From positions 1 to 64,000 of the forward strand of contig JACCQI010000004.1 of the NCBI GenBank assembly GCA_015709315.1: a DNA stretch of 64,000 bases, written 5' to 3'. A program made the translations under genes and the position numbers. The notes beneath the pieces are model-generated. The model searched no databases. It saw only the letters and a program-made list of their open reading frames with translations, and was not told the DNA's origin. Origin of the DNA: Desulfovibrionaceae bacterium (GTDB lineage Bacteria > Desulfobacterota > Desulfovibrionia > Desulfovibrionales > Desulfovibrionaceae). Below are positions 1 to 64,000 of this stretch, one piece after another (the stretch's first letter is position 1; each line of letters starts with the position of its first letter).

Positions 1-108
1 GAGAAGTGGTGAGCTGCAAGGCGCAAGAAAAGGCCAGGCCCGCAGCGTATCTCAATACGCAAGGGTCTGGCCTTTTCGCAGCAACGCAGCAGATCGCCGC
101 TTATCGCG
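1..108 (-). repeat. Structured intergenic repeat, family C, copy C1
   Basis: About 108 bp directly after the stop of the HesB/IscA selenoprotein gene, in that gene's sense orientation. It aligns end to end with the copy at 2293-2401: shared outer parts (GATAAGCGG near the gene, CACTTCTC at the far end) and a central long hairpin at 28-76. The hairpin arms, AAAAGGCCAG and CTGGCCTTTT, are complementary but unlike the arms of other copies, while the core GCAGCGTA/TACGC is kept. The T-rich arm could also act as a transcription terminator for the upstream gene. The window begins at one end of the element, so it may be slightly truncated. Confidence 0.75.
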
Positions 109-453
109 CTAGCAGCCGCAGCCGCCGGAGCCGGCGGAACCACAGGAGCCGGAGGAGGAGCAGCTGCAACTGCTGCCTTCGCCGGCAACCGGGTTCGAGG
201 ATTCCACCACGAAGCCGTAGTATGTCATATCGATTTTGACGTCGCCGGTCTGGGTTTCCAGATCCTTGTCGATCAGAAAGGTGAAGCCGGCGGTCTCGTA
301 AACAGTGTCTTTGTCGTTAGGCTCGTCCAGAGCCAGGGTCAGGCGCGGGCCTGCTCAACCGCCCGCCGCGAGGTACACGCGGATGGGGGACGGCTTTTTG
401 TCCTGAAAGTAGCCTTCCAGTTGCTTCTGGGCGGCTTCGGTGATTTCGAACAT
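109..453 (-). CDS. HesB/IscA-like selenoprotein with in-frame UGA (Sec33)
   Basis: Encodes 114 residues of the HesB/IscA (A-type iron-sulfur carrier) fold if the in-frame TGA at 355-357 is read as selenocysteine. The segment YLAAGG-Sec-AGPRLTLALDE matches the conserved first-cysteine region of the family, with Sec in place of that Cys. Reading continues without interruption through FTFLIDKDL and FVVESSNP to a Cys/Ser/Gly-rich tail ending CGC and a TAG stop. Start ATG 451-453 has a strong AGGAGG six bases upstream. HesB-like selenoproteins are known in sulfate-reducing deltaproteobacteria. A standard gene caller would miss or split this gene. Its exact role is unknown; Fe-S, Se or metal handling is inferred. 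Consistent with it, yedE/yedF-type selenium genes lie at 16-19 kb. Confidence 0.85.
318..357 (-). promoter_or_regulatory. Candidate bacterial SECIS next to UGA33
   Basis: Downstream of the TGA on the minus strand, a perfect 5-bp stem GGCTC/GAGCC closes a 5-nt loop (320-334), beginning 20 nt after the TGA. That is within the distance expected for a bacterial SECIS apical hairpin. A second small inverted repeat, CAGGC/GCCTG, lies between it and the TGA. No folding calculation was made, and bacterial SECIS elements are poorly conserved in sequence, so this is only a candidate. Confidence 0.45.
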
Positions 454-485
454 ATAATTCCTCCTGATTGTACTCGGGAAATGAA

Positions 486-514
486 GAGGTAAGACCAATA
501 GTATTCTTTGTCAA
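486..514 (-). promoter_or_regulatory. Candidate sigma-70 promoter of the HesB/IscA selenoprotein gene
   Basis: On the minus strand a perfect TTGACA (509-514) is followed after 17 nt by TACCTC (486-491), a weak -10. Transcription would begin about 25 nt before the ATG at 453. The -35 is convincing; the -10 is not. Confidence 0.4.
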
Positions 515-620
515 ATCGAAAAGTGTGCCGGGGTCGGGGCGGAAGTTGACCACCCTTTGTAGATGGGCTAATTTCCTCCATTCCTTTAACCGATAAAAAA
601 CGCCATGCGAGGCCGACGAC

Positions 621-1163
621 ATGAAGGAATGCGGCACCATATTGACCAGCAGGGAGATGAGCCGGACGCTGGAGCGGCTGGCCTTTGAAGTGTACGAGCG
701 CCATGGCGACGACGATTCCATCGCCATTCTCGGCATCCAGCGCCGCGGCGCGGACCTGGCCGAACGCCTCAAGAGGCTTTTGGACCAGCGGCTTGAACGC
801 AAGGTGCCGTTGGGCAAGCTGGACATCAATCTCTATCGCGACGACTGGACCACCAACCTGGAACTGACGCCGGTGATCAACTGTTCGGAGATCGGCTTCG
901 ACGTGGAGGGCCGTTCCATCGTGCTGGTGGACGACGTGCTCTACTCGGGCCGGACCGTCCGCGCCGCCCTGGAGGCGATCCTGGACTACGGCCGCCCGAA
1001 GCGGGTGGAGCTTTTGGTGCTCGTGGACCGGGGCCACCGCGAACTGCCCATCCAGGCCGACTACGTGGGCAAGAAGATCGACACGCTGGGCGACGAGCAC
1101 GTCAACGTGCTGGTTTCCGAGCGCGACGACGAGGACAAGGTCTGCCTCGTCACGAGCAGCTAG
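621..1163 (+). CDS. pyrR: Bifunctional pyr operon regulator / uracil phosphoribosyltransferase PyrR
   Basis: A 180-residue type I phosphoribosyltransferase of normal PyrR length. The PRPP-binding motif VLVDDVLYSGRT is at residues 101-112, and LGIQRRGADLAERL near residue 37 and LVDRGHRELP near residue 134 are typical PyrR segments. The family salvages uracil to UMP and in many bacteria also binds pyr mRNA to attenuate it. No pyr biosynthetic gene is nearby, so a regulatory role here cannot be read from context. A GAGG lies eight bases before the ATG. The stop is one base before the next gene's start, suggesting co-transcription with the kinase-family gene that follows. Confidence 0.9.
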   Translation: MKECGTILTSREMSRTLERLAFEVYERHGDDDSIAILGIQRRGADLAERLKRLLDQRLERKVPLGKLDINLYRDDWTTNLELTPVINCSEIGFDVEGRSIVLVDDVLYSGRTVRAALEAILDYGRPKRVELLVLVDRGHRELPIQADYVGKKIDTLGDEHVNVLVSERDDEDKVCLVTSS

Positions 1164-1164
1164 A

Positions 1165-1701
1165 ATGGCCTTTGTTCCCATCATGCGCGACGAAAATCCG
1201 CTTCCATGCATCACCCTGGTGGGCATGGCGGGCGCGGGCAAATCCACCCTGGGCGAGCTGCTGGCCGACCGGCTGGGCTGGGGGCGGCTGGATACGGACC
1301 GCTACATGGAGTCCTACTACGGCCTTCCGCTCCAGGGGGTCATGGACACCTACGGGCTCAAGGAGTTTCTCCGCATCGAGGAGCGGTTGGTCTCCGAGCT
1401 GAACCTGACCCGGACCATCGTTTCCACGGGCGGGTCGGTCATCTACGGGCAAAGGGCCGTGGCCCGGCTCAAGGAACTCGGCCTGGTGGTCATGCTCGAC
1501 ATCGGCGAGGACACGTTTATCAGGCGAGTGGGCGACGCCGAGAACCGGGGGCTGGCCATCGGCCCCGGCAAGACCCTGCGCGATCTTTACTTGGAGCGGC
1601 AGCCGCTGTACCGTGCCGCCGCCGACATCACGGTTTCCACGGACACGTCCACGCCCGAGGAGTGCGTGGCCGCCATACTTGAACAGGTCGATTTTTCATG
1701 A
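1165..1701 (+). CDS. Shikimate-kinase-family P-loop kinase
   Basis: A 178-residue protein with Walker A GMAGAGKS (residues 20-27), a following LDTDRY segment, STGGSVIYG (Walker-B-like/substrate loop) and a C-terminal LERQPLYRAAADI, all in the order of shikimate kinase. Length is normal for that family. It would phosphorylate a small hydroxylated substrate in the cytoplasm. Shikimate is the default guess, but I recall that some Desulfovibrio members of this family were proposed to act as homoserine kinases, so the substrate stays open. It sits between pyrR and a Cys-cluster gene whose ATG overlaps its stop (ATGA), indicating an operon. Confidence 0.75.
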   Translation: MAFVPIMRDENPLPCITLVGMAGAGKSTLGELLADRLGWGRLDTDRYMESYYGLPLQGVMDTYGLKEFLRIEERLVSELNLTRTIVSTGGSVIYGQRAVARLKELGLVVMLDIGEDTFIRRVGDAENRGLAIGPGKTLRDLYLERQPLYRAAADITVSTDTSTPEECVAAILEQVDFS

Positions 1702-2300
1702 ACAAGCTCACGCCTCAGGGGGCCTTCCGCAAGCTGGCCGCCCTGTATGACAAGATGGTCGCCGAGTACGACCGGGCCGCCGGACCCATCGGCCTGACCT
1801 GCGACGGCTGCACGGACAACTGCTGCCTGTCCTTTTTCCAGCATCACACCTACGTGGAATGGGCCTACATGTGGGAGGGGCTGAACCATCTCCCCGCCGC
1901 CCGGCTCGACGAGATCAGAAAGCGGGCGCGGGACTACGTGGACCAGGCCCAGGCCGCCCTGAACCGGGGCGGTCGGCCGCACATCATGTGCCCGCTCAAC
2001 ATCGACGAGAAGCAAGGCGTCTGCGGCCTGTACGAGCACCGGCTCATGATCTGCCGCATGCACGGCGTGCCCAACCAGTTGGTCAAGCCCACGGGCCAGA
2101 TCATCCGCTTTCCCGGCTGCTACCGCTGCCAGGAGCGGACCGAGGGCATGGACGAGCCGCCCTTTGTGGACCGCACCCCCCTTTACAAGGAGCTGGTCCA
2201 GTTGGAGATGCAGTTCGTGGGCAAGAACCTGCGGATGCTCCCCAAGGTGGACCACACCATAGCCGAAATGATCGTATTGGGTCCGCCGAAGCTTCGATAA
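1698..2300 (+). CDS. Cysteine-cluster protein (YkgJ-like), function unknown
   Basis: A 200-residue soluble protein, translationally coupled to the kinase-family gene by a 4-base overlap. An N-terminal cluster CDGCTDNCC (C35, C38, C42, C43) is followed by further cysteines in IMCPLN, GVCGLYEHRLMICRMHG and FPGCYRC. This spacing recalls the zinc/iron-chelating Cys-cluster proteins of the YkgJ type, so metal or Fe-S binding is likely. The partner and reaction are unknown. The TAA stop lies inside the left end of a structured repeat (2293-2401). Confidence 0.65.
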   Translation: MNKLTPQGAFRKLAALYDKMVAEYDRAAGPIGLTCDGCTDNCCLSFFQHHTYVEWAYMWEGLNHLPAARLDEIRKRARDYVDQAQAALNRGGRPHIMCPLNIDEKQGVCGLYEHRLMICRMHGVPNQLVKPTGQIIRFPGCYRCQERTEGMDEPPFVDRTPLYKELVQLEMQFVGKNLRMLPKVDHTIAEMIVLGPPKLR

Positions 2301-2401
2301 GCGGCCGATTGCGTCGTTGCTGCGGCGTGTTCGCGTCCTCACGTACTGAAGAGTACGCTGCGGGACGAACCCGCCTTGCGCCTAGCACTCGACCACTTCT
2401 C
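2293..2401 (+). repeat. Structured intergenic repeat, family C, copy C2
   Basis: A complete copy beginning at the stop codon of the upstream gene (the sequence GATAAGCGG contains the TAA). The outer parts match copy C1. The central hairpin has the arms GGACG/CGTCC and GTTCG/CGCGAAC around the conserved core GTACGCTGCGG/CACGTAC. It is in sense orientation relative to the gene it follows, like the other full copies. Confidence 0.75.
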
Positions 2402-2414
2402 GAAGCTTCGGCCC

Positions 2415-2470
2415 TGAAGCGGCCGATTGCGTCGTTGCTGCGAACGGCCCGGCTACCGACCACTTCCGAT
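2415..2470 (+). repeat. Family C internal-deletion derivative (C2b)
   Basis: Directly downstream of C2, preceded by the palindrome CGAAGCTTCG (2401-2410). The left end AAGCGGCCGATTGCGTCG and the right end GACCACTTC of the family are joined without the central hairpin. The 26-base left end is identical to that of C2 (2299-2324 versus 2417-2442). Confidence 0.65.
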
Positions 2471-2498
2471 ATTTTGCTTCCGAACGGGAAAAAAGAAG

Positions 2499-2529
2499 AC
2501 CGCCCTGCCGATGGACAGGGCGGTTTTTT
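2499..2529 (+). terminator. Rho-independent terminator
   Basis: The perfect 9-bp stem ACCGCCCTG/CAGGGCGGT is followed by a run of T. It probably ends the pyrR-kinase-YkgJ-like transcript. The A-rich left side could allow it to work in both directions. Confidence 0.85.
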
Positions 2530-2570
2530 CGCGGCTGGACGGTTCCGGCCCGGCGGCGTATGGTCCGAAC

Positions 2571-2825
2571 ATGAGAAAATTGTTGCTGACCGCCTGGCTG
2601 CTGCTGGCGCTTGCGGCCGCGGGGACGGCCGTGGAGATGACGGCCCTGCCGTGGACCGGGGACGCGCGGGCGGCCTCCATGGTCTACCACGGCAACCAGC
2701 GGTCATATATCTTTCACCGGCCCGGCTGCCGCTATTACAACTGCAAGAATTGCGTGGTGGAGTTCACCTCCCGGCAGCAGGCCCTGGCGGCCGGATTCCG
2801 GCCCTGCAAGATCTGCAAGCCGTAG
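2571..2825 (+). CDS. Secreted small protein with Ada-type metal-binding motif
   Basis: 84 residues. Residues 1 to about 35 form a signal peptide or anchor (MRKLLLTAWLLLALAAAG). The rest reads YHGNQRSYIFHRPGC, then YNCKNC, FTSRQQALAAGFRPCKIC, the pattern of the Ada metal-binding domain: C53, C58 or C61, C79, C82 and the F-hydrophobic-AGFRPC block. In Ada the domain binds zinc; standalone exported versions are often found fused to or near nucleases, but their role is unclear. ATG 2571 is chosen because the signal peptide begins there and longer readings run into the terminator hairpin. Confidence 0.75.
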   Translation: MRKLLLTAWLLLALAAAGTAVEMTALPWTGDARAASMVYHGNQRSYIFHRPGCRYYNCKNCVVEFTSRQQALAAGFRPCKICKP

Positions 2826-2828
2826 GCG

Positions 2829-3185
2829 CTAGACCTTCAGTGCGAATCCCGCCTTGGCAAAGGCGAACTGCCCGGCCTGGAGCAGGGAAATCTCGTTTTC
2901 CCTGGCCGATATCTGGAGCATCTTTTCCTCGTCCGGCAGGGCGGAGTTCCAGACGCGGGCGATCTCCTCGCGGACCGTGTTGATGCGCTGCTGCAGGGAC
3001 GCCAGGGTGAACGTGCCGTTCTTGATCGGCTCGATGGCCGCCTCCCGGAACGCGGCCACGGCCTCGTCCGACAGGTTGACCACGTCGCCCGCGAACCGGG
3101 CGGCCTCCTCTTCGGCAAGCTCCCTCAGATGTGTTTCGAATGCGTACCCGCCCAAGACGGGCGCGGTGTCGGTTTCCACGTACAT
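2829..3185 (-). CDS. Hypothetical protein, about 118 residues
   Basis: Predicted soluble and helix-rich, with acidic N-terminal half (LRELAEEEAARFAGDVVNLS) and no recognisable motif, membrane segment or signal. The start at 3185 (MYVETDTAPV) is preferred over a site nine codons upstream because GGAGAGG lies just before it. The stop is three bases from the stop of the convergent Ada-motif gene. I do not recognise the family. Codon use and GC are like the surrounding genes, supporting a real gene. Confidence 0.6.
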   Translation of the reverse strand: MYVETDTAPVLGGYAFETHLRELAEEEAARFAGDVVNLSDEAVAAFREAAIEPIKNGTFTLASLQQRINTVREEIARVWNSALPDEEKMLQISARENEISLLQAGQFAFAKAGFALKV

Positions 3186-3295
3186 GGGCCTCTCCGTGCT
3201 TGTTCTCCGCATGTCCTATCGGCAGGCGGGCCGGATCGCTGAAGGCCCGTGCCGGGACGGCGGGTTCGGGGAGGGAGAGGGGAAGGCCCGGAGGC

Positions 3296-4129
3296 TCAGA
3301 TGGCGATGTCGTCGCCCTGCAGAAAGCCGATGAAGTCCGTGATCCCGGCGCGGCGGGCGAACACGTAGTTGGCCACCCAGCGGGCAAAGCTCATGTCGCG
3401 GCCATAGACCCGGTACCGGCGGTCCGGCCCGGCGAAATCCCAGCCGAAATGGGCCGCCACCTTGGGGTTGACGGGCTGCTCGAACTCGGGGAACGGCTCG
3501 CCCAGCGCGCCCATGGCCTCCCGGCCGGGGGACGTGAAGCCCAGCGCGTCCAGCACGCCCTCGGCCGCATGGTTCATGAGCCGCGCGCGGGGGTGGTTGA
3601 CGGTATTGAACAACTGCTCGGCGCGGTATTCCCCGCGGATGACGTCCAGGTATTTGACCGGAGTATGGGACTCCCGGTCCTGCTCCCGGCCCAGGGTCTC
3701 GGTGATCATGGTGAGCAGGTCGAATTTGGCCGCCATGTCCGTGTGCAGGTAGATGAGGGTCGCTTCCTCGTCGGGCAGGTCGGAGTCGGCCAACTCGTCC
3801 AGGAGGGTGCAGCGATAGTCGAAACCCGCCGCCCCGGACCAGGTGGGCCAGTAGCCCTTGAAGAACATGTTCGGGATGCACAGGCTGCGGGCGTCGGCCG
3901 GGAGCCTGTCCAGCAGGGAGGCCGAGGCCAGTCCGCCCCATTTCGGCCCGAGGTGCTGGTACAGGAACAGAGAGCACCGGGACAGGCGGTCGCCGGGCAC
4001 CGGCTCGCGCGTGTAGTTGGTGACGAGCGCGCAGTGGTAGCGGGCCTCGAATTCCGGGCACAGCCGAAGCCGTTCGATCAGGGGTTCCCCCTGGCAGTTG
4101 GCGTGTACGAGGCAGAGTTCCTTGGTCAT
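3296..4129 (-). CDS. WcbI-like polysaccharide biosynthesis acetyltransferase-domain protein
   Basis: 277 residues. The start MTKELCLVHANCQGEPLIERL carries the N-C-Q-G block near the N terminus that typifies the WcbI family (putative acetyltransferase/SGNH-like fold of capsule biosynthesis). FPNMFFKGYWPTW-like and YLHTD segments follow. No signal peptide. It stands alone, not in a sugar-modification operon, so the acceptor is unknown. The start at 4129 is used because the reading upstream is not protein-like. A second protein with an N-terminal GNCQ motif occurs at 36013-37188. Confidence 0.6.
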   Translation of the reverse strand: MTKELCLVHANCQGEPLIERLRLCPEFEARYHCALVTNYTREPVPGDRLSRCSLFLYQHLGPKWGGLASASLLDRLPADARSLCIPNMFFKGYWPTWSGAAGFDYRCTLLDELADSDLPDEEATLIYLHTDMAAKFDLLTMITETLGREQDRESHTPVKYLDVIRGEYRAEQLFNTVNHPRARLMNHAAEGVLDALGFTSPGREAMGALGEPFPEFEQPVNPKVAAHFGWDFAGPDRRYRVYGRDMSFARWVANYVFARRAGITDFIGFLQGDDIAI

Positions 4130-4219
4130 GGCCGTCCGAATGGGTTGAAATCCCGGATGAATCCGGTGTCCGACCGATAGCACGGAACCCGCCCGCCCAC
4201 AACCGGGGCCGCTCCTTGG

Positions 4220-4248
4220 TTTACAGGCCGCAGCCAACAGTGTATCCC
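4220..4248 (+). promoter_or_regulatory. Candidate promoter of cobT
   Basis: TTTACA (4220-4225), a 17-nt spacer and TATCCC (4243-4248), with cobT starting 39 nt downstream. No cobalamin riboswitch signature is visible in the 157-nt leader region. Confidence 0.4.
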
Positions 4249-4286
4249 TCCCGGACAATACGGATAAACCTGAAGGGACGGATAGG

Positions 4287-5354
4287 ATGGAAAACGATTT
4301 CAATAAGGTATTGGCCGGGATAGAGCCGGTGGACCAGGGCCTGGCCGCAAAGGGCCAGGCGCATCTCGACGACCTGACCAAGCCCCGGGGCAGCCTGGGC
4401 CGACTGGAGGAGCTGGCGCTCCAGCTCTATCTCATTCAGGAGGGCAACGCGCTCGTGGCCGGTCCCATGCGCGTCTACACCATTGCCGGGGACCATGGCG
4501 TCAACGCCGAAGGCGTCAGCCTGTTCCCGCAGGAAGTGACCCGCCAGATGGTGCTCAATTTCCTCAATGGCGGCGCGGGCATCAACGCCCTGGCCGGGAC
4601 CGTGGGGGCCGAGCTGTTCGTGGTGGACGCGGGCTGCTGCGGCGGGCGGTTCGACGACCACGACATGCTCATCCAGGCCAAGGTGGCGCCCGGCACGGCC
4701 AATCTCGCCCAAGGCCCGGCCATGAGCCGCGAGCAGTGCCTCGAGGCGCTCATGCTCGGCGTTTCCCTGGCCGACCGCGCCCACGCCGACGCCATCCGGG
4801 TGCTCGGCACCGGCGACATGGGCATCGCCAACACCACGCCTTCCACGGCCCTGTACTGCGCCTATCTCGGCCTCGACCCCGTGGACGTGACCGGCCCCGG
4901 CACCGGCCTGGACGCCGGGAGCGTGGCCGCCAAGGCCGAGGTCATCCGCAGGGGAATTTCCGTCAACAAGGATGCCGTGGATTCCGGCGACCCCCTCGCC
5001 GTCCTGGCCGGACTCGGCGGCTTCGAGATCGCGGCCCTGGCCGGACTCGTGCTCGGCGGGGCCAGGAACCGCCAACTCGTCTGCGTGGACGGCTTCATCT
5101 CCACAGCGGCCTACCTGGCGGCCTGGAAAATCTGCCCGGCGGTCCGGGACTACTGCATCCTCAGCCACGCATCGGCCGAACCCGGCTACAAGCAGGCGGT
5201 CGAGGCCATGGGCCTGACCCCCTACCTGGACCTCGGTTTCCGCCTCGGCGAGGGCACCGGCGCGGCCTGCGCCATGTTCCTGGTCCGGGCCGCGGCCGAC
5301 ATGTTCAACAAGATGGCCACCTTCTCAGCCGCAGGCGTGGCCGATACCAAGTAA
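4287..5354 (+). CDS. cobT: Nicotinate-nucleotide-dimethylbenzimidazole phosphoribosyltransferase
   Basis: 355 residues, the usual CobT length. Typical blocks are DDLTKPRGSLGRLE near residue 27, IAGDHGVNAEGVS near residue 67, GTGDMGIANTT near residue 173 and FRLGEGTGAA near the C terminus, whose Glu322 corresponds to the catalytic base of the Salmonella enzyme. It activates the lower-ligand base as alpha-ribazole phosphate for cobalamin nucleotide-loop assembly. It stands alone, followed by repeat elements. B12-dependent enzymes are expected in this group, and a B12-binding-type radical SAM gene lies at 51-53 kb. Confidence 0.95.
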   Translation: MENDFNKVLAGIEPVDQGLAAKGQAHLDDLTKPRGSLGRLEELALQLYLIQEGNALVAGPMRVYTIAGDHGVNAEGVSLFPQEVTRQMVLNFLNGGAGINALAGTVGAELFVVDAGCCGGRFDDHDMLIQAKVAPGTANLAQGPAMSREQCLEALMLGVSLADRAHADAIRVLGTGDMGIANTTPSTALYCAYLGLDPVDVTGPGTGLDAGSVAAKAEVIRRGISVNKDAVDSGDPLAVLAGLGGFEIAALAGLVLGGARNRQLVCVDGFISTAAYLAAWKICPAVRDYCILSHASAEPGYKQAVEAMGLTPYLDLGFRLGEGTGAACAMFLVRAAADMFNKMATFSAAGVADTK

Positions 5355-5359
5355 GAATG

Positions 5360-5425
5360 CCTCCGGCGGCCGGGGGGAACCCTTTGGAAAGGGTTGCCCC
5401 CCGGACCCCCTTCCCAAACTTTTTA
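5360..5425 (+). repeat. 3' hairpin element, family T, copy 1
   Basis: Immediately follows cobT. The hairpin GGGGGGAACCCTTT/AAAGGGTTGCCCCCC (5372-5402) is followed by the tail GGACCCCCTTCCCAAACTTT and more T. The tail is closely matched after glyA (49363-49385), while the stem arms differ but stay complementary. It may terminate cobT transcription. Confidence 0.7.
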
Positions 5426-5493
5426 TCATCGCTTCGCTCTGGTGCCGACGCAGTAGGCACTACCACTATCTCAACTCTTCCCATAGCCGCATC

Positions 5494-5526
5494 AAGCGAT
5501 TCGGGGGCCACCGGCACCCGACAGCG
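5494..5526 (+). repeat. Short hairpin repeat, family D, copy D1
   Basis: Flanks AGCGATTCGG and CCGACAGCG surround a small hairpin GGGGGCC-acc-GGCACCC with one mismatch. Further copies lie at 5564-5596, 26769-26798 (inverted), 41540-41572 and 41620-41653. Confidence 0.65.
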
Positions 5527-5563
5527 AAGCCCCCAACCAAATCCTCCCCCAATTAGCCGCCAT

Positions 5564-5596
5564 AAGCGCCTTGGCTGCCACCGGCAGCCAACAGCG
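5564..5596 (+). repeat. Short hairpin repeat, family D, copy D2
   Basis: The arms are TTGGCTGCC/GGCAGCCAA, perfectly complementary but different from the CGGGTGCC/GGCACCCG arms of other copies. The flanks AAGCG and CAGCG are retained. Confidence 0.6.
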
Positions 5597-5654
5597 GAGC
5601 GCCCCGCCAAGCTCTCCCGAGCAAGGCACCTCCCCCTCTTCCTGACGCAGTGAG

Positions 5655-5773
5655 GCTTGGGAGAGTGGTGTGGCTGTGCATTTTCTCGGAGGGGGCTTTC
5701 ACCGCAGCGTACACCCCGTACGTGAGGATGAAAGCCCCCTCCGAAAAATGTGCAGACGCGCCGCTATCGCAAG
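5655..5773 (-). repeat. Structured intergenic repeat, family C, copy C3
   Basis: Long hairpin with perfect 15-bp arms at 5687-5701 and 5729-5743 (CGGAGGGGGCTTTCA and its complement), outer TGTGCA/TGTGCAG blocks, and the conserved core CCGCAGCGTAC-accc-GTACGTGAGGA. Outer ends GAGAGTGG and GCTATCG match C1 and C2. It lies 3' of the minus-strand gene at 5852-6052, in that gene's sense orientation. Confidence 0.75.
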
Positions 5774-5780
5774 CCGCCGC

Positions 5781-5846
5781 CGCACGGTTCGCCAAAAAAA
5801 TAGGCCGGTCTGAAACGACCGGCCTATTTTTTTGGCGAACCGTGCG
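5781..5846. terminator. Bidirectional terminator with 30-bp perfect arms
   Basis: Arms 5781-5810 and 5817-5846 are exact reverse complements around the 6-nt loop TGAAAC. An inner GGCCGGTC stem is flanked by A7 and T7 runs and then by a further 13 matched bases. It ends the transcript of the small minus-strand gene whose stop is six bases away. The perfect arms far exceed what a terminator needs. Confidence 0.85.
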
Positions 5847-5851
5847 CTGCC

Positions 5852-6052
5852 CTATGCATCGCCCAGTTCTCCGCCGCTTATGGCTTGTACCACGTCGGCT
5901 TTGGCGTTGTAGGTTCCGGTGGCCTCGACCTTGACGAGTTCGCGGGCCATCTCCGGGTTTTCCAGGACTTCGCGCTGGAGCCTGACTTTGCGGATAGCCT
6001 TGATATGCTCCGCATTGCTCGGCGAGTTGATGTTGAAACCAGCAATTTCCAT
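5852..6052 (-). CDS. Small conserved-looking protein, 66 residues, unknown function
   Basis: Begins MEIAGFNINSPSNAEHIKAI, then a charged probable helix (RKVRLQREVLENPEMARELVKVEA) and a Gly/Asp-rich end. No signal peptide or membrane segment. ATG 6052 is preferred over longer readings because GGGAGG is correctly placed upstream and the N terminus looks natural. I do not recognise the family. It is flanked by its own terminator and a 134-bp upstream gap, so it is probably monocistronic. Confidence 0.55.
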   Translation of the reverse strand: MEIAGFNINSPSNAEHIKAIRKVRLQREVLENPEMARELVKVEATGTYNAKADVVQAISGGELGDA

Positions 6053-6186
6053 GATCCGTACCTCCCTGTTCGGAGTTCTGAATATGTGACTTGCTGTATT
6101 TATCGGCAAATCTAAAGAAATCTTAAGGGGCCGGTCGGGATCCATGGGCATTCGATCCCCGGCCAGGCGAATTCGTTTGATTTTTT

Positions 6187-6450
6187 TCATTCCTTCCATA
6201 CCCACCAGTGCAGTTTTTCGGGGTCGTGGCGCTCGTTGGACGCGTAGTAGACCGCGCACCGGAAGACGTAGAGCACGCAGCGGTCCACGTGCCCTTGCTT
6301 GTCCGTGAGTTGTCGGTACATGGCCTCCGGGTCCTGCCCGGCCAGATCGTCCACCGAGGCGTAGCCCAGGTCGAAGAGAACTTGCGCCAGGCGCGGTCCC
6401 ACGCCGGGGATGGCTCGGAGGCGTTTCAGGGCAACGGCTTTGCCGGTCAT
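6187..6450 (-). CDS. Helix-hairpin-helix protein of the Cdd1 (pathogenicity-locus) type
   Basis: 87 residues. An HhH motif LRAIPGVGPRLAQVLFDLGY lies at about residues 11-30, followed by LAGQDPEAMYRQLTDKQG, RCVLYVFRCAVYYA and HDPEKLHWWVW, which together match the small Cdd1 family. The HhH suggests DNA binding, but the biological role is unknown. It begins four bases after the hemC stop, so it is probably co-transcribed with hemC without an obvious functional link. Confidence 0.75.
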   Translation of the reverse strand: MTGKAVALKRLRAIPGVGPRLAQVLFDLGYASVDDLAGQDPEAMYRQLTDKQGHVDRCVLYVFRCAVYYASNERHDPEKLHWWVWKE

Positions 6451-6454
6451 GGCC

Positions 6455-7387
6455 TCAGGCGGATTCGCGGGCGTAGACCTCGTCCAGAATGGCCTTGCCG
6501 CCCGCGTCGAGGACCCGCCCGGCCAGGGCCATGCCGATGTCCCAGGCGTCGCTCGCAGGGCCTTGGGCCTCCATGCGGATGGGCCGGGAGCCGTCCACGT
6601 CGGCCACGAAGCCGGTCAGTCTGACGGTGTCGCCCTCGAGCACGGACCAGGCCGCGATGGGCACCTGGCAGCCGCCGTCCAGGCCGGTCAGGAAGCCGCG
6701 TTCGGCCAGGACCTGGTATTTGGTGGGCTGGTGGTCGAGGAAGTCGAGCATGGCCCGCACCTCGGCGTTGTCGGTGCGGTATTCGATGCCCAGTGCTCCC
6801 TGGGCCACGGCGGGCAGGAACTCGGGCGGGCCGAGGACTTCCTGCCTGGGCGCGGACAGCTTGAGCCGGTTCAGCCCGGCGGTGGCCACCACGATGGCGT
6901 CGAAGTCGCCGTTCAGAAGCTTCTTGATGCGCGTGTCCAGGTTGCCGCGCAGGGACTCGACCCTGAGGTCCGGGCGCAGGGCGGCCAACTGGGACTGGCG
7001 GCGCAGGGAGGAGGTGCCGACCAGGGCGCCTTCGGGCAGCCCGGCCAGCCCTTCGTATTTGACGGACAGCAGGGTGTCGGTGGACGCCTCGCGCTCGGGG
7101 ATGATGCCCACTTCCAGGCCGTCGGGCAGTGCGGTGGGCACGTCCTTCATGGAGTGGACCGCGATGTGCGCGCGGCCGTCCAGCAGGGCCTCCTCGATCT
7201 CCTTGACGAACAGTCCCTTGCCGCCGACCTTGGCCAGCGGCACGTCCAGGATCTTGTCGCCCTTGGTCTTGATCTTGAGCAGGTCAACGCTCAGGCCGGG
7301 GTGCTCGGCCATGAGCAGGTCCTTGATATGATTGGCCTGCCACAGGGCCAGCGCACTGCCCCGGGTGGCGATAGTCAGTGTGTTCAT
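6455..7387 (-). CDS. hemC: Hydroxymethylbilane synthase (porphobilinogen deaminase)
   Basis: 310 residues, normal length. N-terminal [35 protein letters not shown] and [11 protein letters not shown] are all present. The dipyrromethane cofactor cysteine is C240 in [11 protein letters not shown]. It polymerises four porphobilinogens to hydroxymethylbilane for haem, sirohaem and cobalamin synthesis, all needed in a sulfate reducer. It is followed at once by the HhH gene and preceded by fmdB on the same strand. Confidence 0.95.
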
Positions 7388-7411
7388 AAAAACCTTCGGC
7401 GGTGTGGAGAG

Positions 7412-7681
7412 TTAGGAGCCGCAGCTGGAGCAGTCGCCGCCCGAACAGCCCGCGCACGGGGAGCTGGCGGAGAAGGAGGAGCCGGAGTCGGCGTCGGCGG
7501 AGGAGCCGCCGGAATCGCCGGTGTCGGGGCGGAATCCGCCCACCTTGGAGCGGACCGCGCTCATGAGCTTGCCGGTCTTTTCGGACTGGCATTTGGGGCA
7601 GGGGGGGCATTCCTCCCGATCAAAGACGAGTTCCTCGAATTCGTGGCCGCAGTCGTTGCATTTGTATTCGAATATGGGCAT
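7412..7681 (-). CDS. FmdB-family zinc-ribbon protein (copy 1)
   Basis: 89 residues. The N terminus MPIFEYKCNDCGHEFEELVF has C8/C11 and then CPKC (C28/C31) of the FmdB zinc ribbon. The Ser/Gly/Cys-rich tail ends CAGCSGGDCSSCGS. The start at 7681 is chosen because it begins with the family's MPIFEY and has GGAG six bases upstream. The family was named as a putative regulator of formamidase genes, but its function is unproven. A shorter paralogue is at 31506-31712. Confidence 0.8.
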   Translation of the reverse strand: MPIFEYKCNDCGHEFEELVFDREECPPCPKCQSEKTGKLMSAVRSKVGGFRPDTGDSGGSSADADSGSSFSASSPCAGCSGGDCSSCGS

Positions 7682-7912
7682 GACGCGCTCCAATGCGGTT
7701 TAGCGCCGGGCCGTGCCCGGCGAAGGAAATGCATAGCTGAAAAGGTGCGGGCTGGCAATGTCCGGCCGGTCCGGTTGACAAGGTAAGACCGTGTGCGGCC
7801 ATGTCCAGCCGGTTTATTTGAAAAGACCTCTTTACACGACGGGCCGCAGATGGGAAAATGAAAGCCTATCGGTAGTATTCAACGGCCGGAAAGCGGCAAG
7901 CGACGGTGAGCC

Positions 7913-8905
7913 ATGATTGACGATTTTTTCGGGCTGGAACTGCCCCTTGTGACCGATGACGACGACGCCATGCCGTCGGGTTGGCGCTACCTGTCCGGCG
8001 GCGGGCTGGTCCGGTGCGCCTTTTCCACCCGCAAGCCGGTCAAGATGGGCCAGGGCGCGAACCGGCGCACCCACTCCAGCCGCAACTACTGGTTCGTCGA
8101 GCAGTTGGGCAGGGACCGGTTCGAGAGCCGGACGCTCAACGACCGCAACACGCCCGCCGGGGATGCCCGGTATCTGAGCCTGCGGGAGCTGATCTCGGGC
8201 TACACGCCGGAGCCCGCCTATTACGAGGAGCACGTCCTGCCCGCCATGATCGAGCGGGAATCGGCTCCGGGCAAGGGCGGCGGGCGGCGGTCCTTTGACG
8301 ACGACGAGCGGGCGCGTCCCATTGAGGAGAAGAACGTCCGGGCCTTGTTCGGGATGGCGCTGGTCTTCCTGGAGCGGGGCGAAGCGGACCGCGCCGGGGA
8401 GCTGTTGTCCGAACTGGCCGGGATCAAGGCCGAGTTCGAGGGCAAGGACCAGCACCTGTTCAACGAGTTCGGCATCGCGCTCAGGAAAAACCACCAGTTT
8501 CCCGAGGCCGTGGCGTTCTTCCGGCGGGCGCTCGACTTTGTGGAGGACGACGACCACCTCTACTACAACCTGGCCCGCGCCCATTACGAGAACGACGACT
8601 GGGCCGCGTCCCTGGACAGCCTGGTCCTGAGCCACCGGCTCAACCCCGGGCTCGCGGTGGCCCGCGATTTGTTCGAGGTCATGGTCGGGCTGGAGAACAA
8701 CCCAACGCTTCGGCGCCGCTACGGCAAGCCCGAGGTGCCGCCCAACGTGGCCTCCCGCGCCCGCGAGGTCCTGGCTTCGGGCACCGGGAAGCTCCGTCTG
8801 GACGACCGGCCCGTCAAGGTGGGCATCGACATCGAGCCGGGCCGCGTCCGATCCGGCCCCGCCGTGGGGGTCGTCGAGCTGAAGAAGCACGGCAGCGACG
8901 AGTAG
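7913..8905 (+). CDS. TPR-containing protein (tandem paralogue A)
   Basis: 330 residues, no signal peptide. The N-terminal region (about 20-110) contains YLSGGGLVRCAFSTRK and SSRNYWFVEQLG. The middle (about 145-260) has helical-pair repeats of TPR type, for example NEFGIALRKNHQFPEAVAFF and HLYYNLARAHYENDDWAA. The gene 285 bp downstream encodes a relative with the same architecture and several near-identical blocks. The function is not known; a scaffold role is inferred from TPRs. Confidence 0.7.
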   Translation: MIDDFFGLELPLVTDDDDAMPSGWRYLSGGGLVRCAFSTRKPVKMGQGANRRTHSSRNYWFVEQLGRDRFESRTLNDRNTPAGDARYLSLRELISGYTPEPAYYEEHVLPAMIERESAPGKGGGRRSFDDDERARPIEEKNVRALFGMALVFLERGEADRAGELLSELAGIKAEFEGKDQHLFNEFGIALRKNHQFPEAVAFFRRALDFVEDDDHLYYNLARAHYENDDWAASLDSLVLSHRLNPGLAVARDLFEVMVGLENNPTLRRRYGKPEVPPNVASRAREVLASGTGKLRLDDRPVKVGIDIEPGRVRSGPAVGVVELKKHGSDE

Positions 8906-9189
8906 GCGTTTCGTTACAACTTCGTTTTATTGTCTTTTTCCCCCTAAAGCTCCGTGGCCGCCTCTCCGATGAGAGGGATGGTTCACGGGTGGAAAACCGC
9001 CCCGGCCCGGTGTCGGCGGCGGATTTTCAACTGTAATCGCTTCGGTGTCTTGCGGGAGCCCGAGCGCATTGCAGGGTTGCCACGCCGTGTCCGGCGACGC
9101 CGCTTGAAGCCGGCGGCCCGCGCAGGGGGAAAGCGCGGCCGCGGGTCGGCCGGCCGGGCATGGGGCACCCTGCGAGGGGTATGGTTTCC

Positions 9190-10146
9190 ATGAGCATGGA
9201 CACGCAGGTCTCCCTGGACGGCAGGGAGCGCTTCCGATTCAGGCGCGGCCGGGACGACATCGGCCGCATCTGCTGCATCTTCTCCACACCCAAGTCGCGG
9301 AACGTCATCCGGGGCACCACCCTGCGCGGCCACGGGCGGACCCATTACTGGCTCGTGCGCCAGGTGGGGGAAGCCGCCTTCGGCGTCCGGGGCGTGGACG
9401 GGAAGTTCCTTCCCTTTCACGACGAGGCGGTCATCTCGGCCGACGAACTGCTGGCCGAGTACACGCCCGAGGTGGCGGTCTTCGAGGACTGCATGCTGCC
9501 CGCGGCCAAGCGGCACGGCTACCGGCTGGCGGGCGACGGTCCCGGTTCGAGGCCGGACGGGTCGGTGCTGCGCCTGGACGAGTCCAATGTGCGCGGCCTG
9601 TTCGAGCTGGGCCTGGAATACATTCTGGCGGGCCTGAGCACGCGCGGCCGCAACCTCATCCGGGAGCTGATCCGGGTCAAGACGCCGTTTTCGGGCAAGG
9701 ACCAGTTCCTGTTCAACGAGTTCGGCATCCGGCTCCGCAAGATCGACTTTCTGGACGGGGCGGTGATCTGCTACCGGCGGGCGCTCAAGTACACCGACTC
9801 GGACGACCATCTCCATTACAACCTGGCACGGGCCTATTACGAGCAGGGTCAGTGGTGGGACTGCATGCGGACGCTGGCGGGGTGCTTCGTCCTGAACCCG
9901 CAACTGCCCCTGGCCCGCGACCTGGTGATGCTCACCCACGCCCTGGCCCGGAACGACGGGCTGCGGATCAAATACGGCAAGCCGCCGGTGCCGGACGGCG
10001 TGGCCCGCCAGGCCGGGCTTCTGGCCGAGGGGGTCCATGCCCGCGACGTGACGGCCCCGGCGTGCGCCGAGGCGGTTCGGGCCGAGGCCGGGGACAGGCG
10101 CAAAAAGGAACTCTGGCTTCCAGGGAGGGAGGCCGTGGGGCTGTGA
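9190..10146 (+). CDS. TPR-containing protein (tandem paralogue B)
   Basis: About 318 residues with the architecture of its upstream neighbour: FRFRRGRDDIGRICCIFSTPK and GRTHYWLVRQVG correspond to the N-terminal region, and LFNEFGIRLRKIDFLDGAV and HLHYNLARAYYEQGQWW to the TPR region. The start is uncertain. ATGs at 9160, 9181, 9190 and 9196 are in frame; 9190 has GAGGGG ten bases upstream. This is a tandem duplication with strong divergence outside the repeats. Function unknown. Confidence 0.65.
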   Translation: MSMDTQVSLDGRERFRFRRGRDDIGRICCIFSTPKSRNVIRGTTLRGHGRTHYWLVRQVGEAAFGVRGVDGKFLPFHDEAVISADELLAEYTPEVAVFEDCMLPAAKRHGYRLAGDGPGSRPDGSVLRLDESNVRGLFELGLEYILAGLSTRGRNLIRELIRVKTPFSGKDQFLFNEFGIRLRKIDFLDGAVICYRRALKYTDSDDHLHYNLARAYYEQGQWWDCMRTLAGCFVLNPQLPLARDLVMLTHALARNDGLRIKYGKPPVPDGVARQAGLLAEGVHARDVTAPACAEAVRAEAGDRRKKELWLPGREAVGL

Positions 10147-10164
10147 CCCGCGCCCGGCATGAGA

Positions 10165-10192
10165 AAAGGCCGCCCGGTTGCGGGCGGCCTTT
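10165..10192. terminator. Bidirectional terminator between TPR gene and lon
   Basis: The perfect 11-bp stem AAAGGCCGCCC/GGGCGGCCTTT lies between convergent genes, with A-rich and T-rich sides serving both directions. Confidence 0.8.
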
Positions 10193-10213
10193 CGGCTTTG
10201 GTTGAGGGTGCGG

Positions 10214-12745
<2,532 letters not shown>

Positions 12746-12874
12746 GGGAATAACCTCGCATTGGTGTGCAAAAGGATCAATTAACACCAAATAAGTCGTC
12801 AATTCCCGAACGCAAGTATATTATTATTGCATTTTCCCGTTTTTTGAAATTCGGGGAAAAGGGGGCGGAACGGG

Positions 12875-13147
12875 TCAGCCGCGAACCTCGAATCCGGTGA
12901 TGTCCTCGTGCTCCTCGAACCACTCGGAGCGGACTTCCCGGACCCGCGCCAGGGGCGGCCCGTCCCAGAGCCGGTCCTCGTACTCCGTGAGCTGTTCCCT
13001 GTCGCCCACGGCCAGGGTTTCCACGAATCCGTCGGCCCGGTTGCGGACCCAGCCCGCCAGGCCGAGTTCGCGGGCCGCGTCGCGCGCCCAGGCCCGGAAC
13101 CAGACGCCCTGTACCTTGCCGCAGACAATGGCGCGGAACATGGTCAT
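12875..13147 (-). CDS. acyP: Acylphosphatase
   Basis: 90 residues, normal size. The signature GKVQGVWFR carries the catalytic arginine (R18), and GWVRNRADG the asparagine (N36). It hydrolyses carboxyl-phosphate bonds of acyl phosphates. The ATG overlaps the radC stop (ATGA) and has GGAGG six bases upstream, so it is the last gene of the lptE-holA-radC-acyP run. lon follows after 130 bp, which includes a weak hairpin and probably the lon promoter. Confidence 0.9.
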   Translation of the reverse strand: MTMFRAIVCGKVQGVWFRAWARDAARELGLAGWVRNRADGFVETLAVGDREQLTEYEDRLWDGPPLARVREVRSEWFEEHEDITGFEVRG

Positions 13148-13827
13148 AGCCGCCCTCCTTCGTTGAAGCTGTAGTAGTCGGTGTCCGTGACGATGACGTG
13201 GTCGAGCACGCCTATATCCAGACCGGCCGCCGCCTCCTTGATCATGCCCGTGAGCAGCACGTCCTCCTTGGAGGGGCTGGGATCGCCGCCCGGATGGTTG
13301 TGGGCCAGGATGATGTTGGCCGCTTCCAGGCGAAGGGCCGCGGCCACGATTTCGCGGGGAAAGACCGGGGTGGCGTTCACCGTGCCCCGCGCCACCTGTC
13401 GCCATTCGATGACCCGGTTTTTGGTGTCCATGAACAGGACCCAGAATTCCTCGATGCCCTTGCTGCCCATGCGGGCCATGGCCGCGCGGGCCACGTCGCC
13501 GGGGTCGGACAGGGCCATGCCGCGCCGCGCCCCGGACTCGCCGAGCCGTGCATACAGCTCTTGGAGCAGCGCCCAGTGGGCGCGGACGGCCGGGCCGATG
13601 CCGGGCACGTCGCCCAGTTGGTCGGGCCGGGCCATGACCGCCCCCTTGAGGGAGCCGAACCGCTCGATGAGCGCCTTGGCCAGCGGCTTGGTGTCCCGCC
13701 GGGGCAGAACCGAGGCCAGGACCAGTTCCAGGATCTCGTAGTCGGCCAGTGCGCGGGGAGCGTCGGCCAGCCTGTCCTTGAGGCGCCGGCGGTGGCCGGT
13801 GTAGTGGGGGGCGTCCTGGCGGCTCAT
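13144..13827 (-). CDS. radC: RadC family JAB-domain protein
   Basis: 227 residues. An N-terminal UPF0758/HhH-like region (LADYEILELVLASVLPRRD, then LGDVPGIGP) precedes the JAB/MPN+ metalloprotease-like core with AHNHPGGDPSPSKEDV (H176, H178 and downstream D). RadC was once linked to DNA repair, but its function is unsettled. It is coupled to holA upstream and acyP downstream by 4-base ATGA overlaps. Confidence 0.88.
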   Translation of the reverse strand: MSRQDAPHYTGHRRRLKDRLADAPRALADYEILELVLASVLPRRDTKPLAKALIERFGSLKGAVMARPDQLGDVPGIGPAVRAHWALLQELYARLGESGARRGMALSDPGDVARAAMARMGSKGIEEFWVLFMDTKNRVIEWRQVARGTVNATPVFPREIVAAALRLEAANIILAHNHPGGDPSPSKEDVLLTGMIKEAAAGLDIGVLDHVIVTDTDYYSFNEGGRL

Positions 13828-14819
13828 CGGGTGCGTCCTGCGGGGCGTTTGGGCTGGAACAGGTCGATCAGCCCGGCCATGAGGATGTCCAGGGCCTCCT
13901 CGTACTTGCGTTCGCCGGTCTTGAGCGAGAGTTCGGCCTCCATGGCCAGGTCGATCATCCGGGCCACGCCGCGCGCGCCGAGCCTCTGGGCCAGCGGCCC
14001 CTTTTTCTTGAGCATGTAGGGGTTGCCCCTGGGGTTCTCGCCGTGGGCGAGCATCCAGTACATGCGCGCCTGGCCGGCCAAAAATCCGATCAGGTTGAAG
14101 AGCATCTGGTCCTTGGCGGACTTGCCGTGGTCGTCGATGACCCGCTTCCAGACCGCGGCCTCGGCCCCGGGCCGTTCCAGGGCGTCCATGAGGTCGAAAA
14201 AGGCCATTTCGCCGGTCTGGGCCACCAGCCCGACATGGCTTTTGCGGACCACCTTTTCGTCCCCGGCGGCCAGCTCGATCTTGTCCAACTCCAGCCGGGC
14301 GGCCACGGCGTCCGTGGGCAGGGCAAAGGCGAGCGCCCGGTCCGCGCCCGGCTCGAAGGCCAGGCCCTGGCGTTTTGCCCACTGCTTGACGTGGTCGGCC
14401 ATGGACCGCTTGTCCAGCCCCTGGGATTCCCATATCCAGCCCTCGTCGCGGGCTTTTTTGAACAGGGCGCGCCGGGACAGGGCGGGCGGCACCGGGGCTT
14501 TCTTGCCCTTCCATTCGCCTTCCAGGCAGAACAGGGGGAACACGTCGCGCCCCAGCCCCTTGACCGATGCGTCGAGCTTGTCCCACTGGTCCGCCTTGAG
14601 GGTGTGGGCGCGGCGCAGGATGAGCGCCTTGGGCTGCGGGAACAGGGACTTGATGGTCAGGTCCGTCCAGAAGGCGGCGGGCAGCGGCTCGTCGTCGTCG
14701 CCCCAGAAGACCTTGCGCTCCCAGCCGTCCTGGCCGGACGCCTTGAGGCGCTGGTCCGTCTGGGCCTTGATGAGCTGCGGGTCGGGGCAGATGAGAAATA
14801 GGTAGCGGGGCCGGTTCAT
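13824..14819 (-). CDS. holA: DNA polymerase III delta subunit
   Basis: 331 residues, matching HolA in length and in the pattern of an N-terminal AAA+-like domain with GDDDEPLPAAFW, TIKSLFPQPKALILRRA and a C-terminal KGPLAQRLGARGVARMIDLAMEAE region. Delta opens the beta clamp in the clamp-loader complex. HolA sequences are divergent, so the call rests also on synteny: leuS/lptE/holA is a common run in related genomes, and here lptE is directly upstream (11 bp). Confidence 0.8.
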   Translation of the reverse strand: MNRPRYLFLICPDPQLIKAQTDQRLKASGQDGWERKVFWGDDDEPLPAAFWTDLTIKSLFPQPKALILRRAHTLKADQWDKLDASVKGLGRDVFPLFCLEGEWKGKKAPVPPALSRRALFKKARDEGWIWESQGLDKRSMADHVKQWAKRQGLAFEPGADRALAFALPTDAVAARLELDKIELAAGDEKVVRKSHVGLVAQTGEMAFFDLMDALERPGAEAAVWKRVIDDHGKSAKDQMLFNLIGFLAGQARMYWMLAHGENPRGNPYMLKKKGPLAQRLGARGVARMIDLAMEAELSLKTGERKYEEALDILMAGLIDLFQPKRPAGRTR

Positions 14820-14830
14820 AGGGTCTCGGG

Positions 14831-15328
14831 CTAGTAGTTCTGGGTCATGCGGTCGGCCAGTCTGCGGATGCCCAGCCGGGTCACCTCTGCGTCGGCCTCG
14901 GCCTCGTCGCCGGTGAAGAAGGGCCAGGTCTGGGACATGCGTCCCGAGCGCCACAGCACTTCCCCGCTTCGGGAAGAACGGATATGCGCCTCGAACTCGA
15001 AGATGGCCTCTGAGCGGAGGGTCTCCTCGCGTCTGCCCGCCACGGCCGTGGGCCGGTTGTAGCGCGTGATGTCGATGGTGATGAGCGCGTCCGCCCTGGC
15101 CCGGTCGTCGGTCCAGGTGATGGTTCCCCGACGGTTCAGTTCGTCGCGCAGCAACTTGCGCACTTCCGGTTCCAGCCAGGAAAGGGTGGTCGGGTTGTTC
15201 ACGTCCTCGATGGCGATGGTCCGGTACTCGGGATCGAGCACGCTGGAATCGCCCTCGCCGAAGTGGTAGCCGGAGCACCCGGCCAGGACGAGCAGCAGGA
15301 AGAGGGCCGTATGTCGAAGCGGTGTCAT
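14831..15328 (-). CDS. lptE: LPS-assembly lipoprotein LptE-like
   Basis: 165 residues. The signal peptide has lipobox LVLAGC (Cys18), followed by YHFGEGDSSVLDPEYRTIAIEDVNNPT, TLSWLEPEVRKLLRDELNRRG and a C-terminal beta-rich region typical of LptE. It would be an outer-membrane lipoprotein that plugs LptD and helps insert lipopolysaccharide. The start is supported by GGAGG six bases upstream. It heads the lptE-holA-radC-acyP operon. In related genomes it follows leuS; here it is separated from leuS by about 4 kb of selenium genes. Confidence 0.8.
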   Translation of the reverse strand: MTPLRHTALFLLLVLAGCSGYHFGEGDSSVLDPEYRTIAIEDVNNPTTLSWLEPEVRKLLRDELNRRGTITWTDDRARADALITIDITRYNRPTAVAGRREETLRSEAIFEFEAHIRSSRSGEVLWRSGRMSQTWPFFTGDEAEADAEVTRLGIRRLADRMTQNY

Positions 15329-15464
15329 CGCTGTCCTCCGCAGGATTCTTGATTGGGGGAGATGGTAAAGGGAATCGGGCAAAGAGTCCACACAATGTCG
15401 CTTGAGGTCTCTTGCCGCGCGTATGGAAAAGGGCGTAACCGCAACCGCAATCGGGGAGCGATCC

Positions 15465-15996
15465 ATGTCCGATGCCGTGCTTGTCGTCATCGACGTCCAG
15501 AACGGCATGTTCAAGACCGAAGGACCGGTTCTTTTCGCGGGCTGGCGCGTGCTCCCGCCATCGGGTGGCTGATCGGCTCGGCCCGCGCGGCGGGCGTGCC
15601 GGTCCGCTATGTCCACCACATCACCACGGGCGCGGGAACGGAGTTTGAGCGCGGCACCAGCAACCGGTTCATCCGCGAGGAAATCGCACCCAGTCCGGGC
15701 GACACCGTGTCGGTCAAGCATTCATCCGACGCGTTTTGGGACATCGATCTCGAAGCCGCCCTGCGAAGGCTGGGCGCGAAGAGGCTCGTCTTTTGCGGGC
15801 AGCAGACACCGAGTGCTGCGTGGACACCACGGTGCGCAGCGCCCCGGCCCACGGCTTCGACTCCGTGCTTATGGGCGGCGCGCACACCTCCTGCGACAAC
15901 GGCGTGCTGACCGGCACGCAGATCGTGGCCCCTCACAACAGGACCCGGCACAACCGCTTCTGCCAAGTGGTCATATACGGGGATTTTTCGTCCTAA
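15465..15996 (+). pseudogene. Isochorismatase-family cysteine hydrolase, two frameshifts
   Basis: Starts MSDAVLVVIDVQNGMFKTEGPV with a good GGGGAG ribosome site, then loses frame near 15572. The next frame reads IGWLIGSARAAGVPVRYVHH through WDIDLEAALRRLGAKRLVFCGQQT to about 15812. There an apparent extra AC (cagcagACACcgag) shifts frame again, and the last part reads TECCVDTTVRSAPAHG to the stop at 15996. All family blocks are present, including the catalytic Cys of TECCVD and the early D of VIDVQ. Either a recently broken gene or two sequencing errors. Confidence 0.8.
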
Positions 15997-16214
15997 TCGG
16001 AAGATAGCCCGGCGGCCCGGTCGAGGTCGGCAAGCAGTTCGTCGAGGTCCAGGCCGTAGCGTTCGGCCGCGGCTTCCACGGTCTCGAACAGCGCCCGGCA
16101 GAGCAGGCACTCGCCCGCCTGATCGTCGCGCGAGCGGAAAACCGTTTCGGTGGCCGGGTGGATGCGGACGATGTCCAGCAGGGTCATGTCGCCGGTGACG
16201 CGGGACTCGCTCAT
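15993..16214 (-). CDS. DUF1858-like small CxxC protein
   Basis: 73 residues. The pattern MTLLDIVRIHPATETVFRSR, then CLLC (C36/C39), ETVEAAAERYGLDLDELLADL matches the DUF1858 fold (a helix bundle with the order 'P-E/A-T-x-x-V-F ... C-x-x-C ... E-x-A-A-x-x-x-G-L-D'). Its ATG overlaps the stop of the kinase-like gene (ATGA), and it is the last gene of the selenium block. Role unknown; a redox or carrier function is inferred from CxxC and context. Confidence 0.65.
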   Translation of the reverse strand: MSESRVTGDMTLLDIVRIHPATETVFRSRDDQAGECLLCRALFETVEAAAERYGLDLDELLADLDRAAGLSSD

Positions 16215-17074
16215 CGGGCCTCCTTCATGGCCCGGGCAAGGGCCGCGGGCAGGTGCGGGAGCAGGTCGCCGATCTGGGAGCCGGGGTTGGGGCGGGCCAG
16301 CTCCCCGGCATAGCGGTTGGCCTGGGCCGCCACGTGTCCGGCCTTTGCCACGGGCAAGCCGTACTCCACCAGGGCGCAGGCCATGCCCGTGATGGTGTCG
16401 CCGGTTCCGCCCATGGCCTCCATGGCCTCCTCGCTGGGCGCGGAAACGGTGGACAGGACGCCGGTCTTGTCGGCCACCCGGTCCACGCTGCCCTTGACCA
16501 GCAGGCAGGCCGCCGCGTTGCCGTGCTCATAGGCGCGGCCCACGAGGTCCTCCACCCGGCTGTCGTCCTGAAGGATGAAGCCGCGCGTGTAGAAGGGGTG
16601 GGGCGCGGTCTCGTCCGCCAGGAAAGCCAGTTCCCCGGCGTCCGGGGTGAACAGGTCGTAGGCCAGCGCCTCGCCGCTCATCTTGGCCGCGTACATGAAC
16701 CCGGCGTCGGCCACCAGCCGGGGGCACGGCTTCATGGTCTGGACCGCCAGCAGCACCCGGTTGTGCCAGTCCACGTCCGGCTGGAGATAGTGGAAGGCCA
16801 GGGTGGAATAGCCGCGGTCGGGCAGAATCCTTTCCAGGTGGGCGTAGAGCGCCCGACTGCCCTTGCCCAGCCCTTCGTCGCCCACGAGCAGGGCGTGGGG
16901 CAGGTCGATGCCCAGGTGGGCGCAGGCCACGGCCGCCGCTCCGAGCAGAGCGGGCGTGCCTCGGTCAGGGGGCAGGGGCATGCCGTTTGCCGTCAGGATG
17001 CCGTTTTCGAGCGCCAGGGGCGCGTCCACAAGCGGGGCGTCGGGATCGGGTATGGTGCCGACTACGGCGAGCAT
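16211..17074 (-). CDS. YjeF-C/ribokinase-like kinase of the selenium gene block
   Basis: About 287 residues. TPDAGELAFL near residue 143 and MGGTGDTITGMA at 221-232 match the ADP-dependent NAD(P)H-hydrate dehydratase/ribokinase-like fold (GTGD anion hole with catalytic Asp). The N-terminal YjeF epimerase half is absent and the sequence is divergent. The start at 17074 (MLAVVGTIPDPDAP) has GGTGG upstream and overlaps the DUF3343 gene by 13 bases. Position within the yedE-yedF-DUF3343 run suggests a selenium-linked substrate, but this is inference. Confidence 0.6.
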   Translation of the reverse strand: MLAVVGTIPDPDAPLVDAPLALENGILTANGMPLPPDRGTPALLGAAAVACAHLGIDLPHALLVGDEGLGKGSRALYAHLERILPDRGYSTLAFHYLQPDVDWHNRVLLAVQTMKPCPRLVADAGFMYAAKMSGEALAYDLFTPDAGELAFLADETAPHPFYTRGFILQDDSRVEDLVGRAYEHGNAAACLLVKGSVDRVADKTGVLSTVSAPSEEAMEAMGGTGDTITGMACALVEYGLPVAKAGHVAAQANRYAGELARPNPGSQIGDLLPHLPAALARAMKEAR

Positions 17075-17613
17075 TGTTCCACCGCCTTGTCGAAAGCCAG
17101 ATTCAGGGCGTAGCCGCACAGGGTGTGGCCGATGTCGCGGGGCCTGGGCGCGTCGTCCAGGGTATGGCCGATGAGCCGGGCCGCGATGTACGGCACGTCA
17201 GGGCACCCGCCGCCCGAGATGTTGACGATGGTCCGGGTGGACTTCTCCACCGTGATCTTCATGTTGGCCGCGCGGACCATGAGATGCTCGCCGAAATCCT
17301 TGACCTGGAAGAGGTCCACGGGCGAAAGCAGAGGGCCGGTGACCGGCACCACCTCAAGCGGTGCGGTCCCGGCGTCCTCAAGGCTGCGCCGGATGTTCAG
17401 CTCCTCGATCAGCGGGAACTCCAGCACCAAGTCGCAGCCGCGCTGGATCTCCGGCGGCGGCCCCATGACCTTGATGTGCCATCCCTCGGCCGTGAGCATT
17501 TTCTCGGCCCGGATGACCTCGCTGGTGTTCTCGAAGACGAGCAGACCCCGGTCGGCCTTGTCGCCGCCCGGCCGTTTGGCCGGGCGTTTCTTGAACAGCT
17601 TTCCGAAGACCAA
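17062..17613 (-). CDS. DUF3343-containing putative Se/S carrier protein
   Basis: About 183 residues. The N-terminal part LLVFENTSEVIRAEKMLTAEGWHIKVMGPPPEIQRGCDLVLEF is the DUF3343 domain, associated by family knowledge with selenium/sulfur metabolism. The C-terminal part contains ITVEKSTRTIVNISGGGCPDVPYIA and GHTLCGYALNLAFDKAVEQC, which I cannot assign. The start is probably TTG 17613, right after the yedF-type stop; no ATG fits. It overlaps the downstream kinase gene. Confidence 0.7.
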   Translation of the reverse strand: MVFGKLFKKRPAKRPGGDKADRGLLVFENTSEVIRAEKMLTAEGWHIKVMGPPPEIQRGCDLVLEFPLIEELNIRRSLEDAGTAPLEVVPVTGPLLSPVDLFQVKDFGEHLMVRAANMKITVEKSTRTIVNISGGGCPDVPYIAARLIGHTLDDAPRPRDIGHTLCGYALNLAFDKAVEQCSP

Positions 17614-17615
17614 GC

Positions 17616-17837
17616 CTAGGCCCCGGACAGTTTCAGGCGGTATTCGCCGCTGCCTTCCTCTTCGATGGACGTGACCGTCCAGCCCTTGCCCTGTGCGGCG
17701 CGGCTGACGTTTTCCTTGGCCGCCTCGGTATCCACCAGGACGTCGAGTTCCCCCGAGCCCATGGCGTCGATCTTGGCCAGCGTATCCAATACGGGTTGGG
17801 GGCAGGAAAGGCCCCGCGCGTCGATCATTTCGCTCAT
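17616..17837 (-). CDS. yedF: TusA/YedF-type sulfurtransferase-like protein
   Basis: 73 residues, a bare SirA/TusA-like domain. MIDARGLSCPQPVLDTL carries the conserved Cys12 of the CPxP motif. Longer YedF proteins carry a second domain; here the DUF3343 protein may supply it from the next gene. Location between yedE and DUF3343 links it to selenium rather than to tRNA thiolation. The symbol is by context. Confidence 0.75.
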   Translation of the reverse strand: MSEMIDARGLSCPQPVLDTLAKIDAMGSGELDVLVDTEAAKENVSRAAQGKGWTVTSIEEEGSGEYRLKLSGA

Positions 17838-17848
17838 TTATTTGCTCC

Positions 17849-18931
17849 TTATGCCTTCTTCCGCATGGTGAATCCGATGAACAGGCAGACCAGCAGGCCG
17901 ATGACCACGGCGGCGATGCCGTGCGGGCCCACGCCCTTGGGCGAGCTGGCCAAGCCGAAGTTGTGGGCGAATCCGGCACCCACGATCATGCCGAACACGA
18001 AGACCGCGGCGTCACCGTCGCCCTCGCCCGCCATGAAGAGCTGCCTGCCGGGGCATCCGCCCGCCAGGGCGAAGCACAGGCCCGCCAGGAGCATGCCCAT
18101 GAAGTTCCACACCCCCTGGGTGTGGGCCACGGGCTGGCCCTCGAAGCCGGGATGGAACTGGCCGAAGGCGAGGTTGGCGACGAATGCCGCCACCAGCAGG
18201 GCGGCCACGCCGATGAGCAGGTGGGTCTGCTTGAACAGGATCAGGTCGCGGAATGCGCCCATGGTGCAGAACCGGCTGCGCTGGGCGATGGCGCCCACGA
18301 TCAGGCCGACGACCAGGGAGATCAGCAGGGGGGCGTGCATGAAGCCGGGACCCTTGAGGCTGTATAACAGCACACCGGACTTGGCCTCGCCCTCGATCTG
18401 GGGGTAGATGAGCATGAGGACCAGGAATCCGAGCATGATCAGCGGCATGAGAAGGCCCACGGACACATGCGTCTTGTAGCTGCGGCCCAGGTCATAGCCG
18501 TTGCGGAAAAAGAAGGTGCCGATGCCGATGCCGCAGATGAGGCCGACCAGGCCGAGCAGGGCGTTGAAGTCGCCGCCCGCCAGCCTGAGGATCGCCCGCC
18601 AGGGGCAGCCCAGGAAGACCAGTGCGCCGATCATGGCGAACGCGCCCAGGACGAACCGGACGATGGGAGCGGACCCGGCCCTGGGCCGGAAGTCCTTGGC
18701 CAGGAACGCCGCCCCCAGCGATCCGAGCACGAAGCCGATGATTTCCGGGCGCATGTACTGGACCACGCCCGCCCTGTGCAGGCCCACGGCCCCGGCGATG
18801 TCGCGCTCGAAGCAGGCCACGCAGATGCCCATGTTGCCCGGATTGCCCAGGTACTGCAGCAGCGCCGCCAGGACGCCGATGACCAAGCCGACGATGATGA
18901 TGCCCGTTCGTGTGGCAAAAACGTTTTTCAT
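17849..18931 (-). CDS. yedE: YedE family putative selenium transporter
   Basis: 360 residues with about ten hydrophobic membrane segments of the YeeE/YedE family. Conserved cysteine motifs FLGCPWRAI (about residue 108) and AGGCPGRQLF (about 304) are present, plus RSRFCTMGAFRDL. Inner membrane. The family is thought to import selenium or sulfur species; with yedF and DUF3343 next door, selenium is likely. AGGAGG lies nine bases upstream of the ATG. It is first in a five-gene run. Confidence 0.85.
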   Translation of the reverse strand: MKNVFATRTGIIIVGLVIGVLAALLQYLGNPGNMGICVACFERDIAGAVGLHRAGVVQYMRPEIIGFVLGSLGAAFLAKDFRPRAGSAPIVRFVLGAFAMIGALVFLGCPWRAILRLAGGDFNALLGLVGLICGIGIGTFFFRNGYDLGRSYKTHVSVGLLMPLIMLGFLVLMLIYPQIEGEAKSGVLLYSLKGPGFMHAPLLISLVVGLIVGAIAQRSRFCTMGAFRDLILFKQTHLLIGVAALLVAAFVANLAFGQFHPGFEGQPVAHTQGVWNFMGMLLAGLCFALAGGCPGRQLFMAGEGDGDAAVFVFGMIVGAGFAHNFGLASSPKGVGPHGIAAVVIGLLVCLFIGFTMRKKA

Positions 18932-19156
18932 TCCCCATTTCCTCCTTGCTAACCGTCACTTCACGTATCGATTCCGATTCCGTATGAATCATCAGACAAT
19001 TAGCAGAAACGGCGAGTCTGGAACCAATCGTTTATTATACTGTCGCCCGTCCGTTCCATAGATAATATCAATGTGTTTAATCGGGCATATAAATAAACTC
19101 GAGGAAAAAGGGAGGATATTCCAGCGCAGCGATCACGGACAAACTCCCGTCACCCG

Positions 19157-19370
19157 CACTTGCCTTTACCAGACAACACTCTCGCGGCACTCCCACCATT
19201 TCCACTCGAAGAGCGGTAATTGATGCCGGGCCTTGGAGCCTGTCGCAGGCGACGAAGCCCAGCCCGATTGCGCCTGTTCCCGGCAGGCTTTCCATCGGGC
19301 GGGCGAAAGTCGCCGTAAAGGCGAAAAAGGGAGTGACGATGACAGGCGATGTCGAACGCGGAGCGCAGCC
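19157..19370 (+). repeat. Dispersed repeat, family E, copy E1 (internally deleted)
   Basis: Closely matches 26845-27148: CGCACTTGCCTTT, GCGGCACTCCCA, GAAGAGCGGT, TTGATGCCGGGCCTT, GCCTGTCGCAGGCGACGAAG, GCAGGCTTTCCATCGGGCG. E1 then jumps to the shared right end (GATGACAGG, AACGCGGAGCGC), so it lacks the roughly 100-bp middle of E2. Noncoding. Confidence 0.75.
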
Positions 19371-19385
19371 CCCCGCCACAACAAC

Positions 19386-19418
19386 AAAAAAGGCCGGAAG
19401 GACAACGTCCTCCCGGCC
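19386..19418 (-). terminator. leuS terminator
   Basis: On the minus strand, GGCCGGGAGGAC-gtt-GTCCTTCCGGCC is followed by TTTTTT. It lies 31 bases after the leuS stop. Confidence 0.88.
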
Positions 19419-19448
19419 ATTCTTTCTTTATTTCAATAAAGCGAAAGC

Positions 19449-21950
19449 CTACCCGACCACGATGTTGACCAGCCTGTTGGGAATGACGATCACCTTTCGC
19501 ACGGCCTTGCCCTCGGTGTACTTGGCCACGTTCTCCAGCGAGAGCGCGATTTTTTCCGCCTCGTCCTTGGGCGCGTTGTTCGGGGCCTGGAACTTGCCGC
19601 GCACCTTGCCGTTGACCTGGACCACCAGGGTGACCTCGTCCTTGACCAGGGCCTTTTCGTCAAAGGCGGGCCAAGGCTGGTCCGTGAGGCGGTCGGCGTG
19701 GCCCATGGCCTCCCACAGCTCCTCGCAGATGTGCGGGGCCACCGGGGAAAGCAGGGTCAGGGCCGTGGCAATGGCCGAGGACAGGGCCTTGGGTTCGGTC
19801 TCCCTGAGTCCGTCCTTGACCTGGTACAGTTCGTTGACCAGTTCCATGATGGCCGCGATGACCGTGTTGAACTGGAACTCGTTCTCGATGTCCCGGGTGG
19901 CCCGCCGGATGGTGTCGTGCTCCTTGAAGCGCAGTTCCTTGGCCGTGTCGGACGCCGGGTCCGTAAACGTGGTGGGCACCTCGGGGGTGAGCACAGGTTC
20001 CAGGTCCTCCACCAGCCGCCACAGGCGGTTGAGGAAGCGGAACGCGCCGTCGATGCCCTGGTCGGACCATTCCAGCTCCTTGACCGGCGGGGCCGCGAAC
20101 AGAATGAACAGCCGGGTGGCGTCCGCGCCGTACTTGGCCAGCATGGCGTTGGGGTCCACCACGTTGCCCTTGGACTTGGACATCTTGCCGCCGTCCTTCA
20201 GGACCATGCCCTGGGTGAGCAGGTTGGCGAACGGCTCGTCGTTTCTGACGAAGCCGGTGTCGCGCAGGGCCTTGGTGAAGAAGCGGGAATAGAGCAGGTG
20301 CAGGATGGCGTGCTCGATGCCGCCGATGTACTGGTCCACGTTCATCCAGTAGTCCAGAGGCTGGTTGCCCAGGGCCTGCTCCTCGTTGCGCGGGTCGCAG
20401 TAGCGCATGTAGTACCAGGAGGACTCGAAAAAGGTGTCGAAGGTGTCGGTCTCGCGCCGCGCGGCCGCCCCGCATTGGGGGCAGGTGCAGTTGACGAACT
20501 CCGCCATGTCCGGGAGCGGGGACTTGCCGTCCGGCCGCACCTGGGCGTTTTCGGGCAGGAGCACGGGCAGATCCTCTTCGGGCACCGGCACCACGCCGCA
20601 CTTGTCGCAGTAGATGACCGGAATGGGCGCGCCCCAGAACCGCTGGCGGGACACGTTCCAGTCCCTGAGCCGGTAGTTGACGGCCATGACGCCCTTGCCG
20701 GACTTGTCCAGGTGCTCGACGATGGCCTTCTTGGCCGGCTCGTTCTCCATGCCGTCGAACTGGCCGGAATGGATCATGTAGCCGGGATCGGTGTAGGCGG
20801 CGTCGAGGTCGGCGGCGTCGAGCGTTTCGCCCTTTTCGTGCAGAGCGGGCGGGTTGATGACCGCCTGCATGGGCAGCTTGTACTTCCTGGCGAACTCGAA
20901 GTCGCGCTGGTCGTGCGCCGGGACGGCCATAACCGCGCCGGTGCCGTAGCCCATAAGCACGAAGTTGGCGATGTAGATGGGGATGTCCTTGCCCGTGACC
21001 GGGTTCACGCAGTACCGGCCCGTGAAGATGCCTTCCTTCTCCAGGTCGTCGGCGCCGCGCTTGATGCGGTCCATATCCCTGATGTTCTTAATGAACTTAT
21101 CGATTTCATCCTTGTTGTCGGCGTCGGCGGTCAGCTTCTCCACCATGGGGTGCTCGGCGGCCACGGACATGAAGGTCGAGCCGAACAGGGTGTCCGGACG
21201 GGTGGTGAAGACCGTGATGGATTCGTCCATGTCCTTGACCTGAAAGGTCAGCTCCGCGCCGTAGGACTTGCCGATCCAGTTGCGCTGCATGGTCAGCACG
21301 CGCTCGGGCCAGCCGCCTTCGAGGATGCCGAGGTCGTCGAGCAGCTCGTCCGCGTAGTCGGTGATGCGCAGGAACCACTGCTCCATGTCCTTCTGCTCCA
21401 CCTCGGAATCGCACCGCCAGCACAGCCCTTCCTCCACCTGCTCGTTGGCGAGCACGGTGTTGCAGGTCGGACACCAGTTCTGGGGGGAGTTCTTGCGGTA
21501 GGCCAGCCCCTTTTCCAGGAACTTGAGGAAAAATTTCTGCTCCCACTTGTAGTATTCGGGGCGGCAGGTGGCGATCTCGCGCCGCCAGTCGTAGGAGTAG
21601 CCCAGCCGCTTCAGCTGGTCGCGCATCTCGGCGATGTTCTGGTAGGTCCACTTGGCCGGATGGGTCTCATGCTTGATGGCCGCGTTCTCGGCGGGCAGGC
21701 CAAAGGCGTCCCAGCCCATGGGATGCAGCACGTTGAAGCCCTGCATGGCCTTGAAGCGGGCCACCACGTCGCCGATGGAGTAGTTGCGGACGTGCCCCAT
21801 GTGAATCTTGCCCGAGGGGTAGGGGAACATCTCCAGCACGTAGTACTTGGGCTTGGACGGGTCGGTCTCGACCTCGAAGCAGCCGGAGTCCTGCCAGATT
21901 TTCTGCCATTTCCGTTCAATCGCCTCGGGAGCGTATTTGCCTAAAGCCAT
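19449..21950 (-). CDS. leuS: Leucyl-tRNA synthetase
   Basis: 833 residues, normal length. Class I signature HMGH at 50-53 ([15 protein letters not shown]), the CP1 editing domain with [12 protein letters not shown], a Cys-containing insertion (CPTC/CWRC), KMSKS at 589-593, then the anticodon-binding and C-terminal domains. Cytoplasmic. GAGG upstream of the ATG. It ends the rib-nusB-leuS run with a strong terminator. Confidence 0.97.
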
Positions 21951-21971
21951 ATGATCCTCGCGGAATGAAAA

Positions 21972-22412
21972 TTATTTTTTGAGCGATTTGGCCACGCCAT
22001 CCAGGATGCCGTTCACGAAGGAGCGCGACTTGTCGTCGCCGAACGTCTTGGACAGTTCAATGGCCTCGTTGATGGCGGCCTTGACCGGGATGTCGGTGAA
22101 CATCATCTCGTAGAGCGAGAGCCGAAGGATGGACAACTCCACCATGGCGATGCGTTCGATCTTCCAGTTCTGCGAGTGGTTTTCGATGGCCTTGTCTATG
22201 TCCGCCACATGTGCGTCCACGCCCACGACCAGGTCGTGCGCGAAGTCGCACGCGGTCTCGGATTCCTGTTCCATAACCAGCGGGTTGACGGCGAACAGGG
22301 CCTCCATATCCGTGCCTTCCTTGCGGAAATGCACGGAATAGAGCACCTGGAAGGCCAGGGTTCGTCCCACCCTTCGGATGCCGGGCCGGTTGCCCTTTTT
22401 TGTGGACGCCAT
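21972..22412 (-). CDS. nusB: Transcription antitermination factor NusB
   Basis: 146 residues. RVGRTLAFQVLYSVHF, the helical middle, and the C-terminal IAMVELSILRLSLYEM followed by KAAINEAIELSKTFGDDKSRSFVNGILDGV are NusB hallmarks. It acts with NusE in rRNA antitermination. It lies between ribH (3 bp gap) and leuS (21 bp gap) as in many bacteria. Confidence 0.95.
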   Translation of the reverse strand: MASTKKGNRPGIRRVGRTLAFQVLYSVHFRKEGTDMEALFAVNPLVMEQESETACDFAHDLVVGVDAHVADIDKAIENHSQNWKIERIAMVELSILRLSLYEMMFTDIPVKAAINEAIELSKTFGDDKSRSFVNGILDGVAKSLKK

Positions 22413-22415
22413 GAG

Positions 22416-22883
22416 CTAGATCTGCTCCAGCACCCGGACGGTCTCGAGCATGGCGGAAGCGGCCTCAACGCCCTTGTTGCCCGCCTTGGAGCCGGCCCGT
22501 TCGATGGCCTGGTCCAGGGAATCGCAGGTGAGCAGCCCGAAGCCCATGGGGACGCCGGTATCCATGCTGATCTGGGCCACGCCCTTGGCGCACTCGTTGC
22601 ACACGTAGTCGAAGTGCGGAGTGGCCCCGCGGATGACCGCGCCGAGCACGACGATGCCGTCGAAGTCGCCGGTCAGGGCCATTTTCCGGGCGGCGATGGG
22701 GAGTTCGAAGGCGCCGGGTAGTCGGACCAGGGTTAGGTCGTCCTCGCTTCCGCCGTGGCGGACCAGGTAGTCCACCGCCCCGGAGATGAGCCGGTCAACG
22801 ATAAAATCGTTGAAGCGCGCGGCAACGATGCCGATCTTGAGTCCCTTGGCATTCAACTGCCCTTCAATCGTCTTCATGGACAT
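22416..22883 (-). CDS. ribH: 6,7-dimethyl-8-ribityllumazine synthase
   Basis: 155 residues. [36 protein letters not shown] and [23 protein letters not shown] are diagnostic. It condenses the ribBA product DHBP with the RibD-pathway pyrimidine to lumazine and forms large capsid-like oligomers. 70 bp separate it from ribBA; nusB follows three bases later. Confidence 0.97.
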
Positions 22884-22953
22884 GTGTCTTCTCCCTACTG
22901 GATGAGATATATAGCGGTGTAATATGTTATCCGTTCCCGAAAATCAAACCGGG

Positions 22954-24168
22954 CTAGTCGCCGTTGTTGCCCTTTAGCAGGTGGTGCATCTTGTCGCGCT
23001 TGGTTTCCAGGTATTTCTGGTTCAGCTCGCAGGCCCCCACCTCGATGGGCACGCGCTCCACGACCTCCAGGCCGTAGCCTTCCAGGCCGACCATCTTCTT
23101 GGGGTTGTTGGTCATCAACCGCATCTTGGATACGCCGAGCGCCACCAGAATCTGCGCGCCGGTGCCGTATTCGCGCATGTCCGGCGGGAAGCCGAGCTTG
23201 ACGTTGGCCTCCACGGTGTCCAACCCCAGGTCCTGCAGGTGGTACGCCTTGATCTTGTTGCCCAGGCCGATGCCACGGCCCTCCTGGCGCATGTAGACCA
23301 GCACGCCCCTGCCCTCGTTGCGGATCATGCACATGGCGTCCTGGAGCTGGGGGCCGCAGTCGCAGCGCAGGGAGCCGAAAACGTCGCCGGTCAGGCATTC
23401 GGAATGCACCCGGACCAGGGTCGGCTCGTCGGGATGGATGTCGCCCATGTAGAGCGCGATGTGCGTCTTGCCGTCCGCGTCGGACTTGAAGGCCGCGGAC
23501 TTGAAGTTGCCCCAGCGGGTGGGCAGGTTGGCCTCGCCGACCTTTTCCACGGACTTGCCGTCGAACTTCATGCGGTAGGCGATGAGGTCGGCCACGGAGC
23601 AGATTTTCAGCCCGTGCTTCTCGGAGTAGGCCTCGAGGTCGGGCATGCGGGCCATGGTGCCGTCCTCGTTCATGATCTCGCAGATGACGGCCGCGGGCTT
23701 GAACCCGGCCAGGCGGGCGATGTCGCTGCCGCCCTCGGTCTGGCCCGCGCGCACGAGCACGCCGCCGTCCTTGGCGCGCAGCGGAAAGATGTGGCCGGGG
23801 GTGACGATGGATTCGGGGCTTGCGCCGTCGGCCACCGCGGCCAGCACGGTGGTGGCGCGGTCCTTGGCCGAGATGCCGGTGGTCACGCCGTGGCGGGCCT
23901 CGATGGACACGGTGAAGTTGGTGCCGAACCCGGACTCGTTCTTCTTGGCCATCAGCTCCAGGCCGAGGGCGTCGGCCATCTCGTTGGACATGGGCAGGCA
24001 GATCAGCCCGCGTCCATAGGTGGCCATGAAATTGATCGCTTCGGGCGTGACCGCCTCGGCGGCGCACACGAGATCGCCTTCGTTTTCACGGTCCTCGTCG
24101 TCCACCATGATGATCATTTTGCCCTGGCGGATATCCTCAATGGCTTCTTCGATCTTGCATAAGCCCAT
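22954..24168 (-). CDS. ribBA: 3,4-DHBP synthase / GTP cyclohydrolase II
   Basis: 404 residues, a fusion. The N-terminal RibB domain has DDEDRENEGDLVCAAEAVTPE and TPGHIFPL; the C-terminal RibA domain has SECLTGDVFGSLRCDCGPQLQ with the zinc cysteines and RQEGRGIGL. It supplies both branches of riboflavin synthesis. The start at 24168 has GAGGTG seven bases upstream. Unlike the usual arrangement it does not directly follow ribE: about 3 kb with a diguanylate cyclase, a glycosyltransferase and repeats lie between, so it needs a promoter in 24169-24421. Confidence 0.96.
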   Translation of the reverse strand: MGLCKIEEAIEDIRQGKMIIMVDDEDRENEGDLVCAAEAVTPEAINFMATYGRGLICLPMSNEMADALGLELMAKKNESGFGTNFTVSIEARHGVTTGISAKDRATTVLAAVADGASPESIVTPGHIFPLRAKDGGVLVRAGQTEGGSDIARLAGFKPAAVICEIMNEDGTMARMPDLEAYSEKHGLKICSVADLIAYRMKFDGKSVEKVGEANLPTRWGNFKSAAFKSDADGKTHIALYMGDIHPDEPTLVRVHSECLTGDVFGSLRCDCGPQLQDAMCMIRNEGRGVLVYMRQEGRGIGLGNKIKAYHLQDLGLDTVEANVKLGFPPDMREYGTGAQILVALGVSKMRLMTNNPKKMVGLEGYGLEVVERVPIEVGACELNQKYLETKRDKMHHLLKGNNGD

Positions 24169-24421
24169 TTTCACACACCTCGATATGTGGTTTTTCCGTG
24201 GCAGTCGGCTTCGCTGGCCCCGCACGGGGACCATTTCTTACCGTAAATGGGGCCGGTGGGGAAGGAGAAATATCGTGCCGGGAAAGCACGTTATATCAGT
24301 TGATTGCAGCGGCGGCGGCCGTGTCCGGCGATCCGCTGCCGTGTCTCCGGCCATCCGAGAATAGTCATCGGGGGCGGAAATGCAACCGGTCGGCGTGGGA
24401 AAAAGGTGCGTCCGGCCGGGG

Positions 24422-25165
24422 TCAGCCGGTGAATTCGATGACCTGGTTGCGGCCGTTTTCCTTGGCCCGGCTCAGGGCCTTGTCCGCGGCCAGGATGAGG
24501 TTGTCGCGCAGCTTGCCTTCCTTGGGCGCGGCGCCGATTCCGGCCACGCCGCAGCTGACGGTCACCTTGACCTGCGGGCCTTCCAGGCTGATGTCGTTGA
24601 CCTCCACCACGATGCGCAGCTTTTCCGCCGCCAGGGAGGCCCGTTCGGCCGTGGTCTCCGGGAGCAAAACCACGAACTCCTCGCCTCCGTAGCGGGCCAC
24701 GACGTCCGAGGCGCGCACGTTGGCCGCGATGAGCCGGGCCACCTCGGCCAGGGCCTGGTCGCCCAGGGGGTGGCCGAACTCGCTGTTGCCCCGCTTGAAG
24801 TGGTCGAGGTCGATCATGATCATGGACAGGTCGTTGCCGTACCGCCCGGCCCGGTCCACCTCCTCGTCCAGCCGGTCGAAGAACCAGCGGCGGTTGGGCA
24901 GGCCGGTCAGGTCGTCGTGGGTGGTCAGGGTGGCGATCTTGTCGTGACAGCCTTCGAGCAGGCGCATGTACCGGGTGGCGGCAAGAAGCGACAGGCCGAG
25001 CACCACGGCCGAGGCCGCCAGGATCGAGGCCAGGGCCAGGCGGCGGTCGGCCAGGAGCAGGACCGGGAACACGGCCGCCGCAATGACGGCAACGGAGGCG
25101 GCCGATTGGAAGTTGAAGATGCGCCAGGCGGTTTTGCGGCTTCGGCTCTTGATGGTCGATGTCAT
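24422..25165 (-). CDS. Membrane diguanylate cyclase (GGDEF)
   Basis: 247 residues. Two hydrophobic segments (about 21-39 and 43-63) anchor a single GGDEF domain. The active motif GGEEF is at 160-164, with LTGLPNRRWF and MIMIDLDHFK upstream. An RxxD inhibitory I-site (RASD, 151-154) sits five residues before it, so product inhibition is expected. It makes c-di-GMP. No periplasmic sensor domain of note. It is one of the genes interrupting the riboflavin cluster. Confidence 0.92.
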   Translation of the reverse strand: MTSTIKSRSRKTAWRIFNFQSAASVAVIAAAVFPVLLLADRRLALASILAASAVVLGLSLLAATRYMRLLEGCHDKIATLTTHDDLTGLPNRRWFFDRLDEEVDRAGRYGNDLSMIMIDLDHFKRGNSEFGHPLGDQALAEVARLIAANVRASDVVARYGGEEFVVLLPETTAERASLAAEKLRIVVEVNDISLEGPQVKVTVSCGVAGIGAAPKEGKLRDNLILAADKALSRAKENGRNQVIEFTG

Positions 25166-25318
25166 GTCGTGCGCTCCTTCCGGTCAGGATAACAGGAGAT
25201 TTCCCTATAGCCGTATTTTCGGCTTATGAAAAGGGGCGTCGAACGCGCGGGCCGCCGCGTGCGCCCCGGGGCGGTGCGCGCGGCGGCCGGTTGCGCCTTT
25301 ATGCTGTTTGCGGGGGGA

Positions 25319-26050
25319 TCAGGCCAGGGCCAGTCCCCGGGGCAGGGGCCGGTCCAGCTCGGTCGGGCTTACGCCGCGTTCCGAGGCCAAGCGGTCGAGC
25401 AGGCCCATCTGCCTGCGGGACAGGGCTTTGTTGTCCAGGGAGCGCCCGGCGTCGTACACGCCGACTACATCCTCCAGCACGGTCACGCTGCGGGCGCGCC
25501 GGTGCCAGTCCAGTATGTTCAAATAGTCCGCCTCGTACCGGCCCTGGTAGCGCCAGCCGCTGCATCGGTCCACCACCAGACTGCGCGACATGCACAGGCA
25601 CAGGGGGTCGATGTTGCCCGGCCTGACCAGCGAGCCCGCGTCGAATTCGGGCAGGAAGGGCTTGTCGAAGGCCAGTTGCGTGTCCGCGCGGCCGATGATC
25701 ATTTCGGCGTCGAAATGCTTGAGATACAGGCGCAGGGCATACGGCTTGATGGCGTTGTCGTCGTCGAGGAAAATGACTTTTTCCCCGGCGGCCACGCCGA
25801 GCAGGATGTTGCGGATGCCGTTGCCCCAGTCGTTGTCCCTGGGCAGGTTGAAGGTTCTGACGGGGTAGGTCGCCTTGGGCGGCGCGCCCTTGACCCCGTC
25901 GAAGCCTATGAGGATTTCCACTTGTTCCCTTTCCAGTCCGGCGAAGCGGGCGGCCGTTTCCACGGATTCGACCGCTTTTTGCAGCGCCTTGGGGCGTCTG
26001 CCGGTGGAAGGGGTGATGATCGAAAAGAGCATATCGCCGTCCCTGGCCAT
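25319..26050 (-). CDS. Glycosyltransferase family 2-like protein
   Basis: About 243 residues. FSIITPSTGRRPKALQKAVESV at the N terminus and VIFLDDDNAIKP (DxD-like metal site) are typical of GT-A fold GT2 enzymes. The C-terminal region ends in RRQMGLLDRLASERGV. The start at 26050 (MARDGDMLF) is chosen since upstream sequence is not protein-like. Substrate unknown. It lies between the diguanylate cyclase and a 1.2-kb repeat-rich stretch. Confidence 0.75.
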   Translation of the reverse strand: MARDGDMLFSIITPSTGRRPKALQKAVESVETAARFAGLEREQVEILIGFDGVKGAPPKATYPVRTFNLPRDNDWGNGIRNILLGVAAGEKVIFLDDDNAIKPYALRLYLKHFDAEMIIGRADTQLAFDKPFLPEFDAGSLVRPGNIDPLCLCMSRSLVVDRCSGWRYQGRYEADYLNILDWHRRARSVTVLEDVVGVYDAGRSLDNKALSRRQMGLLDRLASERGVSPTELDRPLPRGLALA

Positions 26051-26337
26051 AGTGCCGTCTCCCTCCCCGCGTCCCTGCGGGTTTGAAGGGTCTCCCAACC
26101 CCTGATTCATGTCTCCCGGACAGCCGGGTGTATTCCGGCTGTTCATGGTTGGTATCGACGGCAAATATCTTTTGTTTAGAGAGGTGCACGGATTTTTTTT
26201 GTTAAGAATGGTTGCGGTGCCCCACCGGACGGTGTGATTGGTTTTCGGCTGCGCCGACGCTGGTTTTAAGGGGATTATCCGCGCTCCGCGTGGGGTGGGG
26301 GATTGTTCGCGGAACGGCTTTGCTGAAGAGGATTGTC

Positions 26338-26455
26338 CGCGCTCCGCGTTTGACGGCCCCTGTCATCGATACGTCGTTTTCCGCCTTTACGGCGGCCCTG
26401 TTTTTGGCTAGCGCCCCAAAAACAGGGGAAAAAGGGCGCTTGGGAGTAGCGCGGC
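26338..26455 (-). repeat. Dispersed repeat, family E, copy E3 (partial, inverted)
   Basis: About 118 bp that is the inverted counterpart of 27031-27148: CGCGCTCCGCGTT, CCCCTGTCAT, TTTTCCGCC, TACGGCGGCCCTG, GCGCCCCAAAAA, AGGGGAAAAAGGGCGC. It carries only the right-hand part of the family. Confidence 0.75.
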
Positions 26456-26768
26456 CGCCCCCCAAGACCGGCGGAAGAAGCTGATCCGCTCGGGGCGGCT
26501 CCCGGCTCAAGGGGAGCGTGACGCCCTGCCTCTTCGACAATCCGTGGTCCAAGGCTATCCGCCTGTGTTTCCAGACAAGAGCCGCCGCCCCCTCGCGGTC
26601 AGCTTCTACCCGCCGGTCAAGGGCGGGTGAGTACTCTCGGTTTCCCGTTCGAGGGTTGCGGAAGGAGGGCTGCGGGGGAGCGTCCCTCCGCTCAAGGAGG
26701 CGGAGGGCAGCGGATTTACGAGTTGTGAAGAGGTCCTGAGCGCGGGGCGATGTGCGGACGCGAGAGCC

Positions 26769-26798
26769 GCTGTCGGGTGCTGGAGCACCCGAATCGCT
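26769..26798 (-). repeat. Short hairpin repeat, family D, copy D5
   Basis: Inverted copy: CGCTGTCGGGTGC-tgga-GCACCCGAATCGCT. The arms CGGGTGC/GCACCCG are perfect. Confidence 0.65.
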
Positions 26799-26844
26799 CC
26801 AATGTTTGGGGCCGTTGGTCGGGGCTATGAGGGGAGGTGGAGAA

Positions 26845-27148
26845 CGCACTTGCCTTTCCCGGTCCGCCTTAGCGCGGCACTCCCAACACTTCCACCCGAA
26901 GAGCGGTCATTGATGCCGGGCCTTAGAGCCTGTCGCAGGCGACGAAGCGCCGCCCGATTGCGCCTGCGTCAGCAGGCTTTCCATCGGGCGAGCGAAAGTC
27001 GCCTACAGGCTCTTGGGCCCGGCATCAGGCGGCAGCAACGCCAGCGCCCTTTTTCCCCTATTTTTGGGGCGCCAGCCAAAAACAGGGCCGCCGTAAGGGC
27101 GGAAAACAATGTATCAATGACAGGGGTAGTATAACGCGGAGCGCGGCC
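26845..27148 (+). repeat. Dispersed repeat, family E, copy E2 (fullest)
   Basis: About 300 bp. The left part matches E1 (19157 on); the right part is the inverse of E3. It includes nested inverted repeats, such as GATGCCGGGCC-TTAGAGCCTGT with ACAGGCTC-TTGGGCCCGGCATC, so much of it can fold into one large hairpin. No protein-coding character. Confidence 0.75.
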
Positions 27149-27249
27149 GGTGCAATATCTGCCCGCCCGCCAGCTTTCTTGATAAAACAAGGAGCGCGGA
27201 AATCCACCGCGCTCCTCCCCGGCCTCGGCGTTGCCGCTGCCTGCCGCCG

Positions 27250-27906
27250 CTAAAAACCGTGTTCCCGCAGATATTCCATAGTGATTTTGGATTTTTTCTC
27301 TGCGGCATGGTCGCCGACCCACGGAGCGACCATGCGCTCCACATACTTGCCGATGAGGTCGGTTTCCATGTTCACCTTGCGGCCGGGGGTCCAGCCGGAA
27401 ATGGTGGTGGCCCGCTGGGTTTCGGGGATGATGTTCACCTCCAGCCAGGCGGGGGCGCAGTCGTTGACCGTCAGCGAGATGCCGTCCAGGGCCACGGACC
27501 CCTTGGGGATGACGTACTTGCCGTGTTTCACGTCAAAGGAGAGGCGGTAGATCTTGGACTCGCCCGCCGGGCGCACCTCGGTCACCTCGGCCAGGCAGTC
27601 CACGTGGCCGGACACGATGTGCCCGCCGAAACGGTCGCCCATGGCCATGGCCCGCTCCAGGTTGGCCGTGGACCCCACGCGCAGGTCGCCCAGGCTGGTG
27701 ACGGACATGGTCTCGCGGGAGGCGTAGCAGGTGAACCAGCCCTCGCCGAAGGTCTCCACGGTCAGGCAGACGCCGTTGACCGCGATGGATTCGCCGTGCT
27801 CGATGTCCGTAAGATCGAACAGGGCGGTGATGCGGAAACGGGTTTCCGCGCCCCGGTTGTCGGCGGCGTCGATGCGGCCCATGCCCATGACCAATCCAGT
27901 GAACAT
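27250..27906 (-). CDS. ribE: Riboflavin synthase, alpha subunit
   Basis: 218 residues. MFTGLVMGMGRI, VNGVCLTV and the repeated barrel half GSVALDGISLTVND with GGHIVSGHVDC are diagnostic of the two-barrel enzyme. It dismutates two lumazines to riboflavin. GAGG lies eight bases before the ATG. It is separated from ribBA by the inserted block and from ribD by a binding-protein gene. Confidence 0.96.
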   Translation of the reverse strand: MFTGLVMGMGRIDAADNRGAETRFRITALFDLTDIEHGESIAVNGVCLTVETFGEGWFTCYASRETMSVTSLGDLRVGSTANLERAMAMGDRFGGHIVSGHVDCLAEVTEVRPAGESKIYRLSFDVKHGKYVIPKGSVALDGISLTVNDCAPAWLEVNIIPETQRATTISGWTPGRKVNMETDLIGKYVERMVAPWVGDHAAEKKSKITMEYLREHGF

Positions 27907-27976
27907 AGTGAAATCCTCGTGCGGTTCGTGGTTGAACGCCGTTGTATCAGGGCCGGGGCCGGGTGTAAATCCGGGA

Positions 27977-28789
27977 TCAGCGGAGATAGGCTTCCAGGAT
28001 GGCCTGATAGCGGTCCGTGGCTTTGACCCGGTCGAGGGCCTCCTGGAAATCGCGGACCACGACGGACGGGGTGTCCCGGTGGAAGGCATAGAAGACCGGA
28101 GTTTCGCGCAGCACGAAAACCGTTTCGTAGTCGTCCGGCGACAACCCGTTCTTGATGGCGATCTGCCGCCAGGACGACTCCTCGTAGGCCACCATGTCCA
28201 GACGGTTGTCGATAAGCTTGCGGATGTTGTGCCGCATGTCGGCCACGGCCTCGATCTTGTTGCGCTCGGTATATTTCTTGAGCAGCGTGTCCGAGATGTC
28301 GTCGCGCAGGGTCCCGATCCGGTATCCCTCGGCGTCCTCCAGGGTGGACAGCGCAATATTGGCCGATTTCTTGGCCACGAGCACGAACCGGGTCACGGCG
28401 ATGGGACCGGCCCAGCGGAAGAGATTTTCCCGCCGGACGATGCGCGCCATGCTGAACAGCACGGTGTTGTGGACGTTCAAGGCCCGGTCGTAGGCGCGCG
28501 CCCAGGGCATGATGTGGATGGGATGTTCGGGTTCGCCGAGTTCCCCCCAGACCTGGCGCAGGATGTCCACGGACACGCCTTTGAGCACCCCGTGCTCCGT
28601 GTAGTTGAAGGGATAGTATTCCTCGGTCAGGTAGGTGAGTTCCCAATCGGCCCGTGCCGGACTCGGCCAGGCCAGGAGCGTCAGGCAGACAAGGCATGTG
28701 GCCAGGACGCATAGCGGGACTGCTGCGGGTGGAGGCTCCCCAGCCTTGAAAATGTGCCCCGGTTCGGGGGGGTGCGGGTGAGATGGCAT
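27977..28789 (-). CDS. Periplasmic substrate-binding protein (SBP_bac_3-like)
   Basis: About 270 residues as read from ATG 28789. The hydrophobic export signal (VLATCLVCLTLLAWPSPARA) lies some 25 residues in and no good ribosome site precedes the ATG, so the true start may be internal. The body has LTYLTEEYYPFNYTEHGVLKGVSVDILRQV, the usual ligand-domain opening, and RDTPSVVVRDFQEALDRV near the end. No permease or ATPase is adjacent. It is a paralogue of the protein at 30665-31429. Ligand unknown. Confidence 0.75.
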   Translation of the reverse strand: MPSHPHPPEPGHIFKAGEPPPAAVPLCVLATCLVCLTLLAWPSPARADWELTYLTEEYYPFNYTEHGVLKGVSVDILRQVWGELGEPEHPIHIMPWARAYDRALNVHNTVLFSMARIVRRENLFRWAGPIAVTRFVLVAKKSANIALSTLEDAEGYRIGTLRDDISDTLLKKYTERNKIEAVADMRHNIRKLIDNRLDMVAYEESSWRQIAIKNGLSPDDYETVFVLRETPVFYAFHRDTPSVVVRDFQEALDRVKATDRYQAILEAYLR

Positions 28790-28955
28790 GTGTGTATTTT
28801 GCTGTATTGTATAATGCTATCAGGAGAAAAGGCGCGTGTAAACAGGGAGGTGCGTGTTCGGGCGGTCGATTGACCTTTTTCTTGGCGGATCGGCCGGAGG
28901 CGGGAAGGGGGCGGCGGCCGGGGATTTTCGGGGAGTGCGGCCGCGTGTCCGAAGG

Positions 28956-30092
28956 CTAATCGCGCAGCAGGGTCAGCATGACGTCGGCCCCGGTCCGCTC
29001 CATGCGGGAGATGCGGAAGTTGTCGGCCCGGGCCATGGCCGTGCCGGGGCGGCCCGAGTAGGCCGAGGGCGCGGCATTGTCGCCCAGGATGCGCGGGGCC
29101 AGGAAGTGGACCAGTTCGTCGGCCAGGCCCTGCTCGATGAGGGACAGGGCGAACCGGCCTCCGCCTTCGCACAGGGTGTAGTGGCAGTCCCGGTCGTAGC
29201 GCAGCCGCTCGAAACCGTGGGACAGGTGCAGGCGGCCGGGCTCGCCGGGCAGCGGCCAGACCGAGGTGCCGCGCTCCCGGAGCCGGTCGGCCGGCTCGGA
29301 GCGGGCGGCCTTTTCCGTGGTCATGAACACGGCCTGTTCGGGCCGGGAGCGGAGCAGGCCGAATCTTGCGGGGTCGCGGGGCAGCTTGGAGGTGACCACC
29401 ACGGCCAGGGGCTGGACGAAATCCGGGGGCAGGCCGTTCATGCGGCAGGTCAGGCTCGGGTCGTCGGCGTAGAAGGTGTTGCCGCCCACCACCACGGCTC
29501 CGGCCATGCGGCGCAGCGCATGCACGCGGGCAAGGGATTCCGGGCCGGAAACCGGCTCGGGCGCACCCGATGCCGAGGCTATCTTGCCGTCCAGGGTGGC
29601 CGCCATCTTCAGGATGTTGTAGGGCGAATGCGAGTTCTGCCAGGTCAGGAAGTCCGCGATCAGGTCCCGGCATTCCCGCTCGCAGACGCCGGTGGTGACG
29701 GCGATGCCGTTTTCCCTGAGGCGCTTGATGCCGCCTGCGGCCACGGGGTTGGGGTCGCGGGCGCCGACCACTACGGAGCCGATCCCGGCCTCGATGAGTC
29801 CTTCGGTGCAGGGCGGGGTCTTGCCCTGGTGGTTGCACGGCTCCAGGGTGACGTACATGGTCAGCCCGCCCGGCTCGATGCTCTTGGCCCGCGCGTCCGC
29901 CAGACATTCCCGCTCGGCGTGGAGCGCGCCGAATCGGGTGTGGAACCCCTCGGCCACGATGCGGCCGTCGCGGACCAGCACCGCGCCCACGCAAGGGTTG
30001 GGCGCAGTGGCCCCCCGGCCCCGGCGGGCAAGCTCCACGGCCCGGCGCATGAACCGTTCGTGGCCGGTTGCGGTTTCCTTCATCGAAGACAT
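28956..30092 (-). CDS. ribD: Riboflavin biosynthesis deaminase/reductase
   Basis: 378 residues. The N-terminal deaminase domain has zinc ligands in LHAERE and EPCNHQGKTPPC; the C-terminal reductase domain has AATLDGKIA, VVGGNTFYADDPSLT and EGGGRFALSLI. It carries out the second and third steps of the pathway on the RibA product. It follows the dCMP deaminase gene (25 bp gap) and begins the riboflavin run. Confidence 0.96.
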   Translation of the reverse strand: MSSMKETATGHERFMRRAVELARRGRGATAPNPCVGAVLVRDGRIVAEGFHTRFGALHAERECLADARAKSIEPGGLTMYVTLEPCNHQGKTPPCTEGLIEAGIGSVVVGARDPNPVAAGGIKRLRENGIAVTTGVCERECRDLIADFLTWQNSHSPYNILKMAATLDGKIASASGAPEPVSGPESLARVHALRRMAGAVVVGGNTFYADDPSLTCRMNGLPPDFVQPLAVVVTSKLPRDPARFGLLRSRPEQAVFMTTEKAARSEPADRLRERGTSVWPLPGEPGRLHLSHGFERLRYDRDCHYTLCEGGGRFALSLIEQGLADELVHFLAPRILGDNAAPSAYSGRPGTAMARADNFRISRMERTGADVMLTLLRD

Positions 30093-30117
30093 GGCCTCTT
30101 CCTGTTGCGGGCGGTTT

Positions 30118-30576
30118 TTACGAGAAGTCGCCTTCCATATAGACGCAGGTGACTCCCGCCTCTTCGAGCATTTGCTCGGAGAGTTCGTCCGGGTAGTTCT
30201 CGGCGAAATAGATGTGCTTCACCTCGCAGTTGATGAGCATCTTGGTGCAGAGGATGCACGGCTTGGTGGTGCAGTAGATGTCGCATCCGTGGAGGTCCAG
30301 GTTGTGGGTGGCCGCCTGGATGATGACGTTTTGCTCGGCGTGCAGGCCCCGGCACAGCTCGTGGCGCTCGCCGGAGGGGATGCCGAGCTTGTCGCGGATG
30401 CATCCCACCTCCTCGCAGTGGGCGATGTTGGTGGGCACGCCGTTGTAGCCGGTGGCCAGGATGCGCCGGTCGCGCACGGCGATGGCGCCCACGGCGCGGC
30501 GGGTGCAGGTGGAGCGCTGGGCGACCAGATGGGCGATGCGCATGAAATATTCGGGCCAGGGAAGTCTGTCGGACAT
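30118..30576 (-). CDS. dCMP/cytidine deaminase family protein (ComEB-like)
   Basis: 152 residues. Zinc site LHAEQNVI and [13 protein letters not shown]-terminal [23 protein letters not shown], and a further Cys/His pair (HCEEVGC) give the dCMP-deaminase/ComEB pattern. It deaminates dCMP to dUMP if the family assignment holds. The start at 30576 has GAGGA five bases upstream. It stands upstream of ribD as in related genomes. Confidence 0.88.
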
Positions 30577-30664
30577 GGCGTTCCTCGTCGTGTTGTACGT
30601 CCGGTCCACCTATCACGTCTTGGGTTGAAAGGGAACGTCCGGCATGGGCGGCTTCCTGGGCGGG

Positions 30665-31429
30665 CTAGTAGTATTTCGAGACGATCTTCAGGTAGGGACT
30701 CATGCCTTCGGCATCGGTTTGCCGCATGGCGTCCAAAGCCTTTTGAAGTTCCTCGATGACGGCGTCAGGCGTGTCGGGGTGGAAGGCGAAGTAAAGCGGG
30801 ATGGGGTCAAGGGTCAGGGCCGTTTCATAGTCGCTTGTGTCGATTCCCTGCCTGCCCAGGAACCAATAGGCCGCAGCCGTGGCCAGCAGCAGGCCGTCCG
30901 CCTGGTCGTTCACCAGGGCCATGACCGCTTCCTCGGGGCGCTTGAAGCGCAGGAACCGTTGCTCGGAAAGGGCCGCTCCCAGGAGCGTCCGCTCCGGGCC
31001 GCTGTCGATGACCGAGGACAGGACCAGCGTTTTCGCGTCGCTGATGCGCGCCAGCCGGATGCGGCGCGACCGTTTGACCACGATGCCGGAGGTGGCCGTG
31101 AAGATGGGGCCGACCCACTTGAACCTGTTGCCCTGTTGGTGTTTTTGGGACAGGGAGAGGAAAACCGCGTCCTTTTGGCGGTAGTCGCTTTCGAGGAAGT
31201 GGTTCATGGTCGTGGCCCGGGTCCGGGCGACGGCGTGGCCCGTGATCTTGAGCAGATGCATGAGCAGGTCCCCGGCCATGCCCGAGGGCTTGCCGTCCTT
31301 CAGAAATTTGAACGGGGGCGCGTTGTTGGTAAAGACGGTGAAGGATCTCGCCTCGGCCTGAAGCGGGCAGGCAAGGAAAAGGGCAATGAAACAACAGACG
31401 GCTGCGCGAATTCGGGATATCCTCGACAT
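30665..31429 (-). CDS. Periplasmic substrate-binding protein (SBP_bac_3-like), paralogue
   Basis: About 254 residues. Signal peptide MSRISRIRAAVCCFIALFLA... cleaved near AEA, then FTVFTNNAPPFKFLKDGKPSGMAGDLLMHLLK, the classic extracellular solute-binding opening. YFAFHPDTPDAVIEELQKAL aligns with the end of the other binding protein at 27977-28789. The start at 31429 is chosen because an AGGA lies nine bases upstream. No transport genes are near; it may feed a receptor elsewhere. Confidence 0.75.
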   Translation of the reverse strand: MSRISRIRAAVCCFIALFLACPLQAEARSFTVFTNNAPPFKFLKDGKPSGMAGDLLMHLLKITGHAVARTRATTMNHFLESDYRQKDAVFLSLSQKHQQGNRFKWVGPIFTATSGIVVKRSRRIRLARISDAKTLVLSSVIDSGPERTLLGAALSEQRFLRFKRPEEAVMALVNDQADGLLLATAAAYWFLGRQGIDTSDYETALTLDPIPLYFAFHPDTPDAVIEELQKALDAMRQTDAEGMSPYLKIVSKYY

Positions 31430-31505
31430 GGGATCGATTCCTATCATGTTCGGTGGTGAAAGTCAGCGGCATTTCGCCCCGGACCGGGGCGGCGGGTCAG
31501 ATGCC

Positions 31506-31712
31506 TCAGCCGCCGGTGTTGCAGCCGCCGCCCGGAACTGGCCGGTCGCCGAGGCCCGGACTACCGCCGTCGACCTTGGCCGCGCACGCGCTCATGAGCT
31601 TTTCGGTGCGCTCGGAGCCGCACTGAGGGCAGGGCGGGAGCGCGTCCAGGGAAAAGACGAGTTCCTCGAATTCGTGGCCGCAGTCCTTGCAGGTATATTC
31701 ATAGATGGGCAT
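31506..31712 (-). CDS. FmdB-family zinc-ribbon protein (copy 2)
   Basis: 68 residues. MPIYEYTCKDCGHEFEELVFSLDALPPCPQC gives the four zinc cysteines; the tail is Gly/Pro rich and ends CNTGG. It is divergent from the ZraP-like gene, with the palindromic region between them. Paralogue of the protein at 7412-7681. Confidence 0.8.
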   Translation of the reverse strand: MPIYEYTCKDCGHEFEELVFSLDALPPCPQCGSERTEKLMSACAAKVDGGSPGLGDRPVPGGGCNTGG

Positions 31713-31781
31713 GGCGTGTTTCTCCGTGTGTGTATCGATGAATGTAATGTGGGTGCGTTCGGGCGAAAGTCAAGGCCGACG

Positions 31782-31843
31782 CTTGCACGTTGCACATTTT
31801 TTGTGCAATATATGTGCATTAAAATGCACAAAACAATGTGCAA
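31782..31843 (+). promoter_or_regulatory. Two palindromes, probable activator sites for zraP
   Basis: TTGCACA-ttttt-TGTGCAA (31790-31808) and TGTGCAT-taaa-ATGCACA (31813-31830) are perfect 7-bp inverted repeats whose centres are about 22 bp apart, two helical turns. Half-sites TTGCACG (31783-31789) and TGTGCAA (31836-31842 region) flank them. They lie 65-100 bp upstream of a sigma-54 promoter, the normal place for sites of an NtrC-type activator such as the one encoded at 34614-36002. Confidence 0.75.
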
Positions 31844-31893
31844 GCCAGAAGGAGTTATTTGGAAAATAAATGTTGTTTCAAGGTGTTATAGGT

Positions 31894-31910
31894 TTGGCAC
31901 GGCAAGTGCT
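31894..31910 (+). promoter_or_regulatory. Sigma-54 promoter of the ZraP-like gene
   Basis: TTGGCACGGCAAGTGCT matches the sigma-54 consensus YTGGCACGRNNNTTGCW at all specified positions but one, with GG at 31896-31897 and GC at 31908-31909. The start codon is about 65-80 bp downstream of the expected transcription start. Confidence 0.85.
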
Positions 31911-31987
31911 TCATGAGTCGGCAAGGAGAAACACACACACTCCATTTTCCTGAAGCATGAACCATACAACAAATTAAGGAGTCAACC

Positions 31988-32539
31988 ATGAACACCAAAA
32001 ACATCAGCATCGCGGCAATGGCGGCTTTTCTTATTCTCGGCATGACGGCAATGGCCTTCGCGGCCCCCGGCCAGGGGCGCAACGGCAGGGGCGCCGGCCT
32101 GAACTCCAAGGGCGTCTACAGCCAGTTGACCCCGGAGAAGCAGAAGGCCGTCGACGCCATCTACGACAAGTACGACGGCAAGTTCGACAGCCTGCGTACC
32201 CAGCTGTGGACCAAGCATTCCACCCTGCAGGCTCTGATCAACGGCGGCAATGCCGACGAGAAGAAGATCGGTGGCCTGATCGCCGACATCAACGAGCTGC
32301 GTGACCAGATGCGTGACACCCGCGAGGCCATGCGTGCCGACCTGGAAAAGGAAACCGGACTGGTCTGTTTCGGTCCCCGTCTCGGCCAGGACCGTGGCTT
32401 GGGCATGGGTCCCGACCAGGGGCGCGGTCCGGGCATGGGCTATAAGCGGGGCTACGGCAAGGGCTTCAACCGCGGTCCCGGCCAGGGCATGGGCTTCAAC
32501 CAGGGCGGTTGCAACGCTGCCGGTCCCTGCTGGAATTAA
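31988..32539 (+). CDS. zraP: ZraP-like periplasmic zinc-resistance/chaperone protein
   Basis: 183 residues. Signal peptide to about residue 26 (FAA). LTPEKQKAVDAIYDKYDGKFDSLRTQLWTKHSTLQALING and the helical region after it match ZraP (CpxP/Spy-like heavy-metal-resistance family). The C-terminal tail is Gly/Met/Arg rich (GMGPDQGRGPGMGYKRG, GMGFNQGG) with two late cysteines, likely metal binding. AAGGAG six bases before the ATG. Adjacent zraS- and zraR-like genes and a sigma-54 promoter support a zinc/envelope-stress role. Confidence 0.85.
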   Translation: MNTKNISIAAMAAFLILGMTAMAFAAPGQGRNGRGAGLNSKGVYSQLTPEKQKAVDAIYDKYDGKFDSLRTQLWTKHSTLQALINGGNADEKKIGGLIADINELRDQMRDTREAMRADLEKETGLVCFGPRLGQDRGLGMGPDQGRGPGMGYKRGYGKGFNRGPGQGMGFNQGGCNAAGPCWN

Positions 32540-32576
32540 AATGTATTTCCGATAACCCGGAAAACAGGATGCATGT

Positions 32577-32606
32577 GGGGCGGACCGCCGTGGTGGCGGC
32601 CGCCCC
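32577..32606 (+). other. GC-rich hairpin between zraP and zraS
   Basis: GGGGCGG-a-CCGCC-gtggt-GGCGG-c-CGCCCC forms a stable stem without a T-tract. It may be an attenuator or mRNA-end structure that raises zraP expression over zraSR. Confidence 0.5.
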
Positions 32607-32806
32607 GCAGCCGTACCTCTTGACCTCGGGGCTGACATTGTATGACAAGGCGGCATGGGGGACGGGAAAACCGCCCGTTCCCCGAGGAAAACCCGATGAT
32701 TGACAGTCTCTCGCTGGTCTTGTCCGCCAGCTTCATCCCCGCGCCCCCCGCTGACGCGGTTTTGCGCGTTTCCCGGGCCGCAGCGTCCAACGGAGAATAA
32801 TCCGCC

Positions 32807-34621
32807 ATGGAAGTCGTCCACCGTCAAGGCAATGAGAAAGGCCCCCTGGTCGCCCTGGTCCTCGCGCTGATCGTGCTGGGGCTGGGCAGCCTGTACCTGA
32901 CTTGGCAGTCCATCGCGCAGCAGCGCAAGATTGTCGAGGACCACATGGTTATGACCGGCAATTCCATCCTGCGCGGCGTGGACAACAACATCATACGCCT
33001 GGGCCGGAGCCTGCGGATGGGACCCCAGTCGTCCCACGTTTTTCGGGCCATGGCCGAGGAGCTTTTCACCGAGCTGTCCAAGTCGGAGGACATCGTGTTC
33101 ATCACCCTGTACGGCGCGGACGGCCAGCCCCTGGTGACGTCGGGCGACAGCGGCCAGACGCCGATTTTCGTCCTGCCCGATTCGGTCAGGACGGATCTGG
33201 AGCCGGGCCGCGCCTGGCACGTTGTGATCGAGATTCAGAAAAAGAGTGTGCTCGTTTCCGGCCTGCGCGCCCGTCCCGGCATCGCCGCCCTGACCGGGCA
33301 GACCGCCACGGGGCCGGAATCCGGCCAGCAACACGGACGGGGCATGGGCATGGGCATGAACCAGGCGGGCAACGAGTCGCCGGTCTACCTGGCGGTGGGC
33401 CTGAACGCCGAGAAGCACCTGGCCCAGTACCGCAAGTACCGCCAGGCGGCCACCTACCAGACCGGATACGTGTTCCTGGCGGCCGTGGTGCTCTGGTCCC
33501 TGGCGTTCGCCTACCTGCGCCGCCGCGAGGCCAGCCGCAAGCTGCTCCGCATGGAGCGGTTTCAGAACCAGCTTTTGGACAACATGCCCGACGGCCTGGT
33601 CACCCTGGCCGGGGACGGGGAGATCATGGCCGCCAACCACTCGGCCAAGAACTTGCTTTCGCCGGCCGGGGCCAAGGAGGCTCCCGAGATCATCGGGGCC
33701 AACTGGCGCGACCTCGACCTCGGAAGGCCCGAGGGCGACGGCAAGACGTCCTCGTCCTACGAGTGGAAGCAGTACGACTACCAGGGCCGCAGGCTGGAGA
33801 TACTCTCCCTGGACCTGATGACCCATGACGAGGATCTGGACCCGGAGTTCGGCCAGCGGCTGGTGCTCCTCCGCGACCGCACCCGCATCCGTTCCCTGGA
33901 AGAGGACCTGAACGAGGCCAAGCGGCTGGCGGAGATCGGCTCCCTGGCCGCGGGCGTGGCCCACGAGGTTCGCAACCCGCTCTCCTCCCTGCGCGGGTTT
34001 GCCCAACTGTTCGCCACCAAGCTCAAGGGCCAGGCCCCGCTGGACCAGTACGCGGCGGCCATGGTCCAGGAGGCGGACCGCCTCAACCGCGTGGTCACGG
34101 ACCTGCTCTACCTGGCCCGGCCGCGTCAGCTCGATCCGATGGACATTGATCTTTTCCAGGTGGGCGACTCCCTCAGGCAGCTCATGCGGTTCGATTTCGA
34201 GGACAGGCAGGTGGAGCCGGCCTTCGGCTTCGGGCCGGACCCGGTCTATGCCGACCAGGACGCGCTCAGGCAGGTGCTGCTCAACCTCATCTCCAACAGC
34301 CTGGACGCCATCGGCGGGTGCAGGGATCGCGACAAGCCGGGCCACGTCCAACTGACCTCGGAGCGCGGCAACGGCGGGGTCTGGGTCATTGTGGCCGACG
34401 ACGGGCCGGGCATGGACCCGGAGCTGGGCGACGACGTGTTCAAGCCGTTCGTCACCGGCAAGAAGACCGGCACCGGCCTGGGCCTGGCCATTGTCCAGAA
34501 CATCATGCGCGCCCACAAGGGCCGGGTGGTCATCGAGTCCGAACCCGGCCGGGGCACGCGAATGAAGCTTTTCTTCCCGGACCGTCCGGGCGGCGATACA
34601 GAGGAATTGTCCCATGAATGA
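32807..34621 (+). CDS. zraS: ZraS-like membrane sensor histidine kinase
   Basis: 604 residues. TM1 about 13-33, periplasmic domain 34-218, TM2 about 219-237, a PAS-like region (FQNQLLDNMPDGLVTLAGDGEIMAAN), a DHp helix with phospho-acceptor His386 in AAGVAHEVRNPLSSL, and an ATPase domain with DDGPGMDPE and GTGLGLAIVQ. The periplasmic part carries GRGMGMGMNQAG (177-188), a Gly/Met/His insertion resembling the tail of the ZraP-like protein next door. It overlaps zraR by 8 bases. Confidence 0.88.
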   Translation: MEVVHRQGNEKGPLVALVLALIVLGLGSLYLTWQSIAQQRKIVEDHMVMTGNSILRGVDNNIIRLGRSLRMGPQSSHVFRAMAEELFTELSKSEDIVFITLYGADGQPLVTSGDSGQTPIFVLPDSVRTDLEPGRAWHVVIEIQKKSVLVSGLRARPGIAALTGQTATGPESGQQHGRGMGMGMNQAGNESPVYLAVGLNAEKHLAQYRKYRQAATYQTGYVFLAAVVLWSLAFAYLRRREASRKLLRMERFQNQLLDNMPDGLVTLAGDGEIMAANHSAKNLLSPAGAKEAPEIIGANWRDLDLGRPEGDGKTSSSYEWKQYDYQGRRLEILSLDLMTHDEDLDPEFGQRLVLLRDRTRIRSLEEDLNEAKRLAEIGSLAAGVAHEVRNPLSSLRGFAQLFATKLKGQAPLDQYAAAMVQEADRLNRVVTDLLYLARPRQLDPMDIDLFQVGDSLRQLMRFDFEDRQVEPAFGFGPDPVYADQDALRQVLLNLISNSLDAIGGCRDRDKPGHVQLTSERGNGGVWVIVADDGPGMDPELGDDVFKPFVTGKKTGTGLGLAIVQNIMRAHKGRVVIESEPGRGTRMKLFFPDRPGGDTEELSHE

Positions 34622-36002
34622 AGAACGCATTGCATTGATTGTTGACGACGAGCGGGGCCACCGGATGATGGTCCGTGCCGTTCTGGAGGACGACGGCTGG
34701 ACCGTGCTCGAAGCCGATTCCGGCGAGCGCGCCCTGGCGGTCCTGGCCGAGGAGGCCGAATCCGACACCTACCCGGACGTGGCCCTGGTGGACATGAAGA
34801 TGCCCGGCATGGACGGCATGCAGCTGCTCAAGGAATTGCAGGTGCGCCGCCCGAGCATGCCCGTGGTCCTTTTGACCGCGTTCGGGTCCGTGGGCAGCGC
34901 CGTGGACGCCATGAAGCGGGGAGCCTTCGACTACCTGACCAAGCCCGCGGACAACGACGAGGTGATCGCCGTGCTTTCCAAGGCGTTCGAGTATCACCGG
35001 CTGCTCGAGGAGAACGCGCGGCTCAGGGAGGCGGTGTCCGGCGAAGCGGATTTCATCGGCAGCAGCCCCGGCATCGAGTTGGTGCGCGACCTCATCGGCC
35101 AGGCCGGGCCGACCGAGGCCACGGTGCTCATTCTCGGCTCCTCGGGCACGGGCAAGGAACTGGTGGCCGAAGGGCTGCACCGGGCGTCCAACCGCGCCGA
35201 CCGGCCGCTGATCAAGGTCAACTGCGCGGCCCTGCCCGATGATCTCTTGGAATCCGAGCTGTTCGGCTACGAAAAGGGCGCCTTCACCGGCGCGGTCAGG
35301 GACAAGCCCGGCCGGTTCCAGTTGGCCGACGGCGGCACGCTCTTCCTGGACGAGATCGGGGAGATGCCCGCCTCGCTCCAGGCCAAGCTTCTGCGCGCCC
35401 TCCAGGAAAAGACCATCGAGCCGCTGGGGTCGGTCAGGACCATATCCGTTGACACGCGCATCATCGCGGCCACCAACCGCAACCTGAAGCGCGAGGTGGA
35501 GGCCGGCCGGTTCCGCGAGGACCTCTATTACCGGCTGGCCGTGCTGGAGATCCGCATTCCGCCCCTGGCCGAGCGCAAGGAGGACCTGCCGCTTCTGGTC
35601 AGCTTTCTGCTCAGGCGGCTGGGCAACAAGAACAACAAGATCATCCGCACGGTCACGCCCGCCTTCCTGGACGCCCTGTCCGGCTACGACTGGCCCGGCA
35701 ACGTGCGCGAGCTGGAAAACGTGCTCGAGCGCGCCCTGATCCTGTCCCGGTCCGACGCCCTGGGGCCGGACCTGCTGCCGCCCCAGATCACCGGCGCGCG
35801 CGAGGCGGGCATCCAGTTGGACATCGCCCCCGCTGTCCGGCAGGCGCAGGCCCCGGCCAACCTGGAGGAGGCCGAGAAACTGGCCATCATCCAGGCCCTG
35901 GACGAAAACGGCGGCCACCGCGAACGCACGGCCGAGGCGCTGGGCATCAGCCGCAGGACGTTGCAGTACAAGCTCAAGAAGTACGGGCTGACGCGGCGCT
36001 GA
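34614..36002 (+). CDS. zraR: NtrC-family sigma-54 response regulator, ZraR-like
   Basis: 462 residues. The receiver has phospho-Asp60 (LVDMKMPG). The AAA+ domain has Walker A GSSGTGKE and the sigma-54 contact loop GAFTGA (222-227), ESELFGYEKGAF and FLDEIGEM. A C-terminal Fis-type HTH (RERTAEALGISRRTLQYKLKKYG) follows. It would activate the sigma-54 promoter at 31894-31910 from the upstream palindromes, in response to ZraS. Confidence 0.92.
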   Translation: MNEERIALIVDDERGHRMMVRAVLEDDGWTVLEADSGERALAVLAEEAESDTYPDVALVDMKMPGMDGMQLLKELQVRRPSMPVVLLTAFGSVGSAVDAMKRGAFDYLTKPADNDEVIAVLSKAFEYHRLLEENARLREAVSGEADFIGSSPGIELVRDLIGQAGPTEATVLILGSSGTGKELVAEGLHRASNRADRPLIKVNCAALPDDLLESELFGYEKGAFTGAVRDKPGRFQLADGGTLFLDEIGEMPASLQAKLLRALQEKTIEPLGSVRTISVDTRIIAATNRNLKREVEAGRFREDLYYRLAVLEIRIPPLAERKEDLPLLVSFLLRRLGNKNNKIIRTVTPAFLDALSGYDWPGNVRELENVLERALILSRSDALGPDLLPPQITGAREAGIQLDIAPAVRQAQAPANLEEAEKLAIIQALDENGGHRERTAEALGISRRTLQYKLKKYGLTRR

Positions 36003-36012
36003 GTCCGGGAGA

Positions 36013-37188
36013 TCAGGACAGGGCGAAGGCGCGGATTTCCCCTATCCGTTTGAGATAGTCCGCCCGGTAGAGCGGTCCGTTGGCCGTGAACCGCCGGGCG
36101 GTCTTTTCATGGGCGTCGGCCCACAGGGCCAGGGCCGGGTTCCTGAAGATGCGGCCGTAGTTTTTGATCATGTGCAGGGTGTTGTGGCAGACCGGGGTCA
36201 GGTGGCCGGTGCGGGCCAGCAGCTCCGTGTAGTCGGTTTTCAGGTCGAGGAAAAACGCGCCCACGGCCTCGGCGCACGGATAGTTGCCCCGCGAGGCGAG
36301 CTTTGCGAGCATGGTTTCCTCGTCCATGGGCCGGGGATGCCACGGCCGGTTCCATTCGCGGGGCACGGTCTCGGCCGCGTCGTATTCGATCCTTCCGGCT
36401 TCGAGAAATCCCTCGATCCTGGCGGCCAGCCGGGGCCACAGGGACCCTATGTGCTCCACGTCGCGGCTGGCCGCGAGTTCCGTGACGGTGCCGTCCGTTT
36501 CCGTCAGCTCGATTTTGAGGAAGGGGCAGTGGGTCTCGATGGGCGCGTCCGACTCGGTCCAGATGGCGCCGAATACCCGATCCATGTCGAGCAGATGCAC
36601 GTCGTCGAGTTCCCGCTGCCAGACCCGGAAATGGGCCGGGGCTTCGCGGCGGAGGGAATCCCAGCCCCGGAGGTAGGAGTGGGGCCGGGGGCCGAAGGCC
36701 GGAAAGTGGGAGAGGCGCGAGACCACGATGATCGGCACGCCGGGGTGGTTGGCCCGGAGGGCGGCCAGGAACTTGCCGTACCGCTTCAGGTAGGTGGCCG
36801 GGTTGGGCCGGATCAGCCCGCACTCCTGCCGCATCCATGCCTCAAGCTCGGGTCGGCCCGCCCAGGCCGCCGGGTCCAGGAAGAAGATGTACCCGTCCCG
36901 CCTGTGCATGAACAGCGGGGCGGTTTCGTGGAACAGGTTCAGGACGATGAGTTCGGGTTCGGGGTCGCCGGGCGCGATCACCTGAAACTGGTTGGCCAGG
37001 GTCCGGTCGCTGACGTAATCGTCGAGGGACAGGTTGCGGAACAGTCGCGCAAGCTCCGGGGGGACGCGGCCCGGCGAGCTGGCGTAGGTCAGGGGCGAGG
37101 CGAGCACCCGGTGTTCGGCCTCATGCCCCAGGTCCATGACGGACCGGCTGAGGAAATCCATTTGACAGTTGCCGGGAAAGTACAGCAT
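36013..37188 (-). CDS. Uncharacterised protein with N-terminal GNCQ motif (WcbI/SGNH-like)
   Basis: 391 residues. MLYFPGNCQMDFLSRSVMDLG opens like a Rossmann/SGNH-type strand-loop-helix with the GNCQ block seen in WcbI-type proteins. IIVVSRLSHFPAFG and HIGSLWPRLAARIEGFL are further conserved-looking segments. The C-terminal part (HPRPMDEETMLAKLASRGNYP on) is not recognised. No signal or membrane segment. It converges on zraR with a 10-bp gap. A shorter GNCQ-like protein lies at 3296-4129. Confidence 0.5.
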   Translation of the reverse strand: MLYFPGNCQMDFLSRSVMDLGHEAEHRVLASPLTYASSPGRVPPELARLFRNLSLDDYVSDRTLANQFQVIAPGDPEPELIVLNLFHETAPLFMHRRDGYIFFLDPAAWAGRPELEAWMRQECGLIRPNPATYLKRYGKFLAALRANHPGVPIIVVSRLSHFPAFGPRPHSYLRGWDSLRREAPAHFRVWQRELDDVHLLDMDRVFGAIWTESDAPIETHCPFLKIELTETDGTVTELAASRDVEHIGSLWPRLAARIEGFLEAGRIEYDAAETVPREWNRPWHPRPMDEETMLAKLASRGNYPCAEAVGAFFLDLKTDYTELLARTGHLTPVCHNTLHMIKNYGRIFRNPALALWADAHEKTARRFTANGPLYRADYLKRIGEIRAFALS

Positions 37189-37251
37189 TTTACCTCGTGA
37201 GATCGGCAGAAGCCCAGAATCATTGCCCCATTGCTACCAGTCCTCCCGCCC

Positions 37252-37878
37252 ATGAGCAAATTGACCATCGAGACCTTCATCCTCGGCCCGGACGAGACCA
37301 ACTGCTACCTGCTCCATTCGGGCGGGGACGCCGTGGTCGTGGACGTGGGCATCGAGCCCGGACGCCTGCTCGACCGCATCGGCCGGCTCGGCCTGAACCT
37401 CGCGGGCGTGTATCTCACCCATTTCCACCTGGATCATATCGGCGGGGTGGGGGAACTCCTTAACCGCTTCGACGCGCCGGTCTACGCCGGCGGCGAGGAC
37501 GAGTTCCTCAAGGAGATATCCATGGAGGCGGGCGGCATCCGCGAGCTGGCCCGGTTTGTTGATTTCGGCTACGAGCGCATCGGGCCCGGCCGCCGCACGG
37601 CGCTGGGACAGCCCCTGCTGGTCTTGGACACGCCCGGCCATACGCCCGGCTCCCTGTCCTATTTCTTCCCGGCCGCGGGCTGCGTGTTCACGGGCGATCT
37701 CATCTTCATGATCGCCGTGGGCCGGACCGACCTGCCCCAGGGCAGCGGCCCGGAACTGCTCGGCTCCATCCGGTCGCGCATCCTCACCCTGCCCGACGAG
37801 ACCCGCATTTATTCCGGCCACGGCCCCATGACCACCGTGGCCCATGAAAAGCAATACAATCCGCATTTCCTGAAATGA
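37252..37878 (+). CDS. MBL-fold metallohydrolase (glyoxalase II-like)
   Basis: 208 residues from ATG 37252. Metal motif THFHLDHIGG, then DTPGHTPGSLSYFF, FTGDLIF and a C-terminal YSGHGPMTTVAHEKQYNP are the metallo-beta-lactamase HxHxDH, His, Asp, His order. The family includes hydroxyacylglutathione hydrolases and related thioesterases or persulfide dioxygenases; the substrate is not evident. No strong ribosome site is visible; the start is set by the MSKLTIETF beginning. Confidence 0.85.
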   Translation: MSKLTIETFILGPDETNCYLLHSGGDAVVVDVGIEPGRLLDRIGRLGLNLAGVYLTHFHLDHIGGVGELLNRFDAPVYAGGEDEFLKEISMEAGGIRELARFVDFGYERIGPGRRTALGQPLLVLDTPGHTPGSLSYFFPAAGCVFTGDLIFMIAVGRTDLPQGSGPELLGSIRSRILTLPDETRIYSGHGPMTTVAHEKQYNPHFLK

Positions 37879-37976
37879 CGGGGAGAACAATCATTTGACA
37901 GGAAATGCTTTTATTCTTTATCTTTCCTTCTATGCTCCGAGCCAGGCCCGCTTCCCCAACCCCGAGGACGACACGT

Positions 37977-39062
37977 ATGGCAGCAAAGCGCATGGAAATC
38001 GCGGCGGAACCCGCCGAGGACCCGGTCCGCGAAACACCCCCGGAGATCGTTGACGCGGCGAAAAGGCTGCTGTCCCGTCGGTTCCGGCACATCGAGGACC
38101 GGGACGCCTCCCTGAAGCGGCTGGCCCGGATCGGGGTCGTCCGCGTGGCCAGGGACATGGAGGCCAACCCGGCCCGGTATCGGGCGAGGAAGCGGACCGG
38201 CCCGCTTTCCGACGTGGTCCCGCTGGACCCGCTGGACATCCTGCGCCGCGACCACCAGCTTCCGGCCCTGCCCCAGGTCTTTGTGGAGTTGCAGCAGGCC
38301 ATCGGGAGCCGGTCTGCCTCGGCCGACGACCTGGCCGCCATCATCGGCCGGGACCCCGGCCTGACCGCCTTCCTGCTGCGCATGGTCAATTCCGCCTTCT
38401 ATTCCCTGCCCATGCAGGTCGATACCATTTCCCGGGCCGTCACCGTGGTCGGGGTCAACCAGCTCTCCACCCTGGCCGCGGGCACCTCGGTCATGAGCCT
38501 GTTTCGGGACGTGTCCGCCGACGTGCTGGACATGGAGCTGTTCTGGAAGCACTCGGTGGGCTGCGGACTCATCGCCCGGCGGCTGAGCCGCATCACGGGC
38601 ATGGGCGACCCGGAACGCGCCTTTGTGGCCGGGATGCTGCACGACATCGGCCAGCTTCTTTTGATCCAGGCCGAGCCGGAGCGGGCCGCGGCCGTGTACG
38701 AGCACGCCAGGGCCGGGGACGCGCTCCTGGTCGACGTGGAACGGAAGCTGCTCGGCTTCGACCACGCCGTGCTGGGCGGCATGCTGCTGCGGAAGTGGAA
38801 CTTCCCCTTTGTCCTGGTGGCCGCCGTACTGGAACACCACCGGCCCAAGGCCGAGCACAAGGTGCCGGAGCCTGTTTTGGTGCATTGCGCCGAAACCATC
38901 GTCACGGGCCTGGGCATCGGCTCCAGCGGCGAGCATTTCGTCCAGCCCCCGGACCCGGCGGCCTGGGAATCCATGGGCCTCACCCCGGAGCGCATGGACG
39001 AGATGGCCCGCGACCTGGAAGAGGACCTGGAAGAGGCGTTTCGCATCCTCGTCGACCGCTAG
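37977..39062 (+). CDS. HDOD-domain protein
   Basis: 361 residues. An unassigned basic N terminus is followed by the HDOD domain opening HQLPALPQVFVELQQAIGSRSASADDLAAIIGRDPGLTAFLLRMVNSAFY (about residues 85-135), then AGTSVMSLF and FVAGMLHDIGQLLLIQ with the HD dyad. HDOD proteins take part in signalling and often associate with c-di-GMP circuits. The start at 37977 has GAGG ten bases upstream. Confidence 0.88.
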   Translation: MAAKRMEIAAEPAEDPVRETPPEIVDAAKRLLSRRFRHIEDRDASLKRLARIGVVRVARDMEANPARYRARKRTGPLSDVVPLDPLDILRRDHQLPALPQVFVELQQAIGSRSASADDLAAIIGRDPGLTAFLLRMVNSAFYSLPMQVDTISRAVTVVGVNQLSTLAAGTSVMSLFRDVSADVLDMELFWKHSVGCGLIARRLSRITGMGDPERAFVAGMLHDIGQLLLIQAEPERAAAVYEHARAGDALLVDVERKLLGFDHAVLGGMLLRKWNFPFVLVAAVLEHHRPKAEHKVPEPVLVHCAETIVTGLGIGSSGEHFVQPPDPAAWESMGLTPERMDEMARDLEEDLEEAFRILVDR

Positions 39063-39101
39063 GCCCGGCCCCGGCAACGGGCCGCGCGCAACGCTCTTTA
39101 T

Positions 39102-39130
39102 TTGACATAGCCGCTTCGAGGCCGTACTTC
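39102..39130 (+). promoter_or_regulatory. Candidate promoter of nifU-like gene
   Basis: Perfect TTGACA (39102-39107), 17-nt spacer, weak -10 TACTTC. The start codon lies 45 bp further. It resembles the HesB/IscA selenoprotein gene's promoter (TTGACA-17-TACCTC). Confidence 0.35.
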
Positions 39131-39174
39131 ATCCATCCGTACATACAACGTACACACAACATGGAGGCTCACTC

Positions 39175-39396
39175 ATGCGTGAAAAAGTTGAATCCGTTCT
39201 CAACAAGGTCCGCCCCATGCTCCAGGGCGACGGCGGCGACGTGGAACTGGTGGAAATCACCGACACGGGCGTGGTCAAGGTCCGCCTGACGGGCGCCTGC
39301 AAGGGATGCCCCATGTCCCAGATGACGCTGAAAAACGGCATCGAACGCATCCTGCTCAAGGAAATCCCCGAGGTAAAGGGCGTCGAGGCCGTCTAA
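39175..39396 (+). CDS. NifU C-terminal (Nfu) domain iron-sulfur carrier
   Basis: 73 residues, a bare Nfu domain. VESVLNKVRPMLQGDGGDVELVEI and the cluster-binding CKGCP (C43/C46) are diagnostic. It carries Fe-S clusters to targets. Monocistronic, with GGAG before the ATG. A functional partner of the HesB/IscA protein is conceivable but not shown. Confidence 0.93.
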   Translation: MREKVESVLNKVRPMLQGDGGDVELVEITDTGVVKVRLTGACKGCPMSQMTLKNGIERILLKEIPEVKGVEAV

Positions 39397-39586
39397 CGGA
39401 TTGAGTCTTCGGGCGCGGCTTCCGACGACGGGCCGCCTGCACATTTTCCCGGTTTGCCGCTGTCCTCGCCGTATCGGGATATGGCCGAGGTATGGCTGCG
39501 CCGGAGAAAACGCCCATACGACCCGCCCTCGAAAGCCTGGCTGCGGGGCGCATCATACTATTGTATTTTTTTAGGAGAATTGTTCC

Positions 39587-40984
39587 ATGACCAAGATCGT
39601 TTCCCGGTTCGCGCCCAGCCCGACCGGGTATTTGCATATCGGCGGTGCGCGCACCGCGCTCTTTTCCTGGCTCCTGGCCCGCGCCGCGGGCGGCGAGTTC
39701 CGTCTTCGCATCGAGGACACGGACCGCGAGCGGTCCACCAAGGAGGCCACGGACGCGATCATCGACTCCATGAAGTGGCTGGGGCTCGACCACGACGGCG
39801 AGATCGTGTTCCAGTCCGCCCGCGCCGACCGGCACAACGAGATCATCGACCGGCTCATCGAGACCGGGCACGCCTATTACTGCCGGTGTTCCAAGGAAGA
39901 CGTGGACGCCATGCGCGAAAAGGCCATGAAGGAAGGCCGCAAGCCCAAGTACGACGGCACGTGCCGCGACAAGAGGCTGACCTCCGGCGTGGTCCGCCTG
40001 AAGGCTCCGCAGGAGGGCGCCACCGGGTTCGACGACATGGTCAAGGGATTCATTTCCATCGAGAACAGCGAGATGGACGACATGATCCTGCGCCGCACCG
40101 ACGGCACGCCCACCTACAACCTGGCCGTGGTGGTGGACGACCACGACATGGGCGTGAACCACGTGCTGCGCGGCGACGACCACGTGAACAACACCCCGCG
40201 CCAGATTCTGATCTACAAGGCGCTCGGCTGGGACGTGCCCAAGTTCGGCCACGTGCCCATGATCCTCGGCCCGGACAAGAAGAAGCTTTCCAAGCGCCAC
40301 GGCGCGCTGTCGGTCATGGAGTACGAGAAGATGGGCTACCTGCCCGAGGCCGTGACCAACTACCTGGCGCGGCTGGGCTGGTCCCACGGCGACCAGGAGC
40401 TGTTCACCATGGACGAGATGGTCAGGCTCTTTTCCCCGGACCACCTGGGCAACTCGCCGTCCGTGTTCGACCTGACCAAGTTCGAATGGGTCAACGGCCA
40501 GTACATGCAGCAGGCCGACCCGGATCGGTTGGCGGGCCTGCTCTGCGACTTCCTGGCCCGCGAGGTGGGCGGGGAGGAGGCCAAGGCCGTGTCCAGGGCG
40601 GACTTCGCCCGGATCGCGCCGTTGCTTCAGCCGCGTGCCAAGTCCCTTCTCGACATGCTGGAACAGTCCCGTCCCTTCATCGTGGACGCGGCGTACCTGC
40701 CCTATGACGAGAAGGCCGTGAAAAAATTCCTGACCGACGAGACCAAGCCCCTGATCGGGGAGATCGCGGCCCGCATCGAGGCGTTGCCCGAATACGACGA
40801 GCCGTCCCTGGAGGACCTGCACCGCGAGTTCATCGAGGAGAAGGGCATCAAGTTCAAGGTCATAGCCCAGCCCATCCGGGTGGCCATCGTCGGCAAGACG
40901 CAGTCCCCCGGCCTGTTCGAGACCATGATGGCGCTCGGCAGGGAACAGGTGCTCAAGCGCATGAAACGGGCCGTCGAGTTGTAG
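39587..40984 (+). CDS. gltX: Glutamyl-tRNA synthetase
   Basis: 465 residues, normal length. Class I motif HIGG (17-20) in FAPSPTGYLHIGGARTALF, RIEDTDRERS, and KLSKR at 233-237. Besides protein synthesis it feeds glutamyl-tRNA into tetrapyrrole synthesis. Strong spacing from the nifU-like gene (190 bp) suggests its own promoter. Confidence 0.96.
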   Translation: MTKIVSRFAPSPTGYLHIGGARTALFSWLLARAAGGEFRLRIEDTDRERSTKEATDAIIDSMKWLGLDHDGEIVFQSARADRHNEIIDRLIETGHAYYCRCSKEDVDAMREKAMKEGRKPKYDGTCRDKRLTSGVVRLKAPQEGATGFDDMVKGFISIENSEMDDMILRRTDGTPTYNLAVVVDDHDMGVNHVLRGDDHVNNTPRQILIYKALGWDVPKFGHVPMILGPDKKKLSKRHGALSVMEYEKMGYLPEAVTNYLARLGWSHGDQELFTMDEMVRLFSPDHLGNSPSVFDLTKFEWVNGQYMQQADPDRLAGLLCDFLAREVGGEEAKAVSRADFARIAPLLQPRAKSLLDMLEQSRPFIVDAAYLPYDEKAVKKFLTDETKPLIGEIAARIEALPEYDEPSLEDLHREFIEEKGIKFKVIAQPIRVAIVGKTQSPGLFETMMALGREQVLKRMKRAVEL

Positions 40985-41028
40985 CCGCGGCCTGCGCCGC
41001 GCGTGCTCGGGACGGTTTGCCCAAGCAA

Positions 41029-41070
41029 AAGAAGAGCCCCCGCCGGAAGGATTTTTGGCGGGGGCTTGAG
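41029..41070 (-). terminator. Terminator for the SHOCT-domain gene
   Basis: On the minus strand, AGCCCCCGCC-loop-GGCGGGGGCT is followed by CTTCTTTT. It lies 25 bases after that gene's stop and just past gltX on the other strand. Confidence 0.7.
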
Positions 41071-41095
41071 CGTGGGAAGGTGCTCGCGTTTCCCG

Positions 41096-41380
41096 TTAGG
41101 GTCTCCCCAGCTCTTTCTTCATGGCATGGAACGCTTGCGCGTCGATTTCTCCTCTGGCAAAGCGTTCGCGCAGGATTTCCTCGGCGTCGTCCGGGCCGGT
41201 CTGGCTGGCCGGTTTCCGAAACATCCGAACTGTGAAGTAAACAACCAGCCCGAGTGCCAGGATCGGGAGTACGCCGCCGAAGTGAAAGGGCAGGAACCAC
41301 CCGCCCCATCCATGGCCGCCTCCAAATTGCCAGAATCCCGGCCCGCCGCACCAACTGCCTGCGGTCGTCAATAAATCCAT
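41096..41380 (-). CDS. Small membrane protein with C-terminal SHOCT domain
   Basis: 94 residues. A Gly/Trp/His-rich N terminus (GSWCGGPGFWQFGGGHGWGG) and one membrane helix (VLPILALGLVVYFTV) are followed by DAEEILRERFARGEIDAQAFHAMKKEL, a SHOCT motif. Function unknown; SHOCT is an oligomerisation or membrane-proximal motif. The ATG at 41380 has AAGGTG five bases upstream. Confidence 0.8.
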   Translation of the reverse strand: MDLLTTAGSWCGGPGFWQFGGGHGWGGWFLPFHFGGVLPILALGLVVYFTVRMFRKPASQTGPDDAEEILRERFARGEIDAQAFHAMKKELGRP

Positions 41381-41539
41381 ATATTCACCTTCCATTTTTA
41401 TTAGAGGGTGAAGCATACGCCATGCCAAAAAAATATGTTCAGTGATTTCAGCGAATAGGTGTTTTTCAGCCAGTCGTTTCGATGTGCAGAGTGCATCTCT
41501 CTGCACAACCCGCGCACGGTTTTTTGCACCGCCATCAAA

Positions 41540-41572
41540 AGCGAATCGGGTGCCACCGGCACCCGACAGCGG
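41540..41572 (+). repeat. Short hairpin repeat, family D, copy D3
   Basis: AAGCGAATCGGGTGCC-acc-GGCACCCGACAGCG: perfect 8-bp arms CGGGTGCC/GGCACCCG between the family flanks. Confidence 0.7.
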
Positions 41573-41619
41573 CAAGCCCGCACCAAGCCCTCGTCCAATC
41601 TCCCCCAAACGCCGCCAAG

Positions 41620-41653
41620 AGCGATTCGGGTGCGGCACGCACCCGACAGCGGG
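41620..41653 (+). repeat. Short hairpin repeat, family D, copy D4
   Basis: GAGCGATTCGGGTGC-ggcac-GCACCCGACAGCG, 7-bp arms and standard flanks. Confidence 0.7.
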
Positions 41654-41706
41654 TCAACCTTTCGCCGTCACGCCCGAAGGCCCTCCCCGCGCACGCACGT
41701 ACCGAG

Positions 41707-41820
41707 GCTTCGTAGAGTGGGTCAGCTGTGCATTTGCCGGGTGCGCGGCTCCCACAGCGTACACCCGTACGCGAGGACAGCCGCGTGCCCGGCAAATGTG
41801 CAGATGGCCCGCTATCCGAA
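41707..41820 (-). repeat. Structured intergenic repeat, family C, copy C4
   Basis: Long hairpin with 17-bp arms (41734-41750, 41779-41795) of a sequence unlike other copies, with two G-T wobbles, extended by TGTGCATTTG/CAAATGTGCA blocks shared with C3. Core CAGCGTAC-accc-GTACGCGAGGA. It follows the minus-strand rpmB and its terminator in that gene's sense orientation. Confidence 0.75.
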
Positions 41821-41848
41821 GCCGCCGCCCCTCAAGACGGTTGAACGC

Positions 41849-41883
41849 AAAAAAGCTGCCACCAGCGTTTTGCCGGTGGCAGC
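41849..41883 (-). terminator. rpmB terminator
   Basis: On the minus strand GCTGCCACC-loop-GGTGGCAGC followed by TTTTTT, 33 bases after the rpmB stop. Confidence 0.88.
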
Positions 41884-41915
41884 AAAGCTCCAATAGCTAT
41901 GACGCCTAAGCGGAC

Positions 41916-42131
41916 TTAGGCTTCTTCTTTTTTGCGGGCAACCGGCTTGACCACGGCACCGTTGCGGATGCAGCGGGTACATGCCTTGACGGACACGACC
42001 TGGCCGGATTCGAGCTGATGGCGCACCTTCTGCAGGTTGGGCATGAAGCGGCGCTTGGTCTTGATGTGGGAGTGGCTGACGTTGTTGCCGCTCTGGGGAC
42101 CCTTTCCACAAATATCGCAAACCTGGGACAT
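41916..42131 (-). CDS. rpmB: 50S ribosomal protein L28
   Basis: 71 residues. [29 protein letters not shown] plus a later CTRC give the zinc-binding (C+) form of L28. AGGAGG lies six bases before the ATG. It is divergent from the yceD-rpmF operon and has its own terminator. Confidence 0.96.
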
Positions 42132-42264
42132 TGCGACCTCCTGATGTATTCAAATGAAATCGTTCAATTAAATTCTTTGCTCGTCGCCCGGAGTTGGTAG
42201 CGTCCCCAGGCATCGGGAGAGATTCATTACCCAGCCTCGGGCCAAATGGCAAGGGTTTTTTTTC

Positions 42265-42292
42265 TTGACATATGAAATTGTTCCCATATAGG
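42265..42292 (+). promoter_or_regulatory. Sigma-70 promoter of the yceD-rpmF-plsX-fab operon
   Basis: TTGACA (42265-42270), 16-nt spacer and TATAGG (42287-42292), a strong match, about 50 bp before the first start codon. Confidence 0.75.
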
Positions 42293-42340
42293 AAGCACCG
42301 GTTGTCCGACAGGTCCGCACCGCGCGGACGGAGTAAAGAT

Positions 42341-42859
42341 ATGTTTGAATTGTGGTTACCGATCAGCGACATCGCCGCCGAGGGCGGGCGTTTCACCTTT
42401 GACGACCAGGCGCCGTGGCGCGAGGCGTGGCGGGAGTTCAAGCTCGCCGTGCGTCCGGGCCGCGATCTGGTGGCCGAATGCCTGATCCTGCCCCAGTCCG
42501 ACAAGGGCGCGCTCATCCGTGGCACGCTTAAGGGCGGCGTGACCCTGGCCTGCGACCGGTGCGCCACCCTGTTCGAGCAGGATATCGACGTCGAGTTCGA
42601 CACCTTTGAGCAGCTTCCCGACGGGGAGTACGACGAGGTGCCGAGGGTGCGGCTGGAAAACGGCCAGTTGCAGCTCGACGTGGGCGCGGTCCTGTGGGAG
42701 GAATTCGCCCTGGCCCTGCCGTTCAAGCCGTTGTGCTCCGAGGAGTGCAAGGGCGTCTGTCCCGGCTGCGGCAAGGACCTCAATACCGAGGCATGCGAAT
42801 GCGAGCGGGAAGAGGGCGACGAAAGACTTGCGGTTTTTCGCAACTTGAAGATAAAGTAA
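42341..42859 (+). CDS. YceD-like DUF177 protein
   Basis: 172 residues. GVTLACDRCATLFEQDIDVEFDTFEQL and the C-terminal CSEECKGVCPGCGKDLNTEACEC are hallmarks of DUF177, with paired cysteines that probably bind zinc. The family is nearly always upstream of rpmF; in plants and bacteria it is linked to 23S rRNA maturation. The start at 42341 has GGAG seven bases upstream. Confidence 0.88.
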   Translation: MFELWLPISDIAAEGGRFTFDDQAPWREAWREFKLAVRPGRDLVAECLILPQSDKGALIRGTLKGGVTLACDRCATLFEQDIDVEFDTFEQLPDGEYDEVPRVRLENGQLQLDVGAVLWEEFALALPFKPLCSEECKGVCPGCGKDLNTEACECEREEGDERLAVFRNLKIK

Positions 42860-42934
42860 CGCCCCTTGCCTGGAAGCGGATGTTTCTGGGCGGGCCGTAG
42901 CAACGATAGTACATTATCATACGAGGTATACATC

Positions 42935-43114
42935 ATGGCAGTCCCCAAGAAAAAGACTTCCAAGTCCCGCAAGGGCATGCGCCGTTCCCACGACAAGGTG
43001 GCGGCTCCCAACGTGGTCTACTGCGAGTGCGGTGAACCCACTCTCCCTCATCGCGCCTGTTCCGTCTGCGGCACCTACAAGGGCCGTCAGGTAGTCAGCG
43101 TCGATGATGCCTAG
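42935..43114 (+). CDS. rpmF: 50S ribosomal protein L32
   Basis: 59 residues. [21 protein letters not shown], then [17 protein letters not shown] with the zinc cysteines. GAGGT precedes the ATG. Its last 11 bases overlap plsX, the usual ribosome-lipid gene linkage. Confidence 0.97.
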
Positions 43115-44156
43115 CACCGGCGCAACAACGGCTCCGCGCATTGCCGTGGATGCCATGGGGGGCGATTTCGGCCCCCGTATAGTGGTGCCGGCCGCGGTGC
43201 AAGCCGCGCGCGAGGGCGTTTCCATCATACTTGTGGGCGACGAGGAACTCGTCAGGGCGGAGCTTGCCGGGTGCAGGACCGACGGCCTGGACATCCGGGT
43301 TGTTCACGCCTCCCAGGTTGTGGAGATGGACGACAAGCCTTCGGACGCGCTCAGGCGGAAAAAGGACTCGTCCATCCAGGTGGCTTGCCGCCTGGTCAAG
43401 GACGGTGAGGCCGACGGCGTGATCTCGGCGGGCAACTCCGGGGCCACCGTGGCCTGCGGCATGTTCGTGCTCGGCCGCATCAAGGGCGTGCAGCGCCCGG
43501 CCCTGGCGGGCATCCTGCCCACGGAAAAGGACCCCGTGGTCCTGCTCGACGTGGGCGCCAACGTGGATTCCAAGCCTCAGCACCTGCTCCAGTTCGGAAT
43601 CATGGCCGACGTGTTCGCGCGCGGCGTCATGGGCATGGACAATCCGTCGGTCGGCATCCTGTCCATCGGCGAGGAGGAGGGCAAGGGCAACGCCGCCGTG
43701 CGCGAGGCGTTCGAGCTGCTCAAGAAATCCCAGCTGCGGTTCATCGGCAACGTCGAAGGGCGCGACATCTTCACCGGCGAGGTGGACATCGTGGTCTGCG
43801 ACGGGTTCGTGGGCAACGTGGCGCTCAAGCTCTCCGAGGGGTTGGCCACTTCGCTCGGCCGCATCCTCAAGAGCGAGCTGACGTCCAACTGGCTGTCCAA
43901 GCTCGGCATCCTGCTTTCCCTCGGCGCCTTCAAGCGGTTCCGCAAGGTGACCGACTATGCCGAGTACGGCGGAGCGCCGCTTCTGGGCCTCAAGGACATC
44001 GTCATCGTGGCCCACGGCAAGTCCAACGAACTGGCCATGGTCAACGGCATCCGCATGGCCGCCACCTCGGTGCGGAACAAGGCGCACGAGCACATGGTGG
44101 AGCGGCTGGCCGACCACAAGGGCCTCAACGGAAGTTCCGAAAAGGACGCCGCCTAG
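43104..44156 (+). CDS. plsX: Phosphate acyltransferase PlsX
   Basis: 350 residues. [12 protein letters not shown] at the N terminus, [21 protein letters not shown] and [13 protein letters not shown] are diagnostic. It converts acyl-ACP to acyl-phosphate for phospholipid synthesis at the membrane. It overlaps rpmF and is followed by fabH after 82 bp. Confidence 0.97.
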
Positions 44157-44238
44157 TCCCTGGCGTCCCTGGAAAAATCAGATTTGTGCAAGTCCTCGCG
44201 CGGCTTGACCGCGCGAGTGCATTGGCATACACAGCCCC

Positions 44239-45225
44239 ATGATCAATTGCATCCTACGCGGCTTTGGCCGGTACGCCCCCGAGCGTCTGCTGACCAACGC
44301 CGATCTCGAAAAGATAGTCGATACTTCCGACGAGTGGATCACCACCCGGACGGGCATCAAGGAACGCCACGTGGTGGCCGAAGGCCAGGCCGCTTCGGAC
44401 ATGGCCTACGAGTCCGGCAAGATGGCCCTGGCCGACGCGGGCATGGACCCGTCCGAGCTGACCCACATCGTGTGCGGCACCTTCACCCCCGACTCCATGA
44501 TCCCGTCCTGCGCCTGCGTCATTCAGGAGAAGCTCGGCACCTCGGGCCAGGCGTGCGTGGACGTGCAGGCCGCCTGCTCCGGGTTCCTCTACGCCTTGCA
44601 GACCGCGCGCGGCTATCTGCAACTGGAGCCTGACGCCAAGGTTCTGGTGGTCACCAGCGAGGTCATCTCCCGCCGCGTGAACTGGGAGGACCGGGCCACC
44701 TGCGTGCTGTTCGGCGACGCCTCGGGCGCGGTGGTCATGACCTCCGGCACCGAGGACGAGACGCCCCGCGTGCTGGATTGCATGCTGGCCGCGGACGGCT
44801 CCCTGGGCAACCTGCTCACCGTACACGGCGGCGGTTCGGCCTACGCCTACAAGCTGGGCGAACCCGTGGGCGAGGAATTCTTCGTGCAGATGGCGGGCCG
44901 CGACGTGTTCAAGCACGCGGTGCGCTCCATGACCACCATCTGCAACGACCTGCTCGCGCGCAACAACCTGACCCGGGCCGACGTGGACGTGCTTCTGCCG
45001 CACCAGGCCAACTACCGCATCATCGATGCCGTGGGCCGCAAGCTCGAAATCCCCGAGGAAAAGGTTTTCTGCAACATCCACAAGTACGGCAACACGTCCG
45101 CCGCGTCCGTGCCGCTGGCCCTGTCCGAGGCCGTGGAGCAGGGATTCGTCAAGCCCGGCGACCTGGTTCTGCTGACCACCTTCGGCGGCGGCTTCACCTG
45201 GGGCGCGACGTTGGTGCAGTTCTAA
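44239..45225 (+). CDS. fabH: 3-oxoacyl-ACP synthase III
   Basis: 328 residues. Cys113 in VQAACSGFLYAL, His in LLPHQANYRI and Asn in YGNTSAAS make up the catalytic triad. It starts fatty-acid chains from acetyl-CoA and malonyl-ACP. Normal length and start. Confidence 0.96.
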   Translation: MINCILRGFGRYAPERLLTNADLEKIVDTSDEWITTRTGIKERHVVAEGQAASDMAYESGKMALADAGMDPSELTHIVCGTFTPDSMIPSCACVIQEKLGTSGQACVDVQAACSGFLYALQTARGYLQLEPDAKVLVVTSEVISRRVNWEDRATCVLFGDASGAVVMTSGTEDETPRVLDCMLAADGSLGNLLTVHGGGSAYAYKLGEPVGEEFFVQMAGRDVFKHAVRSMTTICNDLLARNNLTRADVDVLLPHQANYRIIDAVGRKLEIPEEKVFCNIHKYGNTSAASVPLALSEAVEQGFVKPGDLVLLTTFGGGFTWGATLVQF

Positions 45226-45274
45226 TATTAAAACGGCTGTTTTGTTGATTTTTCCGAAGGATTGATGCATAGGC

Positions 45275-45329
45275 TACAATCCTGTTACAACGGCCTGAGA
45301 ATTTGCAGTCCGGCACCAATTGGTATATG
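45275..45329 (+). promoter_or_regulatory. Candidate fabG promoter and operator region
   Basis: In the 140-bp fabH-fabG gap, TACAAT (45275-45280) is a good -10 with a weak -35 at 45252. Downstream lies the perfect palindrome ACCAATTGGT (45315-45324) next to TATATG. It may be an operator for a fatty-acid regulator; none is encoded in the window. Confidence 0.35.
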
Positions 45330-45365
45330 GGGTGCTGACCAAAGCGAGAATCACGAGGTTACTCA

Positions 45366-46109
45366 ATGAGCGATCTTCCCAACGTCGCCCTTGTCACGGG
45401 CGGCTCCCGGGGCATCGGCCGCACCGTGGCCGAGCGCCTGGCCGCCGACGGCTTCGAAGTCTATTTCACCTATGTCAGCCGTCCCGAGGCCGCCGAGGAA
45501 GCGGCGGCGTCCATTGAAAAGGCGGGCGGCAAGGCCCGCGCCTTTCAGCTCGATTCCGGCGACCGCGAGGCCGTGGCCGCATTTTTCAAGGATGAGATCA
45601 AGGGCAAGGTGTCCCTCGCCGTGCTCGTCAACAACGCGGGCATCACCCGCGACGGGCTGATGATGCGTATGAAGGACGAGGACTGGGACAAGGTGCTCGA
45701 CATCAACCTGACCGGCTGTTTCACCTTCCTCAAGGAAGCGTCCAAGATCATGGGCAAGCAGCGTTCGGGCCGTATCGTCAACATTACCTCCGTGGTCGGC
45801 CAGATGGGCAACGCGGGCCAGGCCAACTACGCCGCCGCCAAGGCGGGGCTGATCGGCCTGACCAAGTCCGCCGCCCGCGAACTGGCCCCGCGCGGGATCA
45901 CGGTCAACGCCGTGGCCCCCGGATTCATCGAGACCGACATGACCGCCACGCTGCCCGAAAAGGCCGTGGAGGCCCTGAAGGCCCAGATTCCGTTAAAAGC
46001 CCTCGGGCAGTCCGAGGATATCGCAGCCGCCGTTTCCTTCCTGGCGGGTCCCGGAGCCGGGTACATTACCGGCCAGGTGCTCGGAGTCAACGGCGGCATG
46101 TACATGTAA
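45366..46109 (+). CDS. fabG: 3-oxoacyl-ACP reductase
   Basis: 247 residues. NADPH motif TGGSRGIG (11-18), NNAG, catalytic Ser142, Tyr155 and Lys159 in NYAAAKAG, and the C-terminal ITGQVLGVNGGMYM. It reduces the beta-keto group in chain elongation. acpP follows after 34 bp. Confidence 0.96.
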   Translation: MSDLPNVALVTGGSRGIGRTVAERLAADGFEVYFTYVSRPEAAEEAAASIEKAGGKARAFQLDSGDREAVAAFFKDEIKGKVSLAVLVNNAGITRDGLMMRMKDEDWDKVLDINLTGCFTFLKEASKIMGKQRSGRIVNITSVVGQMGNAGQANYAAAKAGLIGLTKSAARELAPRGITVNAVAPGFIETDMTATLPEKAVEALKAQIPLKALGQSEDIAAAVSFLAGPGAGYITGQVLGVNGGMYM

Positions 46110-46143
46110 GTTACGAAAATAACATTTGGTATTGGAGGAAAGT

Positions 46144-46380
46144 ATGTCCGACGTAGCAGCAAAAGTAAAAGACATCATCATCGACCAGCTGGGCGTTTCC
46201 GAGGGCGAAGTCGTGGAAACCGCCGCGTTCGTTGAGGATCTGGGTGCCGATTCCCTGGACCTGACCGAACTGATCATGGCCATGGAAGAGGAATTCGACC
46301 TGGAGATCGACGATGAGGAAGCTCAGAAGATCCTCAAGGTCGGCGACGCCATCTCCCACATCGAGAAAGCCCTCAAGTAG
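46144..46380 (+). CDS. acpP: Acyl carrier protein
   Basis: 78 residues, acidic. [19 protein letters not shown] carries the phosphopantetheine Ser37. GGAGG four to five bases upstream fixes the ATG at 46144. It is followed by a terminator hairpin before fabF. Confidence 0.98.
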
Positions 46381-46408
46381 CGACAACTGAAACAAAGTCA
46401 CCATTTGC

Positions 46409-46450
46409 GAGCGTCTTACGCACCAAATGCGGTGTAAGACGCTCCTTTTT
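46409..46450 (+). terminator. Rho-independent terminator between acpP and fabF
   Basis: GAGCGTCTTACGCACC (46409-46424) pairs with GGTGTAAGACGCTC (46431-46444) around AAATGC, followed by CTTTTT. It lies 28 bases after acpP and 28 before fabF. As no convincing promoter separates it from fabF, partial read-through would give more acpP than fabF message. Confidence 0.85.
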
Positions 46451-46477
46451 CATTACCACAGACACGCGGTAGGTACC

Positions 46478-47716
46478 ATGAACAGAGTAGTCGTTACCAG
46501 CATCGCGGCCATCACTCCGCTCGGCAACGACGTGGACGCCAGTTGGCGCAATCTCCTGGATGGCCAGTCGGGCATCGGCGCGATCACCAAGATCGACGCC
46601 GGCGATCTGGCCACCAAGATTGCCGGTGAGGTCAAGGGCTTCGATCCCCATGTTTACATAGGGAAGAAGGAAGCCCGTCGCATGGCGACGTTCACCCAGT
46701 ATGCGGTGTCCGCCACCGCCATGCTGCTCGACCGGGCCGGTTGGACCGTGCCCGAGTCGGAGCGCGACCGGGTCGGCACCGTCGTCGGCGTGGGCCTGGG
46801 CGGGCTGCAGTCCATCGAGGACACACACGCCAAGATGCTTCAGCGCGGACCGAGCAAGATTTCGCCGTTTTTCATCCCCATCCTCATCGCCAACATGGCC
46901 GCCGGTCAGGTGTCCATCGCGGCGGGCGCCATGGGGCCGAACATCTGCACCACCACGGCCTGCGCCTCCGGCACCCACGGCGTGGGCGCGGCCTACACCG
47001 ACATCGCCATGGGCCGGGCCGACGCCATGATCTGCGGCGGCGCGGAATCCACCATCACCCGGCTGGGCGTGGCCGGATTCAACGCCATGAAGGCCCTTTC
47101 GGTCCGCAACGACGAGCCCGAGCTTGCCTCGCGCCCGTTCGACGCCGACCGCACCGGCTTCATCATGGGCGAGGGCTGCGGCCTGCTGCTGCTCGAATCC
47201 CTGGAGCACGCCAAGGCGCGCGGCGCGGAAATCCTGGCCGAGGTGGTCGGGTACGGCGCGTCCGGCGACGCATACCACATGACCGCTCCGCCCGAGGACG
47301 GTTCCGGCATGGCCTACGCCATGGCCGCCGCCCTGCGCGAGGCCAAGGTGGACCCGTCCGACGTGGACCACATCAACGCCCACGGCACGTCCACCTACCT
47401 GAACGACCTGTGCGAGACCCGGGCCATCAAGAAGGTGTTCGGCGACCACGCCTACGACATCGACATTTGCGCCAACAAGTCCCAGATAGGGCACCTGCTC
47501 GGCGCGGCGGGCGGGGTTGAGGCCGTGTTCGCGGTCAAGACCCTTGTCGAGGGCGTCATTCCGGGCACCCTCAACCAGACCAGCCCGGACCCGGAGTGCG
47601 ACCTGGACGTGTGCGCCGACGGCCCGCGCGAAAAGCGGGTGGAGTACGCGCTCTCCAACTCGTTCGGCTTCGGCGGAACCAACGCCTGCGTACTCTTCAA
47701 GCGGTTCGCGGGATAG
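46478..47716 (+). CDS. fabF: 3-oxoacyl-ACP synthase II
   Basis: 412 residues. Catalytic Cys162 in CTTTACASGTHGVG, His in NAHGTSTYLND and the late His of SQIGHLLGAAGG. It elongates acyl-ACP. The start at 46478 begins the family's MNRVVVTSIAAITPLG. Terminator follows at 47729. Confidence 0.96.
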   Translation: MNRVVVTSIAAITPLGNDVDASWRNLLDGQSGIGAITKIDAGDLATKIAGEVKGFDPHVYIGKKEARRMATFTQYAVSATAMLLDRAGWTVPESERDRVGTVVGVGLGGLQSIEDTHAKMLQRGPSKISPFFIPILIANMAAGQVSIAAGAMGPNICTTTACASGTHGVGAAYTDIAMGRADAMICGGAESTITRLGVAGFNAMKALSVRNDEPELASRPFDADRTGFIMGEGCGLLLLESLEHAKARGAEILAEVVGYGASGDAYHMTAPPEDGSGMAYAMAAALREAKVDPSDVDHINAHGTSTYLNDLCETRAIKKVFGDHAYDIDICANKSQIGHLLGAAGGVEAVFAVKTLVEGVIPGTLNQTSPDPECDLDVCADGPREKRVEYALSNSFGFGGTNACVLFKRFAG

Positions 47717-47728
47717 CGAAAGACAACG

Positions 47729-47754
47729 GGGAGGCCATCCGGCCTCCCTTTTTT
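47729..47754 (+). terminator. fabF terminator
   Basis: GGGAGGCC-atcc-GGCCTCCC followed by T6, 12 bases after the fabF stop. Confidence 0.88.
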
Positions 47755-48012
47755 ATTTGCGGGCGGGATGCCTTTCTTCTTGCGAGTCCCGTCCGAACGC
47801 TCTAAAAGCTAAAGCCTGTACGGTGCAATCGGAGCGGTTGAACGGCCCCTCCGTGACGATATAAGGACGGATCTCCACTCCACGGGAGGCGGCGGGAGCG
47901 CCGGGCCGGGACGGTGAAAAAGCCCGACCGGACCGATGACGCCATGATCGCTGGAGCCGCCTGATTGGAGTGGGAAGCCATTCGCATCCACATTCAACCA
48001 GAGGATATCACC

Positions 48013-49251
48013 ATGGAAGAGCTGTTTATCCAGGACCCGGCGGTCGCCGCCGCCATCGCCGACGAGATCGACCGCGAGGTCTCCAAGCTGGAACTCATCG
48101 CCAGCGAAAATTTCGTGTCCACGGCCGTGCGCCAGGCACAGGGCTCGGTCATGACCCACAAATACGCCGAAGGCTACCCCGGTAAACGGTGGTACGGCGG
48201 CTGCGAGTTCGTGGACGAGGTCGAAGACCTGGCCCGCGACCGCGCCAAGGAGATCTTCGGCGCAGGCTACGCCAACGTCCAGCCCCATTCCGGCTCCCAG
48301 GCCAACATGGCCGTGTATTTCGCGGCCTGCAACCCCGGCGACACCGTGCTCGGCATGGACCTGTCCCACGGCGGCCACCTGACCCACGGTTCCCCGGTCA
48401 ACTTCTCGGGCAAGCTGTTCAACATGGTGCATTACGGCGTGGACCGCGAGACCCAGACCATCGACTACGACGCGGTCGAGGCCCTGGCCAAGGAACATCG
48501 CCCCACCATGATCATTGCGGGCGCGTCCGCCTACCCCCGCATCATCGACTTCGCCCGCTTCCGCCAGATCGCGGACGAGGTCGGGGCCAAGCTCATGGTC
48601 GACATGGCCCACATCGCCGGGCTGATCGCCGCTGGCGAGCACCCGTCCTGCATCGAGTACGCCCACTACACCACCACCACGACCCACAAGACCCTGCGCG
48701 GCCCGCGCGGCGGCATGATCCTGGGCGGCGAGGAGCTGGAAAAGGAAATGAATTCCAACATCTTCCCCGGCATCCAGGGCGGCCCGCTGATGCACGTCAT
48801 CGCGGCCAAGGCCGTGGCCTTTGGCGAGGCCCTGTCCCCCGGATTCGTGGAGTACCAGCAGCAGGTCGTCAAGAACGCCAAGCAACTCGCCACCTCCCTG
48901 ACCGAGGCGGGCTTCAGGCTCGTGTCCGGCGGCACGGACAACCACATGATGCTGGTTGACCTGTCCGACATGGACTACACCGGCAAGGACGCCCAGATCG
49001 CTCTGGACAAGGCGGGCATCACCGCCAACAAGAACACCATCCCGTTCGAGACCAAGTCCCCGTTCCAGACCTCCGGCATCCGCCTGGGCACCCCGGCCCT
49101 GACCACGCGCGGCATGATCGAAGAGGACATGATCGTTGTCGCCGAAGCCATTGTGGCCGCGCTCAACAACATGAACGACGACAAGGCGCTCAAGGAAATC
49201 TCCGACGAAGTCGAGGAGTTCGCCCGCGAATTTCCGCTCTTCGCCTGGTAG
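48013..49251 (+). CDS. glyA: Serine hydroxymethyltransferase
   Basis: 412 residues. [21 protein letters not shown], and PLP-binding Lys226 in [14 protein letters not shown]. It interconverts serine and glycine and supplies one-carbon units. GAGG lies eight bases upstream of ATG 48013. The leader from the fabF terminator is about 260 nt and GC rich, with inverted segments such as CCACTCC/GGAGTGG, but no riboswitch I recognise. Confidence 0.96.
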
Positions 49252-49270
49252 GCCCGAACGAGTCGATTTA

Positions 49271-49313
49271 AAACGGCCCGCCCCAGCGATCGCTGGGACG
49301 GGCCGTTTTTTTT
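49271..49313 (+). terminator. glyA terminator
   Basis: AACGGCCCG, then CCAGCG-at-CGCTGG, then CGGGCCGTT and T8: a long, strong rho-independent terminator 20 bases after glyA. Confidence 0.9.
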
Positions 49314-49321
49314 GCCTTCGG

Positions 49322-49386
49322 CGACCAGAGGGGGAACCTCTTGAGAGAGGTTCCCCCTCTGGACTCCCCCTCCAGAACTTTTTGTA
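49322..49386 (+). repeat. 3' hairpin element, family T, copy 2
   Basis: Perfect 17-bp arms (49325-49341 and 49346-49362, CCAGAGGGGGAACCTCT and its complement), followed by the tail GGACTCCCCCTCCAGAACTT and TTTTGTATC. Tail and position after a plus-strand gene match the copy after cobT; the arms differ. Confidence 0.7.
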
Positions 49387-49407
49387 TCCGCCTTCGGCGG
49401 GGGCTGG

Positions 49408-50139
49408 TTATGCGGGGATTAAGCAGAGGTCTTTTGTTTCCGGCATTTCGCTCCATATTTTCCCATGCAGTGATCTGCCAGCCTTTTTTTTGTTTGTGCC
49501 ACCCCATTGTTTGAAGAAGAATGGAACATCCTTTTGGACGCATTGACGCTTGATGTTCGTAACCCATCGTTCTTCCATCGGGCGAGCTCCTGGGCCAGAC
49601 TCTCCGCCGACAATAACCCAGTCGATTGATGATAACGGTAGATTCGGCAGGGGACCAAGCAATGGTTCCAACGACAGGAATTTGATTTGAGCACCTGTCG
49701 ATGCGAGATTGTTTATTCGATATAAATAATCAGAGTTTTCGACACTGACCCCCATCCAAACATTAGAAGGCCAATCCAATTTGTGGTTGAGTTCGGCAAG
49801 CCTGGATGAGCGTTTCGTCAACACCTGAAAGGTGTGCCAATGGGCCTGTTCCATGGTTTGAAATACCTGCTTTATGAACGCGAGAGGAACGTCTTTATGG
49901 AACAAGTCGCTCATTGAATTCACAAAGATCATCGAGGGTTTTTTCCATGTAAGTGGAATTGATAGCGCTGATTTATGAAGAGTGAGTTTGAAACCATTTC
50001 GATAATTATATTGGCCCATTGCGTGGAGTCTTTTTGCCATTCTTTCTGCGTAGCAATGTTGACAGCCTGGGCTAATTTTGGTGCATCCCGTCAGAGGATT
50101 CCAGGATTTTTCAGTCCATTCGATTTTGGTTGTTGTCAT
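49408..50139 (-). CDS. Gp37/Gp68-family (DUF5131) three-Cys protein
   Basis: 243 residues. Three-cysteine motif C19-x6-C26-x2-C29 in [19 protein letters not shown], then [45 protein letters not shown] and [16 protein letters not shown], all typical of the Gp37/Gp68 family (radical-SAM-like, found in phages and bacteria). Catalytic role unknown. AT-rich compared with every neighbour. It is paired with TcmP seven bases upstream, the usual partner of this family. Confidence 0.85.
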
Positions 50140-50146
50140 ATTCAGC

Positions 50147-51211
50147 CTACCTGATGAGAGTTATGTCTTTTATATCTTTACGAACAATAGTGGTTTGATA
50201 GGAAAGTGGTGGAACGTTTGCTATCATCCCTTCGTTTTTCATCTTTCGAAGTACAGCTTTTGCGTGACTGGCCATAACCCCAAATTGAAGTGCAAATTCG
50301 TATGCTTCCTTGGTGTTGGTTATTTCTTTGACAAAAATTTTATCTCGGAGCTCAGCTTCAAAAGCATCTAGCTTTTTAGAAAAAAATTTGAGTAGCTGTG
50401 AGCTGTTTTGAATTATCCCATCAATATCGAAATTTGCTTCACCTGCATTTTTATCTTCGGCCCAGCACGCCTTTATAAATTTTTCGGCACCGCTGGGGTG
50501 GCTTGAGCCAAAAAGAAGCCCGTGAATATTATTTCCATGTTTAATTGAAAATGGAACGATAAAATAGTCAGGATTTGCAATTAACTCACGACATGTATCA
50601 GCGACAGTCCTATGAGCGTCCTTCCATGCTCCCTTCTGATTGAGGTGTAGGGCGAGGTTTTTATGTTTGATGAAGCGTCTGGCAGAACTGGAGGCAACAA
50701 AAGCTAGCCAGTCGGTGATAGGAAAGGAAGCAAGCTGCCGGAGATAATTATCACCGATTGCATTTATTCCGCATTGGTCTATAAATATAAAACAGGCTGT
50801 ACTACATTTTGAAGCGACTGCAGCGACATGTGGAAATATGTCGGCATAGGGTAGGGACGTCAATTTGATGTTAACAATGTCAGGAAGTGGTGGGCGTTGT
50901 TCAATAATTTTAGTTAACCGATTAATTTTCCACTTTTTTCTGTCGTTAAATATAATATTTATTTTTGGTGGATTTTTGGTCGAAGGAAGATGCAGGTATT
51001 TTGTTAGTTCATTAAGTAAAATTAGGGGACTACCTTTTCTTCCATTGCGATCGCAACCTGGGCCGCAGAAAAGATCAAAAAGCCAAATTTCCGAAACTCT
51101 TCCAGAATTGGTCATGAAAACAGGGAGCCAAGCCTTTATATACGCTTCATATAGCCTTAATTTGGTCAACGTGTGTGCTTGATAAGCTATTTTATGGAAT
51201 TCTTTTCTCAT
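50147..51211 (-). CDS. tcmP: Three-Cys-motif partner protein TcmP
   Basis: 354 residues. [22 protein letters not shown] at 42-62 is the TcmP N-terminal motif, similar to a Rossmann glycine loop. [12 protein letters not shown] near 141-152 replaces the DPFG-like motif I would expect. The C terminus ([26 protein letters not shown]) looks like a winged helix. TcmP is defined by co-occurrence with the three-Cys protein downstream. Strongly AT-rich and with different codon use, so acquired horizontally. AAGGA six bases before the ATG. Confidence 0.85.
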
Positions 51212-51220
51212 AACTATTCC

Positions 51221-52909
51221 TTAATAATTTTCCACGCCGCATCCGACGCACTTCGTGCATCCCTTGGGCGAGCAGCCCTTGCTGACCTTGGCGGCCTTGG
51301 CGCGCTCCCATTCCTTCCACAGGTGGTCGCGTCGGACGCCGATGTCCACGACCTCCCAGGGGAAAGGCTCGTCCTTGCCGCGCTCGCGGTCCAGGATGAC
51401 CGAGGGATCGCCGTCCCAGAGCTTGAGCGCCTTTTTCCAGCCGCCGTGGTCGGCCGCCAGGAGGATGAAGTCCGCCACCTCCTCGCCGCCCCGGGCGAGC
51501 AGACCCTGGAGCCTTGCCTGGAACGGGTTGTCGTGCTGGAGCGTCAACCCCTTGAAGGGCTTGGCCATGTGTTCGAGCTGCTTCATGCGGGCGTTGAGCG
51601 CCGACTCGCCCGCCATGGGCGCCCACTGGAACGGGGTGAAGGGCTTGGGCACCAGGGAGGAGACCCCGATGGTGATCCGCATGAACTGCTTTTTCCGCCC
51701 GCCCGGTTCCTCGCTGCGGATGGCCACGATCTCGTGGAGCAGGGCCTCAAGCTCGGCGTAGTCCTCGTCGGTTTCGCCGGGCCAGCCCGCGATCAGGTAG
51801 AGCTTGAGGTGGTTGACGCCGTATCGGGCGCAGAGCCGGACCGCGCGTTTGAAGTCTTCTATGTCGAGCTTCTTGCTCATCATCCGCCTGAGCCGCTCGC
51901 CGGCTCCTTCCAGGGCCAGGGTCACGGTGCGGATGCCGCGCTCGCGCAGGTACGTGAGCAGCTCTTCGGTCACACCGTCCGCGCGCATGGAGGACAGGGA
52001 AAATTTCTTTTTTTCGGCGTGCAGCCACTTGAGGAAGGGGAGCAGGTCCGGCCAGTCGGTCAGGGCCGTGCCCACCAGCCCGACCTTGGGCGGGTCGGCC
52101 AGGGTGACGATGCGTTTCAGCTCGTCGATTTCGGCGTGGCGGGGCGGGCGGTAGATGTATCCGGCGGCGCAGAACCGGCAGCCGTAGGGGCAGCCCCGGT
52201 TGACTTCCAGGAGCATGGTGTCGCGGAAGGCGGCGCGGCCCGAGATGAAGCAGGAAAAGGCCGGGTCGGCGAGCGGGCCGTACGCGCCCGACACGATGCG
52301 CTTGACCGGCGTTTTCGAGCGGCCGGGCGCGTACACGCCGGGCAGGTCCTTGACCGCGTCCAGAATGGCCGCCCGGTCAAGGCCGTCGAACACGAGCCGC
52401 TTGATGGCTGCGAACAGGGTCAGGAAATGGTCTTCGGCCTCACCCACCCAGAAGAGGTCCACAAAGGGGGCGATGGGCGCGGGATTGAGAAAGGCGATGG
52501 GGCCGCCCGCGACGACCAGGGGCAGAGAAGGGCGTTCCGCCGCAAGCGGCGGAACGCCCGCCGCCCGGAGCGTTCGAGGAAGACTGAGGAAATCCTCCTC
52601 GAACGTGATGCTCCAGGCTATTACAGGGAATGAGGATAGTGGGCTTTTTGATTCGCGCGTGACGGGGCCGTCGCCATCGGTCTCCCCCAGCTTGTCCGGG
52701 AAGACACGTTCAACGGCCAGGCCGGGTTCCTCGGCCAGCGTCCGGTACACGGACTGCCAGCCCAGGGCGGAGATGGCGGCCTTGTCCCCTCCGGGAACGA
52801 CCAGCGCAACGGGCAGTCGTCCCCCGAGGTCGGGAGCCTTTGGCTCCCGGACGCCATGGTACAGGGTGCGGTGAGCGATGGTGCCCCCCGGTCCGCGCGT
52901 ATTACACAT
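51221..52909 (-). CDS. B12-binding-type radical SAM protein of the dcw cluster
   Basis: 562 residues. The N-terminal part (VVAGGPIAFLNPAPIAPFVDLFWVGEAED) resembles B12-binding radical SAM proteins. The SAM cluster motif is C240-x3-C244-x2-C247 in NRGCPYGCRFCAAGY, with LEGAGERLRRMM and YLIAGWPGETDEDY after it. The C terminus is Cys-rich (GCSPKGCTKCVGCGVENY). The ATG at 52909 lies two bases after ftsZ's stop but has AGG directly adjacent, so the start is uncertain. Function unknown; a link with division is only positional. Confidence 0.8.
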   Translation of the reverse strand: MCNTRGPGGTIAHRTLYHGVREPKAPDLGGRLPVALVVPGGDKAAISALGWQSVYRTLAEEPGLAVERVFPDKLGETDGDGPVTRESKSPLSSFPVIAWSITFEEDFLSLPRTLRAAGVPPLAAERPSLPLVVAGGPIAFLNPAPIAPFVDLFWVGEAEDHFLTLFAAIKRLVFDGLDRAAILDAVKDLPGVYAPGRSKTPVKRIVSGAYGPLADPAFSCFISGRAAFRDTMLLEVNRGCPYGCRFCAAGYIYRPPRHAEIDELKRIVTLADPPKVGLVGTALTDWPDLLPFLKWLHAEKKKFSLSSMRADGVTEELLTYLRERGIRTVTLALEGAGERLRRMMSKKLDIEDFKRAVRLCARYGVNHLKLYLIAGWPGETDEDYAELEALLHEIVAIRSEEPGGRKKQFMRITIGVSSLVPKPFTPFQWAPMAGESALNARMKQLEHMAKPFKGLTLQHDNPFQARLQGLLARGGEEVADFILLAADHGGWKKALKLWDGDPSVILDRERGKDEPFPWEVVDIGVRRDHLWKEWERAKAAKVSKGCSPKGCTKCVGCGVENY

Positions 52910-52910
52910 C

Positions 52911-54167
52911 CTAGTCGACGTTCTTTCTGATGAACGCGGGAACCTCGAGGTTGTCCTCCTCGAAGATGAATTCCTCCTCGCCGGGACCGGCAACGGCCCG
53001 CTGGCTCATGCGCACGCCGGGCATTTCCGTGGTGTTCAGCTCCCCGCCCGCCTTGCGCAGGTAGGCCGGGATGTTGCGGTCGGTGTTGAGCACCTTCTGG
53101 TGGACCGACCGCCGGGGCTGGGCCTCGGTCTTGTCCAGGCCGCGCGGCTTGCCGAGCAGCAGCAGTTTCTGCTGTTCCGCCTTGGAAAGCACCGGCTCCG
53201 GCTCTTCGGCGGCCGGGTCGATGCCCGTGGCGATGACCGTGATGCGCATCTCGTCGCCCGCGTCAGGGTCGAAGACCGTGCCGAAGAATATCTCGGCGTC
53301 CTCGTGGGCTTCCTTGTAGATGATGTCCGCGGCCTCGGAGACCTCGTCGATGAGCATGTCCGGGCCGCAGGTGATGTTGATGAGCACGCCCTTGGCGCCC
53401 TCGATGGACACGTCTTCCAGCAGCGGGGAGGTGATGGCCTTCATGGCCGCTTCCTTGGCCCGGGACTCGCCGGACGCGATGCCCGTGCCCATGAGCGCCA
53501 TGCCGGAGGAGGACATGGCGGCCTTGACGTCCGCGAAGTCCAGGTTGATGAGGCCGTGGACGGTGATCAGGTCCGCGATGCCCTTGACCGCGTAGTACAG
53601 GACCTCGTCCGCCTTTTTCAGCATGTCGGAGAAGGACGCCTTTTTGGCGGCCAACTGGAGCAGCCGGTCGTTGGGAATGGTGATGATGGAGTCCACCACC
53701 TCGGAAAGCTGCCTGGCGCCGTCGTCGGCCTGTTCCAGCCTGCGGCGGCCCTCGAAATAGAAGGGCTTGGTGACCACGCCCACGGTGAGCGCGCCCAGCT
53801 CCTTGGCCACCTGGGCCACCACCGGGGCGGAGCCGGTGCCCGTGCCGCCGCCCATGCCGGCGGTGATGAAGACCATGTCCGCGCCTTCCAGGGCGTCGCG
53901 GATCAGCTCGATGGACTCCATGGCGGCGCTGCGGCCGATCTCCGGGTTGGCCCCTGCGCCCAACCCCTTGGTCAGCTTTTCGCCGATCTGGATCTTGTGC
54001 TCGGCCAGGGACTTGTTGATGTCCTGGCTGTCGGTGTTGGCAACGATGAATTTCACGCCCTTGAGCGCGGACTGGATCATGTTGTTGACCGCGTTTCCGC
54101 CGCCGCCGCCGCAACCCACGACCTTGATCTTGGCGCTGCTTTCATGCTCGATCTCGAAGTATTCCAT
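52911..54167 (-). CDS. ftsZ: Cell division GTPase FtsZ
   Basis: 418 residues. Tubulin signature GGGTGTG at 106-112, N-terminal [16 protein letters not shown], and a C-terminal peptide [12 protein letters not shown] that binds FtsA. It polymerises into the Z ring. It follows ftsA after 52 bp and is the last division gene. Confidence 0.98.
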
Positions 54168-54219
54168 TGTGTCTTCCTCCTCGGAGTGTTCCCTGTTTGT
54201 TTCCCTGTATTCTCAATGC

Positions 54220-55458
54220 TCACTTGATGTCCGTGAACCATTTCTTCATGCGCGAGACGATGCGGTCGAAGCCGGAGTCGTCGCGGATCTTGAAGGGCCG
54301 AACCTTGCTGTGCAGGCCCTCCTCCTCGGCTCCGTGAAGGAGCAGGCCCACGGCCGTGGCGTACTTGGGGCTGCGGACCTCGTCGGCCAGGCCGCCGATG
54401 CCCTGCTCGGGGGTGCCGATGCGGACGGGCAGGTCGAATATCTGCTCGGCCAGCTCCTGCATGCCGTCGATCATGACCGTGCCGCCCGTGAGCACCACGC
54501 CCGCCGCGATCATGTTCTTGAAGCCGGACTTGATCAGCTCCTGGTCCACCAGGGCGAGAATCTCCTCGCAGCGCGGCTCGCAGATTTCCGCCAGCACCCG
54601 CTTGCTCATCTTGCGCGACTCGCGGCCGCCCACGCTCGGGACCTCGATGATTTCCTCGCTGGTCACCAGGTCGGCCATGGCGCAGCCGTATTCCATCTTG
54701 ATTTTTTCGGCGCTCATCATGGGGGTGCGCAGCCCGTAGGCGATGTCGTTGGTCAGGTTATGGCCGCCGAGCGCCAGCACGCTGGTGTGCTTGATGGAGT
54801 CCTTGGAGAAGACCGCGATGTCCGTGGTGCCGCCGCCGATGTCCACCAGCGCCACGCCGATCTCCCTTTCCTCGGGGGAGAGCACGGCCTTGCTGGAGGC
54901 CAGCGATTCCAGGACGATGTTGGACACGTCCAGGCCGGAGCGGTTGCAGGACCGGATGATGTTCTGGGCCGATGTGACCGCGCCGGTGACGATGTGGACC
55001 TTGACCTCCAGGCGCACGCCCGCCATGCCGAGCGGATCGGCGATGCCGCGTTGGTCGTCCACGATGAATTCCTGGGGCAGGGTGTGGAGCACCTCGCGGT
55101 CCATGGGGATGGCGATGGCCTTGGCCGCCTCGATGACCCGGTCCACGTCCCGCTGGGTGACTTCGCCGCCCTTGACCGCGATCACGCCGTGGGAGTTGAA
55201 GCCCTGGATGTGGGAGCCGGCGATGCCCGCGTACACGGTGCGGATATCGCAGCCGGCCATGAGTTCCGCGTCCTCCAGGGACTTCTTGATGCATTGGACT
55301 GTCTTCTCGATGTTGACGACCACGCCGCGCCGAAGCCCGGTGGACGGGGACGTGCCGATGCCGATGATATCGACGCCGGTGTCCGAAGCCTCGCCCACCA
55401 CGGTGCATATTTTCGTGGTGCCTACGTCCAGGCCCACGATCAAGTCATTTCTAGCCAT
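54220..55458 (-). CDS. ftsA: Cell division protein FtsA
   Basis: 412 residues. Actin-like ATPase: [17 protein letters not shown], the 1C domain near residue 85, [16 protein letters not shown] and [13 protein letters not shown]. The C-terminal [10 protein letters not shown]-like amphipathic end would bind the membrane. It tethers FtsZ. Confidence 0.97.
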
Positions 55459-55497
55459 AAACAGTCTCCTCTGTTGTTCCCTGCAATATTTCGAGCG

Positions 55498-56391
55498 CTA
55501 TCCCCTGGAGGGCTCGCGCTTCTTGATCCAGATTTTTTCGCCGCTGGCCGCGATGATGGCCGCGTCCTTGAATTCGTCGCGCCGGAGCAGGTCGCGCCAG
55601 ACGACCTTCAGCCGCTCCAACTGCGTTTCCCACTGGTCGGTGCAAAGCTTGACGGTCAGGCCGTTTCCGTCCGCGTGGCCGTCCAGGAAAATTTCCATCT
55701 CGTGGGCGCTGGTCAGCTTGATCCAGGCCGCCTGCCCCTGGGTGAAGGGGGTCTTCTTTTCCGCCATTTTCCTGAGGATGCCCCGCAGCACCGCCGGGCC
55801 TTCGTCCAGCCCCTCCGCCACGCTCAGCACGGGCAGGCTGGCCGCCTCGCCGGGGTGCATGGGCGCGATGACCCGGCCCGAGGCGTCCGCGAAATACAGC
55901 CCGTCGCCCTGGCGCATCCAGAAGGCCGGGACCTTCTCGACCACGCCGATGCGCAGCTTGTCGGGGAACTCCCGGCGCACGGTCACGGTTTCGATCCACG
56001 GGTTGGCGGACAGCCGCTGCTCCACCTCGCCCACGTTCATGTCCAGGCAGTTGAGGCCCAGGGCCACGTCCGCGCTTTTCAGGATGTCGCCCCTGGTCAG
56101 CCGGTCGATGCCGGTGACGGAAATCTCCTTGAGGCCGAAATAGGGGTGGGTGGTGAGAACGCGATAGCCGTAGAGCAGCCCCACGCCGAGCACCGCCACC
56201 ATGGACAGGGTCAGCATGAGCATCACGGAGCGGAATATGAACTGGCCGACTCCGGCAAGCCGGCGGTGCGGTTTTTTCCGGGTGTTGTTGGACAGGGTGG
56301 ACCGCTTCTGGGTGCGGAAGGAGCTGGTCTTCTTTTTGCGCCTGTTGCCGATGGTGATGCGGCTTTGCTTGCCGAGCGTCAGGGTGCTCAC
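55498..56391 (-). CDS. ftsQ: Cell division protein FtsQ
   Basis: 297 residues. A basic cytoplasmic N terminus ([26 protein letters not shown]) precedes one membrane helix ([21 protein letters not shown]), a POTRA domain starting [23 protein letters not shown], and the FtsQ beta domain. The GTG start overlaps the murB stop (GTGA). Confidence 0.9.
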
Positions 56392-57269
56392 AGTATGATG
56401 ACCTCCATTTCGAGAATGATGCCGAATCGTTCCTTCACCTTGTCCCGCGCCTGGTCGATGAGTTCCAGGGCGTCTTCGCTGGTGCCGCCGCCCGTGTTGA
56501 CCAGGAAGTTGGCGTGCAGGTCGGAAAAGGCCATGCCGCCCAGGCGCGCGCCCTTCATGCCCGCCTTTTCGAGCAGCCTGCCCGCAAACTCGCCTTCCGG
56601 GTTCTTGAACACGCACCCGGCGCTGTGCGCCGTCACTGGCTGGGTGGCCTTCTTCCGCATGTAGTTGTCGTGCATGACCTTGCGGACCAGCTTGGGCTGG
56701 CTCTCGGCCAGGGCCAGCTCCACCTGCCAGATGACGCCCTTGCCCACGGCGATGGCGGGGAAGAAGCTGCGGTAGGAAAAATCGCACTGGTCGCGGTTGA
56801 GCCAGAACAGCCCCTGGCCCGGGGACCACAGGCGGACCCGGTGGACCGCGTCCCCGATCTCGGTGCCGAAGGACCCGGCGTTCATGGACACCGCGCCGCC
56901 CACGGAGCCGGGGATGCCGGTCAGCCCTTCCAGGCCGGACAGCCCGGCCATCTGCGCCCAGCCGAGCAGGCCGGGCAGCCGCTGGCCCGCGCAGCAGCGG
57001 ACGATGAGCTTGTCGCCGATCTTTTCCACGCGCTCCGGGCCGGGCGCGTTGGCCACCTTGATAAGGGCCATGTCCAGATGCCCGTCGGGCGCGAGAATAT
57101 TGCTGCCTTCGCCGATGACGAAGGGACGCAGGGACTCCCGCATGAGGAAGTCGCCCAGTTCGTCCAGGTCCCGGTCATCGCGGACAACGAGCTTCACCTC
57201 GGCGGTGCCGCCGAGCCGGAGGGTGGTCAGTTCAGCCAGGGATGGGCGGACAATGCGTTCCAGGGTCAT
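56388..57269 (-). CDS. murB: UDP-N-acetylenolpyruvoylglucosamine reductase
   Basis: 293 residues. [55 protein letters not shown] and the C-terminal [24 protein letters not shown] with [14 protein letters not shown] are MurB blocks. It is an FAD enzyme making UDP-MurNAc. The start at 57269 has GGGGGA four bases upstream. Confidence 0.96.
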
Positions 57270-57279
57270 GGATTCCCCC

Positions 57280-58733
<1,454 letters not shown>

Positions 58734-58734
<1 letters not shown>

Positions 58735-59831
58735 TATCGTTGCTCCTTGCCCTGGGCGGCCAGTCCCTCGAGACCGGCGGCTATATCGGCGGCCGCGTCC
58801 GGCTTGGCAAAGCCGCGCGCCGCCTGCTCCATGGCGGACAGCCGCTCGGGGTTGTCGAGCAGCCGCGTGACGGCGCGGGCGAGTCCCTCGCCGGACAGCA
58901 CCGGCTGGGGAATGAGTTCCGCCGCGCCCAGGTCCGCCATGGCCTTGGCGTTCATGGTTTGATGGTCGTGCGTGGCCTGGGGGAAGGGCACGAATAGGGC
59001 CGGCACCCCCGCCGCCGCGATTTCGAAGACCGTGGACGCCCCGGCCCGGCACACGGCCAGGTCGCAGAGCGCGTATTCGGTCCCCATGTCCTCGATGAAT
59101 TCACGGACCTGCGACGGGTCCGCGCTTGCGGCCTCGTAGGCCGCGCGCACCCGCGCATAGTCCAGTTTGCCGGTCTGGTGGACCAGACGGACGCCCGCTT
59201 CCATGAACCGTGGCAGGGCCTCGATGAGGGCGTTGTTGATCGGCCTGGCCCCCTGGCTGCCGCCCAGGACCAGCACCCGCCGCCCCGGTTCGTGGTTTCG
59301 GCGGCGGACCGACGCCTCGATGACCTCGGGGCGCACCGGGTTGCCGGTCAGGTATGTCTTGTGGCCGGGAAAGGCGTTCATGCGGTCCGGGAAGCTCAGG
59401 AAAATTCGTTTGACCGCCTTGCCGAGCATGCGGTTGGCCACGCCCGGCACGGAGTTCTGCTCGTGGATGGCCGTGGGAATGCCCAGGATGCGCCCGGCCA
59501 GCACCGGGCAGAAGCCGGCGTAGCCGCCGAACCCGATGACCGCGTCCGGCCGGTGGGACCAGACCGCGGCCAGGGCCTTGGGGATGCCCGTGCCGAGCCA
59601 GCCCATGCCGGACAGGATGCCGGGGATGCCCCGCCCCATGATGCCCGAGGCCGGGAGTTCCTGGAATTTGAGCCCGTGCTCGCGGGCCATGTCGCCCTCC
59701 ACGCCGGGACCGCCCATGAACAGGATGTCCGCGCCCGGATTGCGGCGCATGATCTCCGAGGCCACGGTCAGGGCCGGGAAGATGTGGCCCGCCGTGCCGC
59801 CGGTGGTGATGACGACCCGATCAAGCGTCAT
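58734..59831 (-). CDS. murG: UDP-GlcNAc transferase MurG
   Basis: 365 residues. [16 protein letters not shown] near the N terminus, [26 protein letters not shown] and [24 protein letters not shown]. It makes lipid II at the inner membrane face. ATG overlaps the ftsW stop (ATGA). Confidence 0.97.
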
Positions 59832-60952
59832 GCCTTCACCCTCCGCGAAAGATTGAGCAGGATGCCCGCGCAGACGAAGGACACGGTCAGGCTGGAGCCG
59901 CCGTAGCTGATGAACGGCATGGCCACGCCCTTGGGCGGCACCGTGCCGAGCACCACGGCCAGGTTCAGGACCATGCCCAGCGCGATGACGCAGGTCATGC
60001 CGAAGGCCGTGAACCGGTCCTGAAGCTCCTCCAGCCGGTAGGCGATGCGGAAGGCGCGGTACAGGAAGAATCCGATGATGCAGAAAAACAGCGACATGCC
60101 GATGAAACCCAACTCCTCGCCCGCCACGGCCATGATGAAGTCGTTGTGCGCCTCGGGCAGGAAGAACAGCTTGGACTGGCCCGAGCCGAACCCCTTGCCG
60201 AACAGTTTGCCGGAGCCGAAGGCGTACAGGGACTGGACCAGTTGGTAGCCCTCGTTCTGGGCCAGTTCGTGCGGGTTGAGGAACGCGGTCCACCGCTTCA
60301 GCCGGTAGGGGGACGAGGTGATCAGCATGTAGCCCGCGCCGCCCGCGAAGAACAGGGAGATCAGCAGGTAGCTCAGGCGCGTGCCGCCGACCATGCACAT
60401 GAACAGGAGCAGGCCGCACAGGATGACCGCGCCGCCGAAGTCGGGCTGGAGCAGCAGCAGGCCGCACAGGAAGCCGGTGACCAAAAACGGGGGCAAAAAG
60501 CCCACCGAGAAGGTGCGGACCATGTCCTGCTTCCGGGAGAAGAAATAGGCCAGGTAGAAGACCAGGGCGACCTTGGCGAATTCCAGCGGCTGGACGTTGA
60601 CCGGCCCCAGGCGTATCCAGCGGCTCGCGCCGTTGACGTTGACGCCGAAGGGGGTCAGGCACAGGACAAGCAGGATCACGGCCATGCCCACCCAGAAGTA
60701 GGTCAGGGAATAGAGCAGACGCCGGGGGACGTACATGCAGGCGAGCATGGCGGCCAGCCCCACGCCGGTGAAGGCGAGCTGGCGCTTGAAGAAGAAATAG
60801 GTGTCCTGGTACTTCTGTTCGGCCATGATTCCCGAGGAGGAGAGGACCATGATCAGGCCGAAGGCACCGAGAACCAGCGTGGCCACCAGAAGCCAGAGGT
60901 CGATGCGGCCCGTGCCGCCGCCGTTTTTCCTGGCATTGATCCGGTTAGTCAT
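59828..60952 (-). CDS. ftsW: Lipid II polymerase FtsW
   Basis: 374 residues with about ten membrane segments. RLAYFFSRKQ-like, EAHNDFIMAVAGEELGFIG and FISYGGSSL are SEDS-family hallmarks. It polymerises glycan strands at the septum. It overlaps murD by 8 bases. Confidence 0.95.
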   Translation of the reverse strand: MTNRINARKNGGGTGRIDLWLLVATLVLGAFGLIMVLSSSGIMAEQKYQDTYFFFKRQLAFTGVGLAAMLACMYVPRRLLYSLTYFWVGMAVILLVLCLTPFGVNVNGASRWIRLGPVNVQPLEFAKVALVFYLAYFFSRKQDMVRTFSVGFLPPFLVTGFLCGLLLLQPDFGGAVILCGLLLFMCMVGGTRLSYLLISLFFAGGAGYMLITSSPYRLKRWTAFLNPHELAQNEGYQLVQSLYAFGSGKLFGKGFGSGQSKLFFLPEAHNDFIMAVAGEELGFIGMSLFFCIIGFFLYRAFRIAYRLEELQDRFTAFGMTCVIALGMVLNLAVVLGTVPPKGVAMPFISYGGSSLTVSFVCAGILLNLSRRVKA

Positions 60953-62249
60953 TAAGCCCCCCCACCACGCGCTTGAAGTCCGCGCCGCGCTCGGCCATGC
61001 CGTTGTACTGGTCGAAGCTGGCCGTGGCCGGGGAAAGCAGGACCACGTCGCCCTCGGCCGCGTCGGAGGCCAGCCGCTGCACGGCCTTTTCCAGGGTCTC
61101 GTCCCAGGTCACGGGGAACAGCTTGGCCAGTTCCGGCTCCAGTTCCTCGCGCGCGCCGCCGAACAGGCCCACCTGCACGACCCGGCCCTTGACGTCCCCG
61201 GCGAACCGGGCCACGTCGCCGCCCTTCCACACGCCGCCCATGAGGATGCGCACCGGGCGGTCGAAGGAGCGGACCGCGGCCAGGGCCGCGTCCAGGGTGG
61301 TGGCCTTGGAGTCGTTCACGTACAGCACGCCCCGTTTTTCGCCCACGGGTTCGATGCGGTGGGCCAGGGGCTTGAAATTCAGGATGGTCTCGGCGGCCTG
61401 CTCCTCGGTGACGCCGAACCGGCGAACCGCCTGCCACGCGGCCTCCACGTTGGACTTGTTGTGCTCGCCCGGCAGGTGCGGGGCCGCAAACCGCTCAGCG
61501 GCGTCGAACCACTGCACCCGGCCTTCGGTGAAGGCCCGGCCTTCGAGCAGGGGACGCAGGGACTCGTGGACCAGGGCCGTGTCCTCGCCGGTCATGCGGG
61601 CAAAGAGGTTGAGCTTGGCGTCCAGGTATTCGTCCATGTCCTCGTGATAGTCGAGGTGGTTGGCCGAGAGGTTGAGGAACACGCCCACGCGCGGCTTGAG
61701 CAGGCGGCAGTTCTGGAGCTGGAAGCTGGACACCTCGAGCACGATGATCTCGGCGGGTTCCATGTCCAGGAGGTATTCGCACAGGGGCACGCCGATGTTG
61801 CCGCCGGTGAACGTGCGGCGTCCTGCCTGCTCCAGAATATCGGTTATCAGGGTGGTGGTCGTGGTCTTGCCGTTGGACCCGGTCACGGCCAGGATCGGGG
61901 CCTCGATGAACCAGGAGGCCAACTCCATCTCGGCCACGAGCTTGCGCTCCGGGATGCCCGCAAGCACCGGGGCCAGCTTCTTGACCGGCACGCCCGGCGA
62001 AAACACGATGATGTCCGCGTCCGCGAAATGTTCGGGCCGGTGTTCGCCCGTGACCAGCTCCACCCTGTCCGCCAGCGCGCCGAGGGACGCCGGTGTGACG
62101 GACTCGTCGCGGTCCGCCACGCGCACCCGCGCGCCCAGCACGTCCAGAAGCCGGGCGGCGGCCAGGCCGGACTTGCCGGTGCCCACCACCACGGCCTGCT
62201 TGCCGTTCAGGATGGCTTGATCGATGAATTTGCGGACGATGCGGTTCAT
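60945..62249 (-). CDS. murD: UDP-MurNAc-L-alanine-D-glutamate ligase
   Basis: 434 residues. VVGTGKSGLAAARLL, AVTGSNGKTTTTTLI, LEVSSFQL, NDSKATTLDAALAA and LLSPATASFDQYNGMAERG are MurD motifs. Confidence 0.96.
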   Translation of the reverse strand: MNRIVRKFIDQAILNGKQAVVVGTGKSGLAAARLLDVLGARVRVADRDESVTPASLGALADRVELVTGEHRPEHFADADIIVFSPGVPVKKLAPVLAGIPERKLVAEMELASWFIEAPILAVTGSNGKTTTTTLITDILEQAGRRTFTGGNIGVPLCEYLLDMEPAEIIVLEVSSFQLQNCRLLKPRVGVFLNLSANHLDYHEDMDEYLDAKLNLFARMTGEDTALVHESLRPLLEGRAFTEGRVQWFDAAERFAAPHLPGEHNKSNVEAAWQAVRRFGVTEEQAAETILNFKPLAHRIEPVGEKRGVLYVNDSKATTLDAALAAVRSFDRPVRILMGGVWKGGDVARFAGDVKGRVVQVGLFGGAREELEPELAKLFPVTWDETLEKAVQRLASDAAEGDVVLLSPATASFDQYNGMAERGADFKRVVGGLND

Positions 62250-62253
62250 GGGA

Positions 62254-63330
62254 TTACCTCAGCTTGAGCGTGGACAGGGCCATGAGCGCCATGAGTATGG
62301 AGAGAATCCAGAACCGGACGATGATCTTGGATTCCGGGATACCCTTGAGTTCGAAGTGGTGGTGGAGCGGGGCCATCTTGAAGATGCGCTTGCCCCCGGT
62401 GAGCTTGAAGTAGCCCACCTGGAGGATGACCGACAGGGTCTCGAACACGAACACGCCGCCCACGATGGCCAGCAGCAGCTCCTGCTTGGCCAGCACGGCC
62501 ACGAAGCCGAGCGCGCCGCCCAGGCCCAGCGACCCCACGTCGCCCATGAATACCTGGGCCGGGTGGGCGTTGAACCACAGGAAGCCCAGCCCCGCGCCGA
62601 CCATGGCCCCGCAAAAGATCGTGACCTCGCCGATGCCCTGGATGTTCTGCACCTGGAGATAGTCGGCCATGGTGGCGTGGCCGGATACGTAGATGAAGAT
62701 GGCGAAGCAGGCCATGGCCACCACCATGGGGCCGATGGCCAGCCCATCCAGGCCGTCGGTCAGGTTGACCGCGTTGCTGGTGCCCACCATGACCACCAGG
62801 GCGAAGGGCAGGTAGAACCAGCCGAGGTCCGGCTGGAAATTCTTGAAGAACGGCACGGACAGTTGGGTGGAGTACGCGGGCTGGTTGATGAGCAGGGCGA
62901 TGGCCGCGCCCGCCACCAGGCATTGCAGCCCGAACTTGGCCTTGGCGGTCAGCCCCTCGTTGCGCCGCTTCACCACCTTGATGTAGTCGTCCGCGAACCC
63001 GATGGCCGAGAAGCCGCCGAACACCAGCAGGGTCAGCCAGACATAGACGTTGGCGAGATCCGCCCAGAGCAGGGTGGACCCGGCCACGGCGATGAAGATC
63101 ATGACCCCGCCCATGGTGGGGGTGCCTTCCTTGGCCTGGTGGTGCGGGCCGTCCGCCTGGATGTACTGGCCGCACTTGATGCGCTTGAGCCAGCGGATCA
63201 TGGCCGGGCCGAACAGGATGGAGATGATGAGCGCGGTCAGGAGCGCCCACACCGACCGGAAGGTGATGTAGCGGAAGACGTTGAGGACGCCGACGTCCGT
63301 GCTCAGCGGTACGAGCAGGTTGTAGATCAC
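62254..63330 (-). CDS. mraY: Phospho-MurNAc-pentapeptide transferase MraY
   Basis: 358 residues, about ten membrane helices. [42 protein letters not shown] and [13 protein letters not shown] are diagnostic. It transfers the muropeptide to undecaprenyl phosphate. GTG start overlapping the murF stop (GTGA). Confidence 0.97.
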
Positions 63331-64000
63331 TTGGTGCCTCCTTGGGCTCCCGCGTTCAGTTCACGGCAGAGTGCGTTGGCGTACTCTTCCATTTTCAGGG
63401 AGCGCGATCCCTTGACCAGGACCACGCCCCGGTCGATCCCCGTTTCGCGCCATGCTTCGAGAAATTCGCCGGGCGACGCCAGCGGCGTGATTTCGCCGCC
63501 ATAGGCGCGGGCCACATCCCCCATGTGGTCGCCCTTGTAGAACACGGCCGCAGGATTCGCCTCGGCCACGGTCCGGCCCAGCGCCTCGTGGCGCATGACC
63601 GCCTCGCCGCCCAGCTCGCGCATGTCGCCGAGCACCAGGACCAGCGGTCCGCCGTCGGCCATGTTCCGGGCCGTGCGGATGGAGCGGGCCATGGACAGCG
63701 GATTGGCGTTGTAGGTGTCGTCGATGACCGTGACGTCCCCGCCGACCTTGCAGCAGAACCGCTGGGCGTCCACGGCCATGTCCTTGACGCCTTCGGCCAC
63801 GTCGTCGCGGGTCAGCCCCAACTGGCGGGCCACGGCGGCCACGCAGGCCAGGTTTTCGGCGTAGTGCTCGCCGCAAAACGGGGCCGTGATCTCGCCGTCG
63901 CCCTCGGGGGTCTTCAGCCGAAAGCGTCCCCAGCCTTCGGCTTCGGCGCCCCCGAGGAACGAGGCAACATAGGAGGTGTCAGGCTGTTCGGCCTGAAAAT
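63327..64000 (-). CDS. murF: UDP-MurNAc-tripeptide-D-Ala-D-Ala ligase, C-terminal part
   Basis: The reading frame stays open to the window edge; about 223 C-terminal residues are present. [47 protein letters not shown] and [13 protein letters not shown] are MurF blocks. The start and ATP-binding part lie outside. It is coupled to mraY by GTGA. Confidence 0.93.

Follow-up and report, generated by a model that had tools for sequence, protein, structure and literature searches.

A gene for a HesB/IscA protein, in which an in-frame TGA at codon 33 very probably specifies selenocysteine (Sec), has been found on the minus strand of the window, that is, the whole 64,000-nt stretch of DNA analysed here (C42:1-64000). 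Sequence comparison indicates that this UGA is decoded by SelB and tRNA-Sec, guided by a downstream hairpin. A Sec-containing HesB protein in a sulfate reducer is not new; what appears to be new here is its pairing with a cysteine-containing (Cys) twin together with the finding of no other A-type carrier.

Probable selenocysteine at codon 33 and its hairpin

The sequence-only reading had placed a TGA at codon 33 inside an otherwise intact HesB/IscA frame, and this has been confirmed, with the strand now made explicit. The features of the locus are as follows.

453..109, minus strand: Sec-containing HesB/IscA gene (Sec-hesB), 114 codons plus TAG; NF038090 115.6 bits, cut-off 85
453-451, minus strand: start codon ATG
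357-355, minus strand: in-frame TGA, codon 33, read as Sec; same place in 36/36 genomes of the genus
111-109, minus strand: stop codon TAG
465-460, minus strand: Shine-Dalgarno AGGAGG, 6 nt before the ATG, read from the sequence
334-320, minus strand: putative SECIS apical hairpin GGCUC-UGGAC-GAGCC, +23 to +37 from the U of UGA
180-112, minus strand: Gly/Ser/Cys tail, codons 92-114, predicted disordered; Cys 96, 98, 104, 112 and 114
621..1163, plus strand: phosphoribosyltransferase gene (PF00156), divergent from Sec-hesB

With TGA translated as Sec, the product has 114 residues (MFEITEAAQ...AAGGU33AGPRLTLALDEP...); in the list of open reading frames made with table 11, the part before the TGA appears as a 47-aa frame from an upstream TTG. 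The ribosome site claimed earlier is the AGGAGG listed above, and the claimed homology on both sides of the TGA is seen in NF038090, which aligns residues 1-98 to positions 1-101 of its 101. No Rfam match at the gathering threshold and no tRNA by ARAGORN was found anywhere in the 64,000-nt window. Contig C42 has 108 bases past the stop of Sec-hesB, so the downstream neighbour of the gene in the host genome is cut off.

Repeated elements were also noticed in the window. Similar-looking gttgctgcg elements, recognised by eye, follow hesB and the gene at 1698-2300 (at 1-108 and about 2300-2460, respectively), and the contig ends within the first of them. A 43-nt element occurs as four copies in two pairs at 5485-5597 and 41530-41652, 77-81% identical to the reference copy, and two neighbouring stretches (87 and 97% identical) are repeated about 7690 bases apart at 19155-19314 and 26845-27003.

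The host assembly comprises 3.28 Mb in 87 contigs and is listed as 100% complete. Over cut-off in it are selA (601 bits), tRNA-Sec (80.7), selB (383.6) and selD (328.2); the search for these four genes that had been proposed with the sequence-only reading has therefore not refuted Sec. The host selD (L186, G000:C16:29208-30137) has its own in-frame TGA, and its product is probably a selenoprotein itself.

Every genome of the genus, which is probably Pseudodesulfovibrio, carries one HesB copy with the TGA, and the U is at the identical position in all 36; the host is counted among them, and 4 are 81-87% complete. A scan of named genomes with the window protein gave at least five confirmed records, of which four are from Pseudodesulfovibrio, including P. 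pelocollis, and one is from a 'Deltaproteobacteria bacterium'. The relatives thus keep the TGA and a conserved frame, and not a normal stop with loss of conservation beyond it. Median dN/dS in the genus is 0.12 for the part before the TGA (483/630 pairs passing a dS filter of 0.1-1.5) and 0.17 for the part after it (596/630), values which indicate that the frame past the TGA is under purifying selection. The TGA could otherwise be a true stop, a sequencing error or part of a pseudogene, with the downstream homology as a relic. This would find some room in the fact that Sec insertion here is deduced from sequence comparison and in one genome described below (G120) that has a TGA-bearing hesB without detected selB, but the TGA with an intact frame in 36/36 genomes, the dN/dS past the TGA and the invariance of the SECIS codons in Sec copies make it very improbable, and it has been rejected.

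The hairpin was studied across 110 genomes and 34 genera, whose fetched loci gave 194 distinct HesB sequences; this is a non-random sample, in which 36 genomes are the genus and the rest are the best matches listed and selB-negative genomes. The site residue is U in 82 and C in 103 of the sequences, and the other 9 (Glu, Ala, Ser, Leu) are excluded from the counts. Since 46 of the Sec copies are from 24 other genera, U is found at the same site in 82 copies from 25 genera in all. Sec at the first cluster-ligand position, as proposed earlier, is strongly supported. The inner five stem pairs of GGCUC-UGGAY-GAGCC form at +23 to +37 in every one of the Sec copies, with UGGAU or UGGAC as the loop; a sixth, outer pair forms in 44 of them, and pair 23-37 shows two double changes, A-U in G024 and U-A in G114. 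At least five of the six pairs form in 10 of the 103 Cys copies. The codons +8 GCT (Ala), +9 CTG (Leu) and +11 GAG (Glu) are each used in 82/82 Sec copies, versus 15/95, 55/94 and 39/75 of the Cys copies with the same residue (Fisher 2e-35, 2e-13 and 8e-15, respectively, values that overstate independence because sequence rows share descent). The codon contrast between the Sec and Cys paralogs, which are mostly from the same genomes, is large despite kinship. Third-position entropy at the hairpin codons is zero among Sec copies, versus 1.3-1.6 bits among Cys copies.

With at most one mismatch allowed, GGCTCTGGAYGAGCC matches the window at the hairpin and nowhere else (0.02 expected). Folding of 24 nt around it gave -8.1 kcal/mol (z -2.86, 3/200 shuffles as good), and folding of 48 nt from the UGA gave -15.8 (z -1.82); since 11/200 shuffles match the latter, folding energy by itself is modest evidence. 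The conservation across Sec copies is strong evidence for a SECIS element, and the possible SECIS of the sequence-only reading has in this way been borne out.

Across 297 sampled genomes of the order, Sec copies and the Sec machinery co-occur, imperfectly. A match to NF038090 at E 0.001 was obtained in 284 genomes (262 over cut-off), and selB is over cut-off in 251. Among the 46 selB-negative genomes, 36 are without a TGA-bearing match (29 with other matches and 7 with none). The remaining 10 have such a match; selA is over cut-off in 7 of them, most in fragmented assemblies, and a selA match is absent in 3, namely G291 (81% complete), G095 (82%) and G237, which has a weak TGA-bearing match (24.5 bits). 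G120 (listed as 99% complete; loci L130 and L180) is hard to account for: its TGA-bearing hesB has the SECIS hairpin, and selA is present, yet no selB is over cut-off. In the other direction, G225 and G136 have selB and each a single NF038090 match without TGA, so the presence of selB does not imply a Sec hesB copy. At most one copy was counted in 33/46 selB-negative versus 53/251 selB-positive genomes, by a hand count that is confounded by kinship.

Family, fold and cysteine-rich tail

The window protein is a selenoprotein of the already known IscA_HesB_Se family, the full NF038090 model being matched at the score listed above. It also passes PF01521 Fe-S_biosyn (39.6 bits, gathering 26.3) and is far under the cut-offs of the IscA, SufA and ErpA models. 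Proteins of this kind were called known already in 2005 (PMC1242214), and HesB-like selenoproteins were described from D. vulgaris and D. desulfuricans in 2006, with two Sec-to-Cys conversions in the family (PMC1794560). DVU_1382 of Desulfovibrio vulgaris is given as a HesB family selenoprotein in a 2007 table (PMC1914089), and the statement of the sequence-only reading that such proteins exist in some deltaproteobacteria is correct in view of these D. vulgaris reports. DVU_1382 resembles the present gene in having a TGA-interrupted HesB frame in a sulfate reducer; compared by description, its sequence differs, and a tandem Cys twin is not mentioned for it in the accessible portions of the reports. 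In a 2016 survey, HesB ranked sixth among bacterial selenoprotein families by organism number, with 90 proteins in 86 organisms (PMC5029168), and elsewhere the HesB-like selenoprotein was annotated 'iron/sulfur cluster assembly?' (PMC2933860). According to a 2024 paper, mutagenesis and 75Se labelling revealed a HesB-like selenoprotein in M. maripaludis (PMC11097638), and selenoproteins have been treated in a further review (PMC9312934). The M. maripaludis protein shares with ours Sec in a HesB-like protein and U-x-G-P, but the model of its type, TIGR01911 HesB_rel_seleno, fails on the window protein (38.7 versus 66.35 bits), as it does in the whole genus (0/36 genomes over cut-off). Archaeal Sec decoding differs from the bacterial one.

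An AlphaFold2 model, built on an alignment of 65 relatives and with Cys substituted for Sec, has a mean pLDDT of 77.1 and a pTM of 0.61, with residues 92-114 below 50, and puts residue 33 in a loop between strands 24-29 and 37-42. The best Foldseek matches are IscA 1x0g (with [2Fe-2S]), IscA 1r94 and SufA 2d2a, IscA 1s98 being found as well, and sequence profiles matched AQ_1857, HI1723, E. coli IscA (yfhF) and IscA 1x0g. An IscA/HesB fold is predicted, in which Sec is in the loop holding the first cluster-binding Cys of A-type carriers. The likeness to IscA, SufA and ErpA lies in the fold and the first-ligand position, whereas the window protein differs from them by Sec for Cys, a loosely spaced Cys-rich tail and no fixed CxC. 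DsrR of Allochromatium vinosum is not known to carry the ligand cysteines and serves sulfur metabolism in a way not known to involve Fe-S. It has an IscA-like fold and was found at Foldseek rank 10 (2k4z, E 8.5e-4).

The site motif U-x-G-P, known as the motif of the HesB-like selenoprotein family (PMC13188914), is present in 82/82 Sec copies. The tail has a median of 4 Cys in Sec copies and 4 in Cys copies, with 3 to 5 in all 82 Sec copies, and the ligand candidates in the window protein are U33, C96 and C98. CxC stands at the first tail Cys in 16/82 Sec and 40/103 Cys copies, and anywhere in the tail in 48/82 and 61/103, respectively. The ligand motif of A-type carriers, C-Xn-C-X-C (PMC7144353), is thus not strictly kept in the subfamily. 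The tail had been described as extra; it is instead general to the subfamily, in Sec and Cys copies alike, with loose spacing.

The cysteine twin and its surroundings

A copy with Cys at the site is also present in all 36 genomes of the genus (40 such copies, some degenerate). In 33 of these genomes the two form a head-to-tail tandem, in which a Cys copy follows the Sec copy on the same strand at a distance of 115 to 2412 bases. The Cys copies of G003 and G011 are on other contigs and not close to a contig end, which means that the twins are not tandem there; the host copy (G000:C4:1894-2115) is near a contig end and therefore may be adjacent to the Sec gene. Outside the genus, a Cys copy was found within the fetched stretches in 34 of 46 Sec-bearing genomes, and the order of twins varies between Sec-Cys and Cys-Sec. 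Sec/Cys isoform pairs in general are known from methanogens (PMC11097638); no description of tandem Sec/Cys hesB twins was met in the titles and opening parts of abstracts of the open-licence papers that literature searches on HesB selenoproteins and A-type carriers listed. Further tandem paralogs were noticed at some loci. In genus g7, a third HesB paralog without the ligand Cys (L153:6784-7116 in G144, and in other fetched g7 genomes) has Glu at the site in 4/7 and Ala in 3/7 and keeps the Cys-containing tail, and in G148 of genus g9 (L154) the tandem paralog adjoining the Sec gene carries Ser at that position and lacks the Cys-rich tail.

A tree of 136 rows and 92 columns, including 12 of the 36 genus genomes, leaves 55 of its 129 forks open. 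The Sec/Cys label changes 19 times on it, at least 6 changes being forced by starred branches. In several cases twins cluster by genus or by close genera (SH-aLRT 99 for g12, 95 for g33, 91 for g4, 99 for g5+g15+g31 and 94 for g2). The two kinds of copy are mostly in separate groups in g7, g10 and g19, which fits an older Sec/Cys split there. The simplest reading seems to be that the Cys copy was born repeatedly beside the Sec gene; gene conversion could mimic such repeated birth.

The search for A-type carriers in the genus found none besides the twins, as 37/37 PF01521 matches, obtained in 29/36 genomes, are at hesB loci. PF01521 missed both hesB copies, which are divergent, in the other 7 genomes and is therefore not fully sensitive, though it gave a match in 9/14 controls including E. 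coli. The NifU_N scaffold domain is present in 34/36 genomes. The genus seems to build Fe-S clusters with the Sec/Cys pair as its sole A-type-like proteins, or without A-type carriers.

Neighbours were called with a GC3-filtered gene caller, which is crude, so the following counts are approximate. A relative of the divergent phosphoribosyltransferase was found in 41/76 loci from 16 genera, likely as synteny rather than function. A convergent AMP-ligase-like gene is present in 36/76 loci, and branched-chain amino acid transport genes are often beyond it (both named from sequence). An operon partner with a functional link common to the family was not found in the 76 loci. In 5 of the 33 congeners with a visible inter-twin stretch (G008, G009, G019, G032 and G033; loci L059, L060, L071, L084 and L085), the twins are separated by a catalase gene of the same strand; one member was tested (PF00199, 637 bits) and the others were assigned by clustering. 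A FUR-family gene is beside the catalase gene in G032, and G014 has a Metal_resist gene (PF13801) between its twins; Pfam was run on few neighbours, so these two are sightings and not counts over all genomes. The catalase, FUR and Metal_resist neighbours are hints of oxidative or metal stress.

Possible functions of the pair

Our leading guess, and a tentative one, is an A-type-like carrier with a selenium ligand, for which the Cys copy is a backup or partner. The selenolate of Sec33 and thiolates of the flexible tail, probably in a dimer, would hold an Fe-S cluster or iron briefly, and this would then be handed on; the Cys copy might do the same job when selenium is short, or be a partner subunit of the Sec copy. 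This carrier function is suggested by the PF01521 score over cut-off, the IscA/SufA fold matches, the restriction of PF01521 to hesB loci, NifU_N in 34/36 genomes and the Cys copy in 36/36. Against it stand the failure of the A-type model TIGR00049 (43.2 versus 58.8 bits), the loosely kept ligand motif and the lack of any recognised Fe-S assembly gene beside Sec-hesB among the few neighbours tested, although many A-type carrier genes are likewise without adjacent Fe-S assembly genes (PMC2682760). Normal nitrogen fixation in the mutant of the M. maripaludis HesB-like selenoprotein, given as an unpublished remark (PMC11097638), also points away from it. Since A-type carriers may be dispensable in these bacteria, being the sole one detected is no proof of carrier function.

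A role in redox or peroxide defence, in which Sec33 would form selenylsulfides with tail thiols and the Cys twin would be a slower, selenium-free form, appears unlikely. The catalase between twins and the FUR-family gene beside it are consistent with this role, and a 2026 review considers redox functions likely for the majority of uncharacterized selenoproteins (PMC13188914); however, the catalase is found in only 5/33 congeners and could be a chance insertion, the site has U-x-G-P throughout and no UxxC, CxxU or TxxU, and the fold is that of IscA, not thioredoxin. The variable spacing of the tail Cys, with 3 to 5 of them in every Sec copy, would also suit a chelator of soft metals or metalloids (Hg, As, Cd, Cu) or a sulfur/selenium site for handling selenium, formed by Sec and the loose tail. 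Metal binding by Sec has been proposed in other selenoproteins (PMC13188914), and Metal_resist is between the twins in G014, but this single metal-resistance neighbour is weak, and presence of the gene in 36/36 genomes suggests housekeeping rather than sporadic resistance; we regard this function as rather unlikely. The suggestion of the sequence-only reading that the protein serves selenium or metal handling instead of plain Fe-S delivery receives mild support from the loose tail spacing and the catalase, FUR and metal-resistance neighbours.

Returning to the carrier function, a more extended form of it, which we consider doubtful, is that in these sulfate reducers the Sec copy and its Cys twin jointly take the place of every classical A-type carrier, as a mixed Se/S heteromer or a selenium-status switch, and that the paired state evolved repeatedly via duplication of the Sec gene and a UGA-to-Cys change. 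The presence of a Cys twin beside the Sec gene makes the function of Sec HesB easier to test. Because most of its species have the Sec and Cys forms next to each other, with no further A-type carrier detected, this genus is a clean place for asking what selenium adds to a carrier with this fold.
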